Source: an uncultured Oscillospiraceae bacterium (lineage in GTDB: Bacteria > Bacillota > Clostridia > Oscillospirales > Oscillospiraceae). From it: a DNA stretch of 56,388 bases. The notes beneath the pieces were generated by a model. The model saw only the letters and a program-made list of their open reading frames with translations. It was not told where the DNA came from and did no database searches. Positions within the stretch are counted from its first letter, which is position 1; the number at the start of each line of letters is the position of its first letter. The DNA lies in assembly GCA_947632155.1 (NCBI GenBank), contig CANROF010000009.1:1-56388 (forward strand). Reading direction: 5' to 3'. Shown one piece after another: positions 1-56,388 of the stretch. The position numbers were made by a program, and so were the translations under genes.

Positions 1-53
1 CTGATTCCCGGGACCGACACTTCGGCCCCGGGGTTTTTTGCCATCAAGGGAAT

Positions 54-231
54 GGGCCGATGTGGTCATCGGCCCCTACGGCGAGACGTGGGGTGGTACG
101 TTTACCGGAAAGATTAGTGAGAATCGATGGACGGGTCGCCGGGACGGCGACCCCTACGGCGTTTTTTGTAAGTTTTCATATATATCGGAAATGTTCCGAT
201 TCTCTCGTAGGGGCGGGTTCTAAACCCACCC
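54..231. repeat. Cluster of three 26-bp palindromic repeats
   Basis: Three short inverted repeats lie at 54-79, 132-157 and 207-231. All share the edge CCCCTAC (or its complement GTAGGGG) but have different palindromic cores: GGCCGATG/CATCGGCC in the first, GGTCGCC/GGCGACC in the second and GGCGGGTT/AACCCACC in the third. The rest of this 328-base stretch downstream of trxA shows no gene; a further GC-rich inverted repeat (GGGCCGCC/GGCGGGCCC) lies near 288-312. The same family recurs at four other places in the window. Confidence 0.8.
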
Positions 232-328
232 GGACCCGCCGATACGCTTTCGCTTTCCGGAAAACAAAAAACCTTCATATCTGCCGTACGGGCCGCCTCT
301 TTGGCGGGCCCTGCGTTACGGCGTTTTC

Positions 329-628
329 TCAGACTAAAAACTCCTCCAGCTCGTCCTTGGGGAGTAGTCCCACGGTGGTCTTTGCGGGCTCGCCGTTTTT
401 GAAGAGGACGAGGGTGGGGATGCTGGTGACGCCGTAGGCGTTGGCCAGCTCCGGGGACTCGTCCACATCCACCTTCACAAAGGCGATCTCCGGGTGCTCC
501 GCCTCCGCCTCCTCCAAGATGGGCGCCAGCATCCGGCAGGGCCCGCACCAGGTGGCGAAGAAGTCCACAAGCGTCGTCCCGGCGGCGATTTTTTCCTCAA
601 AGCCCTCTTTGTTTACAATTTCTGCCAT
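329..628 (-). CDS. trxA: Thioredoxin
   Basis: This is a cytoplasmic thioredoxin, the small dithiol carrier that reduces protein disulfides and is recharged by thioredoxin reductase. The protein is 99 residues, slightly short of the usual 105-110. It has the active site WCGPC at residues 27-31, the buried aspartate at about residue 22, and the cis-proline loop SIPTL near residue 72. The ATG is preceded by AAAGGAGG. The gene is divergent from trxB, its reducing partner, with a shared intergenic region of about 100 bases, so the two are likely expressed together. Nothing is unusual about the sequence. Confidence 0.97.
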   Translation of the reverse strand: MAEIVNKEGFEEKIAAGTTLVDFFATWCGPCRMLAPILEEAEAEHPEIAFVKVDVDESPELANAYGVTSIPTLVLFKNGEPAKTTVGLLPKDELEEFLV

Positions 629-655
629 AGGAAAGCCTCCTTTTATTTTTTCTCC

Positions 656-684
656 ATTATAATTCTTCCCTAAGCCCCTGTCAA
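656..684 (-). promoter_or_regulatory. Sigma-A promoter of trxA
   Basis: Read on the minus strand, a perfect TTGACA (684-679) is followed by a 17-base spacer and a perfect TATAAT (661-656), about 28 bases before the trxA start. On the plus strand, the -10 candidates for trxB are TATAAT at 690-695 and TATACT at 702-707, with only weak -35 matches, so the two promoters partly overlap back to back. Confidence 0.85.
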
Positions 685-731
685 TTTATTATAATGTGTG
701 TTATACTAAGAAAAAACATTGGAGGCGCTTC

Positions 732-1649
732 ATGTACGACCTTATCATCATCGGCGGGGGCCCGGCGGGGCTCACCGCCGCCACATACGCCCGCAGGGCG
801 GGGCTGGAGACACTGATCTTGGAGATCACCGTCTGCGGCGGGCAGATCATCAACTCCCAGAGCGTGGAAAATTTCCCCTCCATCCAGAACATCGAGGGCT
901 GGCGCCTCGCCGACAACTGGCAGAAGCAGGTCCAGGCCCTGGGCGTCCAGGTAAAGACCGCCGCCGTCACGGGCATCGAGCTTTCGGGGGACGTAAGGCT
1001 CGTCCACACCGCCAAGGGGGACTTTGAGGCCCGGGCCGTCATCGTCGCCACCGGCGCGGGCCACCGGAAGCTGGACTGCCCCGGGGCGGAGAAGTATTCC
1101 GGGCGGGGCGTCTCCACCTGCGCCTCCTGCGACGGGGCGTTTTTCAAAAACCGTGAGGTCGCCGTGGTGGGCGGCGGCAACACGGCCTTTGAGGACGCGC
1201 TGTACCTGGCCAATATCTGCTCCACGGTGTACATCGTCCACCGCAGGCGCGAATTCCGGGCTGAGCGGCGCCTTGTGGACGCCGCCAAAGCCAGGACGAA
1301 TGTGGAATTTTTGACGCCCTATGTCCCCGCCCAGGTCCTGGGGGACGAGCGTGGCCGCGCCGCGGCCCTCCGGGTGCGGAACGTGGAGACGGGCGAGGAG
1401 CGGACCCTTGAGACTCCCGGCATCTTCACCGCCATCGGCATGATTCCCAACAACGGGGCCTTCGCCAACGTCCTCCGGCTGGACGAGGCCGGCTACGCCG
1501 TGGCCGGGGAGGACTGCGAGAGCGGCACCCCGGGCGTCTGGGTGGCCGGGGACGGACGGCAGAAGAGCCTCCGTCAGCTCATCACCGCCGCCGCCGACGG
1601 CGCCGTGGCCGCCACCGCCGCCGCGAAATATGTAAATTCACTGAAATAA
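732..1649 (+). CDS. trxB: Thioredoxin reductase (NADPH)
   Basis: A flavoprotein that reduces thioredoxin with NAD(P)H in the cytoplasm. The 305-residue length is normal. The FAD-binding GGGPAG is at residues 8-13, the redox pair CASC at residues 130-133 (followed by DGAFF), and the second Rossmann motif GGGNTA about 20 residues later, with HRRREFRA typical of NADPH-dependent enzymes. The C-terminal GDGRQKSLRQ corresponds to the family FAD motif. The start is the ATG at 732 because GGAGGCG sits 5 bases upstream; in-frame codons further upstream lack a ribosome site. CASC replaces the more common CATC but keeps both cysteines. Confidence 0.96.
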   Translation: MYDLIIIGGGPAGLTAATYARRAGLETLILEITVCGGQIINSQSVENFPSIQNIEGWRLADNWQKQVQALGVQVKTAAVTGIELSGDVRLVHTAKGDFEARAVIVATGAGHRKLDCPGAEKYSGRGVSTCASCDGAFFKNREVAVVGGGNTAFEDALYLANICSTVYIVHRRREFRAERRLVDAAKARTNVEFLTPYVPAQVLGDERGRAAALRVRNVETGEERTLETPGIFTAIGMIPNNGAFANVLRLDEAGYAVAGEDCESGTPGVWVAGDGRQKSLRQLITAAADGAVAATAAAKYVNSLK

Positions 1650-1670
1650 TTTTACAGCTCTGTTATTTCT

Positions 1671-1705
1671 GTACGGGCCGTGACCGCAGGGAATGCCCTT
1701 GGGCA
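1671..1705 (+). repeat. 35-bp dispersed repeat, copy 1
   Basis: The stretch beginning GTACGGGCCGTGACCGC and ending near GGGC closely matches the complement of 13816-13849. The match extends weakly upstream (TTATTTCT against ATAATTCCGC). It lies between trxB and dut and contains GGGCATTCCC-like self-complementarity. Two copies 12 kb apart in opposite orientation indicate a dispersed element rather than a gene-specific signal. Confidence 0.6.
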
Positions 1706-1748
1706 CGCCCACAGCGGCCCATTTTGGAGAAAAGAAAGGAACATACAT

Positions 1749-2192
1749 ATGGAGCCCATCACCATCAAGGTAAAAAAAATAGACCCCCGGGCCGTTCTCC
1801 CCTCCCGGGGCTCCCCCTTCTCCGCCGGGGCGGACCTGCGCGCCTGCATGGACGGGCCCGTCACCGTGGCCCCCGGCGAGACGGTCTTTATCCACACCGG
1901 CCTCACCGCCGAGATTCCCCAGGGCTACGCCGGCTTCGTCTTCGCCCGCTCCGGCCTTGCCAGCAAATCCGGCCTGGCCCCGGCCAACAAGGTGGGCGTG
2001 GTGGACTCCGACTACCGGGGCGAATACATGGTGGCGCTCCTGAATCACTCCGATAAGCCCGTCACCGTAAATCCCGGCGACCGGGTGGCGCAGCTCGTGG
2101 TGATGCCCGTGGCGTTCACCGATTTCACGGAGGTCCAGGAGCTCTCCGAAACCCAGCGCGGCGCCGGGGGCTTTGGGTCTACGGGGAAGTGA
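1749..2192 (+). CDS. dut: dUTP diphosphatase
   Basis: Hydrolyses dUTP to dUMP and pyrophosphate, keeping uracil out of DNA and feeding thymidylate synthesis (folA and thyA lie at the other end of the window). The 147-residue protein shows all five trimeric dUTPase motifs in order: AGADL, RSGLA, GVVDSDYRGE, RVAQLV and the C-terminal RGAGGFGSTG. The tail normally reads RGSGGFGSTG, so one serine is alanine here. The start is the ATG at 1749, preceded by GAAAGGAA; upstream in-frame codons run into a repeat. It follows trxB by 99 bases. Confidence 0.96.
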   Translation: MEPITIKVKKIDPRAVLPSRGSPFSAGADLRACMDGPVTVAPGETVFIHTGLTAEIPQGYAGFVFARSGLASKSGLAPANKVGVVDSDYRGEYMVALLNHSDKPVTVNPGDRVAQLVVMPVAFTDFTEVQELSETQRGAGGFGSTGK

Positions 2193-2208
2193 TGTCCCGC
2201 CCCCCCCC

Positions 2209-2234
2209 GTAAGGGCCGGACAGCGTGCCGGCCC
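2209..2234 (+). repeat. 26-bp palindromic repeat, GGCCGGACA core
   Basis: GTAAGGGCCGGACAGC followed by GTGCCGGCCC is one copy of the palindrome family seen at 54-231 and elsewhere, with the core GGCCGG/CCGGCC. It lies just after the dut stop and before the next promoter. Confidence 0.7.
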
Positions 2235-2282
2235 GTTTTCGCTTGCAACGTAAATTATTTTATGTTTATCGTTAAATTATAG

Positions 2283-2311
2283 TTGACAAACATATAAGTC
2301 TGTGATATACT
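2283..2311 (+). promoter_or_regulatory. Sigma-A promoter of the DUF2975/HTH operon
   Basis: TTGACA at 2283-2288, a 17-base spacer, and TATACT at 2306-2311, in an AT-rich pocket between two GC-rich genes. The downstream start codon is about 30 bases away. Confidence 0.85.
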
Positions 2312-2341
2312 GTGCCCATCTTCAAAAGGGAGGGCACAACT

Positions 2342-2959
2342 ATGGAAAAGCTCAAAAAGACAGCGCGCGTACTGGACGTATTTGCCAAAGTGTTCCGGGC
2401 GATCTCCATCGCCGCCGCCATCATCCTGCTCGTGGGCCTTGTTATCACCTCGGTATACTACCTATCCATCCGAAACGACGACGCGACAGCGGTGCTGGCA
2501 GGCGGGGACCTGCACGTGACCTTGGGACATGTGCGGTTGAATCTCACCCATCTGGTCCCGGGCACCACCCGGCCCCTGGTGCCGGTGGCCGTGATGCTGC
2601 TGGCGGGCGCCCTGGTGCTGGCCATCGCGGTGGTGGAGCTGAACATCTTGCGTCGAATCCTGGCCCCCATGGCGGAGGGCCGTCCCTTCGACTCCACGGT
2701 GTCGGGGAATCTCAGAAAGCTGGGGTGGATGTCCCTGGCGCAGGTGGCGGTTTACAGCGTCGCCGAACCGCTGATCACAGCCATGGAGCTGCGGCTCGTT
2801 GAGTTCGGGTATTTTCTGAATCAGGAGTACGTGGAGAGCTACACGGTGAATTTCCACCTGGAGCTGTCCCGCTTTCTCATCCCGGCGGCGCTGTTCTTCC
2901 TGTCCTACGTCTTCCGCTACGGCGAGGAGCTCCAGCGCCAGTCGGACGAGACGCTTTGA
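2342..2959 (+). CDS. DUF2975-type membrane protein
   Basis: A 205-residue integral membrane protein with four predicted helices at about residues 20-42, 80-103, 128-148 and 178-195, and a charged C-terminal tail. Layout and partner gene match the DUF2975 family, small membrane proteins of unknown function that are nearly always followed by a small Cro/CI-type DNA-binding protein. The start at 2342 has GGGAGGG about 8 bases upstream; earlier in-frame starts lack a site. The next gene begins 10 bases after the stop. The family assignment is from fold pattern and context. Confidence 0.75.
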   Translation: MEKLKKTARVLDVFAKVFRAISIAAAIILLVGLVITSVYYLSIRNDDATAVLAGGDLHVTLGHVRLNLTHLVPGTTRPLVPVAVMLLAGALVLAIAVVELNILRRILAPMAEGRPFDSTVSGNLRKLGWMSLAQVAVYSVAEPLITAMELRLVEFGYFLNQEYVESYTVNFHLELSRFLIPAALFFLSYVFRYGEELQRQSDETL

Positions 2960-2968
2960 GGTGGTCAA

Positions 2969-3178
2969 ATGCCGATTATATTACGCCTGGACCGGGTGAT
3001 GGCGGACCGGAAGATGTCCCTGAATACCCTCTCGGAGAAGGTGGGCATCGCCAACGTCAACCTCTCCAAAATAAAGACCGGCAAGGTCAGCGCCATCCGC
3101 TTCTCCACCTTAGAGGCCATCTGCGACGCCTTAGAGTGCCAGCCGGGGGATATTTTAGAGTATAAAAAGGACCCATAA
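2969..3178 (+). CDS. YozG-like Cro/CI-family HTH regulator
   Basis: A 69-residue single-domain helix-turn-helix protein. It opens MPIILRLDRVMADRKMS and carries the recognition region NTLSEKVGIANVNLSKIKTG, then the typical PGDILEY C-terminus of the YozG/XRE group. It lies 10 bases after the DUF2975-type gene, an arrangement known in many Firmicutes, and probably autoregulates the pair. GAGGTG precedes the ATG. A strong terminator follows 7 bases after the stop. Confidence 0.88.
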   Translation: MPIILRLDRVMADRKMSLNTLSEKVGIANVNLSKIKTGKVSAIRFSTLEAICDALECQPGDILEYKKDP

Positions 3179-3182
3179 AGAA

Positions 3183-3218
3183 CCGAGCGGGGACACGCGT
3201 CCCCGCTCGGGTTTATTT
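3183..3218 (+). terminator. Rho-independent terminator of the DUF2975/HTH operon
   Basis: A 12-bp stem CCGAGCGGGGAC/GTCCCCGCTCGG with a 4-base loop, followed by TTTATTTT. Confidence 0.85.
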
Positions 3219-3327
3219 TCCAAAAAGATCGCTGTGGGTGTCAGTGCGGTAAAGCAACAGCTCATTGCCGTCTACGCGGTAAATCAGCAGCCAATTTAAA
3301 TCTGGCTGAGTATCTGACCGTCAGCAT
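3213..3327 (-). pseudogene. Internally deleted YafQ/RelE-type toxin remnant
   Basis: On the minus strand an ATG (3327-3325) two bases after the antitoxin stop opens MLTVRYSARFK, the usual beginning of YafQ-type mRNA interferases. After about eleven codons, another frame continues with PDLNWLLIYRVDGNELLL and ends HSDLFGK, the usual toxin C-terminus. Some 50-60 central codons are missing and the two ends are out of frame, so no functional toxin can be made. Toxins of this family are about 90 residues; the remnant spans 115 bases. Identification is from recalled family N- and C-termini. Confidence 0.72.
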
Positions 3328-3329
3328 GA

Positions 3330-3545
3330 TCAGTCGTCCTCCGCCAGAATCTCGGAGAGGAGCTCGGACGTCGATCCGTCAAAGATAGACCCGCCGCCGG
3401 TGTCGAGCTCTTCTATAGCCTCCCGGGTGGCGGCGTTGGGCTGCTCGTCCGGAATCGCCGCGCCCTGCAAAAAAGAGAGCACGTAATACATTTTGCCGTC
3501 CGGTATCCGGTCGATGAGGCTTTTCGCCAGCTCCCTGCTGCTCAC
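3330..3545 (-). CDS. Orphan type II antitoxin-like protein
   Basis: A 71-residue acidic protein whose end (ATREAIEELDTGGG then FDGSTSELLSEILAEDD) matches antitoxins that precede YafQ/RelE-type toxins in Clostridia. The start is GTG at 3545, because AAGGAGG lies 8 bases upstream and the nearby ATG is out of frame. A TATAAT box at 3596-3591 lies upstream. The downstream toxin is reduced to a deletion remnant, so the antitoxin is orphaned; it may persist as a regulator or because loss of the toxin is neutral. Confidence 0.72.
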   Translation of the reverse strand: MSSRELAKSLIDRIPDGKMYYVLSFLQGAAIPDEQPNAATREAIEELDTGGGSIFDGSTSELLSEILAEDD

Positions 3546-3627
3546 ATTCCATTCCTCCTTTTCACACGTCAGGTTTCAACACATTTCCCTATTATAAATA
3601 CCCCGCGCCTTGCGACGCGGGTTTTTT

Positions 3628-3804
3628 TCATATATCCGCGAACGCCTCGCGCTCTTCGGGGGTGAAGTTGGGGGCGGGGGGCGTTTTGGGCTTGAGGGTG
3701 TCGAGGAGGGCGGCTATCCGGCTGTGAAAAACAATGACGACCGTCACGGCGGCGGCGATGAGGACGACGGCGGAAAGGATGGCGGCGGTTTTTTTCTTGC
3801 TCAT
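3628..3804 (-). CDS. Small single-pass membrane protein
   Basis: A 58-residue protein with a Lys-rich N-terminus (MSKKKTA), one hydrophobic helix at about residues 7-27 and a Pro-rich hydrophilic tail ending PEEREAFADI. I do not recognise a family. The ATG at 3804 has GAGGT about 10 bases upstream; a longer in-frame reading has no ribosome site. It is monocistronic, between the orphan antitoxin and the asp23 promoter. A GC-rich hairpin (CCCGCG/CGCGGG, 3601-3620) follows the stop, with its T run on the opposite strand. Confidence 0.55.
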   Translation of the reverse strand: MSKKKTAAILSAVVLIAAAVTVVIVFHSRIAALLDTLKPKTPPAPNFTPEEREAFADI

Positions 3805-3925
3805 ATTTCTGACCTCCCGGATGTATCGTGAGTTTATTTTACACTGTTTCCCCAACTATTTCAATAGTTTTTTCAATTTTAGCCTCTCTTAAGCCGGAGG
3901 GAGCCGAAAAAAGCGCAATTACATC

Positions 3926-3954
3926 TTGCCGTGGCGGGAAAGATGGTGTATAAT
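3926..3954 (+). promoter_or_regulatory. Promoter of asp23-fakA
   Basis: TTGCCG at 3926-3931, a 17-base spacer and a perfect TATAAT at 3949-3954, 32 bases before the start codon. Confidence 0.75.
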
Positions 3955-3985
3955 TGTTTGAACGATTTTTTTGAGAGGTGCAGAC

Positions 3986-4336
3986 ATGGTCAGATTCAAA
4001 ACCGCCCTGGGCGTCATATCCATATCGCCCGACGTCATCACCACCCTGGTCGGCGACGCGGCCACAAGCTGCTTCGGCGTCAAGGGCATGGCTATGCGGT
4101 CCGTCACAGACGGCCTGGTACATCTCCTGAAGCCCGAGGCCATGGGCAGGGGCGTCCACATCGCCTACGGCGAGGATTACATTCTCATTGACCTTCACAT
4201 CATCGTTGACCAGGGCGTCAACATCCCGGTGCTGTGCGGCAGCATCATCAGCGAGGTAAAATATAAGGTCACCGAGGCCACCGGCATCGAGGTCCGCTCC
4301 GTGGACGTCTTTGTGGACTCGATAAGTCTTGATTGA
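3986..4336 (+). CDS. Asp23/Gls24 family protein
   Basis: A 116-residue cytoplasmic protein of the Asp23/Gls24 (YloU-like) family, linked in Firmicutes to envelope and alkaline stress homeostasis. Typical features are the opening TALGVISISPDVITTLVGDAA and the central alternating strand region IDLHIIVDQGVNIP. The start at 3986 is chosen because GAGAGGTG precedes it at the right distance. In most Firmicutes this gene directly precedes the DAK2/FakA gene, as here, and the fakA start region overlaps its end. The biochemical role is not established. Confidence 0.9.
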   Translation: MVRFKTALGVISISPDVITTLVGDAATSCFGVKGMAMRSVTDGLVHLLKPEAMGRGVHIAYGEDYILIDLHIIVDQGVNIPVLCGSIISEVKYKVTEATGIEVRSVDVFVDSISLD

Positions 4337-4350
4337 TGGAGGAGAGAGCC

Positions 4351-6039
4351 TTGGTACATTCGATAGACGCCGCGCTTTTCAAATCAATGATCATCTCCGG
4401 CGCGGCACTTCTTGAGCAGCACAAGCAGCAGATAAACGAGCTGAACGTCTTCCCCGTCCCCGACGGGGACACCGGCACCAACATGAGCCTCACCATGGGC
4501 TCCGGCGTCACGGCGCTGCAGGCCCATGAGTACGAGACAGTCACCGCCGTGGCGGACGCCGTGGCCAGCGCCCTCCTGCGGGGGGCCCGGGGCAACTCCG
4601 GCGTCATCCTCTCCCTCCTTTTCCGGGGCATCGGCAAGAGCCTGAAGGAGAAGCGCGTCTGCACCGCCGCGGACCTGGCCGCCGCCCTCACCCGCGGGGT
4701 GGAGGTGGCCTACAAGGCCGTCATGCGCCCCACGGAGGGCACCATCCTCACCGTCTCCCGTGTCTCGGCGGAGGCCGCCCGGGCCTACGTGGAGTCCGGG
4801 GAGGACTTAGAGGAGCTTTTCGACAGGATGCTCTCCGCCGGGGACGAGGCCCTGGCCGGCACCACGGAGCAAAACCCCGTCCTCAAAAAGGCCGGCGTGG
4901 TGGACGCCGGAGGCAAGGGGTATCTCTACATCCTCCGGGGGATGCTCTCCGCCCTCCTGGGCCACCCCGTGGAGCACACGGGGTCTGAGGACGAGCCGGA
5001 GAACACCGCGGACTTCGCCGCCATGGGGGACGAGGAGATCACTTTCGCCTTTGACACCGTCTTCATCGTCCGGAAAAACCACCCGGACGTGGATCTGGAC
5101 CCCTTCCGGGAGTACCTGAGCTCCATCGGCGATTCCCTCGTCATCGGCGAGGACGACGAGGCCTTCAAGGTCCACGTACATACCAACACCCCCGGCGACG
5201 CCCTGAACGCCGCCCAGCAGTACGGCACTCTGGAGCTTGCGAAGATCGAGAACATGGTCACCCAGCGCGACGACCTGGCCGCCGGGCGCAAGGCCCAGTC
5301 CACCGACGACCTGGCCCAGGTGGAAAAGGAGCTGGAGGCCATGGAGAGCGAGTCCCCGGAGCCCGTGGACGTGCCCCCGGAGCGCCGCTACGGCCTGGTG
5401 GCCGTCTGCGCCGGCAGCGGCATGGAGGCGGTCTTTAAAAATCTGGGCGTGGACGCCCTGGTCACCGGCGGCCAGACCATGAACCCCTCCACCGAGGACA
5501 TCCTGCGGGCGGTCCAGACCGTCCCCGCGGAGACGGTCTTTGTCCTGCCCAACAACAAAAACATCATCATGGCCGCCCAACAGTGCGACAGGCTCACGAA
5601 AAAGAACGTGGTGGTCATCCCCTCCAAGACCGTGCCCCAGGGCATCTCGGCCCTGGTGTGCTTTGACGACACCCTCTCCCCCGACGACCTCACCGAGGCC
5701 ATGACCGACGCCTGCGGCACCGTCCACACGGCCCTTGTGACCTACGCGGCCAGGGACTCGGAGTTCGACGGCACGGAGATAAAGGCCGGGGAGTATCTGG
5801 CGCTGCTGGAAAACCAGCTCCTGGCCAGCACCTCGGACCTGGCGCAGCTCATCGGCGGCATCGCCGACGCCGTCCGGGACTTCGACCCCGAGGTCCTCAC
5901 CGTCTTTTACGGCGAGGACGTCAGCGAGGAGGCCGCCCGGGCCGTGGAGGAGAAGCTGGCCGCCCTCTTCCCCGACGCCGACATCCAGCTCATCTCCGGC
6001 GGCCAACCCGTATACTACTACATGATCTCTGCGGAATAA
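4351..6039 (+). CDS. fakA: DAK2-domain fatty acid kinase catalytic subunit
   Basis: FakA/YloV-type protein: an ATP-binding DAK2 domain (residues about 10-200) with the signatures VPDGDTGTNMSLTM and RGARGNSGVI, a middle domain, and a C-terminal DegV-like half ending QPVYYYMISAE. With a DegV-type FakB as acyl carrier it phosphorylates fatty acids for phospholipid synthesis; a degV gene lies at 12772-13644. The most likely start is TTG at 4351, with GGAGGAGAG about 6 bases before it; an ATG at 4336 would overlap the asp23 stop but has no site. Length is 562 residues, normal for the family. The transcript extends through a composite repeat to a terminator at 6248. Confidence 0.92.
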   Translation: MVHSIDAALFKSMIISGAALLEQHKQQINELNVFPVPDGDTGTNMSLTMGSGVTALQAHEYETVTAVADAVASALLRGARGNSGVILSLLFRGIGKSLKEKRVCTAADLAAALTRGVEVAYKAVMRPTEGTILTVSRVSAEAARAYVESGEDLEELFDRMLSAGDEALAGTTEQNPVLKKAGVVDAGGKGYLYILRGMLSALLGHPVEHTGSEDEPENTADFAAMGDEEITFAFDTVFIVRKNHPDVDLDPFREYLSSIGDSLVIGEDDEAFKVHVHTNTPGDALNAAQQYGTLELAKIENMVTQRDDLAAGRKAQSTDDLAQVEKELEAMESESPEPVDVPPERRYGLVAVCAGSGMEAVFKNLGVDALVTGGQTMNPSTEDILRAVQTVPAETVFVLPNNKNIIMAAQQCDRLTKKNVVVIPSKTVPQGISALVCFDDTLSPDDLTEAMTDACGTVHTALVTYAARDSEFDGTEIKAGEYLALLENQLLASTSDLAQLIGGIADAVRDFDPEVLTVFYGEDVSEEAARAVEEKLAALFPDADIQLISGGQPVYYYMISAE

Positions 6040-6041
6040 AA

Positions 6042-6235
6042 CTGGCTCGAAAGCCCTGACGGGCTTTCGATGCCAAAGGATACGTGCGGGCCTCCATGGG
6101 TGAATTCTGCGGAATTCACCCATGGAGGCCCTGCTGTTTTGCTCCGCGCACGGCCCCCTGGGCCGCACACTCCGCAAAACAAAAGGGATTTTTTCCGACG
6201 CGCATGTCGTCGGAAAAAATATTGAATCGGAGTTT
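6042..6235 (+). repeat. Composite four-hairpin element, copy 1
   Basis: Starts 2 bases after the fakA stop. In order: hairpin i (CTCGAAAGCCC/GGGCTTTCGA, 6046-6070), linker ATGCCAAAGG, hairpin ii (18-bp stem opening GCCTCCATGGGTGAATTC, 6090-6129), hairpin iii (outer stem GTTTTGC/GCAAAAC enclosing a CGGCCC/GGGCCG stem, 6136-6180), linker AAAAGGGA, hairpin iv (ATTTTTTCCGACG stem, 6188-6220), then TATTGAAT. Related copies are at 25066, 34757 and 36192. It lies between the stop codon and a terminator, so it is transcribed as the fakA 3' untranslated region. Confidence 0.85.
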
Positions 6236-6247
6236 GAAAAAATGGAA

Positions 6248-6276
6248 GTTCCCGCCGTTTCGGCGGGAACTTTTTT
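6248..6276 (+). terminator. Rho-independent terminator of fakA
   Basis: Stem GTTCCCGCC/GGCGGGAAC with a 4-base GTTT-type loop followed by six T, placed after the composite repeat. Confidence 0.88.
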
Positions 6277-6316
6277 ACTGTTTAGCGTGTCAAAAAGAAA
6301 GGTGGAAAACATATGG

Positions 6317-6437
6317 CGCGCTTCCGGTTTTTACAACCCCATATTGTAACAAAACGGCATCAAAAGTTTAAATCTTTTTTACAAAAATCTAAATTTTCTA
6401 AACTTCACTTGAATTTTCCGGAAGCGCGGTATATACT
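6317..6437 (+). promoter_or_regulatory. Promoter and long-spaced inverted repeat before the MacAB-type operon
   Basis: TTGAAT at 6409-6414, 17-base spacer, TATACT at 6432-6437. An 11-bp arm CCGGAAGCGCG (6418-6428) lies inside the spacer, and its exact complement CGCGCTTCCGG lies at 6317-6327, with about 90 AT-rich bases between. A protein bound to the spacer arm would block RNA polymerase, and the remote arm could allow looping. The regulator is not identifiable here. Confidence 0.6.
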
Positions 6438-6486
6438 TCCATAGTATCACGCTCCCGCCGGGGCGGCGGGGAAAGGAGAAGTGCAC

Positions 6487-8349
6487 ATGGAAATTGAGGA
6501 AAAGACCGTGACGGAGCCTATCCAGGGCAAGCGCCACGAGAAAAAGCCCAAAAAGCGCCGCAAGAGCAGAGTCCTGAGGCGCCTTATAACGTACATAGTC
6601 GTCCTGGCCATCCTGGCCGCCGCGGCCTTCGCCGTGTGGTATTTCGTATTCCGCGAGGAGGAGGGCCTGGCCGCCATCCTGGAGGAGACGGTCCAGCGCA
6701 ACACCATCGTCAGCACCGTCTCCGGCTCCGGCTCGGCCCGGGCCAGCGGCAACTCCGGCGTGACCCTGGGCGCCGGGAGCGTGGTGGGGGACGTGTTCGT
6801 CAACGTGGGCGACATCGTCTTTGAGGGGATGCCCCTCTACACCGCCACCAACCCCAACGCCGACGCCGCGGTGGAGGAGGCCAAAAAGAACATCTCCGAC
6901 CAGGAGAAGACCATCGAGGAAAAGCGCAAGGCCGTGGAGGACGCCAACGCCGCCCTGACGAAGGCCCAGGAGGACCTGGAGAAGGTCCGGAGCGACTACG
7001 CCGAGCTCCAGGGCAAGGGCTCCGAGCTGACCCTCACCGCCCCCTTCGCCGGGAAGATCACCGAGGCCGTGGACCTCACCCCCGGGCAGATGCTCTCCGC
7101 CGGGGAGAAGGTCGGCACTCTGGTCAACGACCGGCAGATGCGCCTGAGGCTCTACTTCAGCTACGCCTATGAGAACGACATCTTTGTGGGCCAGGACGTG
7201 GACGTCTCCATCCCCGTGCTGATGCTGACCCTAAAGGGCCGGGTGGAGGATATCCACAAGGTCCAGTACATCACCCCCGAGGGCGGCATTTATTTCGAGG
7301 TCACCGTCAGCTTTGCCAACCCCGGCACCCTCACCGCCGGGATGGACGCCTCCGCCTCCATGCGGGACGCCGCGGGGTACGACATCTACCCCTATGAGAA
7401 CGGCGAGCTGGAATTTTCCGGCACACAGCCCCTGACCGTAAAGCGCGCCGGGTCCGTCAGCTCCGTGGGTTCCATCCGCGACTACGCCAGCGTAGAGGCG
7501 GGAGACGTGCTGCTGGTCCAGTCCCCCGACGCTTTGAACGACGAGATCAAGACCTTCGCCGACACCACCCTCAAGGACGCCGAGGACGCCGTCACCCGGG
7601 CCCAGGCCGCCATCCCCGCCGCCGAGCAGGAGGCAGCCAACGCCGAGGCGCGGCTTGTGGAGCTCCAGGAGGCCCTGGAGAAGGCGGAGATGAACGTCAC
7701 CAATCTGGACGCCGTGGCGCCCATCTCCGGCACCGTCACCTCCGTGGCCATCGTCCCCGGCATGGAGCTGGAGAACGACATGACCGTCATCACCATCACC
7801 GACACCTCCAACATGATCGTGGAGATCACCGTGGACGACCGGAACATCGGCTTCGTCACCGCCGGGATGGAGGTCACCCTCTCCGACTACAGCGGCATGA
7901 CCTACACCGGCATCGTCACCAAGATCGACATGGAGAACTTCCAGGCCGGCCAGGGCATGAGCACCTACCCCGTGACCCTGACGGTGGAGAATTCCTCCGG
8001 CGCTCTCCAGCAGGGCCGGTATCTCCAGTACTCTTTCGTCACCAGCAAGTCTGAAGACTGCCTCACCGTGCCCATCCAGTGCGTCAAATCCATCGTGGAC
8101 AACGACGGCGAATCCCACGAGGTGGTGTTCCTGAAAGCCGAGTCCCGGCCCGACAACGCCATCGACTTCACCCCGCCGGAGAATTACTACGGCTCCACGC
8201 CCATGTACCCCACCCCCGAGGACGGCTACTGGCCCGTGCCTGTGGAGACAGGTCTGCACGACAGGCTCAATGTGGAGATCACCTCCGGCCTCAACGAGGG
8301 CGACGTCATCTTCAACGCCTTCACCATCACCGACGCCTATTCCTATTGA
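6487..8349 (+). CDS. HlyD/MacA-type periplasmic adaptor subunit
   Basis: A 620-residue membrane fusion protein. The N-terminus has a short basic cytoplasmic tail (KKPKKRRKSRVLRR) and one membrane helix at about residues 36-57. Outside follow a biotinyl-lipoyl-like segment (residues 80-120), two Lys/Glu-rich coiled-coil stretches (about 130-180 and 360-410), and beta-barrel sections. It would link the ABC unit encoded downstream to the envelope or an SLH-type partner. The start at 6487 has AAAGGAGA upstream. It is longer than Gram-negative MacA (about 370) and has two lipoyl/coiled-coil passages, a form common in Clostridia. The substrate is unknown. Confidence 0.87.
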   Translation: MEIEEKTVTEPIQGKRHEKKPKKRRKSRVLRRLITYIVVLAILAAAAFAVWYFVFREEEGLAAILEETVQRNTIVSTVSGSGSARASGNSGVTLGAGSVVGDVFVNVGDIVFEGMPLYTATNPNADAAVEEAKKNISDQEKTIEEKRKAVEDANAALTKAQEDLEKVRSDYAELQGKGSELTLTAPFAGKITEAVDLTPGQMLSAGEKVGTLVNDRQMRLRLYFSYAYENDIFVGQDVDVSIPVLMLTLKGRVEDIHKVQYITPEGGIYFEVTVSFANPGTLTAGMDASASMRDAAGYDIYPYENGELEFSGTQPLTVKRAGSVSSVGSIRDYASVEAGDVLLVQSPDALNDEIKTFADTTLKDAEDAVTRAQAAIPAAEQEAANAEARLVELQEALEKAEMNVTNLDAVAPISGTVTSVAIVPGMELENDMTVITITDTSNMIVEITVDDRNIGFVTAGMEVTLSDYSGMTYTGIVTKIDMENFQAGQGMSTYPVTLTVENSSGALQQGRYLQYSFVTSKSEDCLTVPIQCVKSIVDNDGESHEVVFLKAESRPDNAIDFTPPENYYGSTPMYPTPEDGYWPVPVETGLHDRLNVEITSGLNEGDVIFNAFTITDAYSY

Positions 8350-8366
8350 TTTAAGAGGTGTCCGGT

Positions 8367-9098
8367 ATGCTTATCGACTTAAAGGACATTTATAAAATTT
8401 ACAACGAGGGCCTGGAGAGCGAGGTCCGGGCCCTGGACGGCGTGAGCCTCCAGATCGACCGGGGGGAGTTCGTGGCCATCGTGGGCGCCTCCGGCTCCGG
8501 CAAGTCCACGCTCATGAATATCCTGGGGTGCCTGGACATCCCCACCTACGGCGGCTACGAGCTGGACGGCACGGACGTGACGGAGCTCTCCGACCGGGAG
8601 CTGGCCCGGATACGCAACCGGGAGATCGGATTTGTGTTCCAGGGCTACAACCTCATCTCCGCCCTCAACGCCTACGAGAACGTGGAGCTGCCCCTCATCT
8701 ACCGGGGGGTGGGCCCTTTCAAGCGGGAGGGCATGGTGATGGAGGCCCTGGCCAAGGTGAAGATGGACGACCGGTCCCAGCACCGCCCCTCCGAGATGTC
8801 CGGCGGCCAGCAGCAGCGGGTGGCAATCGCCCGGGCCATCGCCGCCCGGCCCCCCATCATCATGGCCGACGAGCCCACCGGGGCCCTGGATTCCCGGACG
8901 GGCCGCCACGTGCTGGAGATTCTCCACACCCTCCATGAGGAGGAGGGCACCACCGTCATCCTCATCACCCACGACAACTCCATCGCCGCCACCGCCCACC
9001 GGATCGTGCGAATCTCCGACGGGAAGATCGTGGCGGACTCCAAGGACGACAAGAATTTACAGGCCCAGGTAGCTAAGGAAGGAGGCGCCGGCGCATGA
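8367..9098 (+). CDS. MacB-type ABC transporter ATP-binding protein
   Basis: A 243-residue ATPase of the LolD/MacB group. Walker A GASGSGKST is at about residues 41-49, the Q-loop in FVFQGYNLI, the signature SGGQQQRVAIARA, Walker B IIMADEPTGALD and the switch histidine in ITHD. The ATG at 8367 has GAGGTG 6 bases upstream. It ends in a 4-base ATGA overlap with the permease gene, so the two are translationally coupled. It drives the mechanotransmission-type exporter formed with the adaptor and permease. Confidence 0.94.
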   Translation: MLIDLKDIYKIYNEGLESEVRALDGVSLQIDRGEFVAIVGASGSGKSTLMNILGCLDIPTYGGYELDGTDVTELSDRELARIRNREIGFVFQGYNLISALNAYENVELPLIYRGVGPFKREGMVMEALAKVKMDDRSQHRPSEMSGGQQQRVAIARAIAARPPIIMADEPTGALDSRTGRHVLEILHTLHEEEGTTVILITHDNSIAATAHRIVRISDGKIVADSKDDKNLQAQVAKEGGAGA

Positions 9099-10375
9099 AA
9101 TTCACACAGGCATTCAAAATGGCCGCAAAATCCATCGCGGGCAACAAGGTCCGCTCCGCCCTCACCATGCTGGGCGTCATCATCGGCCTTGCCGCCGTCA
9201 TCATCCTTGTCTCCTACGCCCAGGGACAGAACCAGGCCATGCGGGAGTACTACGAGAGCATGGGCCAGAACACCATCGACGTCAATGCCTACGTCTACGA
9301 CGGGAGCATCGACATCCCCACGGAGCTTTCCAACTACTGCCAGAGCATCTCCCAGTACGTGGAGGGCGTCACCCCCAACTCCACCATCTGGAGCGACCTC
9401 ACCATCCAGTACGGCGTCCACACTCTGGGCGAGACGCAGGAGATCGACATGGGCGGCGGTATGATCATGATCGACACCAGCCAGCGCCCCACCAGCTACC
9501 TGGCCAGCGACCAGTTTGCCGTCTGCAACAACTACACCCTGGCCAAGGGCCGGGACATCAGCTTCATGGACATCAAGGCTTCCAACCAGGTCTGCGTTCT
9601 GGGCGCGGCGGTGGCGCAGAACCTCTTCGGCATGATCGACCCCATCGGCAAGGAGATTGACATCAACGGCATGCCCTTCAACGTCATCGGCGTCTACAAG
9701 GCCAAGGGCAACGGCGTCACCGAGTATAACGACGAGGGCGACAACTGGCAGGAAGTCTCCATGAGCCAGATGGACAACATTCTGGTGTTCCCCTACACCC
9801 TCAACAGGATTTTGAACAACAACAGCTCCGTGGACCAGTACACCGTCAAGGCCAAGGATTCAGACTCCGCCAAGATTGCCGCCACGCTGATAAAATCCTA
9901 CCTCACCAGCATCGTCGGCGACATGGGCTGGGTGGACGTCTACAACCAGGGCGTCTACCAGGAGGAGGAGGACGAGGCCAACAAGCTCCAGGAGATGTTC
10001 CTGGGCGGCATCGCGGCCATCTCCCTTTTGGTGGGGGGCGTGGGCATCATGAACATCATGCTGGTCACCGTCACCGAGCGCACCCGGGAGATCGGCATCC
10101 GCAAGGCCATCGGCGCGGAGCGCCGGAGCATCATCATCCAGTTCCTCATCGAGGCCGCCATGATCTGCGGAATCGGCGGCATCATCGGCATCATCGTGGG
10201 GTATCTGGGGACGCTGATCGTAGGAAAGCTGTTCCTGAACATCGTGCTCATCCCCGGCACGGGCATCACCGTGGGCGCCTTCGCCATTTCCGTGGCGCTG
10301 GGCCTCATCTTCGGCCTCTACCCCGCGGCTAAGGCCTCCAAGCTCCAGCCGGTGGAAGCCCTGAGAGCCGATTGA
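9095..10375 (+). CDS. MacB-type ABC transporter permease (FtsX family)
   Basis: A 426-residue permease: one membrane helix at residues 20-42, an extracytoplasmic MacB-type domain at about 45-290, then three helices in the C-terminal FtsX region containing GGVGIMNIMLVTVTERTREI and IRKAIGAERR, ending AKASKLQPVEALR as is typical. It forms the membrane part of the tripartite transporter. The ATG overlaps the ATPase stop. Exported molecules could be peptides, antibiotics or lipids; the sequence does not tell which. Confidence 0.94.
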   Translation: MKFTQAFKMAAKSIAGNKVRSALTMLGVIIGLAAVIILVSYAQGQNQAMREYYESMGQNTIDVNAYVYDGSIDIPTELSNYCQSISQYVEGVTPNSTIWSDLTIQYGVHTLGETQEIDMGGGMIMIDTSQRPTSYLASDQFAVCNNYTLAKGRDISFMDIKASNQVCVLGAAVAQNLFGMIDPIGKEIDINGMPFNVIGVYKAKGNGVTEYNDEGDNWQEVSMSQMDNILVFPYTLNRILNNNSSVDQYTVKAKDSDSAKIAATLIKSYLTSIVGDMGWVDVYNQGVYQEEEDEANKLQEMFLGGIAAISLLVGGVGIMNIMLVTVTERTREIGIRKAIGAERRSIIIQFLIEAAMICGIGGIIGIIVGYLGTLIVGKLFLNIVLIPGTGITVGAFAISVALGLIFGLYPAAKASKLQPVEALRAD

Positions 10376-10397
10376 GAAAGTCAAAGGAGTGAGAAAT

Positions 10398-12719
10398 ATG
10401 AGAATCACAAAGAAAATTTCGGCGCTTCTCCTGACCTGCGCGCTTCTGGCGGGGCTGTGCGTCACCGGAGCCGCCGCCGGCGAGGACGTGTCCACCTTCA
10501 CGGACATCACGGACCCCGCCGTGGGGCAGGCCGTGGAGTCCCTGCGGGAGATGGGCGTGGTCACCGGCGTGGGCGAGGGGAACTTCAACCCCGGCGGCAC
10601 CCTGACCCGGGCGCAGTTTTGCGTCATGGCCATACAGATCATGGGTCACGGCGGCGACGTGGCCGCCCAGAGCCACCGGGTCATCTTCTCCGACGTCACC
10701 GCCCGCCACTGGGCGCTGGGCTACGTCAACCTTGCCGTCACCATCGAAATTGACGGCGGAAAGCTCATCGCCGGCACCGGCAGCGGCATCTTCTCCCCCG
10801 ACCGGGTGATCACCTACGCCGAGGCCGCCACCATCCTCCTGCGTATCCTGGGCTACGGCACCGAGGCCAGCGACAACTGGCCCCACGCCGTCATGGGCCT
10901 GGCGGAGAGCGTGAGCCTCAACGCCGGCATCGGCTCCGTCACGGAAAACAGCGGCATCACCCGGGCCCAGGCGGCGATCTTGTTCCGCAACATGCTTCTG
11001 GCCCATCCCAAGGGCAGCAGCGCTCCTTGGGTCAGCGGCGGCGGCGGAGCCGGCTACACCGCCCATGAGAACGCCATCCTCCTGTCCGTGGACGCCAAGA
11101 CCGCCGACGGCTCCCTGGGGGTGCTGACCTCCGCGGGGGACGCCGCCAAGCCCGCCGTCAGCGGCCCCGCCCCCTTCTTCCTGGGCAAAAAGGGCACCGC
11201 CGTCTATGACGCCAAGGGCCTGTTCCTTACGTTCCTCCCGGACCCCGGGGCGACGAGCCGCAGCCTGACGGTGGAACTGGCCTCGCCCACCTCCATCACC
11301 GGCGCCGACGGCACGGTGATCCCCGTCCCCTCCTCCGCCAAGGTCCTCCGCGACGGGCTGGACCTCATCTACGGAGACGTCTATGGGGGGCTGCGCCCCG
11401 GCCTTGCCCTCACCGTGTTCTTTACCGCCTCCGGCGCCGTGGACTACATCTATGTCCCCGGCGCCCCGGCCGTCTCCGGGGACGCCGTGGTGGCCGCCAC
11501 CGACGGAATCCGGGCCTTTGATGCCATCACCGGCGGGGACAGGAACGTCCCCGTCGTCCGAAACGGCGCCGCCGCCTCCCCCGACCAGATCAGGACCAAC
11601 GACGTGGGCGTCTACAGCGCCGGCGCGGGGGTCCTGTACGTCACCGACTTTCGCCTCTCCGCGGTGCTGGAGAGCGCCAGCCCCAACATCTTCGCCCCCG
11701 ACAAGGTCACTCTGCTGGGACAGGAATTTGAGGTGCTGGACAGCGCCTTCGCCGGGCTTTCCGACGTGAAGTTAGGCTCCACCGTCACCGCCCTCTTCGC
11801 CCCCGACGGGAAGATCGCCCGAATCGTCCCCTACGGCTCTGTGGGCGCCAACGCCCACGGCGTCGTCACCGAATATGACGGCAGCGAGGTCACCGTCTCC
11901 CTCATGGGCGCCCCCTACGGCGTGGAGGAGCTGAAGGGCACCCTCCGCGGCGGCACCAAGGCCGCCAATTACGTGGGCTATGTGGTCAGCGTCTCCGGCG
12001 TCAAGGACCGCGTGGAGGACAAGGACGAGATATTCATCTCCCTCACCCGCCAGAGCGGTACCGCCACGGGGGCCGTGGACGTAAAGGCCCGGACCGTGGG
12101 CGCCGCGTCCCTGGCCCCCGGCGCCATCATCTACGAGCGCGTGGGCTCCGGCCCCCTCCGGCGCATAGCCCTCACCGACGTGGCGGCGGACACCGTTCCC
12201 GCCTCCAGGGTGACCTACGCCCACCGGGACGGCAACGGCGGCATCGACGTGCTCATCCTTGACGACGTCACCGGCGACTGCTACACCTACGGGTTTGTGA
12301 CGAACGAGGTCAAACGGACCGCTTACGACAGCGACTTCGGCGAGATTTTGAACACCGTCACCACAGTGACAAACAGCACCGGCGAAACCGCCGTTGTTGG
12401 CGGCTATACCTTTGAAAACGGCGTGGGCGGCGTGGCCCAGTCCCTCCAGTCCTCCGGCGATTACAAGGGCGCCGCGGGCTTCATGCCCCTCTCGGAGCTT
12501 ACGGAGCTCACGCAGCTCAACTTCAGCGTCTCCGCCCGCACCTGCACCGTGGGCGGCGTCACCATCCCCATCGCCTCCAACGTCCAGTGCTACGACAAGG
12601 CCACCGGCTCCTGGTTTTCGAGCCTCGCCCAGTGCCTCATCCACACCAACTCCTTCACCGCCTACTTCGACCGCTCCCCCTCCGAGGGCGGCAAGATACG
12701 CCTCATCATTGCGGAGTAA
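10398..12719 (+). CDS. Exported SLH-domain surface protein
   Basis: A 773-residue secreted protein with a signal peptide (basic MRITKK, hydrophobic core, cut near TGAAAGED). Three S-layer homology repeats follow at about residues 30-80, 95-150 and 155-205; the first contains FNPGGTLTRAQF and the second IFSPDRVITYAEA. The remaining 560 residues after a Gly-rich linker are beta-rich and unrecognised. SLH repeats normally bind secondary cell wall polymer. The gene starts 22 bases after the permease, in the same operon, so it may be the wall-anchored outer component or client of the transporter. The ATG at 10398 has AAAGGAG 8 bases upstream. Confidence 0.88.
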   Translation: MRITKKISALLLTCALLAGLCVTGAAAGEDVSTFTDITDPAVGQAVESLREMGVVTGVGEGNFNPGGTLTRAQFCVMAIQIMGHGGDVAAQSHRVIFSDVTARHWALGYVNLAVTIEIDGGKLIAGTGSGIFSPDRVITYAEAATILLRILGYGTEASDNWPHAVMGLAESVSLNAGIGSVTENSGITRAQAAILFRNMLLAHPKGSSAPWVSGGGGAGYTAHENAILLSVDAKTADGSLGVLTSAGDAAKPAVSGPAPFFLGKKGTAVYDAKGLFLTFLPDPGATSRSLTVELASPTSITGADGTVIPVPSSAKVLRDGLDLIYGDVYGGLRPGLALTVFFTASGAVDYIYVPGAPAVSGDAVVAATDGIRAFDAITGGDRNVPVVRNGAAASPDQIRTNDVGVYSAGAGVLYVTDFRLSAVLESASPNIFAPDKVTLLGQEFEVLDSAFAGLSDVKLGSTVTALFAPDGKIARIVPYGSVGANAHGVVTEYDGSEVTVSLMGAPYGVEELKGTLRGGTKAANYVGYVVSVSGVKDRVEDKDEIFISLTRQSGTATGAVDVKARTVGAASLAPGAIIYERVGSGPLRRIALTDVAADTVPASRVTYAHRDGNGGIDVLILDDVTGDCYTYGFVTNEVKRTAYDSDFGEILNTVTTVTNSTGETAVVGGYTFENGVGGVAQSLQSSGDYKGAAGFMPLSELTELTQLNFSVSARTCTVGGVTIPIASNVQCYDKATGSWFSSLAQCLIHTNSFTAYFDRSPSEGGKIRLIIAE

Positions 12720-12721
12720 AA

Positions 12722-12759
12722 AAGCATCCCCGCTGGGTTTACCGGCGGGGATGCTTTTT
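12722..12759. terminator. Bidirectional terminator between the SLH gene and degV
   Basis: Stem AGCATCCCCGC/GCGGGGATGCT with T runs on both strands, between converging genes. Confidence 0.88.
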
Positions 12760-12771
12760 CATATCCGATTT

Positions 12772-13644
12772 TTACCTTTTATCCCCCAAAAAGAACACCG
12801 CCAGGGTATCGGGGCCGGAGTGGGCGCCGATGACGGGGCCGATGGGGCTCACCGTCACGTCCAGGGGGCGCAAATTCTCCCGGACGAGCCCCGCCAGGTA
12901 TTCCGCGTCCTCCGGGCAGTCGCCGTGGCTTATGAAGACGTGCTGCCGGGCTATGTCGTCCGCGGTCTGGGCGCACTTGTCGAAAAGCGCCTTGACAGCC
13001 GCCCTTCTCCCCCGGGCCTTGGACATACTGATGAGCCGGCCGGCGTCGTCCACGTGGAGCACCGGCTTTATGTTGAGGAGCGTCCCCACCGCCGCCGTGG
13101 CGCCGCTGACCCGTCCCCCGCGCTTGAGGAAAAATAGGTCGTCCACCGTGAACCAGTGTACCACCCGGGGGGCCGTGCTTTGGGCGAAATCCCGGGCCCC
13201 CTCCAAGTCCGCGCCCTCCCGGGCCCGCAGCGCCGTCAGGTACACCAGCAGCCCCTGCCCCATGGAGGCGCATTTTGAGTCCACCACGTAGATCTTCCGC
13301 TCCGGGAACCGGGCCGACAGGGCCTCCGCGGCGATGGCGCCGTTCTGGCAGGTGCTGGAAAGCGCCGAGGCGAAGGCGATGTAGAGGATGTCCCGGCCGG
13401 AGGCGAGGATGGGCGCCATGACCTCCTCAAACTCCCCGGGATTGGCAGCGCTGGTGGAGGCCGCGCCGCCGTTTCTCAGCGCCGCGTAAAAGTCCCTGTG
13501 GGAGATCTCCCGCTCGTCCAGGTAGTTGTGAAACTCCCGTCCGTCCAAATTCACCGCCAGCGGCAGCACCTCGACCCCCAGCTCAATGGCCAGCCCCGCC
13601 GGCAGGTCGCAGGAGGAATCGGTAAATATCACATATTCGCCCAT
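12772..13644 (-). CDS. DegV family fatty-acid-binding protein
   Basis: A 290-residue DegV/FakB-type protein that binds a fatty acid and presents it to FakA. It opens with the characteristic YVIFTDSSCDLP, has the substrate region STSAANPGEF (usually TSQPSP), FASALSSTCQNG, VVDSKCASMGQG and the late ISHGDCPEDAE. The fakA gene at 4351 is a plausible partner, though organisms usually have several DegV paralogues. Length and order are normal. The gene is monocistronic with its own promoter and shares a terminator with the SLH gene. Confidence 0.93.
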   Translation of the reverse strand: MGEYVIFTDSSCDLPAGLAIELGVEVLPLAVNLDGREFHNYLDEREISHRDFYAALRNGGAASTSAANPGEFEEVMAPILASGRDILYIAFASALSSTCQNGAIAAEALSARFPERKIYVVDSKCASMGQGLLVYLTALRAREGADLEGARDFAQSTAPRVVHWFTVDDLFFLKRGGRVSGATAAVGTLLNIKPVLHVDDAGRLISMSKARGRRAAVKALFDKCAQTADDIARQHVFISHGDCPEDAEYLAGLVRENLRPLDVTVSPIGPVIGAHSGPDTLAVFFLGDKR

Positions 13645-13688
13645 AAAAAGCCCCTCCCCGGCGCCCCGCGCCGATCGAATTTATCCCT

Positions 13689-13717
13689 ATTATACCAAAC
13701 CACCGCATACATGTCGA
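13689..13717 (-). promoter_or_regulatory. Promoter of degV
   Basis: On the minus strand TCGACA (13717-13712), a 17-base spacer and TATAAT (13694-13689), 45 bases before the start. Confidence 0.75.
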
Positions 13718-13815
13718 GTACAATTTGATACGATTTTGCCGCCAAAATCCCCGGACCGCAAAAAATGCGTTGCGGAGCACATGCTCAAAATCACAGCGCG
13801 GGCCGCCGGAGACAT

Positions 13816-13849
13816 GGCCAGGGGCATTTCCGGCGGTCACGGCCCGTAC
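13816..13849 (-). repeat. 35-bp dispersed repeat, copy 2
   Basis: On the minus strand this reads GTACGGGCCGTGACCGC and on to GGCC, matching the element at 1671-1705. It is the only recognisable structure in the 245-base gap between degV and the anti-sigma-like gene. Confidence 0.6.
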
Positions 13850-13889
13850 AGCGGAATTATCGGTCATCGCGTTGTAAGGAAAGATTATT

Positions 13890-15620
13890 TTATGCTTTAA
13901 GCGCCCTGAACACCTCCGTCAGGTCCACCTCGGTGGAGGCCGTGGCGCCGTCTGCGTCCGTCCAGCGGGCGGCGGCGATGAGGTTGCCCTCGCGCAGGGT
14001 CAGGACGGGCCGGCCATCCAGGTTCTGGGCGGTTTTGACCGCGTCATCAAGGCAGGCGAAGGCCACGGCTCCCTGGCGGTCCAGCCAGCAGACGTAGGTG
14101 AACGGGAAGGCCCCGCTGGTGGACCACAAAAGCTCCCGGATGCCGTCCCCGTCCAGGTCGCAGGTGTAGACGCGCCCGCCGCACCGGGCAAGGAGCGCCG
14201 GGCCGTCCCCGTCCGCGCGGTAGAGCAGCGCCGGCGCGGACGCCGCCCCCGCCGCGTATTGGAGGGCCACGCCGTCAAATCCGAGAATATCCGTGAACGT
14301 GAAAAGCCTGTAATTGGAGAAATTCGCGTAAAAGGGCTCCGTCAGCGCCACCGTGTTCCCCGCCCCGTCCGCCGCCACGAGGCGCGACTGCACGCCGCGG
14401 GGGAAGTTGGGGTTCTCCGCGGGCGTCTCCTCCACGGTGAAGGTCCAGCCGCCGAAGGTGAGCTCCGGGGCGCTCTCCCATTTCTCCGGGGCCTCCAGCG
14501 CCTCCAAGCCGCCCGCGGGGCGCGTCTGGGTGACAATTTCCCCGCCCTCCCCCGGCCCGTGGGAACGGGATGGGGTGAAGAGGAAGCTCCCGATGCCGGA
14601 GAACGTCCCCCGCGTCAGCTCCCCCGCGGAGCCGTAGTTTTCCGCCGTAAAGGTCAGCGTCTCCGGGTCGAAGCTCTCGGCGGCCAGCAGCGCCGGGGAT
14701 ACCGACATATCAAAGCCCAGCTCCCGGTAGAGCTCCGGGTCCGTGACCCCCACCGTCACGCCAGCCTCCGACGCCCGGTAAACATAGGCCCGCACCGCCC
14801 CGTCGCTCCGGGCGTTGACGGTGACGAGCTCCGAAACGCCGTCTCCGTCCAGGTCCGCGCTCCAGGCCGGAATGCGCCGAAAGCCCCCAACGCACTCCGC
14901 GACGCACCCTCCGTCCAGCCAGAAGTGCCACCGGTAGCTCCCGGCGTCAAGCTGCTCCACGCTTACGCTGTAATCCTCCCGCCCCAAAAGCGTCTCAAAG
15001 GGCCGAAAGCCCGCCGCGGAGACGCCGCCGGGCTCCGACGGGGCGCTGAGCAGGATATCGAGATACGCGAAAAGCTCCCCCCGCTCCGAAAGCCCCACCG
15101 TCAGCTCGTAGTCCACACCGCCCAGGGTGAAGGATGCTCTGGGGCGCCCGTCCTCCTCCCGCGCAAGGCCGATCTTCACACCGTTATAGTCAATGATCTC
15201 CGCGTCCTCCGGCGCTTGCGCCGCGCCGTCGAAGCGGCAGCGAAGCTCCGCGCCGCCGCCCAGCTCCAGAGTGCAGCTAAGCGCGCTCCAGCCCGACACG
15301 TCGGCTATGTCCGCGCCCGCCCGGCGCTCCACCAGGATGTGGTCCGTCCCGACCCCGGCCCAGGTAAGGCTGTTCACCAAAAGCTCCCCGCCGTAGAGCT
15401 CCGAAAGCTCCCCGGCGTCGGAAATTTGCTCCCGCGTCAGCCCCTCCGGCCCGCCGCGGCCAATCAACGCCGCGCAGAGCACCGCCGCCGCGCCCAAAGC
15501 GGCCGCCGCCGTCCAAATCGCCGGGCGGCTCCGCCGTATCCTCACCGGCCCCGCCGCGGCGTACACCGCCGCGCCGTCCAACTCGCCTATCGCCTCCAAA
15601 AGCCTCTCAGCTTCCGTCAT
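13890..15620 (-). CDS. Membrane-anchored anti-sigma-like protein with VCBS/FG-GAP-like repeats
   Basis: A 576-residue protein overlapping the end of the sigma factor gene by 14 bases. A short cytoplasmic N-terminus (MTEAERLLEAIGELDGAAVY) is followed by one membrane helix at about residues 32-50 and a large outer domain. That domain contains Asp-rich calcium-site-like motifs (DLDGDGVSELV and DLDGDGIRELLWS) of the kind found in FG-GAP/VCBS propeller repeats. Position, coupling and topology suggest it holds the sigma factor inactive and senses something outside, but no named anti-sigma domain is evident. The ATG at 15620 has GGAGG upstream. Confidence 0.65.
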   Translation of the reverse strand: MTEAERLLEAIGELDGAAVYAAAGPVRIRRSRPAIWTAAAALGAAAVLCAALIGRGGPEGLTREQISDAGELSELYGGELLVNSLTWAGVGTDHILVERRAGADIADVSGWSALSCTLELGGGAELRCRFDGAAQAPEDAEIIDYNGVKIGLAREEDGRPRASFTLGGVDYELTVGLSERGELFAYLDILLSAPSEPGGVSAAGFRPFETLLGREDYSVSVEQLDAGSYRWHFWLDGGCVAECVGGFRRIPAWSADLDGDGVSELVTVNARSDGAVRAYVYRASEAGVTVGVTDPELYRELGFDMSVSPALLAAESFDPETLTFTAENYGSAGELTRGTFSGIGSFLFTPSRSHGPGEGGEIVTQTRPAGGLEALEAPEKWESAPELTFGGWTFTVEETPAENPNFPRGVQSRLVAADGAGNTVALTEPFYANFSNYRLFTFTDILGFDGVALQYAAGAASAPALLYRADGDGPALLARCGGRVYTCDLDGDGIRELLWSTSGAFPFTYVCWLDRQGAVAFACLDDAVKTAQNLDGRPVLTLREGNLIAAARWTDADGATASTEVDLTEVFRALKA

Positions 15621-16173
15621 AGACGCCCTCCTCCACAAGATATTTCTTCAGCTTTTTTCGGGTCCGCTGGAGCATGGATTTGACCTTGCTCTCCGAAAAG
15701 CCGTACCGCGCCGCCACGTCCGCCACGGGCATCATGTACCAGTACCGGCAGATAAAGACGTCCCGCTCCCGCGCCCGGAGCCCCAGGATGAAGCCGTTCA
15801 CCGCCGCCGCCAGTTCCCGGGCCTCCGCCTCGCTCTCCGGCCCGCCCCGGGCGGGCACGCACTCGCCCAGCTCCTCCAGCGCCAGGGCCGCCTCGCCGCC
15901 GCCGCGCTTTTGGGCGCGCTTATCCCGCCAGCGCTTCAGCGCCGCCCGGCGGGTGAGCTTGCCGAGATAGGCCGGAAGCACCTCCGGCACATTGGGCGGG
16001 ACGCTGTTCCACAGGGCCAGCATGGCGTCGTCCACGCACTCCTCCGCGTCCCGGGGATCGGGGAGGATATTCCGGGCGACGGTCAGACAGTACCCGCCGT
16101 ATTTCGCCTGTGTGGCGGCCAGGGCCTCCTCCCGCCGCTCAAGGCAGAGCCCAATGATCTCCCGGTCCTCCAT
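15607..16173 (-). CDS. ECF-type sigma-70 family RNA polymerase sigma factor
   Basis: A 188-residue sigma factor with region 2 (about residues 15-85, including NILPDPRDAEECVDDAMLAL) and region 4 (about 115-185, with the HTH ADVAARYGFSESKVKSMLQR and the basic end RTRKKLKKYL). It lacks region 1 and 3, as ECF sigmas do. The start is the ATG at 16173 because GGGAGGGGG precedes it; longer readings are possible. It is coupled to the membrane protein downstream. An extracytoplasmic regulon is inferred; the targets are not visible. Confidence 0.88.
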   Translation of the reverse strand: MEDREIIGLCLERREEALAATQAKYGGYCLTVARNILPDPRDAEECVDDAMLALWNSVPPNVPEVLPAYLGKLTRRAALKRWRDKRAQKRGGGEAALALEELGECVPARGGPESEAEARELAAAVNGFILGLRARERDVFICRYWYMMPVADVAARYGFSESKVKSMLQRTRKKLKKYLVEEGVYDGS

Positions 16174-16324
16174 GCTCCCCCTCCCCTCTTCCTTCATGAG
16201 CGCTATCACCTGTATAGTCCCCAAAACGCCCCCGCGCGTCGCGCCTTTCGGCAACTTTTTTACATAAAAATGCCCCGGACGTCCGGGTGCTTATATTTAA
16301 TAGATGTGCGCGAATCGGATGGAT

Positions 16325-16733
16325 GGGCCGATGTGGTCATCGGCCCTTACAGGGGATAGGGACGTGCGCATATCGGGGGGACGGGTCGCCGGGGACGGCG
16401 ACCCCTACGAACAAGCTTGGAAGTGCCCGTTTCTACGAGGAAGCTTCTTCCGTTTTCGCACAACATTGCCGACATGCCGTAGGGGTCGCCGTCTCGGCGA
16501 CCCGCGCTTACGATAACGCAAAACGCCCAAATCGGCGCGATGACCTATCCTATACGCCGTAGGGGCCGATGACCTCATCGGCCCGTGCCGCGATTACGGA
16601 CGTTCCCATATCAACGCGAAAACCTCCAAAATCAGCCGTAGGGGTCGCCGTCTCGGCGACCCGTCCTTCGTTTACCACTCATCTACCGTCAAACGCACCA
16701 CGTCCGCGTAGGGGCCGATGACCACATCGGCCC
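16325..16733. repeat. Cluster of six 26-bp palindromic repeats
   Basis: Six palindromes at 16325-16350, 16382-16408, 16479-16503, 16559-16584, 16638-16662 and 16708-16733 fill most of the 578-base gap between the sigma factor and the M56 peptidase. Two core types alternate: GGCCGATG/CATCGGCC (first, fourth, sixth) and GGTCGCC/GGCGACC (second, third, fifth). All keep the GTAGGGG-type edge on one side and CCC/GGG on the other; the first two are inverted relative to the other four. No gene is supported here; apparent open frames are the repeats themselves. Confidence 0.85.
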
Positions 16734-16751
16734 GAATGCCAGAAATTTGGG

Positions 16752-18206
16752 TTATTCGCTTGAAGTATCCGGAGTTGAACGCCTGGCCAGCTCCTCCTCC
16801 TTGGCGGCAAGGCCGTCCCAGCTTACGCCTATGAGCTCTTCGAGGGCGGTTTCGGGGACAGGGTCGAGCTCGTAAATCAGGGGGAGAGCCGGGTTGTGCC
16901 CGACGATAAGGCGAATCCACATGCTTCCGTCCAGAACGTAAAGCGTCACCTGAGGATTACCGGCATAGGTGACGGCGTATTTTTTGACGGTCGAGCTGTT
17001 GACCTTGATGTCCGTGTAGACCATGGATTCGGATATGCCCATGTCGGCGAACTCCGTCGGGCTGACCTCTTTCTCAACATATTTGATCATGCCGCTCTCG
17101 CTGGCGACGCCAAAGGGACCGTATTCCGTGCGGAACAGGAAGTAAAAGTCCGGACGAAAGATGTAGAGCCGGTCAGCATCATAGCTTGTGTCGATGTTAT
17201 CACCCGCTATCACCCGCCCCACCCTGTACGCGCCGAAGCTGGAGAAGCCCTGGGGGGCGGGTTTTTCGGGGGTGAGGGCGGAGACGGCGAAGGCGCCGGC
17301 GGCCACGGCGATCAGGACCGCCGCCAAGAGGACGGAGGCCAACGTTGCTTTTTTCATTTTCATGATTGACATTATCCTTTCTTCCATCGCGCTTCCGGCG
17401 AAGCGGCTGCCTAAGGGCGCGGGGGCGGTCCGGCGCTCCTCCATGGCGATGAGCATCCTGGCGTAATCGCCGCGCCGCTCCCGGCCCACGCGCCGGACCA
17501 CGGCCTCGTCGCAGGCGAGCTCCATGTCCCGGCCCAGCAGGAACCAGAGAAGCCACACCGCCGGGTCAAACCAGTGTACACACAGCGCCGCCGCGGCCAG
17601 GAGCTTTGCCAGCGTGTCAAAGCGGCGTATGTGGATGAGCTCGTGGCAGAGCATAAGCTCCGCCGCGCCGTCCCATTCCAAGCCCTCCGGCACTAAGATG
17701 ACGGGCCGGAGGACGCCGTAGGTCAGGGGCGTGGAGAGCCCCGGGAGGGCGCGGAGCTCCACCCGCCGCCGAAGCCCCTGGGCGGCCAGCCACGAGAGGG
17801 CCCGGGGGTCCTCCAGCGGGACGGCGCGGCGCCGCCCCCGGCGGGCGCGCAGGGAGGTATAGACGAACCACCCCGCCGTCAGGGCCGCGCCCCCAAGCCA
17901 CAGCGCGGTGAGGACCGCCGCCCGGGGCGCGCCCTCCGCCGCGGCCGCCGCTCCCGCCTCCGCCGAGGGCCCCGCCGCGCCCGGTACGGCGGGGAGGACG
18001 CCGCCCGCCAGCTCCAGGACCCGTTCCCCCACCGCCGGCAGCGCCGCCCCGGGGAGAGCGAAGGAGACGGGAATCAAAAGCCGCAGCAGCGCCAGCTCCC
18101 ACAGCGCCAGAAAGACGCCCTTGGGCACTTTTTCACGGAAAAGGAAGCGGAATACCGCCGTCAGCAAAATGAGCGCCGCGCCGCCCAAACTCATTTTCAA
18201 AAGCAC
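16752..18206 (-). CDS. M56 family (BlaR1-like) membrane metallopeptidase
   Basis: A 484-residue protein with membrane helices at about residues 5-22, 35-60, 100-120 and 290-310. The zinc site HELIH lies near residue 188, followed by the conserved CDEAVVRR of M56 peptidases. The C-terminal 170 residues after the last helix form an outer sensor of unknown type, not a recognisable penicillin-binding domain. BlaR1-type proteins sense a ligand outside and cleave a BlaI-type repressor inside. No blaI gene is adjacent, which is unusual. The start is GTG at 18206, with GGAGG 8 bases upstream. Confidence 0.85.
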   Translation of the reverse strand: MLLKMSLGGAALILLTAVFRFLFREKVPKGVFLALWELALLRLLIPVSFALPGAALPAVGERVLELAGGVLPAVPGAAGPSAEAGAAAAAEGAPRAAVLTALWLGGAALTAGWFVYTSLRARRGRRRAVPLEDPRALSWLAAQGLRRRVELRALPGLSTPLTYGVLRPVILVPEGLEWDGAAELMLCHELIHIRRFDTLAKLLAAAALCVHWFDPAVWLLWFLLGRDMELACDEAVVRRVGRERRGDYARMLIAMEERRTAPAPLGSRFAGSAMEERIMSIMKMKKATLASVLLAAVLIAVAAGAFAVSALTPEKPAPQGFSSFGAYRVGRVIAGDNIDTSYDADRLYIFRPDFYFLFRTEYGPFGVASESGMIKYVEKEVSPTEFADMGISESMVYTDIKVNSSTVKKYAVTYAGNPQVTLYVLDGSMWIRLIVGHNPALPLIYELDPVPETALEELIGVSWDGLAAKEEELARRSTPDTSSE

Positions 18207-18230
18207 GCCCGTCGCCTCCGTCTAATACGG

Positions 18231-18280
18231 TTGTAGTACCGGTACAAGCATATAATACCATCGTCGTATCCACTTGTCAA
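18231..18280 (-). promoter_or_regulatory. Promoter and candidate operator of the M56 gene
   Basis: On the minus strand TTGACA (18280-18275), a 17-base spacer and TATTAT (18257-18252). Just downstream, TTGTA/TACAA half sites flank GTACCGGTAC (18231-18247), close to the start point. The TACA/TGTA half sites resemble BlaI/MecI operators, which would fit a BlaR1-like gene, but the spacing is not diagnostic. Confidence 0.6.
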
Positions 18281-18328
18281 GAGGCCGGGAGGATTTTTTA
18301 ACGGATGGGCGATGATTTTATAAAAATC

Positions 18329-18362
18329 GAGCCGACAGGGACGGTAAGATCCTTGTCGGCTC
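18329..18362. terminator. Terminator downstream of araC-type gene
   Basis: Stem GAGCCGACAGGGA paired with TCCTTGTCGGCTC, with T-rich tails on both strands; it ends the AraC transcript and could stop upstream reading. Confidence 0.75.
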
Positions 18363-18381
18363 AATTTCTTTTTTCCTTTTT

Positions 18382-19251
18382 TCACCCCACCGCTCTTGTA
18401 CTCCGGACGTACTCTCTGGGGGTGACGCCGTATTCGGATTTGAAGGCGCGGTAAAAGCCCGTGTAGTCGCCGAAGCCGCATTCGGTCCAGACGTGGCTGG
18501 GGCGGTCGCCCTGGGCCATGAGCTGGCGGGCGATGAGCAGGCGCTTTTTCATGATGTACCGGTGGACGCTGGTGCCCACAAGGCGTGCAAACTCGTGGCT
18601 TAAATGGTACTTACTGACATAAAAGCGGTCGGCCAGCTCCTCTAAGGTCAGGCTCTCGCCGTAGTGCTCGCCGATGTAGTCCACTACGCGGCTCACCACC
18701 TGGCTGCCGCGGTAGGCCTGCTCCTCCTCGCCCTGGCGCATGGCGACGCGGTTTATCTCCACCAAAAGCTGCACCAAAAGGCACTCCGGCATCAGCTCCC
18801 CGCCGAAGCCGCCCTCCTGCAGCTCCTCATAGAGGCGGCTGATGAGGCCGTAGACGCGCTTCTGGTCCTCCGCGGACATGTGGATCTGGTTGCGGTAGCC
18901 GGGGTTGGCGGGGTCCAGACAGCTCAAAAGGTCCGTGTTGCGCATGGAAAGGCGCTTTATGGCCCGGGCGTCCACCCAGAGGACGTACCGCTCGTAGACC
19001 TCCCGGTCGGCCCGGATGTGGAGCTGGTGGAGCTCCCGGGGGGAGATGAGCAGGATGTCCCCCGGCGCCACACGATAGAGCTTGCTCTCGATGGTGTAGG
19101 TGACGTCGCCGGTTATGAGGAAGTATATCTCGTAAAAATCGTGGTGGTGGAGGTCCACCTTTTTGAGGTAGCTGTCGCGCTTGTACTGGAGCTCAAAGTC
19201 AGCTCTCCTCATGCTCTGCCGCGGGTCAAAGGCGGCGGGGCAAAGGCCCAT
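18382..19251 (-). CDS. AraC family transcriptional regulator with cupin sensor
   Basis: A 289-residue regulator: N-terminal cupin (about residues 20-100, with HHHDFYEIYFLITGDVTYTI and the PGDILLISPRELHQ strand) and a C-terminal double HTH (about 190-285, with LTLEELADRFYVSKYHLS and CGFGDYTGFYRAFKSEYG). It is divergent from the uxaB operon, so it likely activates uronate catabolism in response to a sugar acid, an inference from position. The ATG at 19251 follows GGGAGGGG. It has its own promoter and terminator. Confidence 0.92.
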   Translation of the reverse strand: MGLCPAAFDPRQSMRRADFELQYKRDSYLKKVDLHHHDFYEIYFLITGDVTYTIESKLYRVAPGDILLISPRELHQLHIRADREVYERYVLWVDARAIKRLSMRNTDLLSCLDPANPGYRNQIHMSAEDQKRVYGLISRLYEELQEGGFGGELMPECLLVQLLVEINRVAMRQGEEEQAYRGSQVVSRVVDYIGEHYGESLTLEELADRFYVSKYHLSHEFARLVGTSVHRYIMKKRLLIARQLMAQGDRPSHVWTECGFGDYTGFYRAFKSEYGVTPREYVRSTRAVG

Positions 19252-19279
19252 ATGTATCCCCTCCCTTTATTCTTCCCCC

Positions 19280-19308
19280 ATCATACTTCCAAAAGCGCGC
19301 GTTGTCAA
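19280..19308 (-). promoter_or_regulatory. Promoter of the AraC-type regulator
   Basis: On the minus strand TTGACA (19308-19303), 17-base spacer, TATGAT (19285-19280), about 28 bases before the start. Confidence 0.8.
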
Positions 19309-19408
19309 CAGTCAATGGCGCAAGCTTTGCAATGTTTTCCCGCAAAATATGATATATTCCCAGATTTCTTTGATAGTATAATAATATACGAAAAATTTAA
19401 ATCACATA

Positions 19409-19469
19409 TGGAAATGTTTGTACAATTCTGTTATAATTGTACGAGGTGAAATGTTCCCCTGTAGGGGAA
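19409..19469 (+). promoter_or_regulatory. Promoter, operator and leader hairpin of the uxa operon
   Basis: TGGAAA (19409-19414), 17-base spacer, TATAAT (19432-19437). An inverted repeat with perfect 8-bp arms GTACAATT and AATTGTAC and a 7-base gap covers 19420-19442, overlapping the -10 box, as expected for a repressor site. A short hairpin TTCCCC/GGGGAA lies in the leader at 19454-19469, before the AAGGAGG site. Confidence 0.72.
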
Positions 19470-19504
19470 ACTCAAAAAACACAAATACTAAGGAGGAGCG
19501 GCTT

Positions 19505-21001
19505 ATGGAACTTTTAAATTACACGACCCTGCAAAAATCCGGCTATGACGGGTACATACTGAGGGACGCCCCCGAGAAGGTCCTGCAATTCGGCGAGGGC
19601 AACTTTCTTCGCGCCTTCGCCGACTACTGGTTCGACGTCGCCAATGAGAAGGCGGGCTTCAACGGCAAGTGCGTGCTGGTCCAGCCCATCGCCCAGGGGC
19701 TCACGAAGCTGATGAACGACCAGGAGGGGCTTTATACCCTCTATCTCCGCGGCAACGAGAACGGGCAGAAGATCGACCGCAAGCGCGTTATCTCCTCCGT
19801 GTCTCGGTGCCTCAACCCCTACGAAAAGGAGGGCTTCGAGGCCATGCTGGAGCTGGCCGCCAGCCCCGACCTTGAGTACGTCGTCTCCAACACCACCGAG
19901 GCTGGCATCGTCTACGACCCGGCCTGCGCGCTTTCGGATACCCCCTGCTCGTCCTTCCCCGGAAAGCTCACCCAGGTGCTCTATAAGCGCTGGCAGGCCG
20001 GCCGGGGCGGCCTCGTCATCCTCTCCTGCGAGCTCATCGACAACAACGGCAAGGAGCTTTTGAAGTGCGTCAACCGGTACATCGACCAGTGGGGCCTGGA
20101 GGAGGGCTTCCGGGCGTATGTCAACGGCGACTGCACCTTCTGCTCCACCTTAGTTGACCGCATCGTCCCGGGCCGCATCCGCGACGCCGCGGAGGTGGCG
20201 AGGCTGGAGGCGGAGAACGGCTATCACGACGAGCTCATCGACGTGGGCGAAGTCTTCGGCGTCTGGAACATCGAGGGCCCGGCGTGGCTGGAGGAGAAGC
20301 TGCCCTTCAAAAAGGCCGGCCTCAACTGCCCCGTGGTGCCCGACGTCACCCCCTACAAAAAGCGGAAGGTCCGCATATTGAACGGCGCCCACACCGGCTT
20401 TGTGCTGGGCGCGTATCTGGCGGGCTTCGACATCGTCCGGGACTGCATGGAAAACGACACCGTCCGGGACTTCATGAACAAGATGCTCTATGACGAGGTG
20501 ATTCCCACCCTGCCCCTGGACAAGAAGGACCTGACGGACTTCGCCGCCGCGGTGCAGGACCGCTTCAACAACCCCTTTGTCAATCACGAGCTCATGAGCA
20601 TCAGCCTCAACTCCACCTCCAAATGGCGGGCCAGGAATATGCCCAGCTTCTTAGAGTACGTGGAGCTTAAGGGCCAGCTTCCCCCCTGCCTCACCGCCTC
20701 CTTCGCCGCCTACATCGCCTTCTACTCCACGGATGTGCAGGAGCTTAACGACAAGGGCCTCGTATGCAAGAGGGCGCGTGGCAACACCTACGTCTGCTCC
20801 GACGACCGCTGGGCCCTGGAGTTCTACTGGGAGCACCGGAACGACGACGACGCGGCTCTCGTCCACGCCGTCATGACCAATGAGCAGATGTGGGGCCAGG
20901 ACCTCACCGCCGTCCCCGGCTTTGAAAAGGCCGTGGTGGAGCTTCTCGGCAAAATAAGGTCCCAGGGCGCCCTGGCCGTCTACGCCGGCGCCGTCAAGTG
21001 A
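19505..21001 (+). CDS. uxaB: Tagaturonate reductase
   Basis: Reduces D-tagaturonate to D-altronate with NADH, the second step of galacturonate breakdown in the cytoplasm. The 498-residue protein belongs to the mannitol dehydrogenase superfamily. It has the N-terminal nucleotide motif QFGEGNFLRAFADYW, then NTTEAGI, the active-site region LVDRIVPGRI, and KKRKVRILNGAHTG with the conserved Lys/Asn/His cluster. The ATG at 19505 follows AAGGAGG with a 9-base gap. It is the first gene of the uronate operon, and uxaA follows 9 bases after the stop. Fructuronate reductase UxuB is a related alternative, but the uxaA/uxaC context favours UxaB. Confidence 0.92.
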   Translation: MELLNYTTLQKSGYDGYILRDAPEKVLQFGEGNFLRAFADYWFDVANEKAGFNGKCVLVQPIAQGLTKLMNDQEGLYTLYLRGNENGQKIDRKRVISSVSRCLNPYEKEGFEAMLELAASPDLEYVVSNTTEAGIVYDPACALSDTPCSSFPGKLTQVLYKRWQAGRGGLVILSCELIDNNGKELLKCVNRYIDQWGLEEGFRAYVNGDCTFCSTLVDRIVPGRIRDAAEVARLEAENGYHDELIDVGEVFGVWNIEGPAWLEEKLPFKKAGLNCPVVPDVTPYKKRKVRILNGAHTGFVLGAYLAGFDIVRDCMENDTVRDFMNKMLYDEVIPTLPLDKKDLTDFAAAVQDRFNNPFVNHELMSISLNSTSKWRARNMPSFLEYVELKGQLPPCLTASFAAYIAFYSTDVQELNDKGLVCKRARGNTYVCSDDRWALEFYWEHRNDDDAALVHAVMTNEQMWGQDLTAVPGFEKAVVELLGKIRSQGALAVYAGAVK

Positions 21002-21010
21002 GGGGCCGCC

Positions 21011-22495
21011 ATGACCGATTTTATCCATATAAATCCAAAGGACAACGTGGCGGTGGCCCTCCACCCCATCCAAAAGGGCACGGTCTTTGCCGCCGACGGC
21101 TATACCGTCGCCGCCGCCGCGGACATCCCCCAGGGCCACAAGATGGCCCTGACGGCTCTTTCGGAGGGGGACCAGGTCATCAAATACGGCTTCTCCATCG
21201 GCCACGCCACCCAGGCCGTGGGCGCGGGGGAGTGGATACACACCCACAACATGCGCACGAACCTTGAGGGGGAGATGGAGTACACCTACAACCCCAACAT
21301 CCACTTCCCGGAGAAGTTAGAGGCCCCCCTGTTCATGGGCTACCGGCGGCCCGACGGCCGCGCCGCCATTCGCAATGAGATCTGGATCCTCCCCACCGTG
21401 GGCTGCGTCAACGACGTGGCCAAGGCCCTGGTCCGGGAAAATCAGGACCTGGTGACGGGCAGCATCGACGGGCTCTACACCTTCACCCACCCCTTCGGCT
21501 GCTCCCAGACGGGCCACGACCACGCCCAGACCAGAAAGCTCCTGGCGGCCCTCGCCCGCCACCCCAACGCGGGGGGCGTTCTGGTGCTGTCCTTGGGGTG
21601 CGAAAACCTGACACATGAGCAATTTTTGACAGAGCTGGGGGATTTTGACCCTGACCGTGTGAAATTCCTGACCTGCCAGGACGTCCCTGACGAGCTCACC
21701 GCCGCCCGGCCCATTTTGGAGGAGCTGGCGGCCTACGCCGGGCAATTCAGGCGTGAGCCCATCCCGGCCAGCGAGCTTATCGTCGGCATGAAGTGCGGCG
21801 GCTCCGACGGCCTCTCCGGCATCACCGCCAACCCCGTGGTGGGGCGCTTTTCCGACATGCTTGGCGCCATGGGCGGCTCCACGGTGCTCACCGAGGTCCC
21901 GGAGATGTTCGGCGCCGAGGGCTTCCTGATGGACCGCTGCGTCAATGAGGAGGTCTTCCGCAAGGCCGTCAGCATGATCAACGGCTTCAAGGACTACTTC
22001 ATCCGCCACAACGAGGTGGTCTATGACAACCCCAGCCCCGGCAACAAGGCCGGCGGCATCACCACCTTGGAGGACAAGTCCTGCGGCTGCGTCCAGAAGG
22101 GCGGCGCCGCCCCCATCATGGACGTCATCGGCTACGGCGAGCCCGTCACCACAAAGGGCCTCAACATGCTCTACGGCCCCGGGAACGACCTGGTGTCCGC
22201 CACGGCCCTCACCGCCGCGGGGACGCATCTCATCCTCTTCACCACGGGCCGCGGCACGCCCTTCGGCGCCCCCGCCCCCACCATGAAGCTGGCCACCAAC
22301 ACGCCCCTGGCCGCGAAGAAGTCCACCTGGATCGACTTCAACGCCGGCGTTGTGGCGGACGGCGCACGGACCATCGACGAGGCCGCCCACGACCTCATGG
22401 ACCTGGTTTTGGAGGTCGCCTCCGGCAAGGAGACTTGGGCCGAGAAAAAGGGCTTCCGGGAGATCTCCATCTTCAAGGACGGCGTGGTGCTCTGA
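21011..22495 (+). CDS. uxaA: Altronate dehydratase
   Basis: Dehydrates D-altronate to 2-keto-3-deoxygluconate. The 494-residue protein has the two-part UxaA form: an N-terminal SAF-type domain (about residues 1-95, with HTHNMRTNLEG) and a large C-terminal domain. That domain includes MGYRRPDGRAAIRNEIWILP, FTHPFGCSQTG, VGMKCGGSDGLSGITANP and the Cys-containing DKSCGCVQKGG. The cysteines would hold the iron the enzyme needs. It sits between uxaB and a MATE transporter gene in the same operon. Confidence 0.95.
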   Translation: MTDFIHINPKDNVAVALHPIQKGTVFAADGYTVAAAADIPQGHKMALTALSEGDQVIKYGFSIGHATQAVGAGEWIHTHNMRTNLEGEMEYTYNPNIHFPEKLEAPLFMGYRRPDGRAAIRNEIWILPTVGCVNDVAKALVRENQDLVTGSIDGLYTFTHPFGCSQTGHDHAQTRKLLAALARHPNAGGVLVLSLGCENLTHEQFLTELGDFDPDRVKFLTCQDVPDELTAARPILEELAAYAGQFRREPIPASELIVGMKCGGSDGLSGITANPVVGRFSDMLGAMGGSTVLTEVPEMFGAEGFLMDRCVNEEVFRKAVSMINGFKDYFIRHNEVVYDNPSPGNKAGGITTLEDKSCGCVQKGGAAPIMDVIGYGEPVTTKGLNMLYGPGNDLVSATALTAAGTHLILFTTGRGTPFGAPAPTMKLATNTPLAAKKSTWIDFNAGVVADGARTIDEAAHDLMDLVLEVASGKETWAEKKGFREISIFKDGVVL

Positions 22496-22554
22496 CGCCC
22501 CGCGCCCGGTAAAAGCATAAAGAATTTCTTTCACATAAAAGAGGCATTTTTTCC

Positions 22555-23964
22555 ATGGCATCATCCGTCGCGTCAAAAAAGGACGAGGCGTTCCGGGAAT
22601 ACGCCCTGAACGCCCCGCCCATGAGGCTCCTTTTGAGCGTGTGTACGCCGCTGGCGCTCTACCAGTCGCTGCAATCGGTGTTCAAGCTCATAGATTCCCT
22701 GATGGCCTCCCACATAAGCTCCAACGCCGCCTCCGCCATCGCGGCCATCGGCCAGATAACGGCCATGATCTCCGCCATCGGCACGGGGCTGGCCTCCGGC
22801 GGCAGCATCAAGATCTCCGAGGCCTACGGCAAGGGGGACTACGAGCTGGTGCGCCGGCGGGTGGCTTCGGTCTACACTCTCTCGGTGCTGGTGAGCATCA
22901 CCGTGGTGCTGGTGTTCGTGCCCTTCGCCGGGCCCTTTCTCCGGCTCCTCAATACCCCGGAGGAGCTTATCGCCGAGGGCGCGGGCTACTTCCGGGTGGA
23001 CCTTATGAGCATGGTGGTCAGCTTCCTGGGGAACGTCTACATCGCCATTGAGAAGAGCCGCGGCCACACCCGGCGGATCATGGTGATGAATCTGGCGGTC
23101 ATCGCCATAAAGCTGGGCCTCTCGGCGTATTTCGTCTATGTTCTGAACGCCGACTCCGTGATGATCGCCGTGGCGACGCTCATCTCCCAATCCGCGGTGG
23201 TGGTCTTTGCCGCCGTGACCATGCCCCGGGACGAGGGGGCCTTCCGCTTCTCGGCAAAGAGCGTCTCTTTCCGAAAAAGGGTGATTCTCCCGGTGCTGGA
23301 CGTGGCCTATCCCCTGTCGGCGGAGAAGATCTTCTTCAATTACGGCAAGGTGCAGGTAAACGCCATGTCCGGCGTCTACGGCAGCCACACCGTGGGGGCC
23401 CTGGGCATTTCCAACAACATCGGGGGCCTCACCACCTCCGCCCAGAACGGCCTTTCCGACGGCGCCACGGCCCTCATCAGCCAAAACCGGGGCGCCGGGA
23501 AGTACAGCCGCACGGTGAAGCTCTTCTACTGCCTCCTTTTGGTGAACGTCATCGTGGGCGCCGTGGGACTGGGCATCATCTGGCTGCTGCTGCCGTGGAT
23601 GGCCGGCGTCTTCGCCTCCTCCCGGGACACCTTCGACGTCCAGTTCCGGGACATGATCATCGCCATACACCGCTACGAGATGCTGGGCTACATCGCCCTG
23701 GGGCTCAACTCCGCGGCCAATTCCCTGCTGCTGGGCTACGGACACACGAAAATCGCCTTCATCATCAACGTGGTCCGGGTGTTCGTCTACCGGATACCCA
23801 TTTTGTGGCTCCTCCAGCGCTATACCGACATGGACTACACCGCCGTGGGCGTCACCATGTTCGCCTCCAACCTGCTCATCGGCATCACCAGCGTCCTCAT
23901 GGTCATTCCGATCCTCCGTAAAATCCGCGGAATGCCCGACGAGGAGCCCCCCGCGTCCGTATAA
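22555..23964 (+). CDS. MATE family efflux transporter
   Basis: A 469-residue membrane protein with about twelve helices in two related halves, starting with MRLLLSVCTPLALYQSLQSVFKLIDSLMAS and with the second half near LDVAYPLSAEKIFFNYGKVQVN. MATE proteins are sodium- or proton-driven exporters of cationic or other small compounds. Its place inside the uronate operon, 59 bases after uxaA, is odd: it might export an intermediate or analogue, or simply share transcription. The ATG at 22555 has AGAGG at a long distance, so translation may be modest. Confidence 0.9.
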   Translation: MASSVASKKDEAFREYALNAPPMRLLLSVCTPLALYQSLQSVFKLIDSLMASHISSNAASAIAAIGQITAMISAIGTGLASGGSIKISEAYGKGDYELVRRRVASVYTLSVLVSITVVLVFVPFAGPFLRLLNTPEELIAEGAGYFRVDLMSMVVSFLGNVYIAIEKSRGHTRRIMVMNLAVIAIKLGLSAYFVYVLNADSVMIAVATLISQSAVVVFAAVTMPRDEGAFRFSAKSVSFRKRVILPVLDVAYPLSAEKIFFNYGKVQVNAMSGVYGSHTVGALGISNNIGGLTTSAQNGLSDGATALISQNRGAGKYSRTVKLFYCLLLVNVIVGAVGLGIIWLLLPWMAGVFASSRDTFDVQFRDMIIAIHRYEMLGYIALGLNSAANSLLLGYGHTKIAFIINVVRVFVYRIPILWLLQRYTDMDYTAVGVTMFASNLLIGITSVLMVIPILRKIRGMPDEEPPASV

Positions 23965-23972
23965 TTTAACAC

Positions 23973-24028
23973 TTTTGACGGAAAGTCCATGGCTTTTGGC
24001 TTGACTTACCGTCAAAATAATCTATAAT
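23973..24028 (+). promoter_or_regulatory. Internal promoter and inverted repeats before eda
   Basis: TTGACT (24001-24006), 16-base spacer, TATAAT (24023-24028). TTGAC-TTACC-GTCAA (24001-24015) is an inverted repeat covering the -35 box, and a wider pair TTTTGACGG (23973-23981) and CCGTCAAAA (24009-24017) brackets it. These look like operator sites allowing eda-kdgK-uxaC to be regulated separately from uxaB-uxaA. Confidence 0.68.
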
Positions 24029-24101
24029 GGTAGACAGGTAAATTTCGGCCCGTCCGCGGGCCGGTACAACAAAAGCAAATAATTTTAGGAGGGAACCCAC
24101 C

Positions 24102-25064
24102 ATGAATGAGATTTTGAAAACCATTTCCAACATCGGTATCGTCCCCGTCGTGGCTATTGAGGACGCCAAAAAGGCCGTGCCTCTGGCAAAGGCCCTGGTG
24201 GCCGGCGGCCTCCCCACCGCCGAGATCACGTTCCGCACCGCCGCGGCGGAGGACGCCATGCGCGCCATCGCCGCCGAGGTCCCCGAGATGCTCATCGGCG
24301 CCGGCACCGTCCTCACTCCCGATCAGCTCGACCGGGCCCTGGACGCCGGCAGCAAATTCATCGTCTCCCCCGGCTTCAACCCGGATATGGTGAAATACGG
24401 CCTTTCCAAGGGCGCCCTGATGCTCCCCGGCACCGCCACCGGCGGCGAGATGGAGCAGGCCATGGCCCTTGGGCTCGACGTGGTGAAATTCTTCCCCGCC
24501 GAGCAGAACGGCGGCATCGCCAAGATCAAGGCCCTGGCGGGACCCTACAAGAAGCTCAAATGGATGCCCACCGGCGGCGTCACCACCAAGAATCTGATGG
24601 ATTACCTCTCCTTCGACCAGATCGTGGCCTGCGGCGGCACCTGGATGGTGAAGTCCGACCTCATCGAGAACGAGAAGTGGGACGAGATCACCGCCATCTG
24701 CAAGGACGCCGTAAAGACCATGCTGGGCCTTCAGCTCATGCACGTGGGCGTCAACTGCGCCGACCCCGAGGAGGCCGCCAGCGTGGCCCGCTCCTTCGAG
24801 GCCCTCTTCGGCTTCGCCTACAAGCCGGGCAACAGCTCCGACTTCGCCGGGACCTACGTTGAGTGCATGAAGAAGCCCGGCCGCGGCAAGAACGGCCACA
24901 TCGGCATCGGCACCAACAGCGTGGACCGCGCCATGTACCACCTGGGCCGCCAGGGCGTGAAATTCGATGAGAGCTCCATCTCCTACAACGACAAGGGCCA
25001 GGCCAAGAACGTCTACCTCCAGGGCGAGATCGGCGGATTTGCCATCCATGTAATGAAAAAATAA
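24102..25064 (+). CDS. eda: KDPG/KHG aldolase fused to a glyoxalase-like (VOC) domain
   Basis: The N-terminal 210 residues are a full KDPG aldolase, which splits 2-keto-3-deoxy-6-phosphogluconate into pyruvate and glyceraldehyde 3-phosphate. Visible motifs are the Glu of PTAEITFRT, GAGTVLT, FIVSPGFNPDMVK, the Schiff-base lysine in DVVKFFPAEQ and WMPTGGV. After a linker, residues about 215-320 (LQLMHVGVNC to GGFAIHVMKK) look like a VOC/glyoxalase-type domain. The extra domain could bind a metal and a keto-acid, but its role is unknown. AGGAGGG precedes the ATG. This is the last catabolic step of the operon's pathway. Confidence 0.92.
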   Translation: MNEILKTISNIGIVPVVAIEDAKKAVPLAKALVAGGLPTAEITFRTAAAEDAMRAIAAEVPEMLIGAGTVLTPDQLDRALDAGSKFIVSPGFNPDMVKYGLSKGALMLPGTATGGEMEQAMALGLDVVKFFPAEQNGGIAKIKALAGPYKKLKWMPTGGVTTKNLMDYLSFDQIVACGGTWMVKSDLIENEKWDEITAICKDAVKTMLGLQLMHVGVNCADPEEAASVARSFEALFGFAYKPGNSSDFAGTYVECMKKPGRGKNGHIGIGTNSVDRAMYHLGRQGVKFDESSISYNDKGQAKNVYLQGEIGGFAIHVMKK

Positions 25065-25065
25065 T

Positions 25066-25305
25066 CTGGCTTTGAAGGGCTTCGCCCTTCAAATGCCAAA
25101 GGGGATCTGCCGGTCCCCTGCGCGCGCGGCCTCGTCGTCGCACGAGCCGCTTTACTTCGCCCTTCCTTCGGTCGGGCTCAGGCGCAGGCTCGGCTCCTCC
25201 TCTCCCCACGCAATCGCAGATTGCGCGGGGACCCCATGCCGCACACTCCGGGGACCTGAAAGGGATTTTTTGCGACGCGCATGTCGCCGCAAAAAATATA
25301 AATTT
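25066..25305 (+). repeat. Composite hairpin element, copy 2 (divergent centre)
   Basis: Begins 1 base after the eda stop. Hairpin i has become TTTGAAGGGC/GCCCTTCAAA, the linker is ATGCCAAAGG as in the other copies, and hairpin iv reads ATTTTTTGCGACG with its complement. The central part is about 50 bases longer and different: GGTCCCC/GGGGACC ends enclose smaller GC-rich hairpins. The pieces CCGCACACTCC and AAAGGGATTTTTT are kept. It lies between eda and kdgK within the operon, so it would be transcribed. Confidence 0.8.
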
Positions 25306-25361
25306 TATTCGCGTCTGCGGACGCGAAATCTGCGATGCTTAAAAAGGAGAAATTGAAATTT

Positions 25362-26387
25362 ATGAAAGTCGTAACCTTCGGCGAGCTTATGATCCGGCTC
25401 CAGCCCTACAACTATGAGCGCTTTGTCCAGGCGGACCACCTGGAGTTCACTTTCGGCGGCGGCGAGGCCAACGTGGCCGTGTCCCTGGCCAACTACGGCG
25501 CCCACGCCGTCTATGTCACCAAGCTCCCCGCCCACGCCATCGGCCAGGCGGCCGTCAACTCCCTCCGGCGCTACGGCGTGGACACCACCAAGATCGTCCG
25601 CGGCGGCGACCGGGTGGGCATCTACTTCAACGAAAAGGGCGCCTCCCAGCGCCCCAGCGTCTGCATCTACGACCGGGCCCACTCCGCCATCCAGGAGGCC
25701 GACCCCAGCGAGTTCGACTGGGACGACATCTTCGAGGGCGCCGACTGGTTCCACTTCACCGGCATCACCCCGGCCCTGGGCCCCAACATGGTGGCCGCGT
25801 GCCTGGAGGCCTGCAAGGCCGCCCGTGAGCGGGGCGTCAAGATCTCCTGCGACCTCAACTACCGCGGCAAGCTCTGGACCCGCGACCAGGCCCGGGCCGC
25901 CATGACGGAGCTTTGCCAGTACGTGGACGTGTGCATCTCCAACGAGGAGGACGCCAAGGACGTCTTTGGCATCGAGGCGGAGAACACCGACATCACCGCC
26001 GGGTCCCTCAATAAGGAGGGCTACAAGTCCGTGGCCCGTCAGCTCGCCGACAAGTTCGGCTTTGAGAAGGTAGCCATCACCCTCCGGGAGTCCAAGAGCG
26101 CCTTTGACAACGACTGGAGCGCCATGCTCTACGATGTGAAGACCGGCGAATACTGCTTCTCCAAGCTCTATCACCTCCACATCATCGACCGCATCGGCGG
26201 CGGCGACAGCTTCGGCGGCGGGCTCATCTACGCCCTGCTCACCGGCCACAACACCCAGAGCGCCGTGGAATTTGCCGTGGCGGCCTCGGCCCTCAAGCAC
26301 TCCATCGAGGGCGACTACAACTTCGCCACCGTGGCCGAGGTGGAAAAGCTGGCCGGCGGCGACGCCTCCGGGCGCGTCCAGCGGTAA
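25362..26387 (+). CDS. kdgK: 2-keto-3-deoxygluconate kinase (PfkB family), copy 1
   Basis: Phosphorylates KDG to KDPG with ATP, between UxaA and Eda. The 341-residue protein has ribokinase-fold motifs: N-terminal TFGELMIRL, FGGGEANVAVSLANYG, the sugar-binding middle with SCDLNYRGKLWT, and the anion-hole motif DRIGGGDSFGGGLIYALL carrying the catalytic Asp. The ATG at 25362 matches the family start; AAGGAGA is 11 bases upstream, and a TTG at 25353 is too near the site. A second kinase of the same family follows after 12 bases. Which of the two is the true KDG kinase cannot be decided from sequence alone. Confidence 0.88.
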   Translation: MKVVTFGELMIRLQPYNYERFVQADHLEFTFGGGEANVAVSLANYGAHAVYVTKLPAHAIGQAAVNSLRRYGVDTTKIVRGGDRVGIYFNEKGASQRPSVCIYDRAHSAIQEADPSEFDWDDIFEGADWFHFTGITPALGPNMVAACLEACKAARERGVKISCDLNYRGKLWTRDQARAAMTELCQYVDVCISNEEDAKDVFGIEAENTDITAGSLNKEGYKSVARQLADKFGFEKVAITLRESKSAFDNDWSAMLYDVKTGEYCFSKLYHLHIIDRIGGGDSFGGGLIYALLTGHNTQSAVEFAVAASALKHSIEGDYNFATVAEVEKLAGGDASGRVQR

Positions 26388-26399
26388 GGAGGGCACGGG

Positions 26400-27488
26400 A
26401 TGGAGCATTTCAATCCTCTGACCCATGGAAACAAGGTCGGACAAAAGTTTATCACCTTTGGCGAGATCATGCTCCGCCTCACGCCCCCCAACTATGAAAA
26501 GATCCGCGCCGCCAACGAGTTTGAGGCAAGCTACGGCGGCTCCGAGGCCAACATCGCCCTGGCCCTTGCAAATCTGGGCGTGGACAGCACCTTCTTTTCC
26601 GTGGTGCCCAACAACTCCCTGGGCAAGAGCGCCGTCCGGATGCTCCGGTCCAACGACGTCCACTGCACCCCCGTCATCCTCTCCACCCCGGAGGAGACTC
26701 CCACCCACCGCCTGGGCACCTACTACCTGGAGACGGGCTACGGGATCCGTCCCAGCAAGGTGACCTACGACCGGAAGCACTCCGCCATCTCGGAGTTTGA
26801 CTTCTCCAAGGTTGACGTGGACTACCTCCTGACCGGCTACGACTGGCTGCACCTCTCCGGCATCACCCCGGCGCTCAGCGCAAGCTGCGGGGAGTTCATC
26901 CTGCGGCTCATGGAGAAGGCCAAGGCCAAGGGCATGACCGTCAGCTTTGACGGCAACTTCCGCTCGCTCCTCTGGAGCTGGGAGGAGGCCCGGGACTACT
27001 GCACCAAGTGCCTGCCCTATGTGGACGTGCTCTTCGGCGTGGAGCCCTACCACCTCTACAAGGACCCCGCCGACCCCAAGAAGGGCGACGTGAAGGACGG
27101 CATCTCCCGCCAGCCCAGCTGGGAGGAGCAGGACGAGATCAACCAGGCGTTCGTGGCGGCGTACCCCAACATAAAGTGCATCGCCCGGCACGTACGCTAC
27201 GCCCACTCCGGCTCCGAGAACAGCCTTATGGCCTACATGTGGTACCAGGGCCACACCTTTGAAAGTAAGCTCTTCACCTTCAACATCCTGGACCGCGTGG
27301 GCGGCGGCGACGCTTTCGCCAGCGGCCTCATCTACGCCATGATGATGAACTACAAGCCCATGGACATGATCAACTTCGCCGTGGCCAGCTCCGTCATCAA
27401 GCACACCATCCACGGCGACGGCAACATCACCGACGATGTGGAGAGCATCCGCAACCTCATGAACATGAATTACGACATCAAGCGATAA
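26400..27488 (+). CDS. PfkB family sugar kinase, copy 2 (KdgK paralogue)
   Basis: A 362-residue paralogue of the preceding kinase, with TFGEIMLRLTPPNYEKI, YGGSEANIALALANLG, SFDGNFRSLLW and the catalytic DRVGGGDAFASGLIYAMM. It differs by a 10-residue N-terminal extension and an insertion of about 25 residues (PADPKKGDVKDGIS). AAGGAGG overlaps the stop of copy 1, so the pair is cotranslated. It may also act on KDG, or on a related keto-deoxy sugar from another uronate. Confidence 0.87.
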   Translation: MEHFNPLTHGNKVGQKFITFGEIMLRLTPPNYEKIRAANEFEASYGGSEANIALALANLGVDSTFFSVVPNNSLGKSAVRMLRSNDVHCTPVILSTPEETPTHRLGTYYLETGYGIRPSKVTYDRKHSAISEFDFSKVDVDYLLTGYDWLHLSGITPALSASCGEFILRLMEKAKAKGMTVSFDGNFRSLLWSWEEARDYCTKCLPYVDVLFGVEPYHLYKDPADPKKGDVKDGISRQPSWEEQDEINQAFVAAYPNIKCIARHVRYAHSGSENSLMAYMWYQGHTFESKLFTFNILDRVGGGDAFASGLIYAMMMNYKPMDMINFAVASSVIKHTIHGDGNITDDVESIRNLMNMNYDIKR

Positions 27489-27492
27489 CTGT

Positions 27493-27520
27493 CGCAAAAG
27501 GCCGCTTTGCGGCCTTTTGC
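27493..27520 (+). terminator. Hairpin after the second kinase
   Basis: Stem GCAAAAGGCCGC/GCGGCCTTTTGC four bases after the stop codon region. The T run is inside the stem, so it may be a partial terminator or an mRNA end-stabilising hairpin ahead of uxaC. Confidence 0.6.
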
Positions 27521-27527
27521 CGACCCT

Positions 27528-27632
27528 GTAGGGGCCGATGACCACATCGGCCCACGTTACCCCCTCTGTAGGGGCCGGACACCGTGCCGGCCCACGTTAC
27601 CCCCCTGTAGGGGCCGATGACCACATCGGCCC
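27528..27632 (+). repeat. Tandem array of three 26-bp palindromic repeats
   Basis: Copies at 27528-27553, 27568-27593 and 27607-27632, all in the same orientation and spaced 39-40 bases. The first and third have the GGCCGATG/CATCGGCC core, the middle one GGCCGGAC/GTGCCGGCC. The linkers are near identical (CACGTTACCCC). It occupies the gap between the second kinase and uxaC. Confidence 0.85.
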
Positions 27633-27659
27633 ACATCTTACGTAAAGGAGACGATTCCC

Positions 27660-29093
27660 ATGAAAGAATTTATGGATAAGGACTTCCTCCTGGAAACCGA
27701 AACCGCCAAGCACCTCTTCCACGACTACGCCGAGCACCAGCCCCTGGTGGACTACCACTGTCACATCTCCCCCAAGGAGATCTACGAAAACCGGCGCTTC
27801 AACGACATCGTGGAGGTCTGGCTGGGCGGGGAGAACCCGGACGGGACGTATTTCGGCGACCACTACAAGTGGCGCGTCATGCGCTCCAACGGCGTCCCCG
27901 AGGAGTACGTCACCGGCAATAAGCCCGGCTACGAGCGGTTTTTGAAGTTCGTGGAGTCCCTGGAGATGGCCATCGGCAACCCCATGTACCACTGGTGCAA
28001 CTTAGAGCTCCGGCAGTTTTTCGGCTATGACAAGCCCCTGACCGTGGAAAACGCCAGGGAGTGTTGGGATTTTGTCAACGACAAGCTCCAGCACGACCCC
28101 TCCCTCACCGTCCGGGGCATCATCGAGCGGGCCAACGTGGCCTTCATCGGCACCACCGACGACCCGGTGGACAGCTTGGAGTGGCACGTAAAGCTGGCCG
28201 CCGACCCCACCCTCAAGGTGAAGGTGGCCCCCTCCTACCGCCCCGACAAGGCCATCAACATAAGTAAGCCCGGCTTTGCCGAGTACATCGGGAAGCTGGC
28301 CAAGTCCGTGGGCAAGGAGTCGCTGGACACCGTGGAGGACGTCTGCGCCGCCCTCACCGAGAGGCTCGAGTTCTTCGCCTCCCTGGGCTGCCGCGCCAGC
28401 GACCACGGCCTCGACTACATCCCCTACCGCCCCGGCTGCCCCAAGTGCGTAAACGAGGCCTTCAAGAAGGTCATGAACGGCGAGGAGATCAGCGTCGAGG
28501 ACGCGGAGAAGTACCAGACCGCCATTCTCCTGCACTTGGGCCGCGAGTATCACCGCCTGGGCATCGCCATGCAGCTCCACTATAGCTGCAAGCGCAACGC
28601 CAACACCCGGCTCTACAAAAAGCTGGGCCCCGACACCGGCGTGGACATGATCGCCCAGAACACCTGCGGCGGCGCCATCGCGGACCTCCTGGCGGCTCTG
28701 GACGAGACGAACGAGTGCCCCAAGACCATCCTCTACAGCCTCAACCCCGCCGACAACGAGCAGATCGGCACCATCCTGGGCTGCTTCCAGTCCGACGAGG
28801 TCCCCGGCAAGATCCAGCACGGCTCCGCCTGGTGGTTCAACGACACCAAGTCCGGCATGGAGGACCAGATGCGCTCCCTTGCCAACTTAGGCCTCCTTGG
28901 CAACTTCGTGGGGATGCTCACCGACTCCCGGAGCTTTTTGAGCTACGCCCGCCACGACTACTTCCGCCGCATCTTCTGCAACCTCGTGGGCAACTGGGTG
29001 GAGAACGGCGAATACCCCAACATCGACTCAAGCCTGAAGAAGATCGTAGAGGGCGTCTGCTACCGCAACGCCGCCAGATACTTCGGACTGTAA
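27660..29093 (+). CDS. uxaC: Glucuronate/galacturonate isomerase
   Basis: Isomerises D-galacturonate to D-tagaturonate (and glucuronate to fructuronate), the first step of the pathway. The 477-residue protein has the UxaC opening KDFLLETETAKHLFHDYA and the metal-site motif LVDYHCHISPKEI, then RGIIERANVAFIGTTDDP, HGLDYIP, and the late GMLTDSRSFLSYARHDYFRR. AAAGGAG lies about 9 bases before the ATG. It is the last gene of the uronate operon; a bidirectional terminator follows. No uxuA/uxuB pair is present, so the glucuronate branch is not complete in this window. Confidence 0.96.
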   Translation: MKEFMDKDFLLETETAKHLFHDYAEHQPLVDYHCHISPKEIYENRRFNDIVEVWLGGENPDGTYFGDHYKWRVMRSNGVPEEYVTGNKPGYERFLKFVESLEMAIGNPMYHWCNLELRQFFGYDKPLTVENARECWDFVNDKLQHDPSLTVRGIIERANVAFIGTTDDPVDSLEWHVKLAADPTLKVKVAPSYRPDKAINISKPGFAEYIGKLAKSVGKESLDTVEDVCAALTERLEFFASLGCRASDHGLDYIPYRPGCPKCVNEAFKKVMNGEEISVEDAEKYQTAILLHLGREYHRLGIAMQLHYSCKRNANTRLYKKLGPDTGVDMIAQNTCGGAIADLLAALDETNECPKTILYSLNPADNEQIGTILGCFQSDEVPGKIQHGSAWWFNDTKSGMEDQMRSLANLGLLGNFVGMLTDSRSFLSYARHDYFRRIFCNLVGNWVENGEYPNIDSSLKKIVEGVCYRNAARYFGL

Positions 29094-29150
29094 CCCGCCA
29101 ACCCCCGCCCGCGGGCGTTCCGCTTCCGCTTATCTTGACTTGTACAATAG

Positions 29151-29180
29151 AAGGCGCCCTCCCGGGTGGGAGGGCGCCTT
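29151..29180. terminator. Bidirectional terminator between uxaC and the Cys-rich lipoprotein gene
   Basis: Stem AAGGCGCCCTCCC/GGGAGGGCGCCTT between converging genes. Confidence 0.85.
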
Positions 29181-29202
29181 ACTTGTATTTGGCTTTCTGC
29201 GC

Positions 29203-31953
29203 TCAGCCAAGGAGGCCCTTGGAGTCGGCGCTGTTGAGGATGATGGCGAGCTGGATGCGAGAGATGGGCTGGTCAAGGAGGAGGCTCGTGTTGTCGCCCT
29301 TGAGGCCCAGGGCCTCAACGGCCCAGGCCATAGCCAGGCGGTAGTCGCCCTCCAGCGTTCCGGCGTCGGCGTATTTATCCAGGGCGGAGAGATTCGCGGT
29401 CTGGGAGCCAGTGGCTTTCCAGAGCATATAGATGAGCTCGGGGCGGCTCATGACGGCGTTGAAATCGTCGTTGTCGGTGAGGCCCTTGGAAACGGCCCAA
29501 TTGTACCCTTTTTGTTGCCAGTCATTGCCGGAGGTGTCCACGCCGTTCATCTTGGCGAGAATCGTCATGACCTGGCCGCGGGTAGTGGACTGATTTGGGG
29601 CAAACGTACTGGTGCTAGTCCCGCTCATGAGGCCCTTGTTGTAGACAAAATCGACAGCTTCAGTTTGATACTGGGGAGCGGTGGAGAGATCATTGAACTT
29701 GACAGAGGGATGCTCCTCGACAGGGGGCTGCTCGGGGGACTGGGTCCCGCCGGGCTCAGTGCCGGGCTCGGTTTCTCCGGGCTGGTCCTCGGGCTGGGTG
29801 CCGGGGGCTTTGCCCGTCTCCTCCTCGACCTTGGCCTTATAATCCTCAAGGGTCATGCCGCAGGTGAGGCAGTGGGTGGAGCCGTCGTCGGTGGTGACGA
29901 TCACGTGCTCGGTGACGTCGGCCTTCTCGCCGCAGCCGGTGCAGACGTGCCAGTGGTTGTGGCTGTCGGCGCTCCAAGTCTCGGTGTAGGTGTGGACGTG
30001 CTCGACGTAGTTGGGATCGGCGGCGTCGCAGACGGAGCACTTGCCGTCCTTATAGTCGTGGACGGCGAAGCTGCCCTTCTCGCCGCAGGTGCAGACGTGC
30101 CAGTGGCCGGTGTCGTCGCTGACCCACTGGGCGCCGTAGGCATGGGAGTGGTCCTCCTTCAGGGCCTCGATGGTCTGACCGGAGGCGATCTTCTGGCCGC
30201 AGCCCACGCAGTAGGTGTCGCCGGTGTAGCCGGCCTTGCCAACGGTGGCGGGGACGGCATCCCTTATCTCCGTGCCGCCGGTGTGGTTGTTGGGGTTCTT
30301 GGCGCCGTAGAAGCCGCCGCATTCGACGCATTGCGCCGGGGAGGTGCAGGTGGCGGTGCCGCCGGAGTGGGCCGCGTTCTGAACGGCGGAGCAGCCGGGA
30401 TGCAGACAGTGGCGGTTGTGGCCGCCCTCGCCCGCGCTGACGGGATGGCCCCAGACGTGGGTGTCGCTGCCTTCCACCACGATGGCGTTGCAGACGGAGC
30501 AACGCATATCGTTGGTGCAGTCATCGGTGCTGCCGGAGAGGACGTGCATGGCGCTCTCGGTGACGGTGCAGCCCGCGTTCTGGCACTTGCGGATGTGGGT
30601 GCCGCTGCCGCCGTCAAACCAGGCGCCCCAGTTGTGCGTCTTGGAGGCGGCTGAACCGGTGGTGTAGCCGCAGACGGTGCACTTGTCGGGCTTGGTGCAG
30701 TCATTGGATTTGCCGTTGAAGGTGTGGGCGGCGCTCTCGGTATACGCGCATCCCAGGACGCTTTCGCAATGACGCTCATGGCCCTCAGCGGTCATGATCC
30801 AGTCGCTCATATAGTGCTTGGAATTGCCGTCCTCGATCTTGTTGCCGCACACCGTGCAGTAAATGGGGTCGGTGCAGTAGGTGCGAGTTCCGGGATAATT
30901 GGAGCAGTTGGCAGATCTGGTTTCGCCGCACTTGGTGCAATACTCCCAGTGGCTGAAAGCGCCGTTCCTGCCGGTGCGGCTCGCATTCTTCGGATCGCGC
31001 TCCCGGTACTGCCAGTCATGAGCGCAAACGCCGGGCTTGGCGTCGGCCCTCATCTGGTAGCCGCAGACGGAGCAGAAGCCCGCGCCGTTGTCGGTATGGC
31101 TTTCCGTGTTCGTGCGGATTCTGCACGCCTCGCAGACCTGCCAGTGTCCGCTGGCGTCGCTCTTATAGCCTACATAAGTGTGCTGGCCGCCGGAAATGGT
31201 CTTATGGCAGCGCTGGCATTCTTTCGCAGAAGTGCAGTCCGTCTCCGTCTGCTTGTACTGATGTCCAAGCGCGGGCTTACCTGTTTCAGTAACAGTTGTG
31301 TGGCATCTGTTGCAGGTCTTTGTTATCTCGCCAGGCTCCTCACAGGTCGGCTGCTTCTCGCTGTCAATGCGCCAAGAGTGACCGATGGGATTGTGTTGAC
31401 GGGTATCTTCTGCGGAGCAACTGCTACAAGTCCTGGTTTCGGTATAAGTATCGGAGCAAGGATTTACATTTTCAGGAGCAGACCAATCGCTCCAGGAATG
31501 GCGGCCTCCAGTAGGCATTGTCTTATAACCGCAGCTTGAGCATTCCTCATAAGTCATTGGATTGCCAGTACAACCACCGGTTACTGTGTGCTTCTGAAAG
31601 CTGTGTTCTTTCGCTGTCCAGCCATCTTCCTCATTAACAGGTCTGCATGCGGTGTTCCATGATGCGCCACAGTCGTTGCAGGTTTCTATGGCCCACCAGG
31701 CTTTGCCATATTGGCAGTCATTTTCTACAACCTTTGATGATGTTGTTGTAGACGTGTGCGGGCAGGTTGCCTGGTCGCGGCCAGCCATAGGCACATCCGG
31801 ATCATCCAACACAACATCATCCAAATCTTCCGTATCGTGGTCGTGGCCGTCGTCGGGGCTTTCCGCGGGGGCGGCGCAGCCTCCTAACAGGGCCAGGACC
31901 ATGACGATACACATGACCGCTGAAAGCAGTCTCATTATGTAGGTCTTCTTCAT
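29203..31953 (-). CDS. Large Cys-rich SLH-anchored lipoprotein
   Basis: A 916-residue exported protein. The lipoprotein signal ends in LLGGC, with the lipidated cysteine near residue 26, followed by an acidic linker. Residues about 60-690 hold some 20 units of 25-35 residues, each with a CxxC-type pair and usually a histidine shortly after (CNDCGASW, CSSCGYKT, CTVCGYTT, CTGCGEKA). A Pro/Glu/Gly linker follows, then SLH repeats from about residue 765 to the end. The Cys/His units could bind metal or form stacked disulfides. It therefore carries both a lipid and a wall anchor. The part nearest the start codon is much less GC-rich than the rest. Function unknown. Confidence 0.8.
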   Translation of the reverse strand: MKKTYIMRLLSAVMCIVMVLALLGGCAAPAESPDDGHDHDTEDLDDVVLDDPDVPMAGRDQATCPHTSTTTSSKVVENDCQYGKAWWAIETCNDCGASWNTACRPVNEEDGWTAKEHSFQKHTVTGGCTGNPMTYEECSSCGYKTMPTGGRHSWSDWSAPENVNPCSDTYTETRTCSSCSAEDTRQHNPIGHSWRIDSEKQPTCEEPGEITKTCNRCHTTVTETGKPALGHQYKQTETDCTSAKECQRCHKTISGGQHTYVGYKSDASGHWQVCEACRIRTNTESHTDNGAGFCSVCGYQMRADAKPGVCAHDWQYRERDPKNASRTGRNGAFSHWEYCTKCGETRSANCSNYPGTRTYCTDPIYCTVCGNKIEDGNSKHYMSDWIMTAEGHERHCESVLGCAYTESAAHTFNGKSNDCTKPDKCTVCGYTTGSAASKTHNWGAWFDGGSGTHIRKCQNAGCTVTESAMHVLSGSTDDCTNDMRCSVCNAIVVEGSDTHVWGHPVSAGEGGHNRHCLHPGCSAVQNAAHSGGTATCTSPAQCVECGGFYGAKNPNNHTGGTEIRDAVPATVGKAGYTGDTYCVGCGQKIASGQTIEALKEDHSHAYGAQWVSDDTGHWHVCTCGEKGSFAVHDYKDGKCSVCDAADPNYVEHVHTYTETWSADSHNHWHVCTGCGEKADVTEHVIVTTDDGSTHCLTCGMTLEDYKAKVEEETGKAPGTQPEDQPGETEPGTEPGGTQSPEQPPVEEHPSVKFNDLSTAPQYQTEAVDFVYNKGLMSGTSTSTFAPNQSTTRGQVMTILAKMNGVDTSGNDWQQKGYNWAVSKGLTDNDDFNAVMSRPELIYMLWKATGSQTANLSALDKYADAGTLEGDYRLAMAWAVEALGLKGDNTSLLLDQPISRIQLAIILNSADSKGLLG

Positions 31954-32035
31954 AGGGGTATACCTCCTTCATAGTCGTCCCGGATGCCTTTGCCCGGGCA
32001 CCGGCTGCATGTATGAACGTCCTTTCGGTACCATC

Positions 32036-32104
32036 ATTCTATTTCACGACCGCGAAAAAGTCAATACGCATTTCCTAACTGGTAGGTTTTCTTTCCTAAC
32101 TGGT
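32036..32104 (-). promoter_or_regulatory. Promoter with LytTR-like direct repeats
   Basis: On the minus strand: ACCAGTTAGGAAA at 32104-32092 and again at 32083-32071 (exactly 21 bases apart), then TTGACT (32064-32059), a 17-base spacer and TAGAAT (32041-32036). Two GTT-containing direct repeats 21 bases apart ending just upstream of the -35 box is the arrangement used by LytTR-domain response regulators such as AgrA. The rest of this 280-base gap upstream of the galT stop shows no gene. Confidence 0.6.
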
Positions 32105-32233
32105 CAAAAATCTCCGATTTTTCCCCAATCTGGTTGTATGAAATATACCATTGCCGCAATTATACTTTATGCTGTGAAAGCACGCGCAATTTGCTCCGCG
32201 GTGACCGAAAACGTGTCGAAACGGCGCGATTAT

Positions 32234-33727
32234 TTACCTTATGCCCCGGAGGAATCGCAAAAACGCCTCCCGGCCCTCCCGGGTGCGCTTATAGACCCCG
32301 GCGTGCTCTAAGACGCGGGCGAAGACCAGGCCCGTCTCGTACTTCACCGCCGTTAGGGCGTTTTCCGGGGTGAAATCGTACTTGTCCCGGAAGCCCTCCG
32401 CCCAGTCGGCGTGCTTTTCCGTCAGGGGATCGGCCCGCAGGTCCGCGCCGGTGACGAGAGCCTCGGCCACGGCGGCAAGCTCGGTCTTCAGCCGCGCCGG
32501 GAGCACCGCCAGGCCCATGACCTCGATAAGGCCGATGTTCTCCTTTTTGATGTGGTGCAGCTCCGCGTGGGGGTGGTAGACGCCCAGGGGGTGCTCCGGG
32601 GTGGTGATGTTGTTGCGCAGGACCAAATCGAGCTCATAGTCCTCCCCCCGGCGGCGGGCGATGGGCGTAATCGTGTTGTGGGGCTCGCCGCCCGTCTCGG
32701 CGTAGATGAAGGCGCTCTCGTCGGTCCAGCCCCGCCAGGCGGTCAAAATCTTGTCCGCCAGGTCGATGAGCCGCTCCGGCTTTGCCGCGCGTATCCGGAT
32801 GACGGACATGGGCCACTTGACGATGCCGGCGGCCACGTCCTCAAATCCGGGGAAGGTGAAGGGCGTCTCCACCTCCGCCCGCTCCATGGCGAACTCGTAC
32901 CGGCCGCCCTGGAAGTGGTCGTGGGCCAAAATGGAGCCCCCCACGATGGGCAGGTCCGCGTTGGACCCCACGAAATAGTGGGGGAACTGCCCCACGAAGT
33001 CTAAGAGTTTCCCGAAGCACGCCCGGTCGATTTTCATGGGCACGTGCTCCCGGTTGAAGCAGATACAGTGCTCATTATAATAGACATACGGGCTGTACTG
33101 GAGATACCAGGGGCTGCCGTTTATCGTGATGGGCACCGGCCGGAGATTCTGCCTCGCCGGGTGGTTGAGCCGCCCGGCGTAGCCCTCGTTCTCCGCGCAG
33201 AGCTGGCAGCGGGGGTAGGCCGAGGCGGGGAGGTTTTTCGCCGCGGCGATGGCCTTGGGGTCCTTCTCCGGCTTTGAGAGGTTCACCGTGATGTCAAGTA
33301 GCCCGTAATCCGTCTCGGCCGTCCACTTCATGTCGCGGGCGATGCGGTCGCGGCGGATGTAGTTGGTGTCCTGGCTGAATTTGTAGTACCAGTCCGTGGC
33401 CTCCCGGGGGTCCTCCAGGTAAAGCTCGTGGAACTTTTCAATGACCTGGGCGGGCCTCGGCGTCAGGCGGCCCATCAGGGCCGTGTCCAGCAAATCCCGG
33501 TAGTCCGTGCTGTCCCCGGGGATGACGCCGCGTGTGTGCGCGTCGTGGGTCAGCTCGTCCAGCGTGGCCGCCAGGTCGATGTCGCCCCAATTTGCCTCGG
33601 GTTCGGTGTAGGAGTCGATTTTCAGCGCCTCCAGCACCGCGTTTGTGGCCCAGATCTGCTCCGATTCCTCGATGAGCCCCGTCCGGAGGGCATAGGTGAT
33701 GAGCTTGGATACCGCTTCGTCAACCAT
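32234..33727 (-). CDS. galT: UDP-glucose--hexose-1-phosphate uridylyltransferase (class II GalT)
   Basis: Transfers UMP from UDP-glucose to galactose 1-phosphate. The 497-residue length and sequence fit the Firmicute class II form, not the shorter zinc enzyme. Visible marks are CQLCAENEGY, LNHPARQNLRPVPI, the segment SPYVYYNEHCI, the catalytic-type HDHFQGG and the late YHPHAELHHIKKENIGLIEVMG. It lies 6 bases after galE in a galK-galE-galT operon. No clear terminator follows; the next transcript upstream of it diverges. Confidence 0.95.
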   Translation of the reverse strand: MVDEAVSKLITYALRTGLIEESEQIWATNAVLEALKIDSYTEPEANWGDIDLAATLDELTHDAHTRGVIPGDSTDYRDLLDTALMGRLTPRPAQVIEKFHELYLEDPREATDWYYKFSQDTNYIRRDRIARDMKWTAETDYGLLDITVNLSKPEKDPKAIAAAKNLPASAYPRCQLCAENEGYAGRLNHPARQNLRPVPITINGSPWYLQYSPYVYYNEHCICFNREHVPMKIDRACFGKLLDFVGQFPHYFVGSNADLPIVGGSILAHDHFQGGRYEFAMERAEVETPFTFPGFEDVAAGIVKWPMSVIRIRAAKPERLIDLADKILTAWRGWTDESAFIYAETGGEPHNTITPIARRRGEDYELDLVLRNNITTPEHPLGVYHPHAELHHIKKENIGLIEVMGLAVLPARLKTELAAVAEALVTGADLRADPLTEKHADWAEGFRDKYDFTPENALTAVKYETGLVFARVLEHAGVYKRTREGREAFLRFLRGIR

Positions 33728-33733
33728 ACCGCG

Positions 33734-34723
33734 TCACTCCCCGTACCCGTTGGGGTGATTTTTGTGCCAGGTCCAGGCGGTGGAGATGATGGTCGTGAGA
33801 TCCGCGTACTTGGGGTCCCAGCCCAGCACCGATTTTGCCTTTTCGCTGGATGCCACGAGCCTGGCCGGGTCGCCGGGCCGCCGGGGGCCGATGACCGCCG
33901 GGATGGGGTGTCCGGTGACGCGGCGTGCCACTTCGACGACTTCTTTATTGGAGAAGCCCACGCCGTTGCCCAGGTTGAAGACGTTGTTCTCCCCGCCGTT
34001 CATGAGGTAATCGAGGGCCAGGATGTGGGCCTGGGCCAGGTCCGTGACGTGGATGTAGTCCCGCACGCATGTGCCGTCGGGGGTGGCGTAGTCGTCGCCA
34101 TAGATGGTGAGCTTGTCGCGCTGGCCGTTGGGGACCTGCAAAATGATGGGAATGAGGTGCGTCTCCGGGCTGTGTGCCTCGCCGATTTTGCCGGAGGGAT
34201 GCGCCCCGCAGGCGTTGAAGTACCGGAGGGCCACATAGCGAAGCCCGTGGGCCTTACTGACCCAGGACATCATGTGCTCCATACTGAGCTTCGTCTCGCC
34301 GTAGGTGTTGGTGGGCTGGGTGCGGTCGGACTCCAAAATCGGCACCCGCTCCGGCTCGCCGTAGGTGGCGGCGGTGGAGGAGAAGACGATTTTGTCCACG
34401 CCGTGGGCCACCATGGCCTGGAGCAGCACCATGGTCCCGTGGAGGTTGTTGTCGTAGTACTTCAGGGGGTCGGACATGGACTCGGCCACCAGGGAGTTGG
34501 CGGCGAAGTGAATGACGCCGTCAATTTTCTCCGCCTGGAACAGCACGTCCAGCGCCGCCCGGTCCCGGATGTCCAGCTTGTAAAACCGGGCCTTGGGGTG
34601 GACGGCGGCCAGATGGCCGGTCTGGAGATTGTCGGCCACCACCACGTCGCGGCCGGCGTCGATGAGCTCGTAAACGGTGTGGGAGCCGATATACCCGGCC
34701 CCGCCAAGAACAAGAATCGCCAT
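33734..34723 (-). CDS. galE: UDP-glucose 4-epimerase
   Basis: Interconverts UDP-galactose and UDP-glucose with bound NAD. The 329-residue SDR protein has GGAGYIGSHT at the N-terminus, the catalytic YxxxK in YGETKLSMEHM with the serine of FSSTAATYG upstream, and RYFNACGAHPSG. The ending KNHPNGYGE is usual for Firmicute GalE. AAGGAGG is 8 bases before the ATG. It is separated from galK by a composite hairpin element and followed closely by galT. Confidence 0.96.
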   Translation of the reverse strand: MAILVLGGAGYIGSHTVYELIDAGRDVVVADNLQTGHLAAVHPKARFYKLDIRDRAALDVLFQAEKIDGVIHFAANSLVAESMSDPLKYYDNNLHGTMVLLQAMVAHGVDKIVFSSTAATYGEPERVPILESDRTQPTNTYGETKLSMEHMMSWVSKAHGLRYVALRYFNACGAHPSGKIGEAHSPETHLIPIILQVPNGQRDKLTIYGDDYATPDGTCVRDYIHVTDLAQAHILALDYLMNGGENNVFNLGNGVGFSNKEVVEVARRVTGHPIPAVIGPRRPGDPARLVASSEKAKSVLGWDPKYADLTTIISTAWTWHKNHPNGYGE

Positions 34724-34756
34724 AAAATTGCCTCCTTATGAGAATATCACAAACCC

Positions 34757-34943
34757 AAATTCAATATTTTTTCCGGCGACCTGCGCGTCGGAAAAAATAC
34801 CTTTTGTTTTGCGGAGTGTGCGGCCCTGCGGGCCGTGCGCGCAGCAAAACAGCAGGAAAATAATTCTGAATTTCGCAAAATTCAGAATTATTTTTCGCAC
34901 GTTCCCTTATGGCATCGAAAGCCCGTCAGGGCTTTCGAGCCAG
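34757..34943 (-). repeat. Composite four-hairpin element, copy 3
   Basis: Read on the minus strand it has hairpin i (CTCGAAAGCCC/GGGCTTTCGA), linker ATGCCATAAGG, hairpin ii (AATAATTCTGAATTTTG paired with its complement), hairpin iii (GTTTTGC outer stem enclosing CGGCCC/GGGCCG) and hairpin iv (TTTTTTCCGACG), ending AATATTGAAT. Hairpin i lies inside the 3' end of galK; the remaining hairpins separate galK from galE. Its TAA in the linker serves as the galK stop. Confidence 0.85.
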
Positions 34944-36172
34944 CTATCGATTTTGCATCCGCCCACGGGGCGGATGTGGAGTATGTGGCACCGGCCGGGG
35001 CCGAAGACGGCCTCGATGCCGGATTTGAACGCGGGGACCAGCTCCTCGGGGACGAACGCCTGGACCGTCCCGGCAAAACCGCCGCCGTGGACCCGGACGG
35101 CACCCCGGCCCCGGAGCAGCCGCCGCGACAGGGCGATGGCCAAATTCACCGCCTGGGCCGCGGGGTGGGAGACGGACCAGATATTCTGCAAAAGGGACTC
35201 CGAGGACCGGCCGGAGGCGTTGACCAGGCGCAAAAACGCCTCAAAATCGCCCTTTTTCAGCGCCTCGGCCTCCTCAATGGCCCGCCGGTCGTCGTCGTAG
35301 AAGTGCATGGCGCGTAAGACCGCCCGGTCGCCGCATTTCTCCCGCAGGGCGGGGACGGCGGCCATAAAATCCGCCTCCGGCACGTCCCGGAGCCATTTCT
35401 GGCCGAAATGGGCCGCCACGGCGCCCATCTCGCCGGTTATCGCGGCGTAGTCGCCGGTGAGGTCCGCGTGGTCGGAGGCCGTGTCGATGATGCACAGCGC
35501 GTGGCCGGAGGCCGCGAAGTCGTAGTGGATGGCCTCCACCACGGGATTGGCCGGGTCGGCGAAATCTATGGCAACCGCGCCGCCCACGCTGGAGCCCATC
35601 TGGTCCATGAGGCCGCAGGGCTTGCCGAAGTGGACGTTTTCGGCGTACTGGCCGATTTTGGCGATGTCCACGGGGGTCAGCGCCCCGCCGCAGTAAAATT
35701 CGTTAAAGATATTCCCCATCAGCACCTCATAGGCCGCAGAGGAGGAAAGGCCGGAGCCGGACAGCACCGCGGACACGGCGCAGGCGTCAAAGCCCCGGAG
35801 GGCAAAGCCCCGCTTTTTAATCCCCTCCGCCACGCCGCGGATGAGGGCGGCGGAGGTGCCCCGCTGGGCCTCCTTCGGCGTCAGGTCCGAAAGGTCCAGC
35901 TCGATGGCCGGGTAGCCGGCGCTGAGCACCCGGACGGTATTCGTGCCGTTGGGGGCGGCGCAGGCCAAAATGTCCATGTCCACGCTGCCGCACAGCACGT
36001 GTCCGTGCTGGTGGTCGGTGTGGTTTCCCCCCAGCTCCGTCCTCCCGGGGCCGGAGAAGAGCCCCGCGCCGGAGGCGTCGCCGAAGGTATTTATAAAATC
36101 CCGCGCCAGCGCCGCCTCGCGGCCCCGGCCGGGGGTGGATTCCAATTTCAAAAGCAGCTCATTTGCCGTCAT
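34907..36172 (-). CDS. galK: Galactokinase
   Basis: Phosphorylates galactose with ATP. The 421-residue GHMP kinase has the galactokinase signature as GRTELGGNHTDHQHG, the ATP motif GSGLSSSAAYEV and the third motif HGGGFAGTVQAF. The ATG at 36172 follows AAAGGTGA; a GTG three codons earlier has no site. The native end is probably near RPVGGCKID; the last residues SWLESPDGLSMP are encoded by hairpin i of the composite element, whose linker also provides the stop codon. This tail is unlikely to disturb the fold. Another element copy lies directly upstream. Confidence 0.94.
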   Translation of the reverse strand: MTANELLLKLESTPGRGREAALARDFINTFGDASGAGLFSGPGRTELGGNHTDHQHGHVLCGSVDMDILACAAPNGTNTVRVLSAGYPAIELDLSDLTPKEAQRGTSAALIRGVAEGIKKRGFALRGFDACAVSAVLSGSGLSSSAAYEVLMGNIFNEFYCGGALTPVDIAKIGQYAENVHFGKPCGLMDQMGSSVGGAVAIDFADPANPVVEAIHYDFAASGHALCIIDTASDHADLTGDYAAITGEMGAVAAHFGQKWLRDVPEADFMAAVPALREKCGDRAVLRAMHFYDDDRRAIEEAEALKKGDFEAFLRLVNASGRSSESLLQNIWSVSHPAAQAVNLAIALSRRLLRGRGAVRVHGGGFAGTVQAFVPEELVPAFKSGIEAVFGPGRCHILHIRPVGGCKIDSWLESPDGLSMP

Positions 36173-36191
36173 ATGGTTCACCTTTCAAAAA

Positions 36192-36380
36192 ACTCAAACT
36201 CAATATTTTTCCCGGCGGCATGCACGTCGGGAAAAATCCCTTTTGTTTTGCGGAGTGTGCGGCCCTGCGGGCCGTGCGCGCAGCAAAACGGCAGGGAAAA
36301 TATTCTGAATTTCGCAAAATTCAGAATATTTTTCCGCACGCATCCTTTGGCATCGAAAGCCCTACGGGCTTTCGAGCCAG
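36192..36380 (-). repeat. Composite four-hairpin element, copy 4
   Basis: On the minus strand: hairpin i CTCGAAAGCCC/GGGCTTTCGA, linker ATGCCAAAGG, hairpin ii built on ATATTCTGAATTTTG, hairpin iii with GTTTTGC/GCAAAAC ends, linker AAAGGGA, hairpin iv TTTTTCCCGACG with G-C changes on both sides of the stem, then AATATTGAG. It fills the space between the msmX terminator and the galK ribosome site. Confidence 0.85.
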
Positions 36381-36385
36381 CGTAA

Positions 36386-36415
36386 GTAAAAGGGCTGCCC
36401 TGGGGCAGCCCCTTT
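36386..36415 (-). terminator. Rho-independent terminator of msmX
   Basis: Minus-strand stem AAGGGGCTGCCC/GGGCAGCCCTT followed by TTTACTTAC. Confidence 0.75.
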
Positions 36416-36434
36416 ATGTAGCGCGGGGAAAAAC

Positions 36435-37589
36435 TTAGAACTTGTAGCTCTTGCAGACGGGGGCGCAGGCGTCCGCGGACTCCTTGTCGTACCACACTAA
36501 GTTGTTTCCAGTCTCCTTGTCGAAGAGCTGGATGAGCTTGGGGGCAGTTGTGAAGTTGACGGTGGCGCCCATGCTGACGTCCACGGTGAGGTCCACGGTG
36601 GGGATCACCATGACGACCTCGTCATGCTCGGAACGGGCGTGGAGGTTGACCTCGGAGCCCAGCATCTCGTTGACCTCGATGGTGGCCTTCAGGTCGCCGG
36701 AGCCGACGGTGATGTGCTGGGGACGGATGCCGCAGACGATGTCGCAGGGCTGCTGGCCGTTTGCTTTAAGGGCCTTCTGCTGGAACTCATCAAGCTCAAA
36801 CTTGGCGTTGCGGATCTGAGCGTAGTACTTGCCGCCCTCCAAAAGGAGCTTGCAGTTGTCGAAGAAGTTCATAACAGGCATTCCGATGAAGCCAGCCACA
36901 AACAGGTTCACGGGCTTGTCGAACACTTCGACGGGGGTACCGATCTGGTTTACGAAGCCGTCCTTCATGATGACGATACGATCGCCCAGGGTCATAGCCT
37001 CGGTCTGGTCGTGGGTAACATACATGAAGGTGGTGTTGATGCGCTGACGGAGCTTGATGATCTCAGCGCGCATCTGGTTGCGGAGCTTTGCGTCGAGGTT
37101 GGAAAGGGGCTCGTCCATGAGGAAGACCTTGGGGTCACGGACCATCGCGCGGCCTATGGCCACACGCTGTCTCTGGCCGCCGGAGAGGGCCTTGGGCTTG
37201 CGCTCAAGATACTGGGTGATGTCCAGGATCTGCGCAACCTCGCGGACCTTCTTGTCGATCTCCGCCTTCGGCGTCTTCTTGAGCTTCAGCGCGAAGGCCA
37301 TGTTGTCATAGACGGTCATGTGGGGGTAAAGTGCGTAGGACTGGAATACCATGGCGATGTCGCGATCCTTGGGCTCTACGTTGTTGCACAGCTTCCCGTC
37401 GATGTAGAGCTCGCCGCCGGAGATCTCCTCAAGCCCGGCCACCATACGAAGCGTGGTGGATTTTCCGCAGCCGGAGGGGCCGACCAGAACGATGAACTCC
37501 TTGTCCGCGATGTGAAGGTTCACATCGTGCACCGCCGTGACGCTGTTGTCGTAGACCTTTTTGAGATTTTTCAGGATGACCTCGGACAT
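36435..37589 (-). CDS. msmX: MsmX/UgpC-type sugar ABC transporter ATP-binding protein
   Basis: A 384-residue ATPase of the CUT1 importer group, which can serve several sugar permeases in Firmicutes. Walker [10 protein letters not shown], signature [14 protein letters not shown], Walker [13 protein letters not shown] and the TOBE-type C-terminal regulatory domain (about 240-384) are present. No permease or binding-protein genes are in the window, so it probably works with importers elsewhere, perhaps for galacto-oligosaccharides given the flanking GH53 and gal genes. The ATG at 37589 fits the family start but has only a weak ribosome site; a perfect AAGGAGG lies 119 bases upstream. Confidence 0.93.
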
Positions 37590-37836
37590 GTTTTGCTCGT
37601 TCAAGCGCAATGTTGAACATACAGTGCGCCTCGCCCCGGACCCGAGGGCCCGAGAGCATTACGACACGTCTCCACAGTGCCGCACCCGGAACGTGCGGGA
37701 TTTTTTTACCTCCTTTTTGATGTACGGCCAAACATTTTTGTGGAGTGCCTGACCGCCATGAAAATAATGTATACCAACGCCGTTTTCCGGCGGTGATACC
37801 TATTGCAATTATAGCAAAGCCGCGCAAATAACTCAA
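37590..37836 (-). promoter_or_regulatory. msmX promoter and long structured leader
   Basis: On the minus strand TTGAGT (37836-37831), 17-base spacer, TATAAT (37813-37808). The roughly 210-base leader contains hairpins CGCCG/CGGCG, CCGCAC/GTGCGG and GTTCAA/TTGAAC (just before the start), plus a possible CTCCACA/TGTGGAG long-range pairing. AAGGAGG at 37715-37709 is followed by a stop and no start codon at normal distance. Confidence 0.6.
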
Positions 37837-37864
37837 GTATTAATTCAAAAAAATTGTGCAAAAA

Positions 37865-38983
37865 TCATGTTTTCAGCATACCGACGACGCCGAGCGCCGG
37901 GTTTGCGCGGCCCGCGTAGTCGAAAAGCGCCTGATTGGCCCACTCGTTGCCCCCGGGTCCCTGCTCGCCGGTGAAGGCGAGGGCCGCGGGGCTTGCCCAG
38001 CCGGAGCCGGGGACGGGTATCCAGGCCGGCTCCCAGTAGATAAAGCCCAGCCCGCGGCCGCCCGGGACGCCTCTTACCGTGTCCCAGAGGTCCCGGAGGA
38101 AGGCGCTCTGGCCCTCGGCCGTCATGGGGTAGTCGATCCTGGCGGCCAGCCGCGGGGTTGCCGCCATGCCCTTGCGCTCCGCGGGGGCGAGGCATTCAAA
38201 TTCGGCGTAGTCCCGGAGGGTGAAGCCCATGGAAGTCTCCGCCACCACAAGGTCCTTGCCGTAGCGCTCCGCCATATCCCGCATATTCTCCCCCAGTCCC
38301 TCCATGGGCCCGTGCCAGAAGGGGTAGTAGCTCAGGCCCATGAGGTCGAAGTCCTCCCCGCCGTTTTCAAAGTAGCTGTCGAACCACTCCCGGTAGAGGG
38401 CGTTGCTGCCGCCGTTGTCCAGGTGGAGCATGATCCTTATGTGTGGGTCCGCCTCCCGCGCCGCCCGGATGCCGGCATTGACGAGCCTTGCGATGGCCCG
38501 GTAGTCGGGCCGCCGCCCGATGGGCCAGAGAAGGCCGTTGGTGATCTCGTTGCCCACCTCCACGATGTCGGGCATGAGGCCCCGGCTCCCAAGCCCGGCA
38601 AGGCACTCCAGGGTGAAATCGTGTACCGCCCTTACAAGTCCGTCCTCGTCAAGGCCCCGCCACGCCTTGGGGGTTATCTGCTTTCCCGGGTCGGCCCAGA
38701 AGTCGGAGTAGTGGAAATCAAGAAGCCATTGAAACCCCAGGGTCCTCGCGCGTTTCGCCAGGACCGCCATGCGCTCCAGGTCGCATGTCCCCGCGCCGTA
38801 GGGCGTCCCGTCCTCGCCGTATGGGTCGTTCCAGAGCCGCAGACGGATAAGGCCGAAGCCGTGGCGCTTTAATATCTCCATGGCCTCCCCCGGCGTCCCG
38901 TCCAGATCAAAGAATTTCCCCCCGCGCTCCTCCACCTCCAAAAGGGTGGAGACGTCCGCGCCGCGTATGGTCTTGTCAGTCAT
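37865..38983 (-). CDS. GH53 endo-beta-1,4-galactanase, intracellular form
   Basis: A 372-residue glycoside hydrolase family 53 enzyme that cuts beta-1,4-galactan. The family opening IRGADVSTLLEVEERGGKFFD and LIRLRLWNDPYG are present. The likely catalytic glutamates are in IVEVGNEITNGLLWP (acid/base) and LVVAETSMGFT (nucleophile). There is no signal peptide or anchor, so it should act on imported oligosaccharides. Its ATG lies inside the last codons of the zinc-ribbon gene (8-base overlap), so translation is coupled. It is the last gene of the LacI-controlled operon. Confidence 0.93.
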   Translation of the reverse strand: MTDKTIRGADVSTLLEVEERGGKFFDLDGTPGEAMEILKRHGFGLIRLRLWNDPYGEDGTPYGAGTCDLERMAVLAKRARTLGFQWLLDFHYSDFWADPGKQITPKAWRGLDEDGLVRAVHDFTLECLAGLGSRGLMPDIVEVGNEITNGLLWPIGRRPDYRAIARLVNAGIRAAREADPHIRIMLHLDNGGSNALYREWFDSYFENGGEDFDLMGLSYYPFWHGPMEGLGENMRDMAERYGKDLVVAETSMGFTLRDYAEFECLAPAERKGMAATPRLAARIDYPMTAEGQSAFLRDLWDTVRGVPGGRGLGFIYWEPAWIPVPGSGWASPAALAFTGEQGPGGNEWANQALFDYAGRANPALGVVGMLKT

Positions 38984-39197
38984 CGTAATCCTCAACGGTG
39001 ATGCGCTTTAGCATCACCTTATATTTTTTCTTGATCTGCTCGTTCATGGCGAGGACCTCCGCCTCGCTTCCCGTGAACTGGCAGCGCAGGCAGTAGTACT
39101 CGTCCCTGTCCTTATCATAGAACATGTCGATGTCCAGATCCCGCATGAAGCAGGCGGGACAGCGGTAATTCAGTCTGCCCTTTCTACCCTGAGCCAT
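38976..39197 (-). CDS. Small zinc-ribbon protein
   Basis: A 73-residue protein with two CxxC pairs (CPAC near residue 13 and CLRC near residue 37), consistent with one zinc ribbon, then a helical Lys-rich tail and an acidic end VEDYDD. It overlaps the 612-residue gene by 28 bases upstream and GH53 by 8 bases downstream, so three genes are translationally linked. AAGGAGG lies within the upstream gene. I do not recognise a named family; whether it acts as a regulator, a chaperone or a general RNA/DNA-binding protein is open. Confidence 0.72.
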   Translation of the reverse strand: MAQGRKGRLNYRCPACFMRDLDIDMFYDKDRDEYYCLRCQFTGSEAEVLAMNEQIKKKYKVMLKRITVEDYDD

Positions 39198-41008
39198 GTG
39201 ACAAAGCCCTCCTTATCCTTTAATGTGCCGGTGTAGCCAAGTGTGAACATGGGGCTGAAGGCGTAGCCCTCCCGGACGAAGCCGGACTTCTCCGGGCCCC
39301 GGGCGGTGAGGGTGACCCTCGTCCTGATGGGCGGAAGGGTGCAGCTCACGCTGTCCGCCCCGGCGGAGGCCGCCTCGCGGCATTTATATTCGTAGGGGAT
39401 GGCGGCGGGGGCCTCGCCGCCGTCGATTTTGAGCGTGAGGCTTGACATGTCCTCGGCGTACTCCGTGGTACCGTAACAGCCCACCATGTACTCCTGGATT
39501 TGGACCTGGGCCGCGGGGTCGGACATCTCCACGATCCTCCGCTCGATTTTGATCTCGCCGGAGCCCTCCGTAAAGGTGATGACGGACTGGAGCTTCACGG
39601 TCAGGTCCTCAAACTCGATGTCCACGGGGTCCAGGGTGAGTATCCTGTCGCGGCCGTCCTTACTGAAATGGGCCTTTGTGCGGCAGAGGCACAGGTCCAC
39701 CTCCTCCCCGTTGTGGCTGATCTTCGCGCTGCGGACGGTGCCCTCCCCGGCGTAGTGGGTGAAGTACCCGGCCCGGTATTTCTCCTGGATGAGGAAGGGG
39801 TAGCTGGCGTCCTGGATGTGGGGCGTCCCGATGCCCACGGGCCACTCGAGCTTCGCAGCGTAAGGCCGCAGGTCCACGATGGCGCCGCCCTGGTCCATGT
39901 TGACGCAGGCCCGCATGTAGGGGTCGCAGTACCAGAAGAGCTCCTTTTCCGAGCCGTAGAGGATGTCCCGCCACAGGGCGCACTCGGGCTCGGTGTAGGT
40001 CTTTTTGGAGCGGTAGTAGTCGGCAAACTCGCTCATGGTCATATCCTCGAGCACGCCCTCGCGCTTGAGCTTGCCGTAGTAGGCGCAGCCCTCCTCATAG
40101 GACTTCAAAAGGAGCTCGTAGGGGGCCTCCCACCGGCCCATCTTGTTCATCCAGCCGGGGCCCACGAACATCATGTTGTAGGAATAGCCGTTGTTGTATT
40201 TCGCCAGGTGCCTGTACTGGTCGATGAGGTTGAATAAGTACGGAAATTCCCAGGTCCTGCTGTCATAGATCATCCCCCGCAGGACGTTCTGGGGGTGGGT
40301 GCCGAAGTTGGAGCCGTTGCCGTCGTAGCAGGCCAGGAGGTCCCGGCTCAGATGGGGGATGGCCACGATGCCGGAGTCCTCCGCCTCATTGGCGGCGGGG
40401 GCGTGGGTGTTGACCTTCGAGGGAATCCACGGCGCCCAGGGGCCGCCGTCCATAAAGGTGTACCAGGAGTTGTTGCAGGTGTGGTACGCCTTGGGGCCCT
40501 CCTCCCAGCAGGTGGCAACGGCGCACTTGACGCTGGGGTACTCCGCCTTTATGAAGTTTATGAGCTCCGCGTCCATGTAATAGGAGCCGGTGGACTCCGG
40601 GTAAAAGCCGAAGCGCTCGCGGAACTTTTCAAAGACGTCCCGGACGATGGCCCTTTTGTCCTCCATGGAGAACATCCAGATACAAAAATCCTTGGTTTTG
40701 TATTTCTCCCGGAATTCCTTGCAGGGCAGCCCCAAAAGCGTCAGGGCGATCTCGTCCCCGTACTTTTCGTGGTGCTCCTTCGCGAGCGCCACCGCCTCGT
40801 CGTTGAAGAGGCTGGCGTAGGTCATCTGGATGGTGGTCTTGAGGCCGTTTTCGTGGGCGCAGCGCTGCTGGGTCCTGAAGATGTCCAGGCTCTCGGTGAG
40901 AAGCGCCTTGCGGCCGATGTCCTCGGCCTTGCCGTGGCCCGTCACCTTCTCGGCGTACTCCGGCACCATCTCCGGCCGGTGGATGATGTTCACTACAAAT
41001 TTGTCCAT
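39170..41008 (-). CDS. Unidentified 612-residue protein of the galactan operon
   Basis: No signal peptide or membrane helix. The N-terminal 300 residues read like an alpha/beta sugar-enzyme barrel: repeated strand-helix pattern, TIQMTYASLF, FGFYPESTGSYYMDAELINF, CAVATCWEEG, HLSRDLLACYDGNGSNFGTHPQ. The last 200 residues are beta-rich and domain-like. Several Trp, Asp and His clusters suit carbohydrate binding. It resembles polysaccharide-deacetylase or GH57-like proteins in broad pattern only; I cannot assign a family. It is the first gene after the LacI operator and is fused by overlaps to the zinc-ribbon and GH53 genes, so a role in galacto-oligosaccharide processing is inferred. AAGGGGG precedes the ATG. 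Confidence 0.7.
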   Translation of the reverse strand: MDKFVVNIIHRPEMVPEYAEKVTGHGKAEDIGRKALLTESLDIFRTQQRCAHENGLKTTIQMTYASLFNDEAVALAKEHHEKYGDEIALTLLGLPCKEFREKYKTKDFCIWMFSMEDKRAIVRDVFEKFRERFGFYPESTGSYYMDAELINFIKAEYPSVKCAVATCWEEGPKAYHTCNNSWYTFMDGGPWAPWIPSKVNTHAPAANEAEDSGIVAIPHLSRDLLACYDGNGSNFGTHPQNVLRGMIYDSRTWEFPYLFNLIDQYRHLAKYNNGYSYNMMFVGPGWMNKMGRWEAPYELLLKSYEEGCAYYGKLKREGVLEDMTMSEFADYYRSKKTYTEPECALWRDILYGSEKELFWYCDPYMRACVNMDQGGAIVDLRPYAAKLEWPVGIGTPHIQDASYPFLIQEKYRAGYFTHYAGEGTVRSAKISHNGEEVDLCLCRTKAHFSKDGRDRILTLDPVDIEFEDLTVKLQSVITFTEGSGEIKIERRIVEMSDPAAQVQIQEYMVGCYGTTEYAEDMSSLTLKIDGGEAPAAIPYEYKCREAASAGADSVSCTLPPIRTRVTLTARGPEKSGFVREGYAFSPMFTLGYTGTLKDKEGFVTWLRVERAD

Positions 41009-41067
41009 AGAAACCCCCTTCTATCCTGCCGCTCCCGCCTCCGGCGGGAGAAAAACTCCCTTTTTCC

Positions 41068-41130
41068 CGTTGAGCAACCGGTTGCTCAACGCTTTATCCA
41101 CAATATATCACCGCTCCCGGCGTTTGTCAA
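41068..41130 (-). promoter_or_regulatory. Promoter and 24-bp palindromic LacI-type operator of the galactan operon
   Basis: On the minus strand TTGACA (41130-41125), 17-base spacer, TATATT (41107-41102). The perfect 24-base palindrome at 41068-41091, half site CGTTGAGCAACC, covers the region just after the transcription start. A central CG flanked by symmetric arms is typical for LacI-family repressors, and the lacI-type gene lies 41 bases away on the other side. Confidence 0.88.
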
Positions 41131-41131
41131 T

Positions 41132-42124
41132 TCAAAATGAAAATTTCCGCGTGCTCTCCCGGAGCTCCAGGGTGAAGTCCCCCAGGATACGGCTCTGCGC
41201 GCTCTCCCCGGCGATGAGCTTCAAAAGGGCCTCGCAGGCGGCGCTCCCCAGGGCTCGGGCGTCAAAGCGCACCGCCGTCACCGAGGGCGTCATGCGCCGC
41301 ATGAGGACGCTGTCGTACATGCAGGCCGCCCGCACCTCCCCGGGCACCGCCGCGCCCGTCTCGGAAAGCCGCGCCATGACGGCGGCGCAGATGTCGTCGT
41401 CCATGCAGACAAGGCACCGGGCTCCGGCCCGGAGGGCCGCGTCCGCGGCCTCCTCCGCCCCGGCGCGGTCCCGTATGCGCAGATAGCGCCTCTCGGAGCT
41501 TACGTTCCCCCCGGCGCAGGCGTCCTCAAAGCCCCGGAGCCTTTCCCGGGTGACGTGGTGTCCCGGGTCCCCGCCCAGGACGGCAAGCTCCGTCTCCCCG
41601 GAGCGTATAAGGGCGCTGACCAGGGCCCGGGCGGCGCTGCGGTTGTCGTTATCCACAAAGGCCCCGTCCTCCCCGCGGCCGCCCACGGTGACAAAGGGCA
41701 CGCCCCGGCCCGTGACGGCCGCCGGTATGCCGGACCCCTCCTCGCCCCGGGTGGCGATGATGCCGTCCACCTTCCGGTTCTCCAGGACCCGCCTGAGCTG
41801 GCCGGGGTCGGAGTCGATGATCATCAGCACGTCGCACCCGGCCCGGCCCGCGGCGTCGCAGATGCCGAAGATGCACTCCCGGAAAAAGGAAAATTCCCGG
41901 CTGCGCTCGTCGTCGGGGATGATGACGCCGATGTTGAAGGTCCGGCTGCTGGCAAGGCCCTGTGCCAAGGCGTTGGGGCGGAAGCCGTACCGGTCCACCA
42001 GCTCCAGTATCCGCTTTTTCGTCTCCTCGCTCTGCCGGCCCTTGCCGGCGATGACCCGGGAGACGGTGGATTTGCTGACGCCCACCTCCCGGGCTATGTC
42101 CTCGATGGTGTGGCCCCGGGCCAT
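41132..42124 (-). CDS. LacI family transcriptional regulator
   Basis: A 330-residue repressor with an N-terminal LacI HTH (TIEDIAREVGVSKSTVSRVIAG) and hinge region (RPNALAQGLASSRTFNIGVIIPD), then a periplasmic-binding-protein-like sensor (about residues 60-330). The ATG at 42124 follows GGGGGTGAG; an upstream reading in the same frame is less likely. It ends just before the palindromic operator of the 612-residue/zinc-ribbon/GH53 operon and is divergent from the GH42 gene, so it probably controls galactan use in response to a galacto-oligosaccharide or galactose. Confidence 0.92.
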   Translation of the reverse strand: MARGHTIEDIAREVGVSKSTVSRVIAGKGRQSEETKKRILELVDRYGFRPNALAQGLASSRTFNIGVIIPDDERSREFSFFRECIFGICDAAGRAGCDVLMIIDSDPGQLRRVLENRKVDGIIATRGEEGSGIPAAVTGRGVPFVTVGGRGEDGAFVDNDNRSAARALVSALIRSGETELAVLGGDPGHHVTRERLRGFEDACAGGNVSSERRYLRIRDRAGAEEAADAALRAGARCLVCMDDDICAAVMARLSETGAAVPGEVRAACMYDSVLMRRMTPSVTAVRFDARALGSAACEALLKLIAGESAQSRILGDFTLELRESTRKFSF

Positions 42125-42150
42125 ACGCTCACCCCCTTGATGATACATAT

Positions 42151-42230
42151 ATTTTATCAAATGCGCCGCCCCAAGTCAACCTCTTGCATTCGGGCCGCGG
42201 CTCTGGTAAAATGGGCGTATACATTATAAT
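42151..42230. promoter_or_regulatory. Divergent promoters of the LacI-type gene and GH42
   Basis: Minus strand, for the regulator: TTGACT (42179-42174), 17 bases, TAAAAT (42156-42151). Plus strand, for GH42: TTGCAT (42184-42189), 17 bases, TGG-extended TAAAAT (42207-42212); a second -10-like TATAAT is at 42225-42230. No copy of the 24-bp operator is seen here. Confidence 0.7.
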
Positions 42231-42256
42231 ATATTGACACACCAAGGAGAAACGCC

Positions 42257-44239
42257 ATGGACAAGCTTCTTTACGGCGCGGCCTACTACCCGGAATACGA
42301 GCCCTGCCAGCGCATGGAGGAGGACATGGACATGATGGTCCGGGCCGGCTTCAACCTCATCCGCGTGGCGGAGTCCGCCTGGTCCACATGGGAGCCCCGG
42401 GACGGGGAGTTTGACTTTACGCTCCTGCGCCGGACATTAGCGTGCGCGGAGCGCCACGGGCTTTCGGTCATCGTGGGCACGCCCACCTACGCCATCCCGC
42501 CCTGGCTTGCGAAAAAGTACCCGGACATCCTGGCGGACACCCACCGGGGGCGCGCGATCTACGGCCCGCGCCAGTGCTATGACCTCACCCACCCCGGCTA
42601 CCGCTTCCACTGTGAGCGCGTGATTCGCCGGATGCTGGAGGTAACGCGGGAGTACGGCTGCGTCATCGGCTATCAGCTCGATAACGAGACGAAGCCCTAC
42701 GACACCTGCTCGGAGCGCGCCCAGGGGATGTTCCGGGAGTACCTGCGGGAAAAATTCGGCGATGTGGAGGCCATGAATCGGGAGTTCGGCTTCGCCTACT
42801 GGTCCAACTCCGTGGCGGATTTCGACGAGCTCCCCGACGTGCGGGGGACGGTAAACGCCAGCTACGGCGGGGAGTACAGCGCCTTTCAGCGCCGGCTCGT
42901 CACGGATTTTCTTCTCTGGCAGCGCTCGATCGTCAACGACTACCTGCGCCCGGGACAGCTCGTCACCCACAACTTCGACTTCGAGTGGCGCGGCTGCTGC
43001 GCCGGCCTCCAGCCGGACGTGGACCAGCTTGAGGCCGCCCGGGCCGTCACCGTGGCCGGGTGCGACATCTACCACAAGGCCGCCGGGGAGCTCACCGGCG
43101 AGGAGATCACCTTCGGCGGAAGTGTGGCCCGGGGGCTTTTGGGGGGCAGCTACCTGGTGCTGGAGACGCAGGCCCAGGGGAATTTCTCCTGGCTGCCCTA
43201 CCCCGGCCAGCTGCGGCTCCAGGCCTTCTCCCACGTGGCGAACGGCGCGGCCTGCGTGGAGTACTGGCACTGGCACTCCATCCACAACGCCTGCGAGTCC
43301 TACTGGAAGGGCGTCCTCAGCCACGATCTTGCCCCGAACGACACCTACCGGGAGTGCGCCGAGGTCGGCCGGGAATTCGCGGAGCTCTCCGATAAGCTCG
43401 CCGGCCTTAGCAAGGAAAACCGCGTGGCCGTCATGGTCAGCAGCCGTTCCCAGACGGGCCTGGGCTGGTTTCCCTCCTGCGCGCCGGGGAAGACGCCGGA
43501 CAAAAACTACAGCGACTATCTCATGTGGCTGTGCGGGAGCCTCCACCGGCTCAACGTGGAGTACGACATCGTCTGGGACGCGCAGCGGGACTTTTCCCGG
43601 TACGAGCTTCTCATCCTGCCGTGCCTCTACGCCGCGCCGGAGCCGCTGATCGCCGCCATACGCGATTATGTGGGGGCCGGAGGGCATATTTTGGGCACCT
43701 TCCGCACGGCCTTTTCCAACGAGCACCTGAAAATTTACCACGACGCCCAGCCCCACGGCCTCACGGAGGTCTTTGGCCTCACCTACGACCGCTTCACCGC
43801 CCCGGAGGGGGCGGCGCTGAGGTCCGATGTCTTCGATCTGCCCCGCGGGTCCGCGGCCTCCGACTGGATGGAGCTCACAGAGCTCCGGGGCGCGGAGGCT
43901 CTGGCGACTCTGGAGCACCCCCGGTGGGGCGCTTACCCCGCCGTGACCCTCCACTCCTTTGGGCGGGGCGGCGCGGCGTATTTCGCCTCCTGCTTCTCCC
44001 CGGAGGCGCTGGACGCGGTCCTGGAGGGCCTGCTGCCCAGCCTGGGCGTCCCGGTGCCAAGGGAGCGCTATCCGCTCCTTGTCCGCCGCGCCCGGGCCCG
44101 GGACGGCGGGAAGCTCACGTTTTACCTCAATTACTCCGGAGAGACGCTGCCGCTGGACGTCCCGCCCGACGCCGCGCCGCTGCTGTGCCCGTACCCCGCC
44201 TGTCTCCCGCCCTGGGGCGTGGTCATAACGGAGGGATGA
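42257..44239 (+). CDS. GH42 beta-galactosidase
   Basis: A 660-residue cytoplasmic beta-galactosidase of family 42, releasing galactose from galacto-oligosaccharides. The N-terminal barrel opens GAAYYPEYEPCQRMEEDMDMM and contains IRVAESAWSTWEPRDGEFDF. The likely acid/base Glu is in GYQLDNETKPY and the nucleophile Glu in YLVLETQAQGNFSW. A trimerisation-type middle domain (about 390-600) and a small beta C-domain follow. No signal peptide. AAGGAGA precedes the ATG. It diverges from the LacI-type gene and ends 2 bases before a methyltransferase gene, so sugar and housekeeping genes are joined in one transcript. Confidence 0.95.
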   Translation: MDKLLYGAAYYPEYEPCQRMEEDMDMMVRAGFNLIRVAESAWSTWEPRDGEFDFTLLRRTLACAERHGLSVIVGTPTYAIPPWLAKKYPDILADTHRGRAIYGPRQCYDLTHPGYRFHCERVIRRMLEVTREYGCVIGYQLDNETKPYDTCSERAQGMFREYLREKFGDVEAMNREFGFAYWSNSVADFDELPDVRGTVNASYGGEYSAFQRRLVTDFLLWQRSIVNDYLRPGQLVTHNFDFEWRGCCAGLQPDVDQLEAARAVTVAGCDIYHKAAGELTGEEITFGGSVARGLLGGSYLVLETQAQGNFSWLPYPGQLRLQAFSHVANGAACVEYWHWHSIHNACESYWKGVLSHDLAPNDTYRECAEVGREFAELSDKLAGLSKENRVAVMVSSRSQTGLGWFPSCAPGKTPDKNYSDYLMWLCGSLHRLNVEYDIVWDAQRDFSRYELLILPCLYAAPEPLIAAIRDYVGAGGHILGTFRTAFSNEHLKIYHDAQPHGLTEVFGLTYDRFTAPEGAALRSDVFDLPRGSAASDWMELTELRGAEALATLEHPRWGAYPAVTLHSFGRGGAAYFASCFSPEALDAVLEGLLPSLGVPVPRERYPLLVRRARARDGGKLTFYLNYSGETLPLDVPPDAAPLLCPYPACLPPWGVVITEG

Positions 44240-44241
44240 GG

Positions 44242-44952
44242 ATGGACACCTTTGCCCTTTGGCCCGGCGGCCCCGTGATGGAGAACTCCCCGGACGCCCA
44301 GCCCGTGGGCACGGACAGCGTGCTGCTGGCGTCCTTCCCCTCCCTCTCCGGTGTGGACCGGGCGGCGGACTTCGGCGCCGGCTCCGGCCTTCTCGCCCTC
44401 ATCCTGGCCTCCCGCCGGGAGAAGCTTTGCGTGGACTGCGTGGAGCTGGACCCGGCCGCGGCGGAGCTTTGCCGCCGGAACATCGCCCGGAACGGCCTTG
44501 GCGGGCGCCTTCGGGTGCTGGAGCGGGACCTGCGCTCTCTCCGGGAGGCGGAGGTAGGCAGATACCGGCTCATAATCTCCAATCCCCCCTACCGGCCCCT
44601 GGGCTCCGGCGCCTCTCCGTCGGAGGGGCGTCAGCCGGCCCGGGAGGAGAGGACCTGCTCCCTTTCGGAGCTGGCCCGCTCCGCGTCCCGGCTTTTGGGG
44701 GACGGCGGGCGGCTGTGCGTGGTGTATCCCGCCTCGCGGCTGGCGGAGGCCGTCACCGTCTTTTCCGAAAACGGCCTGGAGCCCAAGCGCCTGCGGCTGG
44801 TGGCGGCGCGGGCAGACAGCGCCCCGTCCCTCTTTCTGCTGGAATGCCGGCGGGGCGGAAGGCCGGGGCTCTCGGTGGAGCCGGCGCTTATTTTGAAAAA
44901 TCCCGACGGCACGGACACCCGGGAGGTCCGGGAGATCTACCGTCTTGACTAA
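44242..44952 (+). CDS. YabB-like tRNA adenine-N6 methyltransferase
   Basis: A 236-residue SAM-dependent methyltransferase of the TrmN6/YabB group that modifies A37 of a valine tRNA in relatives. The SAM motif is DFGAGSGLLAL, followed by an acidic strand end (CVELDPAA) and the N6-adenine motif NPPYRP. The start at 44242 is chosen because GGAGG is 7 bases upstream; an ATG two codons earlier touches that site. It is followed by rsmI after 9 bases, the usual Firmicute order. Confidence 0.88.
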   Translation: MDTFALWPGGPVMENSPDAQPVGTDSVLLASFPSLSGVDRAADFGAGSGLLALILASRREKLCVDCVELDPAAAELCRRNIARNGLGGRLRVLERDLRSLREAEVGRYRLIISNPPYRPLGSGASPSEGRQPAREERTCSLSELARSASRLLGDGGRLCVVYPASRLAEAVTVFSENGLEPKRLRLVAARADSAPSLFLLECRRGGRPGLSVEPALILKNPDGTDTREVREIYRLD

Positions 44953-44961
44953 GGAGGCACC

Positions 44962-45783
44962 ATGGCCGGAAAGCTCTATCTCGTGGGAACGCCCATCGGC
45001 AATCTGGACGACCTGTCCCCCAGGGCGCTGGAGGCGCTGAGGGACGCGGACTTCATCGCCGCGGAGGACACCCGCGTCACAATGAAGCTCCTGAATCATT
45101 TCGGGCTCAAAAAGCCCCTTTTAAGCTACTACGAGCACAACAAGGCCGAGAGCGGCAAAAAAATCGTGGAGCGCCTGCAGGGCGGCGAGAGCTGCGCCCT
45201 GGTGACGGACGCCGGGATGCCGGCCATCTCCGACCCCGGGGAGGACCTTGTGCGGCTGTGCGCCCAAGGCGGCCTCGAGGTGCTGGCGGTCCCCGGTCCC
45301 AGCGCCGTGGTGACGGCCCTGGCGCTGTCGGGCCTGCCCACGGGCCGGTTCACCTTTGAGGGGTTCCTGTCCGTCAGCAAGAGTGCCCGGTTCCAGCACC
45401 TGGACTCGCTGCGGGAGGAAAAACGCACCATGGTCTTTTACGAGGCCCCCCACAAGCTCCTTCAGACCCTCCGGGACATGCTGGAGGTCCTGGGTGACAG
45501 GCCCGTGGCCGTCTGCCGGGAGCTCACGAAGCTCCACGAGGAGACGCTGCGCACCACCCTCTCCCGGGCCCTTGCGCATTTCACCGAAAACGAGCCCCGG
45601 GGCGAATTCGTCCTGGTGGTGGAGGGCGCCCGGGGCGAGGCCGTGTCCGCCACCCTTGAGGACGCCGTCGCCCTGGCCCGCCAGCTCCGGGACGCCGGCA
45701 TGAGCCTCAAAGACGCCTCCCGCCGCGCCTCCCAGCGCACGGGAATCCCCAAAAATCAAATCTACGACGCACTGATAGAGTGA
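44962..45783 (+). CDS. rsmI: 16S rRNA (cytidine-1402-2'-O)-methyltransferase
   Basis: Methylates C1402 in the ribosomal decoding centre using SAM. The 273-residue protein begins with the family motif LYLVGTPIGNLDDLSPRAL, and has AEDTRVTMKLL, VTDAGMPAISDPG, VPGPSAVVTALALSGLP and FYEAPHKL. Length is normal. AAGGAGG precedes the ATG. It is cotranscribed with the YabB-like gene. Confidence 0.96.
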   Translation: MAGKLYLVGTPIGNLDDLSPRALEALRDADFIAAEDTRVTMKLLNHFGLKKPLLSYYEHNKAESGKKIVERLQGGESCALVTDAGMPAISDPGEDLVRLCAQGGLEVLAVPGPSAVVTALALSGLPTGRFTFEGFLSVSKSARFQHLDSLREEKRTMVFYEAPHKLLQTLRDMLEVLGDRPVAVCRELTKLHEETLRTTLSRALAHFTENEPRGEFVLVVEGARGEAVSATLEDAVALARQLRDAGMSLKDASRRASQRTGIPKNQIYDALIE

Positions 45784-45857
45784 TTTTTGTGTCCCGCGCC
45801 GCCACAGGCGTTCCCATCGCTTCACCACCCGCTATCCGTCAAACGCGCAGCGTCTCC

Positions 45858-46024
45858 GTAGGGTCGGCCGCCCACGGCCGAACGTTCCCGCGATATGCGC
45901 ACATCCCTATCCCCTGTAAGGGCCGGACACCGTGCCGGCCCGCCCTTCCGATTCGCACCCATCCCCATACATCGAGGCACAGCAAAAATCCAAGGAACGG
46001 GCCGGCACGGTGTCCGGCCCCTAC
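45858..46024. repeat. Cluster of three 26-bp palindromic repeats
   Basis: Copies at 45858-45883 (core GGTCGGCCG/CGGCCGA), 45916-45941 (GGCCGGAC/GTGCCGGCC) and 45999-46024 (same core, inverted). They lie in the 382-base gap between rsmI and the converging HNH operon. Nothing else is recognisable there except the terminator hairpin at 46124. Confidence 0.8.
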
Positions 46025-46123
46025 TACTACGTGAGGCTTTTTCGTTGATTGATGCGGTGTGCGATTGGGGGATGGACGCCACTCACGGCAATTTGTCCTC
46101 CCTATATGCCCAAGAAAACACCT

Positions 46124-46145
46124 CGGGCGGCCTGGCGGCCGCCCG
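46124..46145 (-). terminator. Probable terminator of the HNH operon
   Basis: Stem CGGGCGGCC/GGCCGCCCG; on the minus strand it is followed by AGGTGTTTTCTT, about 20 bases after the stop of the 319-residue gene. Confidence 0.6.
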
Positions 46146-46165
46146 AATGGATATCTATCTATATC

Positions 46166-47125
46166 TCACATTTCCTCGTACCCAAGCTCGATCATCTCGT
46201 TTAAGGAAGTTATGGCGGCGCCCATGACCTTTTGGAGCTTTCCGGCGGCGAGCTGGCCTTTATCAAAATAGCGCTCCATATCCTGGTCGTCCTCGTCGCT
46301 GTCCTCAAACATGTCGATGATAGCCTCCACGGACGCGTGGTAGGTATTGATGGCGCGTCTTAAATAGACCGGTTTGTGGTCCTTGGTGTCCATCTCCAGA
46401 ATGTCATTCAAAAGCTCCAGCGTCTCGGCGGTGGCGTCGAACGTCTCCTTCTCCTCTTCGGAGAGTTCCTCGCCCAACGCATTGACGAACATCTCCCTGT
46501 CGTTGGCGAGAATGGCCGCGGATCGGAAGAGCGTCCCGAAAAACGACTCACAGTCATCCGTGTCCATCTCCTGATAGTCATACTCCGCAAGCTGAGCCAG
46601 GACTGATCTGTACTCTTTCAAAAAGGACTTATACATCTTCAAGACCTCAATAAGATCCTCGTTCTCCTGCTGGTCAGCCAGGTCCTGGGCCTCCTGGAGC
46701 TGTCTGGCGGCCTCTTCAAGGATGCTCCCGGCCACCGCCGCCGCCCCGTCAACGAATTTCTCAAAGCGAGACTTTTTCGTAGCCGCCGCGTAAAGCTTTT
46801 GCAGCATACTGTTCATCGCGGAGAGGTTATATAGCCCGGAGAGGCTTTTGAAGGTTATCCCGTCGGCGTAGAGCTGCTTTGAGCCGCAACCGTTATAATA
46901 AAAGCCGTCCAGGGTGAAGAGAAATCCCCGCTTCGCGCTTCCGAACAGGGTTTCGTCCGTGAGCCCCACGCATTCGGAAAACACGGCGTCCGGGGCGTAT
47001 TCCCGGCTGGCGTTGCGGAATTTGTCCGCCGGTATGCCGCCGTAGCGGTAGCACGTGGCGCCATTGCAGCACCCCGGCAGGGACGATTTGACAATATTCA
47101 TGATTTCTGTCTGCTTGTTGTCCAT
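46166..47125 (-). CDS. Acidic protein paired with HNH endonuclease
   Basis: A 319-residue cytoplasmic protein of unknown family. The N-terminal part has several cysteines (LPGCCNGATCYRYGG) and a strand-rich stretch RGFLFTLDGFYYNG that resembles small PH-like domains (bPH) found in stress and defence proteins. The rest is helical and strongly acidic, including DMFEDSDEDDQDMERYFDKG. The ATG at 47125 has GAGGTG 7 bases upstream. The HNH gene ends 11 bases before, so the two are one operon. GC content is lower than in flanking genes. A defence or DNA-processing role is only inferred from the partner. Confidence 0.65.
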   Translation of the reverse strand: MDNKQTEIMNIVKSSLPGCCNGATCYRYGGIPADKFRNASREYAPDAVFSECVGLTDETLFGSAKRGFLFTLDGFYYNGCGSKQLYADGITFKSLSGLYNLSAMNSMLQKLYAAATKKSRFEKFVDGAAAVAGSILEEAARQLQEAQDLADQQENEDLIEVLKMYKSFLKEYRSVLAQLAEYDYQEMDTDDCESFFGTLFRSAAILANDREMFVNALGEELSEEEKETFDATAETLELLNDILEMDTKDHKPVYLRRAINTYHASVEAIIDMFEDSDEDDQDMERYFDKGQLAAGKLQKVMGAAITSLNEMIELGYEEM

Positions 47126-47136
47126 CTGAAAGCACC

Positions 47137-47490
47137 TCAATTGAAAGATTTTTTGAGGAAATCTCTCTGGGTCTTTTCCACGTCCCGCCGCCGTTTCGCC
47201 TGGGCGGTGATATTTTTGACCAGGTCCGCCGCCGTGTCGGACATATCCGCCCCCTTGGAGCGGTTGCAGTGTTTGCAGATAAGCTGCAGATTGGCTTTTT
47301 CGTTGCCGCCGCCGCGGCTGCGGGGGGTGATGTGGTCGGCGTCCATATCTTTGGCGCGAAAGCTCTTCCCGCATTTGCTGCACTTGTACCAGCCATTGTT
47401 GGAGGACGCTTCGCGGAGGGCCTTCTCCCGATAGGAAAGCTCCGCGTCCATCCCGTTTACCATGTCCAGCAGTTCTTTGAACTTCACCAT
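47137..47490 (-). CDS. HNH endonuclease
   Basis: A 117-residue HNH nuclease. Two CxxC knuckles (CSKC and CKHC) bracket the core AKDMDADHITPRSRGGG and NLQLICKHCNRSKG, giving the metal-site histidines and asparagine. It resembles McrA-type HNH enzymes that cut DNA. The ATG at 47490 follows GGGAG; an upstream in-frame ATG lacks a site. It is the first gene of a two-gene operon with its own promoter. Confidence 0.88.
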   Translation of the reverse strand: MVKFKELLDMVNGMDAELSYREKALREASSNNGWYKCSKCGKSFRAKDMDADHITPRSRGGGNEKANLQLICKHCNRSKGADMSDTAADLVKNITAQAKRRRDVEKTQRDFLKKSFN

Positions 47491-47523
47491 GTCGTGTCTC
47501 CCTTCCGTTTTTTCTATGTACTT

Positions 47524-47551
47524 ATTATACCTTTTTAGACAGGAAATGCAA
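47524..47551 (-). promoter_or_regulatory. Promoter of the HNH operon
   Basis: On the minus strand TTGCAT (47551-47546), 16-base spacer, TATAAT (47529-47524). Confidence 0.72.
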
Positions 47552-47581
47552 GGATAATTCATAAAGCGGCAGGGGTCTTAC

Positions 47582-47620
47582 AAAAATAAAAAGCGCGTGC
47601 CGGTTTCCTCCGGCGTGCGC
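47582..47620 (-). terminator. Rho-independent terminator of the 6S-like RNA
   Basis: Minus-strand stem GCGCACGCCGG/CCGGCACGCGC followed by TTTTTATTTTTG. It stands directly downstream of the structured RNA at 47621-47829. Confidence 0.88.
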
Positions 47621-47829
47621 ACATTGTCCTCCCCGTGGGGTCAGGGGCGGGCCCATTTATAACCTGCACATTATATGCAGGTGGGTCGCTCCCTGATGTC
47701 GTTACTGCTTCCAACTTCCGGCCGCAAACGGCGGCCGGGAGGCCTGCAAACAGAGATCAGAGGTGGGCATCCCTTATTAAAGATGTGGGTTTAAACAGAC
47801 CCGCCCCTCACCCCACGGGTGAGAACACT
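47621..47829 (-). ncRNA. ssrS: Probable 6S RNA
   Basis: A roughly 205-base non-coding transcript. Its ends pair almost perfectly over about 20 bases (arms at 47632-47653 and 47798-47819, one mismatch), giving a long rod. The rod is interrupted by AT-rich internal regions (AAACCCACATCTTTAATAAG opposite TTATAAATGGG) and closed by smaller GC-rich stems (CCTGCA/TGCAGG; CGGCCGCC region). A rod with a central open bubble and a terminator right after it is the 6S layout, and the segments resemble clostridial 6S as I remember them. 6S binds RNA polymerase in stationary phase. It lies downstream of the DUF1292 gene. Another structured RNA is possible. Confidence 0.6.
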
Positions 47830-47857
47830 ATTAAATTTTTTTGCGCCCCGAAGGCCG

Positions 47858-48145
47858 TCACTCCTCCGGGCCGTCCTCCTCGGCGAAGAGCTCCTCCATG
47901 AATTTATCGTAGGCCCTGTCAGTCTCCTCGTCCGTGGGGGTCACGAGGTAATCGTCCCCGTCGTCGCCGTGCTCGCTTTTGAGGATGACCATGCCCAGGT
48001 CCTCGTCGCCCTTGCCGTCGTTCACCGGCAGGAAGGCCAGATAGTAGACGCCGTCCATCTCGATGGTGTCCAGGTGCTCCAGCTCGTAGCTTACGCCGTC
48101 CTCATCGGTTATGGTGATGATGTCGCCGCCGAACTCCCCGCTCAT
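47858..48145 (-). CDS. DUF1292 family protein
   Basis: A 95-residue very acidic cytoplasmic protein. The pattern DIITITDEDGVSYELEHLDTIE, YYLAFLP and the following VILKSE fits DUF1292 (YrzB-like) proteins, which are widespread in Firmicutes and have no settled function. The ATG at 48145 follows GAGAGGGGG. It lies downstream of the BofC-like gene and 28 bases upstream of the 6S-like RNA. Confidence 0.85.
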   Translation of the reverse strand: MSGEFGGDIITITDEDGVSYELEHLDTIEMDGVYYLAFLPVNDGKGDEDLGMVILKSEHGDDGDDYLVTPTDEETDRAYDKFMEELFAEEDGPEE

Positions 48146-48212
48146 TTCCCGGCCCCCTCTCGTTCCTGCCCATATTATATACCACCCGCGCGCATAAATC
48201 AAGTGCCAATTG

Positions 48213-48524
48213 CTATGCGTCAAAATCCTGCAAGATCCGCATAAGCTCCTCCCAGGTCCCCACCTCCATGCCGGCCTCAATGAGCTCCCTGTCGCCCCGG
48301 CGCAGGCCCTGGAGCGGCACGTCGGTGCGCAAAATGAGCTCCCCGGCCCGGTAAACGCCGATGTTTCCCCCGGCGTCGGTGAGGATATAGCCCATGGCCT
48401 CCAGCTCCCGCGGCTCCCTCTCCGCGGGCTTTTCACAGGCCGCCGCTGCTATTCCCGCCGCCCCCGCCGCCGCGGCCAGGAGCATCGCCCCGATGAGGAT
48501 GAATAATCTCGCTTTCGCTTTCAT
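48213..48524 (-). CDS. BofC C-terminal-domain-like exported protein
   Basis: A 103-residue protein with an N-terminal membrane helix or signal (about residues 5-28, AAAC near its end, possibly a lipobox-like cysteine) and a small outer domain. The segment GYILTDAGGNIGVYRAGEL and the ending RGDRELIEAGMEVGTWEELMRILQDF follow the pattern of BofC C-terminal domains, involved in spore-formation signalling in Bacillus. The ATG at 48524 has GGAGG upstream. The assignment is by pattern memory and moderately sure. It diverges from the PBP gene. Confidence 0.6.
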   Translation of the reverse strand: MKAKARLFILIGAMLLAAAAGAAGIAAAACEKPAEREPRELEAMGYILTDAGGNIGVYRAGELILRTDVPLQGLRRGDRELIEAGMEVGTWEELMRILQDFDA

Positions 48525-48746
48525 ACGCGCCTCCAAAAATGCTTTTAAAAGAAATTATCCCCGCCCGGAGCCGCCGCTATACCCCGCGCGTAGGCGGCCC
48601 GGGCCAATATCTTTTTGTTTTCTTTAAATAAAAATTCATATAATAGCTACACATCCCGTTAAATCTGTGATACAATGGTAAAATCCAATAAAATGTCCGC
48701 CGCCCGCCTGTTCGGGCGCTTCCCGCAAGAAACGTGAGGTGTTACC

Positions 48747-51140
48747 TTGACCTATAAAGCAAAACGGGCCATAGCCAAGACGGCCGCCGCCGGCGCCAGG
48801 GGGGTCCTGGGCGTGCTGCGGGCTTTTCTCAAGGCCCTGGGGATATTCCTGCTCATCCTCATCACCACCGGCGCCATCTTCGCCTGCATCTTCGTGCTGT
48901 ACATCAAGACCAATCTTGCAAGCTCGGACCTTGGCGTCACCTTTGAGGAATATCAGCTCAACGAGACGAGCATCATCTACTACTACGACAAGATCTCCGA
49001 CTCCTGGGTGGAGTCCACCTCCATCCAGAGCTCCGAGGGCTACCGCTATTGGGTGCCCTACGACGAGATTCCCAAATACATGGAGCAGGCCCTGGTGGCC
49101 ATCGAGGACAAGCGCTTTTACATCCACCACGGCGTGGACTGGGGGCGAACGGCCCAGGCCTTTGTCTACATGTTCCTGGGCATGAAGAACACCTTCGGCG
49201 GCTCCACCATCACCCAGCAGCTCCGCAAAAACATCACCGGTGAGAACGACGAGACGGTCCGACGAAAGCTGACGGAGATCTTCGCCGCCCTACAGCTCGA
49301 AAAGCAGTACGACAAGTGGCAGATCATCGAGTGGTACCTGAACGTGGTCAACTTCGGCCACGGCAAGTCCCAGGGCATCGGCGACGCCGCCCGGTACTAC
49401 TTCGACAAGGAGGTCCGCGACCTGACCCTGGCGGAGTCGGCGTGCATCATCGGCATCACCAACAACCCCTCCATGTACAACCCCTACTACCACCCGGAGG
49501 CCAACAAGCGCCGGCAGGAGACGATCCTCTACCAGATGCTGGACCAGGGCTATATCGACGAGGCCACCTACGAGGCCGCCAAGGCCGAGCACCTCAACTT
49601 CGTCTACAACTCCACCTCCGCCCCGGACAACTCCATCTACTCCTGGTTTGACGAGGTGGTCCGGGAGGACGCCGCCAAATTCCTGGCCGAGCAGAGGGGC
49701 ATCTCCGTGGACGTGGCCTACACGCTTTTGGAGACAGGCGGCTTTAAGATCTACTCCACCATGGACCCGGAGATCCAGTCCGTCGTGGACAGCGTCTACG
49801 GCAACACCGACGTCATCAACAGCATCGGCATCAGCGGCTCCAGCCAGCAGATCCAGTCCTCCATCGTGGTGATGGACCCCTACAACGGCGACATTGTGGC
49901 CCTGGCCGGCGCCGTGGGCAAAAAAGAGGGGAATCTTCTCTACAACATGGCCACCGACGCCCAGCGCTCGCCGGGGTCGTCCTTCAAGCCCATCTCCGCC
50001 TACGCCCCGGCCATGGACTTCGGGTATCTGACGCCCCAGACGCTGTATGAGGACTCCCCCTCCGTCAAGCTCCAGCACACCGACTGGCTGCCCGTCAACA
50101 GCGACTACTACCACGGCATCGTCAGCGTCCGCTACGCCATCCAGGAATCCATAAACGTGGTGGCGGCCCAGGTCGTGGACCAGCTCACCGTGGACGTGTC
50201 CTACGACTTTTTGACCAACAAGCTCCACATGAATCTTGTTCCGGAGGACAAGGGCTACGCCGCCCTGGCCCTGGGGCAGTTAAACTACGGCATCACCGTC
50301 CGGGAAATGGCCAACGCCTTCTCCATCTTCCCCAACAGCGGCATCTTCGTCCCCTCCCGGACCTTCAGCCAGATCTACGATTCCGACTGGAATCTCCTTT
50401 ATGAGAACACCCCCGCCGCGGAGGCGGTGATCTCCGACACCACGGCCTACTGGATGACGGATATGCTCCACAACGCCGCCGTCAACGGCACGGGGTACGA
50501 GGCGAACCTGGGCAGTCTCATGCCCACCGCCGGCAAGACCGGCACCACCACCTCCTACCGCGACCGGTGGTTCGTGGGCTTCACGCCCTACTACCTGGCC
50601 GCCGTCTGGACCGGCTACCCCTACCCCGCCACCATCTACGCCGACGGGCAGAATCCCTCCAGCGTCATGTGGAAAAAGGTCATGAGCCAGGTACACCAGG
50701 ACCTTCCCTACAAGGAGTTCAGCGTTCCGGCCAACACGTATCAGGAGCCCGTGAAGGGCGTGGAGCAGGTGAGCTACACCGCCCGGTGCGTCACCACCGA
50801 CGTCTCCGGGGGCCTGGGCTTCCTCTACGAGGAGACGGGCACCGGCGTGGTGGGCAAATCCGTAACGGTGAAGGCCCCCACGGTGGAGGGCTACGAGCTG
50901 GTGGGCGACCCCACCCAGACCATCACCCTCACCGCGGAGCCCGAGGACAACGTGGCCCTCTTTAACTACACCCCCATCCCCCAGGAGCCCCCCGCCCCGC
51001 CGGACGAGCCCACTCCCCCGGAGGGCGGAGACGACACGCCCCCGCCGGAGGACGGCGGTGACACAACTCCCCCCGAAGGCGGCAACACGCCCCCGCCCGA
51101 GGACGGCGGAGACACCGACACCCCCACCATCGAGGGATAA
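48747..51140 (+). CDS. Class A penicillin-binding protein
   Basis: A 797-residue bifunctional peptidoglycan synthase. Short basic cytoplasmic tail, membrane helix at about residues 30-52, GT51 glycosyltransferase (about 75-260, catalytic Glu120 in EDKRFYIHHGVDW, GGSTITQQLRKN), and transpeptidase (about 350-680) with SxxK at S411-K414 in SPGSSFKP, SxN in ESINVVAAQ and KTGTT at 597. The tail of about 55 residues is a Pro/Glu/Gly/Asp repeat (PPPEDGGDT-like), likely a flexible wall-spanning end. The start is TTG at 48747, since GAGGTG sits about 6 bases before it. A weak TACAAT box lies at 48671-48676. Confidence 0.95.
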   Translation: MTYKAKRAIAKTAAAGARGVLGVLRAFLKALGIFLLILITTGAIFACIFVLYIKTNLASSDLGVTFEEYQLNETSIIYYYDKISDSWVESTSIQSSEGYRYWVPYDEIPKYMEQALVAIEDKRFYIHHGVDWGRTAQAFVYMFLGMKNTFGGSTITQQLRKNITGENDETVRRKLTEIFAALQLEKQYDKWQIIEWYLNVVNFGHGKSQGIGDAARYYFDKEVRDLTLAESACIIGITNNPSMYNPYYHPEANKRRQETILYQMLDQGYIDEATYEAAKAEHLNFVYNSTSAPDNSIYSWFDEVVREDAAKFLAEQRGISVDVAYTLLETGGFKIYSTMDPEIQSVVDSVYGNTDVINSIGISGSSQQIQSSIVVMDPYNGDIVALAGAVGKKEGNLLYNMATDAQRSPGSSFKPISAYAPAMDFGYLTPQTLYEDSPSVKLQHTDWLPVNSDYYHGIVSVRYAIQESINVVAAQVVDQLTVDVSYDFLTNKLHMNLVPEDKGYAALALGQLNYGITVREMANAFSIFPNSGIFVPSRTFSQIYDSDWNLLYENTPAAEAVISDTTAYWMTDMLHNAAVNGTGYEANLGSLMPTAGKTGTTTSYRDRWFVGFTPYYLAAVWTGYPYPATIYADGQNPSSVMWKKVMSQVHQDLPYKEFSVPANTYQEPVKGVEQVSYTARCVTTDVSGGLGFLYEETGTGVVGKSVTVKAPTVEGYELVGDPTQTITLTAEPEDNVALFNYTPIPQEPPAPPDEPTPPEGGDDTPPPEDGGDTTPPEGGNTPPPEDGGDTDTPTIEG

Positions 51141-51141
51141 C

Positions 51142-51176
51142 AAAAAAGCATCGCGCCCCGGCTTTGCCGGGGCGCG
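51142..51176. terminator. Bidirectional terminator between the PBP gene and folA
   Basis: Stem CGCGCCCCGGC/GCCGGGGCGCG. On the minus strand it leads into TTTTTT (51147-51142), fitting folA; on the plus strand the tail is TTCTTT. Confidence 0.82.
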
Positions 51177-51182
51177 AATTCT

Positions 51183-51668
51183 TTATTCCACTCTCTCCCA
51201 CACCTGGAAGCGGTATTTCAGTCCCTCGTGCTCCCGGACCTCGCCGGGGTCGGTAAGGCGCCAGGCGGGGTCGGCCTCCAGATTTGGGAAAAAGGCGTCG
51301 GCGTCGGGGACGGCGTCTATCCTGGTGACGTAGGCCCTTTGGCAGTACGGGAAAAGCGCCCGGTAGACGCTCTCCCCGCCGATGACAAAGACCTCCGGGT
51401 CGTTTTTCGCAAGCTCCAGGGCCTCCTCTACGCTGTGGGCCACCTCAGCGCCCTCCACGGCGAGGTCCGGGTCCCGGGTGAGCACGATATTCCGGCGGTT
51501 TTTCAAAGGCCGCCCGCCGGGGAAGTCCAGCAGCGTCCTGTGCCCCACGATCACCGTTCCGTGTCCCGTGACGGCGCGAAAATGCTTTCTGTCCTCCGGC
51601 ACCACCAGGTTTTGCGTGCCCTCAAAGCCGATTCCCCAGTTTTTATCCGCGGCAACTACAAGCTCCAT
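51183..51668 (-). CDS. folA: Dihydrofolate reductase
   Basis: Reduces dihydrofolate to tetrahydrofolate with NADPH, regenerating the cofactor used up by ThyA. The 161-residue protein has LVVAADKNWGIGFEG at the N-terminus, the NADPH motif VIVGHRTLLDFPGG, RRNIVLTRD and VFVIGGESVYRALFPY. It begins 9 bases after thyA ends and shares its promoter. Confidence 0.95.
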   Translation of the reverse strand: MELVVAADKNWGIGFEGTQNLVVPEDRKHFRAVTGHGTVIVGHRTLLDFPGGRPLKNRRNIVLTRDPDLAVEGAEVAHSVEEALELAKNDPEVFVIGGESVYRALFPYCQRAYVTRIDAVPDADAFFPNLEADPAWRLTDPGEVREHEGLKYRFQVWERVE

Positions 51669-51677
51669 TTCGCCGCC

Positions 51678-52508
51678 TCAGATCGCCACGGGGATCTTGT
51701 CGGAAAACTCGTTATACGCGTAGCCCTCCAGCTTGAAGCTGTCCCGGGTGAACGCGTAGAAGTCCGTGACGGACTTGTCGATGACGAATTTCGGCGCGGG
51801 CTTGGGCTCCTGCGTCAGGAGCTTTTTCACGGTGGCCACATGCCGGTCGTAGATGTGGGCGTCGGCGATGACATGCACCAGCTCCCCGGCCTCCAGCCCG
51901 GAGACTTGGGCGATCATGTGCACCAGCACCGCGTACTGCACCACGTTCCAGTTGGAGGCGGTGAGCATGTCCTGGCTGCGCTGGTTGAGGATGGCGTTGA
52001 GCTTCCGGCCCGAGACGTTGAAGGTCATGGAGTAGGCGCAGGGATAGAGGCCCATCTCGTGCAGGTCCGCGTGGTTATAGATATTCGTCATGATGCGCCG
52101 GCTGGCCGGGTCGTGCTTTAAGTCGTAGAGGACCTTGTCCACCTGGTCGAACTCCCCCTCGGGGTAGATGTGCTTGACGCCGAGCTGGTAGCCGTAGGCC
52201 TTGCCGATGGAGCCCGTCTCGTCGGCCCAGCTATCCCAGATGTGCCCCCGCAGGTCCTTGATGTTGTTGGACTTTTTTTGCCAGATCCACAAAAGCTCGT
52301 CCACAGCGCTCTTCCAGTAGGTCCGCCGGAGCGTCATTATCGGGAATTCCTTTGAAAGGTCGTAGCGGTTGACGATGCCGAATTTTTTGATGGTGTGCGC
52401 CGGCGAGCCGTCGGCCCAACGCGGCCGAACGTTGAGATTCGTGTCCCAAACGCCGGTGCTGAGGATGTCCCGGCAGTTGGAAATAAAAATGCTGTCAGCC
52501 CTGCTCAT
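51678..52508 (-). CDS. thyA: Thymidylate synthase
   Basis: Methylates dUMP to dTMP with methylenetetrahydrofolate. The 276-residue protein shows the folate/phosphate region FPIMTLRRTYWKSAVDELLW, the catalytic cysteine in LYPCAYSMTFNV, the phosphate-binding LNQRSQDM, and NWNVVQYAVLVHMIAQVSG. The Cys neighbourhood (PCAYS) differs from the usual PCH, a variant seen in clostridial ThyA. The ATG at 52508 follows GGGGAGATAG. It forms an operon with folA; dut at 1749 provides dUMP. Confidence 0.94.
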   Translation of the reverse strand: MSRADSIFISNCRDILSTGVWDTNLNVRPRWADGSPAHTIKKFGIVNRYDLSKEFPIMTLRRTYWKSAVDELLWIWQKKSNNIKDLRGHIWDSWADETGSIGKAYGYQLGVKHIYPEGEFDQVDKVLYDLKHDPASRRIMTNIYNHADLHEMGLYPCAYSMTFNVSGRKLNAILNQRSQDMLTASNWNVVQYAVLVHMIAQVSGLEAGELVHVIADAHIYDRHVATVKKLLTQEPKPAPKFVIDKSVTDFYAFTRDSFKLEGYAYNEFSDKIPVAI

Positions 52509-52527
52509 TTTCTCTATCTCCCCACAA

Positions 52528-52572
52528 ATTGATTGACAAATCAATTATAATCGTGTATCTTAATAATTGCAA
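52528..52572 (-). promoter_or_regulatory. Promoter and palindrome of thyA-folA
   Basis: On the minus strand TTGCAA (52572-52567), 17-base spacer, TATAAT (52549-52544). An inverted repeat ATTGAT-6-ATCAAT (52528-52545) overlaps the -10 edge and start point, a likely repressor site. Confidence 0.72.
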
Positions 52573-52581
52573 CAAAAATAT

Positions 52582-52701
52582 GGAGATGTATCGAAGTGGT
52601 CGTAACGAGGCTGACTCGAAATGCGGTAGCCCAATTTCCGGGCCTGCCTGATTTCCCTTGCCGCCGTAAGATTTTCGGTTTGGGGTTCGAATTTCTACGC
52701 C
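52582..52701 (+). pseudogene. Decayed tRNA-Ser-like sequence
   Basis: GGAGATGTATCGAAGTGG and the following TCGTAACGAGGCTGACTCGAA reproduce the acceptor, D-arm and anticodon loop (CGA) of a serine tRNA. The 3' half does not pair with the 5' half: the T-arm-like GGGGTTCGAATTTCT ends without the complement of GGAGATG. Between them are about 55 unrelated bases. It cannot fold as a tRNA and is likely a relic of a paralogous tRNA-Ser or an old insertion scar. Confidence 0.6.
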
Positions 52702-52780
52702 CGTTTTCTACGCTTTTTCTAACGCTTTTCTAACACTTTTCGCAGCTTCCTCAGCAGGTATCCGCAGCTTTTCTGAATAT

Positions 52781-52871
52781 GGAGATGTACCCAAGAGGCT
52801 GAAGGGTTCGGATTCGAAATCCGATAGGTCGGGCAACCGGCGCGGGGGTTCAAATCCCTCCATCTCCGCCA
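52781..52871 (+). tRNA. tRNA-Ser (anticodon CGA)
   Basis: Acceptor stem GGAGATG/CATCTCC, D-arm with CCCAAGAGGCTGAAGGG, anticodon stem-loop TCGGA-TTCGAAA-TCCGA with anticodon CGA, a long class II variable arm (GGTCGGGCAACCGGC region), T-arm GGGGG-TTCAAAT-CCCTC, and encoded CCA. Decodes UCG. The integrase gene points at its 3' end, so this tRNA is probably the insertion site of the downstream element. Confidence 0.93.
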
Positions 52872-52899
52872 CGTCGTCGCGGAAGCGGCGATAGTTCCT

Positions 52900-53001
52900 C
52901 AAAGGGCAGTCGCTCAGGGCGTCTGCCCTTTGACTCACTCGCGCGCTTCGCTCCGACTCCCAAAACGCGACCCGCTTTGCTGGGCTCGCGTTTTGTTTTT
53001 T
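52900..53001 (+). terminator. Hairpins after tRNA-Ser, including a terminator
   Basis: A hairpin AAAGGGCAG/CTGCCCTTT at 52900-52932 is followed by AAAACGCGA/TCGCGTTTT (52962-52994) with a T run to 53001. The second can end the tRNA transcript; being converging, it may also separate it from the integrase gene. Confidence 0.7.
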
Positions 53002-53007
53002 CGCGGG

Positions 53008-54237
53008 TCAATGACCTGCGGCGGCTTTTTTGTCCGCCGACCTGTCTTTCTTGAACAGGCTCCCCATAGTCGCCGCTGACTCCTCCTGAGCCGTGTAGTC
53101 CAGGTGTGCGTAGATATCTGCGGTGGTGGAGAAGGTGCTGTGGCCGAGCCAGATCTGGATCTGCTTCATGGAGATACCATTCTGGAGCAGGAGACTGGCA
53201 CAGCTGTGGCGAAGGTCATGGAAGCGTATCTTCCGAAGCCCGTACTTCTCCAAGAGCCATCCGAAGTGTTCAGTCACATAGTTGGGCCGAAGGAGTCTGC
53301 CCAGTTGGTCCACGCAAATATAGTCAAGATAATCCGTACAGTAGCTTTTTTTGAAGAGCTTCCGATACATCTCCTGCTTTTCTTTCTCCTGCAAGAGCAG
53401 TTGTTCAATTGCCGGGATCAGCGGAAGGGTGCGGAAGCTGGACTTTGTCTTTAGCATATCCGCCCCTACCGGTACGAATTTACCGTCCACCTCCAGCTCA
53501 ACGACCTTGTGGCGTATGGAGACGGTCTTCTTGTCGAAGTTTATGGCATCCCATTTGAGTCCAAGTACCTCACTGCGGCGGAGCCCATAATAGGCCGCAA
53601 TCCTGATTGGCACCTCAAGAGGGTCGCCCTCGGACACATCAAAGAGTGTCATCATCTCCTCCTCACTGTAGAAGGAGCCGAGGAACACGTTTTTCTTGGG
53701 CTTGTTGGCCTGATCTGCCGGATTCTTGGGAATGACGTCCCGCCGCACAGCGTTTTGCAGGGCTTTTCGAATAATAGCGTGGTAATGGATGACCGTGTTG
53801 GGAGTGCAATTGTCGGCCAAAATGCTGTCGTAGAAGCTGTTGATATCCTCTGCCGTCAATTCCCTGACCAGAACCGGGTGGGCAGCGAACCAAGTGGTGA
53901 TTCGTGTCTTGACCATGTCGTCATAGCTTATGTATGTTGTAGCCGCAATGGTGGAGCGTGTTGATTTCAGCCACTTGACCATATAGTCCTGGAACATGAG
54001 TTCCGCATCTGGGTTGAGCCTTCGCTGTGCCTCCAGCGCCGCGCGTGCAAGCTGTTCCTCCTCGATCTTTTCGTAGGATAACCTGATCTGGTCAAACGCC
54101 TTTTGAGCTTTCCTGATACTTGTGCCCTCCACAGGCAGGCCGGTGGCTATCCATTTAACCTTTCTTTTCCCATCGACCTTTAGGTTTAATGCCACGTAAT
54201 AATGTCCGTTTTTCTTTTGCAGGCTGCCAGTGATCAT
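53008..54237 (-). CDS. Tyrosine-type site-specific integrase
   Basis: A 409-residue tyrosine recombinase that integrates and excises the mobile element. It has an N-terminal arm-binding AP2-like part (about 1-60, GHYYVALNLKVDGKRKVKW), a core-binding SAM-like domain (about 90-175) and a catalytic domain with Arg in YYGLRRSEVLGLKW, H340-x-x-R343 in HDLRHSCASLLLQ, H366 in WLGHS and the nucleophile Tyr near 376 in TADIYAHLD. The ATG at 54237 follows AAGGAGG. It lies beside tRNA-Ser, pointing toward it, the usual arrangement at one end of an integrative element. GC content is below that of the chromosome to the left. Confidence 0.95.
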   Translation of the reverse strand: MITGSLQKKNGHYYVALNLKVDGKRKVKWIATGLPVEGTSIRKAQKAFDQIRLSYEKIEEEQLARAALEAQRRLNPDAELMFQDYMVKWLKSTRSTIAATTYISYDDMVKTRITTWFAAHPVLVRELTAEDINSFYDSILADNCTPNTVIHYHAIIRKALQNAVRRDVIPKNPADQANKPKKNVFLGSFYSEEEMMTLFDVSEGDPLEVPIRIAAYYGLRRSEVLGLKWDAINFDKKTVSIRHKVVELEVDGKFVPVGADMLKTKSSFRTLPLIPAIEQLLLQEKEKQEMYRKLFKKSYCTDYLDYICVDQLGRLLRPNYVTEHFGWLLEKYGLRKIRFHDLRHSCASLLLQNGISMKQIQIWLGHSTFSTTADIYAHLDYTAQEESAATMGSLFKKDRSADKKAAAGH

Positions 54238-54346
54238 TATTTTTACCTCCTTGATTTGGCCGCTTTCCTGCCGTTGACAGTACAAACATACCACAACTTT
54301 TGAGGAATAGCTATCACAACAATCGGAAAACATGAATTATTAACTT

Positions 54347-54532
54347 TCATTCGTCTGTGAGATAGTCAATTACCGCCGACTTTGGAATCCTGTAAATTCG
54401 CCCCACCCTGACGCTTCTGATATCCTGGCTGTCAAGGATCCGGTAGGCCAGCTTTTTGCTGATTCCCAGCATTTCACAAAGCTCATTGACGGTAACTACA
54501 TCCGGATAGCTTTCAAACATACGCTTCTTCAT
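54347..54532 (-). CDS. Excisionase-type HTH protein
   Basis: A 61-residue MerR-like winged-helix (HTH_17) protein: VVTVNELCEMLGISKKLAYRILDSQ and the wing IRSVRVGRIYRIPKSAVIDYL. Such proteins next to integrases act as excisionases, bending DNA to favour excision. It overlaps the upstream DUF3789-like gene by 4 bases (ATGA) and lies 109 bases before the integrase start. Confidence 0.88.
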   Translation of the reverse strand: MKKRMFESYPDVVTVNELCEMLGISKKLAYRILDSQDIRSVRVGRIYRIPKSAVIDYLTDE

Positions 54533-54756
54533 GTCCTGTCACTTCCATAAAGATTTTGCTTTGCATTCGCAGTTCCCTGTCTTCTTCTGCTGTCATCCGT
54601 GAAGGTATTTGTAACCGTTGTGGCCTGAGATTTCTCTAAGAGGTTGTACTTCTCAGGTTCCGTGTACCTGTCGCTGTCCTTGCCCTCGGTCAGCAGACAG
54701 AAAGCAAAAAAGCCGACGATACCGCCGACCATCGTTCCTATGATAAATGTAAGCAT
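54529..54756 (-). CDS. DUF3789-like small membrane protein
   Basis: A 75-residue protein with one N-terminal helix (TFIIGTMVGGIVGFFAFCLL) and a charged, Thr/Asn-rich tail. The opening matches DUF3789 proteins of integrative elements and phages in Firmicutes as I recall them. Function unknown. It overlaps the excisionase gene by 4 bases, so the two are coupled. Confidence 0.65.
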   Translation of the reverse strand: MLTFIIGTMVGGIVGFFAFCLLTEGKDSDRYTEPEKYNLLEKSQATTVTNTFTDDSRRRQGTANAKQNLYGSDRT

Positions 54757-54775
54757 TTTCTCCTCCTGTTAGATG

Positions 54776-55135
54776 TCAATCGCCGCCGACGCTGATGGTG
54801 AGGGCGGCATCCACTTTGTCCATGATCTCCGGGGTAGCTGTGCAGACCCACTCCAGCAGGCGGCGCTTGTCTATGGTTCTGATCTGCTCCAACAGCACTG
54901 TTGAATCGCATCTCAACTGAGGCAGACTGTCCAACGGCACATGGGTAGGCAAGTTTGTCTTCGTCCGGCTGGTAGTGATAGCCGCCGCTATGACCGTGGG
55001 GCTGTGTTTGTTGCCCGTGTTGTTTTGAAGGATCAGCACGGGGCGGATGCCGCCCTGCTCACAGCCCCGGACGGGGCGCAGGTCGGCATAGAAAATGTCT
55101 CCTCGCCGGATGGACCATATTTCATTTCTTCTCAT
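54776..55135 (-). CDS. MazF/PemK-type endoribonuclease toxin
   Basis: A 119-residue MazF-family protein, which cuts mRNA at short sequences. Conserved features are IRRGDIFYADLRPVRGCEQGGIRPVLILQNNTGN, VIAAAITT, LPTHVPL and the late CDSTVLLEQIRTIDKRRL. No typical MazE precedes it; instead its ATG overlaps the stop of a 199-residue gene by 4 bases. It may act as a maintenance system for the element, or be a solitary MazF of a kind common in Clostridia. Confidence 0.9.
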   Translation of the reverse strand: MRRNEIWSIRRGDIFYADLRPVRGCEQGGIRPVLILQNNTGNKHSPTVIAAAITTSRTKTNLPTHVPLDSLPQLRCDSTVLLEQIRTIDKRRLLEWVCTATPEIMDKVDAALTISVGGD

Positions 55136-55701
55136 CGTTTGAGTTCAAACGCAGCGGGACCGAGCCTGGCAATGATGAGAGCGTTGACGATAAACGCCAG
55201 ATCCGTGTCGTTTGTAACATGCTTGATCGCTCGTTCCGCCAAGACCTGCCTTTCCCCGTGATAGATGTTCCACGCGGCCAGGTATATTGCGTAGTCCCGG
55301 TACCAGATATGACAAAGACGGGCGCGGTCCAGATGGAGACCATCGTGCTGAAAGCAATCGATGGCCCTGGCAAACAGGTTGTAGCTGGAGGTCAGAAGGT
55401 AGAGCGCGGCGTTGTACGGAGGGTCATCGATCTCAGCGGAGGTAGATGTCATTTCTCTTGCGGTCTTCATTCTGAGTGAGTGTGCTTCGTCTTTCCACAT
55501 TCCGGTGAAGCTGCTGACCAGCTTTTCAAGACGCGGGTCAAGTTTTCTTCCGAGATTCAGCGTTTCTTGGATGGCTTTCCTGTAGTTTATCCTATCTTCC
55601 TCGATTCGTTCCTTCGCCCAAGGGCAGATGTCTTTGCTGTCCTTGCGGCAGGCTCGGTAATCCGTACACAATCTGCAATCCGTACTGATTTTATGCTTCA
55701 T
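55132..55701 (-). CDS. Unidentified Cys-containing protein upstream of MazF
   Basis: A 189-residue cytoplasmic protein. The N-terminus has four spaced cysteines (CRLCTDYRACRKDSKDICPW), perhaps a zinc or iron-sulfur site; the rest is helical (KAIQETLNLGRKLDPRLEKLVSSF, RAIDCFQHDGLHLDRARL). I do not recognise a family. It is coupled to the MazF gene by ATGA overlap, the position normally held by an antitoxin, but it is much larger than MazE. The ATG at 55701 is preferred; upstream in-frame codons lack a site. Confidence 0.65.
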   Translation of the reverse strand: MKHKISTDCRLCTDYRACRKDSKDICPWAKERIEEDRINYRKAIQETLNLGRKLDPRLEKLVSSFTGMWKDEAHSLRMKTAREMTSTSAEIDDPPYNAALYLLTSSYNLFARAIDCFQHDGLHLDRARLCHIWYRDYAIYLAAWNIYHGERQVLAERAIKHVTNDTDLAFIVNALIIARLGPAAFELKR

Positions 55702-55778
55702 ATAAATCTCTCTTTTCCTATTTTTCAGCACAAAAGAGGACGGATGGCTCCGCCCTCTTTCCTATAGATTCTTTTTTC

Positions 55779-56315
55779 TTATATGACCTGCACGACGTTC
55801 TTGTACAGGACTGTGAATTTGCTGTTGATCTCCTTGTTCATATGGTAATGCCCGCAGTACCAATGGCGGAACGTAACCGTATGATAGACCTCCTCCAAGA
55901 AGTCCGTCAGGCGGTCATGTATGTATGTGGATTTGCCGATGATGTCTTCGATACTCGACGGAGCGCAGTGGGTGATGATGAAGTCCACCTGATGATTGAC
56001 CTTCGCTAAGTTTTCTCTTGCCTCGGCGTACTCCTCATCGCTGGGAAGCTCCTCCTTCCACCAGCTTTCATGGTTTATGCGGAAGCGGGCGTGTTCACGG
56101 CGAAGGTAATAATACTTGAGGTCGAATTCGGGGTCGTCCCTGTCCAATATCCCGTCCTGCACGTCGTGGCTGCTGGCGCCGCCCATGGTGAAGAAGGGGT
56201 GGCCGTCAATATTGAAGACCTGTCCGCGCATGAGGTGGAGCACATGGGGCCGGAGCCGATGGACCTTGCCTCCGTTCCAATGCTCCACAGGGAGCTTATA
56301 GAGGAGGTCATAATT
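55779..56315 (-). pseudogene. Metallophosphoesterase gene, 3' exon, apparently split by a group II intron
   Basis: The reading frame resembles calcineurin-like metallophosphoesterases: NYDLLYKLPVEHWNGGKVH, VLHLMRGQVFNIDG, FTMGGASSHD, then the second metal histidines in IITHCAPSS and HWYCGHYHMN. The family normally has GNHD or GNHE directly before NYD, and here that position is occupied by group II intron sequence. The N-terminal part is beyond the window edge. If the intron splices, the mRNA could still give a working enzyme; otherwise the gene is broken. It is the leftmost cargo-like gene of the element seen here. Confidence 0.72.
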
Positions 56316-56388
56316 GTCGGCTAAGTCAGTGGGATTACTCCCGCTTTCTCGCCTGAGAACCGTACATGACAGTTTCCCATCATACGGC
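56316..56388 (-). mobile_element. Group II intron 3' end (domains V and VI), partial
   Basis: On the minus strand GCCGTATGATGG-GAAA-CTGTCATGTACGGTTC (56388-56357) is a domain V hairpin: catalytic GC...CGUAUG arm, GAAA loop and GUACGGUUC closing arm. It is followed by a domain VI-like stem with GGGAGTAATCCC, an unpaired A seven bases from the proposed end, and a terminal AC at 56316. The reverse-transcriptase part would lie outside the window. Confidence 0.75.

Follow-up and report, generated by a model that had tools for sequence, protein, structure and literature searches.

MITE-like hairpin elements of gut Oscillospiraceae with IS1182-type ends and a probable habit of insertion into palindromes

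Introduction

Insertion into hairpins is known from the IS1182 family. IS1272, a member of that family, inserts into hairpins, several of them confirmed terminators, and the hairpin is deleted or replaced with no duplication; some IS1182 members target palindromes according to a review cited in the same two papers (PMC4923244 and PMC5678879, in the parts cited here). The BOX elements of Streptococcus pneumoniae are modular repeats of 67-637 bp with predicted stem-loops, 125 of them in one genome; they have inverted repeats and target duplications, are over-represented in intervals between convergent genes, and have ends somewhat similar to those of ISSpn2 (PMC3049150, in part). Abundant intergenic palindromes are also found as the REP/BIME sequences associated with RAYT. 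Duplications of >15 bp occur in some members of the IS1202 family (PMC10132070, in part).

The repeat family described here has four copies in a window of 56,388 nt (the whole stretch of DNA analysed) from an uncultured Oscillospiraceae bacterium. It shares hairpin targeting with IS1182/IS1272, and IS1182 members of related genomes have the element's ends; however, the hairpin that IS1272 removes is here duplicated whole, and the elements encode no transposase. BOX is the nearest analogue in organisation, on a comparison by architecture alone, but belongs to another host, and whole-palindrome duplication is not described for it in the consulted part of PMC3049150. Unlike REP/BIME sequences, the elements have inverted ends and target duplications and adjoin no Y1 genes among the loci examined. 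IS1202, rejected as the mobiliser because its ends and targets differ, is another transposase family with ends 5'-TGT and, for some members, dif-like targets (PMC10132070, in part). The MITE- or BOX-like kind of element is already known; neither this variant nor whole-hairpin duplication as a target habit was found described in the parts of the literature searched, which lie outside ISfinder and the subscription reviews.

Copies in the window

An earlier note, made from the letters of this DNA alone, had recognised four copies of a ~190-bp element composed of up to four hairpins, and all four are found where it placed them or a few bases off (Table 1). A fifth copy was not found in the window, short-word BLAST of the copies against it giving only matches of 12-16 bases. 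The covariance-model search that the note had set as a check, carried out with a model (R1) built from 34 copies, returns at least 143 matches in the 2.5-Mb genome (150 candidates scored of 1469 first-look places), which excludes chance. Nor does any named family emerge, in agreement with the note: comparison with Rfam gives no match at the gathering score, and 14 low-score matches below it.

Table 1. Repeat copies, their parts and other features located in the window
Feature	Position	Strand	R1 match	Remark
Copy 1, type A (hairpin i stem TGGC-T-CGAAAGCCC)	6042..6235	+	6038-6236	
Copy 1 hairpin i	6042..6075	+		fold
Copy 1 hairpin ii	6088..6131	+		core GAATTCTGCGGAATTC; outer stem specific to copy
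Copy 1 hairpin iii	6136..6180	+		GTTTTGC/GCAAAAC; internal loop GCGCAC / GCACACTCC conserved
Copy 1 hairpin iv	6189..6219	+		TTTTTTCCGACG/CGTCGGAAAAAA
Copy 2 (hairpins i, iii, iv)	25066..25305	+	25062-25313	orthologous sites full, hairpin-i-only or empty
Hairpin v	25308..25327	+		TTCGCGTC/GACGCGAA, then TCTGCGA.GC; by eye
Copy 3, type A	34757..34943	-	34750-34947	empty sites L094, L098, L108
Copy 3 hairpin i and linker	34907..34943	-		last ~12 codons and stop of galactokinase ORF 34907-36181
Copy 4, type A	36192..36380	-	36189-36384	upstream of galactokinase; empty sites L095-L097 retain hairpin
Terminator-like hairpin adjoining copy 4	36392..36412	-		single hairpin at empty orthologous sites
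malK-I RNA	37584..37763	-		
Cut-off end of group II intron	56316..56388	-		contig end

The hairpin order proposed as common to the four copies holds overall and fails in copy 2, which is without hairpin ii, has GGTCCCC/GGGGACC as its hairpin iii stem, and carries ~100 additional bases in the hairpin iii loop; the orthologous sites L124 and L132 have the short form. Hairpin ii had been thought to be exchanged outright between copies. It is the outer stem that is replaced, whereas the loop core GAATTYTGCGRAATTC is common to copies 1, 3 and 4. Similarly, a position just 3' of a stop codon is correct for copies 1 and 2 but not for copy 3, which overlaps an ORF, or for copy 4, which starts 54 bases past the stop and beyond a terminator-like hairpin. 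By Pfam, the gene upstream of copy 1 is FakA/DAK2-like, KDPG-aldolase and PfkB genes flank copy 2, and galactokinase and epimerase genes flank copy 3. In none of the four copies of the window were IS1182-type ends observed.

Copy 3 enters the protein. Its linker (ATGCCATAAGG) forms the TAA stop of the galactokinase gene and the copy adds the tail SWLESPDGLSMP; at most of the 20 relatives' loci compared the protein ends ~12 residues earlier. On this comparison copy 3 is an instance of codons and a stop being supplied to a protein by a repeat.

Element anatomy

Elements are mostly ~190-260 bp, partial copies being shorter. Hairpin i exists in two types: in type B it carries the left end, CAGYYTGTCGAAAAAGCCC, and in type A it is a variant stem starting CTGGCT. 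There follow the linker (A)AGGGGAACGTGCGG, hairpin ii, in which the loop core is mostly constant and the outer stem free, hairpin iii, in which the outer stem is again free and the internal loop conserved, the linker ACAAAAGG, hairpin iv, and finally ATATTGAATTTGAGTTTTTTGACANNCTG. Hairpins are gained, lost and nested, giving copies with hairpin i only, copies with i and iv, and copies with other repeats within hairpin iii, and a local hairpin can replace a missing left end (L062:13254-13449 and L049, by eye). A hairpin similar to hairpin v is present, by eye, in copies of other genera.

Other repeated sequences occur in the same neighbourhoods. A second repeat, which starts at about GATACTAAT and has CCGAGCGGCGAG.ATTTTT within it, lies beside copies or nested inside them at L066:1603-1972, in L327 after ~1525 and in L164 near 1081; its inverted ends in L066 measure ~27 bp (by eye). 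A palindromic unit like CTAAGAGCCGCC..GGCGGTTG..CTCCGAAA.GGCGCCTGCGGGCGC recurs in hairpin iii loops and elsewhere (L072:586-847; L137; L328 at ~2000-2070). At the contig end L329:1-322 (G000:C44 start) the right end of an element stands behind what looks, by eye, like the terminus of a serine recombinase gene. A larger element was considered between end repeats 3.7 kb apart (C64) and rejected, the interval being occupied by other genes, with a lone hairpin i on one side and a truncated copy on the other; solitary ends were examined among ~100 listed of the 195 places with the end pattern described below.

Ends, target duplications and empty sites

The own genome yielded 78 distinct cores, copy 2 being left out, of which 73 have at least 150 bp on each side. 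By a loose end rule (left NNNNNTGTCRR, right TYGACA) both inverted ends are present in 44 of these 73 and one or both are absent from 29; genome-wide, the end pattern occurs at 195 places as against 19 for the reversed pattern. Direct repeats were scored as length minus 3 per mismatch at no more than 5 bases from the ends. A score of at least 7 is reached by 28 of the 44 two-ended copies as against 1.2% among 427 mismatched pairs of flanks, and a score of at least 9 by 23 of the 44 as against none of the 427. The latter 23 repeats are 9-34 bp long, and 17 of them are palindromic (stem of at least 5) compared with 3.6% of 690 background windows; most of the longer direct repeats are whole palindromes. 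An earlier count by local score (at least 14) found a direct repeat at 29 of the 73 copies versus 0.35% of 1439 mismatched pairs, with duplications of up to 39 bp. The same arrangement extends to other genomes of the order, where three of eight copies sit between repeated hairpins (L187, L189, L190).

Empty orthologous sites exist for window copies 2, 3 and 4 and for L002. L215 has a single hairpin where L305 has hairpin-element-hairpin, and L246 has one T/A-rich target where L307 has two. The flank comparison comprises 18 inspected pairs of 44 found, some of the 18 being uninformative (L311/L048) or having other inserted sequence (L176/L231). The copy 2 site was compared at 30 loci: five are full (the own genome included), three have hairpin i only (L125, L127, L134), three have remnants, eight are empty in close relatives, and the remaining 11, more distant or paralogous, have no element. 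Short, multicopy and non-coding by ORF listing, with terminal inverted repeats, target-site duplication, empty sites and IS-like ends, the elements have the properties of MITEs.

IS1182 as candidate mobiliser

IS1634 makes long variable duplications. It was tried as the mobiliser and rejected, passing the cut-off in one genome out of 40, and its weak matches led to IS1182 loci. At four of the ten loci from that weak search (L335, L336, L337, L339) a transposase gene is enclosed by the element's ends at a spacing of 1496-1510 bp, and identical palindromes of 21-31 bp stand on both sides of the IS. Three transposases tested belong to the IS1182 family (NF033551, 371.9-385.1 bits against a curated cut-off of 270), and one of them, scanned against Pfam, has DDE domains. 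Some IS1182-like loci end in CAGCCTGTCGAAAAAG, 16 bases identical to the element's commonest left end; likeness of IS and element is limited to the ~16 terminal bases, none being seen in the interior. At 11 further loci, mostly fragments, the element's end lies beside a hairpin (by eye). Across the order, 9 of 17 IS1182-like loci (five of the 17 from one genome) have palindromic duplications of 20-34 bp, and the other eight examined have no convincing duplication. The habit reaches beyond the same-end subgroup of IS1182: the diverged IS1182 relative L352, whose end differs (AGTCTGTCGACAAAC), likewise shows a palindromic duplication of ~23-25 bp.

Within the genus, the Pfam-scanned protein used as query gives an IS1182 match at E<=1e-10 in 9 of 24 other genomes, six of them having the same-end subgroup (at least 78% identity); by element status the matches fall in 9 of 17 element-positive and 0 of 7 element-negative genomes. 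One genome (G012) has 11 IS1182 pieces, many at contig ends. The own genome has no IS1182 transposase match at E<=1e-10, and its IS may have been lost, may be unassembled, or may have come and gone by transfer. Among 295 genomes of the order, the IS (E<=1e-60) is found in 12, the element in 32 and both in 3 where ~1.3 would be expected, a weak co-occurrence.

Proposed mechanism of spread

The elements are most likely MITE-like non-autonomous transposons with IS1182-type ends that are moved in trans by an IS1182 transposase into palindromes. The ends, with consensus CAGNNTGTCRAAAAA...TTTTTYGACANNCTG, would be recognised by an IS1182-family DDE transposase supplied in trans, and insertion would occur at DNA palindromes, typically terminator-like hairpins 3' of genes. 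If the two target strands were cut near opposite bases of the palindrome, a whole palindrome would be left on each side of the element; selection would then leave copies chiefly behind genes. Type A copies would be older insertions by stop codons in operons whose recognisable ends and duplications have gone and whose stems are maintained as near-perfect DNA palindromes. An unnamed, abundant repeat of gut Oscillospiraceae would thereby gain a likely identity and a likely mobiliser, with hairpins duplicated whole where the best-studied member of the IS1182 family deletes them.

The hairpin iii internal loop and the hairpin iv loop are conserved across genera, which is more than simple mobilisation requires. 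A speculative extension, to be held tentatively, is that insertion is defined by structure: the enzyme of an IS1182 subgroup might read a cruciform or hairpin instead of a sequence and cut at its two bases, a passenger built of palindromes might serve as a renewable landing pad, the loops of hairpins iii and iv might be binding sites for the transposase or for a protein of the host, and the terminators of Oscillospirales might repeatedly have been expanded into long structured 3' regions. If this were true, duplication length would equal palindrome length, and the natural series of substrates makes such a structure-recognition reaction testable.

Stem covariation and position relative to genes

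The earlier note had taken the compensated stem changes as pointing to selection on RNA or single-stranded DNA structure. Compensation itself is confirmed: by RNAalifold on 34 copies from the own genome and relatives, 33 of 50 pairs have both partners altered in one copy or more, none of 500 shuffles of the 3' letters reaches any observed covariation measure, and the share of paired cells drops from 96% to 41-64% when the partners are shifted by 1-3 columns, controls that are favourable to the structure in that the 34 rows were hand-chosen from 36 for near-standard length and the structure came from the same alignment. Such strong covariation, together with the conserved loops of hairpins iii and iv in other genera, is what would be expected of functional 3' UTR RNA modules, active in mRNA processing, stability or termination, for which selection on RNA structure would be primary and mobility incidental.

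The kinds of pairs argue otherwise. In the R1 alignment, with 102 distinct rows of 103, there are 4886 Watson-Crick, 23 G.T, 65 A.C and 34 other cells; these are cells and not independent events, tallied on the repeat copies alone, in an alignment that leans toward the model and of which many rows also served in building R1. Sense-strand RNA selection should favour G.U over A.C, and G.T, at 0.47% of paired cells (23 of 4909), is rarer than A.C, which argues against selection at the RNA level; the compensatory changes of a structured RNA are present and its wobble preference is absent. Hairpin ii holds 59 of the 65 A.C cells, which probably come from a few inherited variants and are not read as antisense selection. 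The stems are instead read, on their pairing pattern, as DNA palindromes that would be young or corrected via their own hairpin, and a single-stranded or cruciform DNA structure is possible as their basis. The near absence of G.T pairs is the hint here, and it carries a warning: bacterial repeats may covary strongly without RNA being the reason.

Orientation might also seem to favour RNA modules. With genes from a simple codon-score caller and 73 copies classed, the 59 type B copies comprise 22 codirectional sense, 9 codirectional antisense, 20 convergent, 2 divergent and 6 not classed, and among the 14 type A copies the upstream gene is on the copy's own strand in 12. Between codirectional genes the bias is 10 to 2 for type A and 22 to 9 for type B. 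A called gene runs through one of the 73 copies, and two of the 73 lie between divergent genes. However, the T-run of hairpin iv is 5', on the wrong side for an intrinsic terminator, and the element is missing from several orthologous sites; with the lack of wobble preference, these points make RNA modules with incidental mobility an unlikely account of the family.

Other origins

Type A copies raise the question of whether the interior is a separate structured unit to which IS1182 ends were attached later in some copies, type A having spread by a route linked to stop codons. Type A is without recognised ends, 9 of the 12 copies with a same-strand upstream gene start at -2 to +3 bases of the gene end, and hairpin i stands alone at three of the sites orthologous to copy 2. 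Yet at one orthologous site the right end GACAGTCTG is shared by L176 of the own genome, whose hairpin i is type B, and by the relative L038, whose hairpin i is type A, so the two types can be variants of a single insertion; in other genera, moreover, copies pair similar ends with the same interior. A separate origin of the interior is accordingly a rather improbable reading.

RNA-mediated, retroposon-like spread by target-primed reverse transcription would account for truncated copies and for duplications of variable length (9-34 bp, up to 39 bp), and at L319 (~4960-5050) a copy that has lost all that precedes the loop of hairpin iv is framed by 13-bp repeats. The L319 junction shows a microhomology of 4 bases, which suggests that deletion would fit as well as truncated insertion, and the inverted ends are those of a DNA transposon that duplicates its target in the same way; such spread is very unlikely.

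The suggestion of the earlier note that the elements are mobile and REP-like stands as to mobility, given the inverted ends, target-site duplications and empty sites, but movement of the palindromes by a Y1 transposase, as in a REP/RAYT system, is hardly credible: Y1_Tnp genes occur in several copy-bearing genomes, with full copies 1.5-1.8 kb from two of them and a partial 27.7-bit match ~0.6 kb from one, yet no full copy adjoins a Y1 gene in 10 loci examined, the copy-rich genomes G005, G006, G011, G015 and G017 have no Y1_Tnp match, and Y1 transposition is not known to produce target duplications. Two further readings, one as a group II intron-like sequence (GTGCG motif, preference for terminators) and one as an integron attC site, were dropped by eye, with Rfam scans only. 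Preference is given to a DNA transposon mobilised by IS1182.

Distribution

BLAST with copy 4 against the own genome gives 63 matches at E<=1 among 40 scored of 180 first-look candidates, some of these being reverse-strand matches of palindromes. Among same-genus relatives 17 of 24 other genomes match by BLAST (G014 weakly), and in other families 1 of 15 genomes. An order-wide R1 search at E<=1e-5, with stricter filters and 8 candidates scored per genome, finds the element in 32 of 295 sampled genomes and 19 of 148 genera, three of the 32 genomes belonging to this genus. The matches outside the genus, among those listed, have ~39-72 bits and are more diverged; the examples L185-L191 retain a left hairpin as well as hairpins iii and iv, with hairpin v added in several. 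Viral contigs searched with an exact pattern and phage records searched by BLAST gave no match. The exact pattern is found in 87 stretches of GTDB contigs, and all 80 of the 80 listed are from rabbit-gut MAGs of uncultured Oscillospiraceae.

The seven element-free genomes of the same genus (G003, G007, G008, G009, G016, G021, G024) are all small, at 1.4-1.9 Mb, and six of the seven have a galactokinase match, to more distant versions with 46-56% identity.
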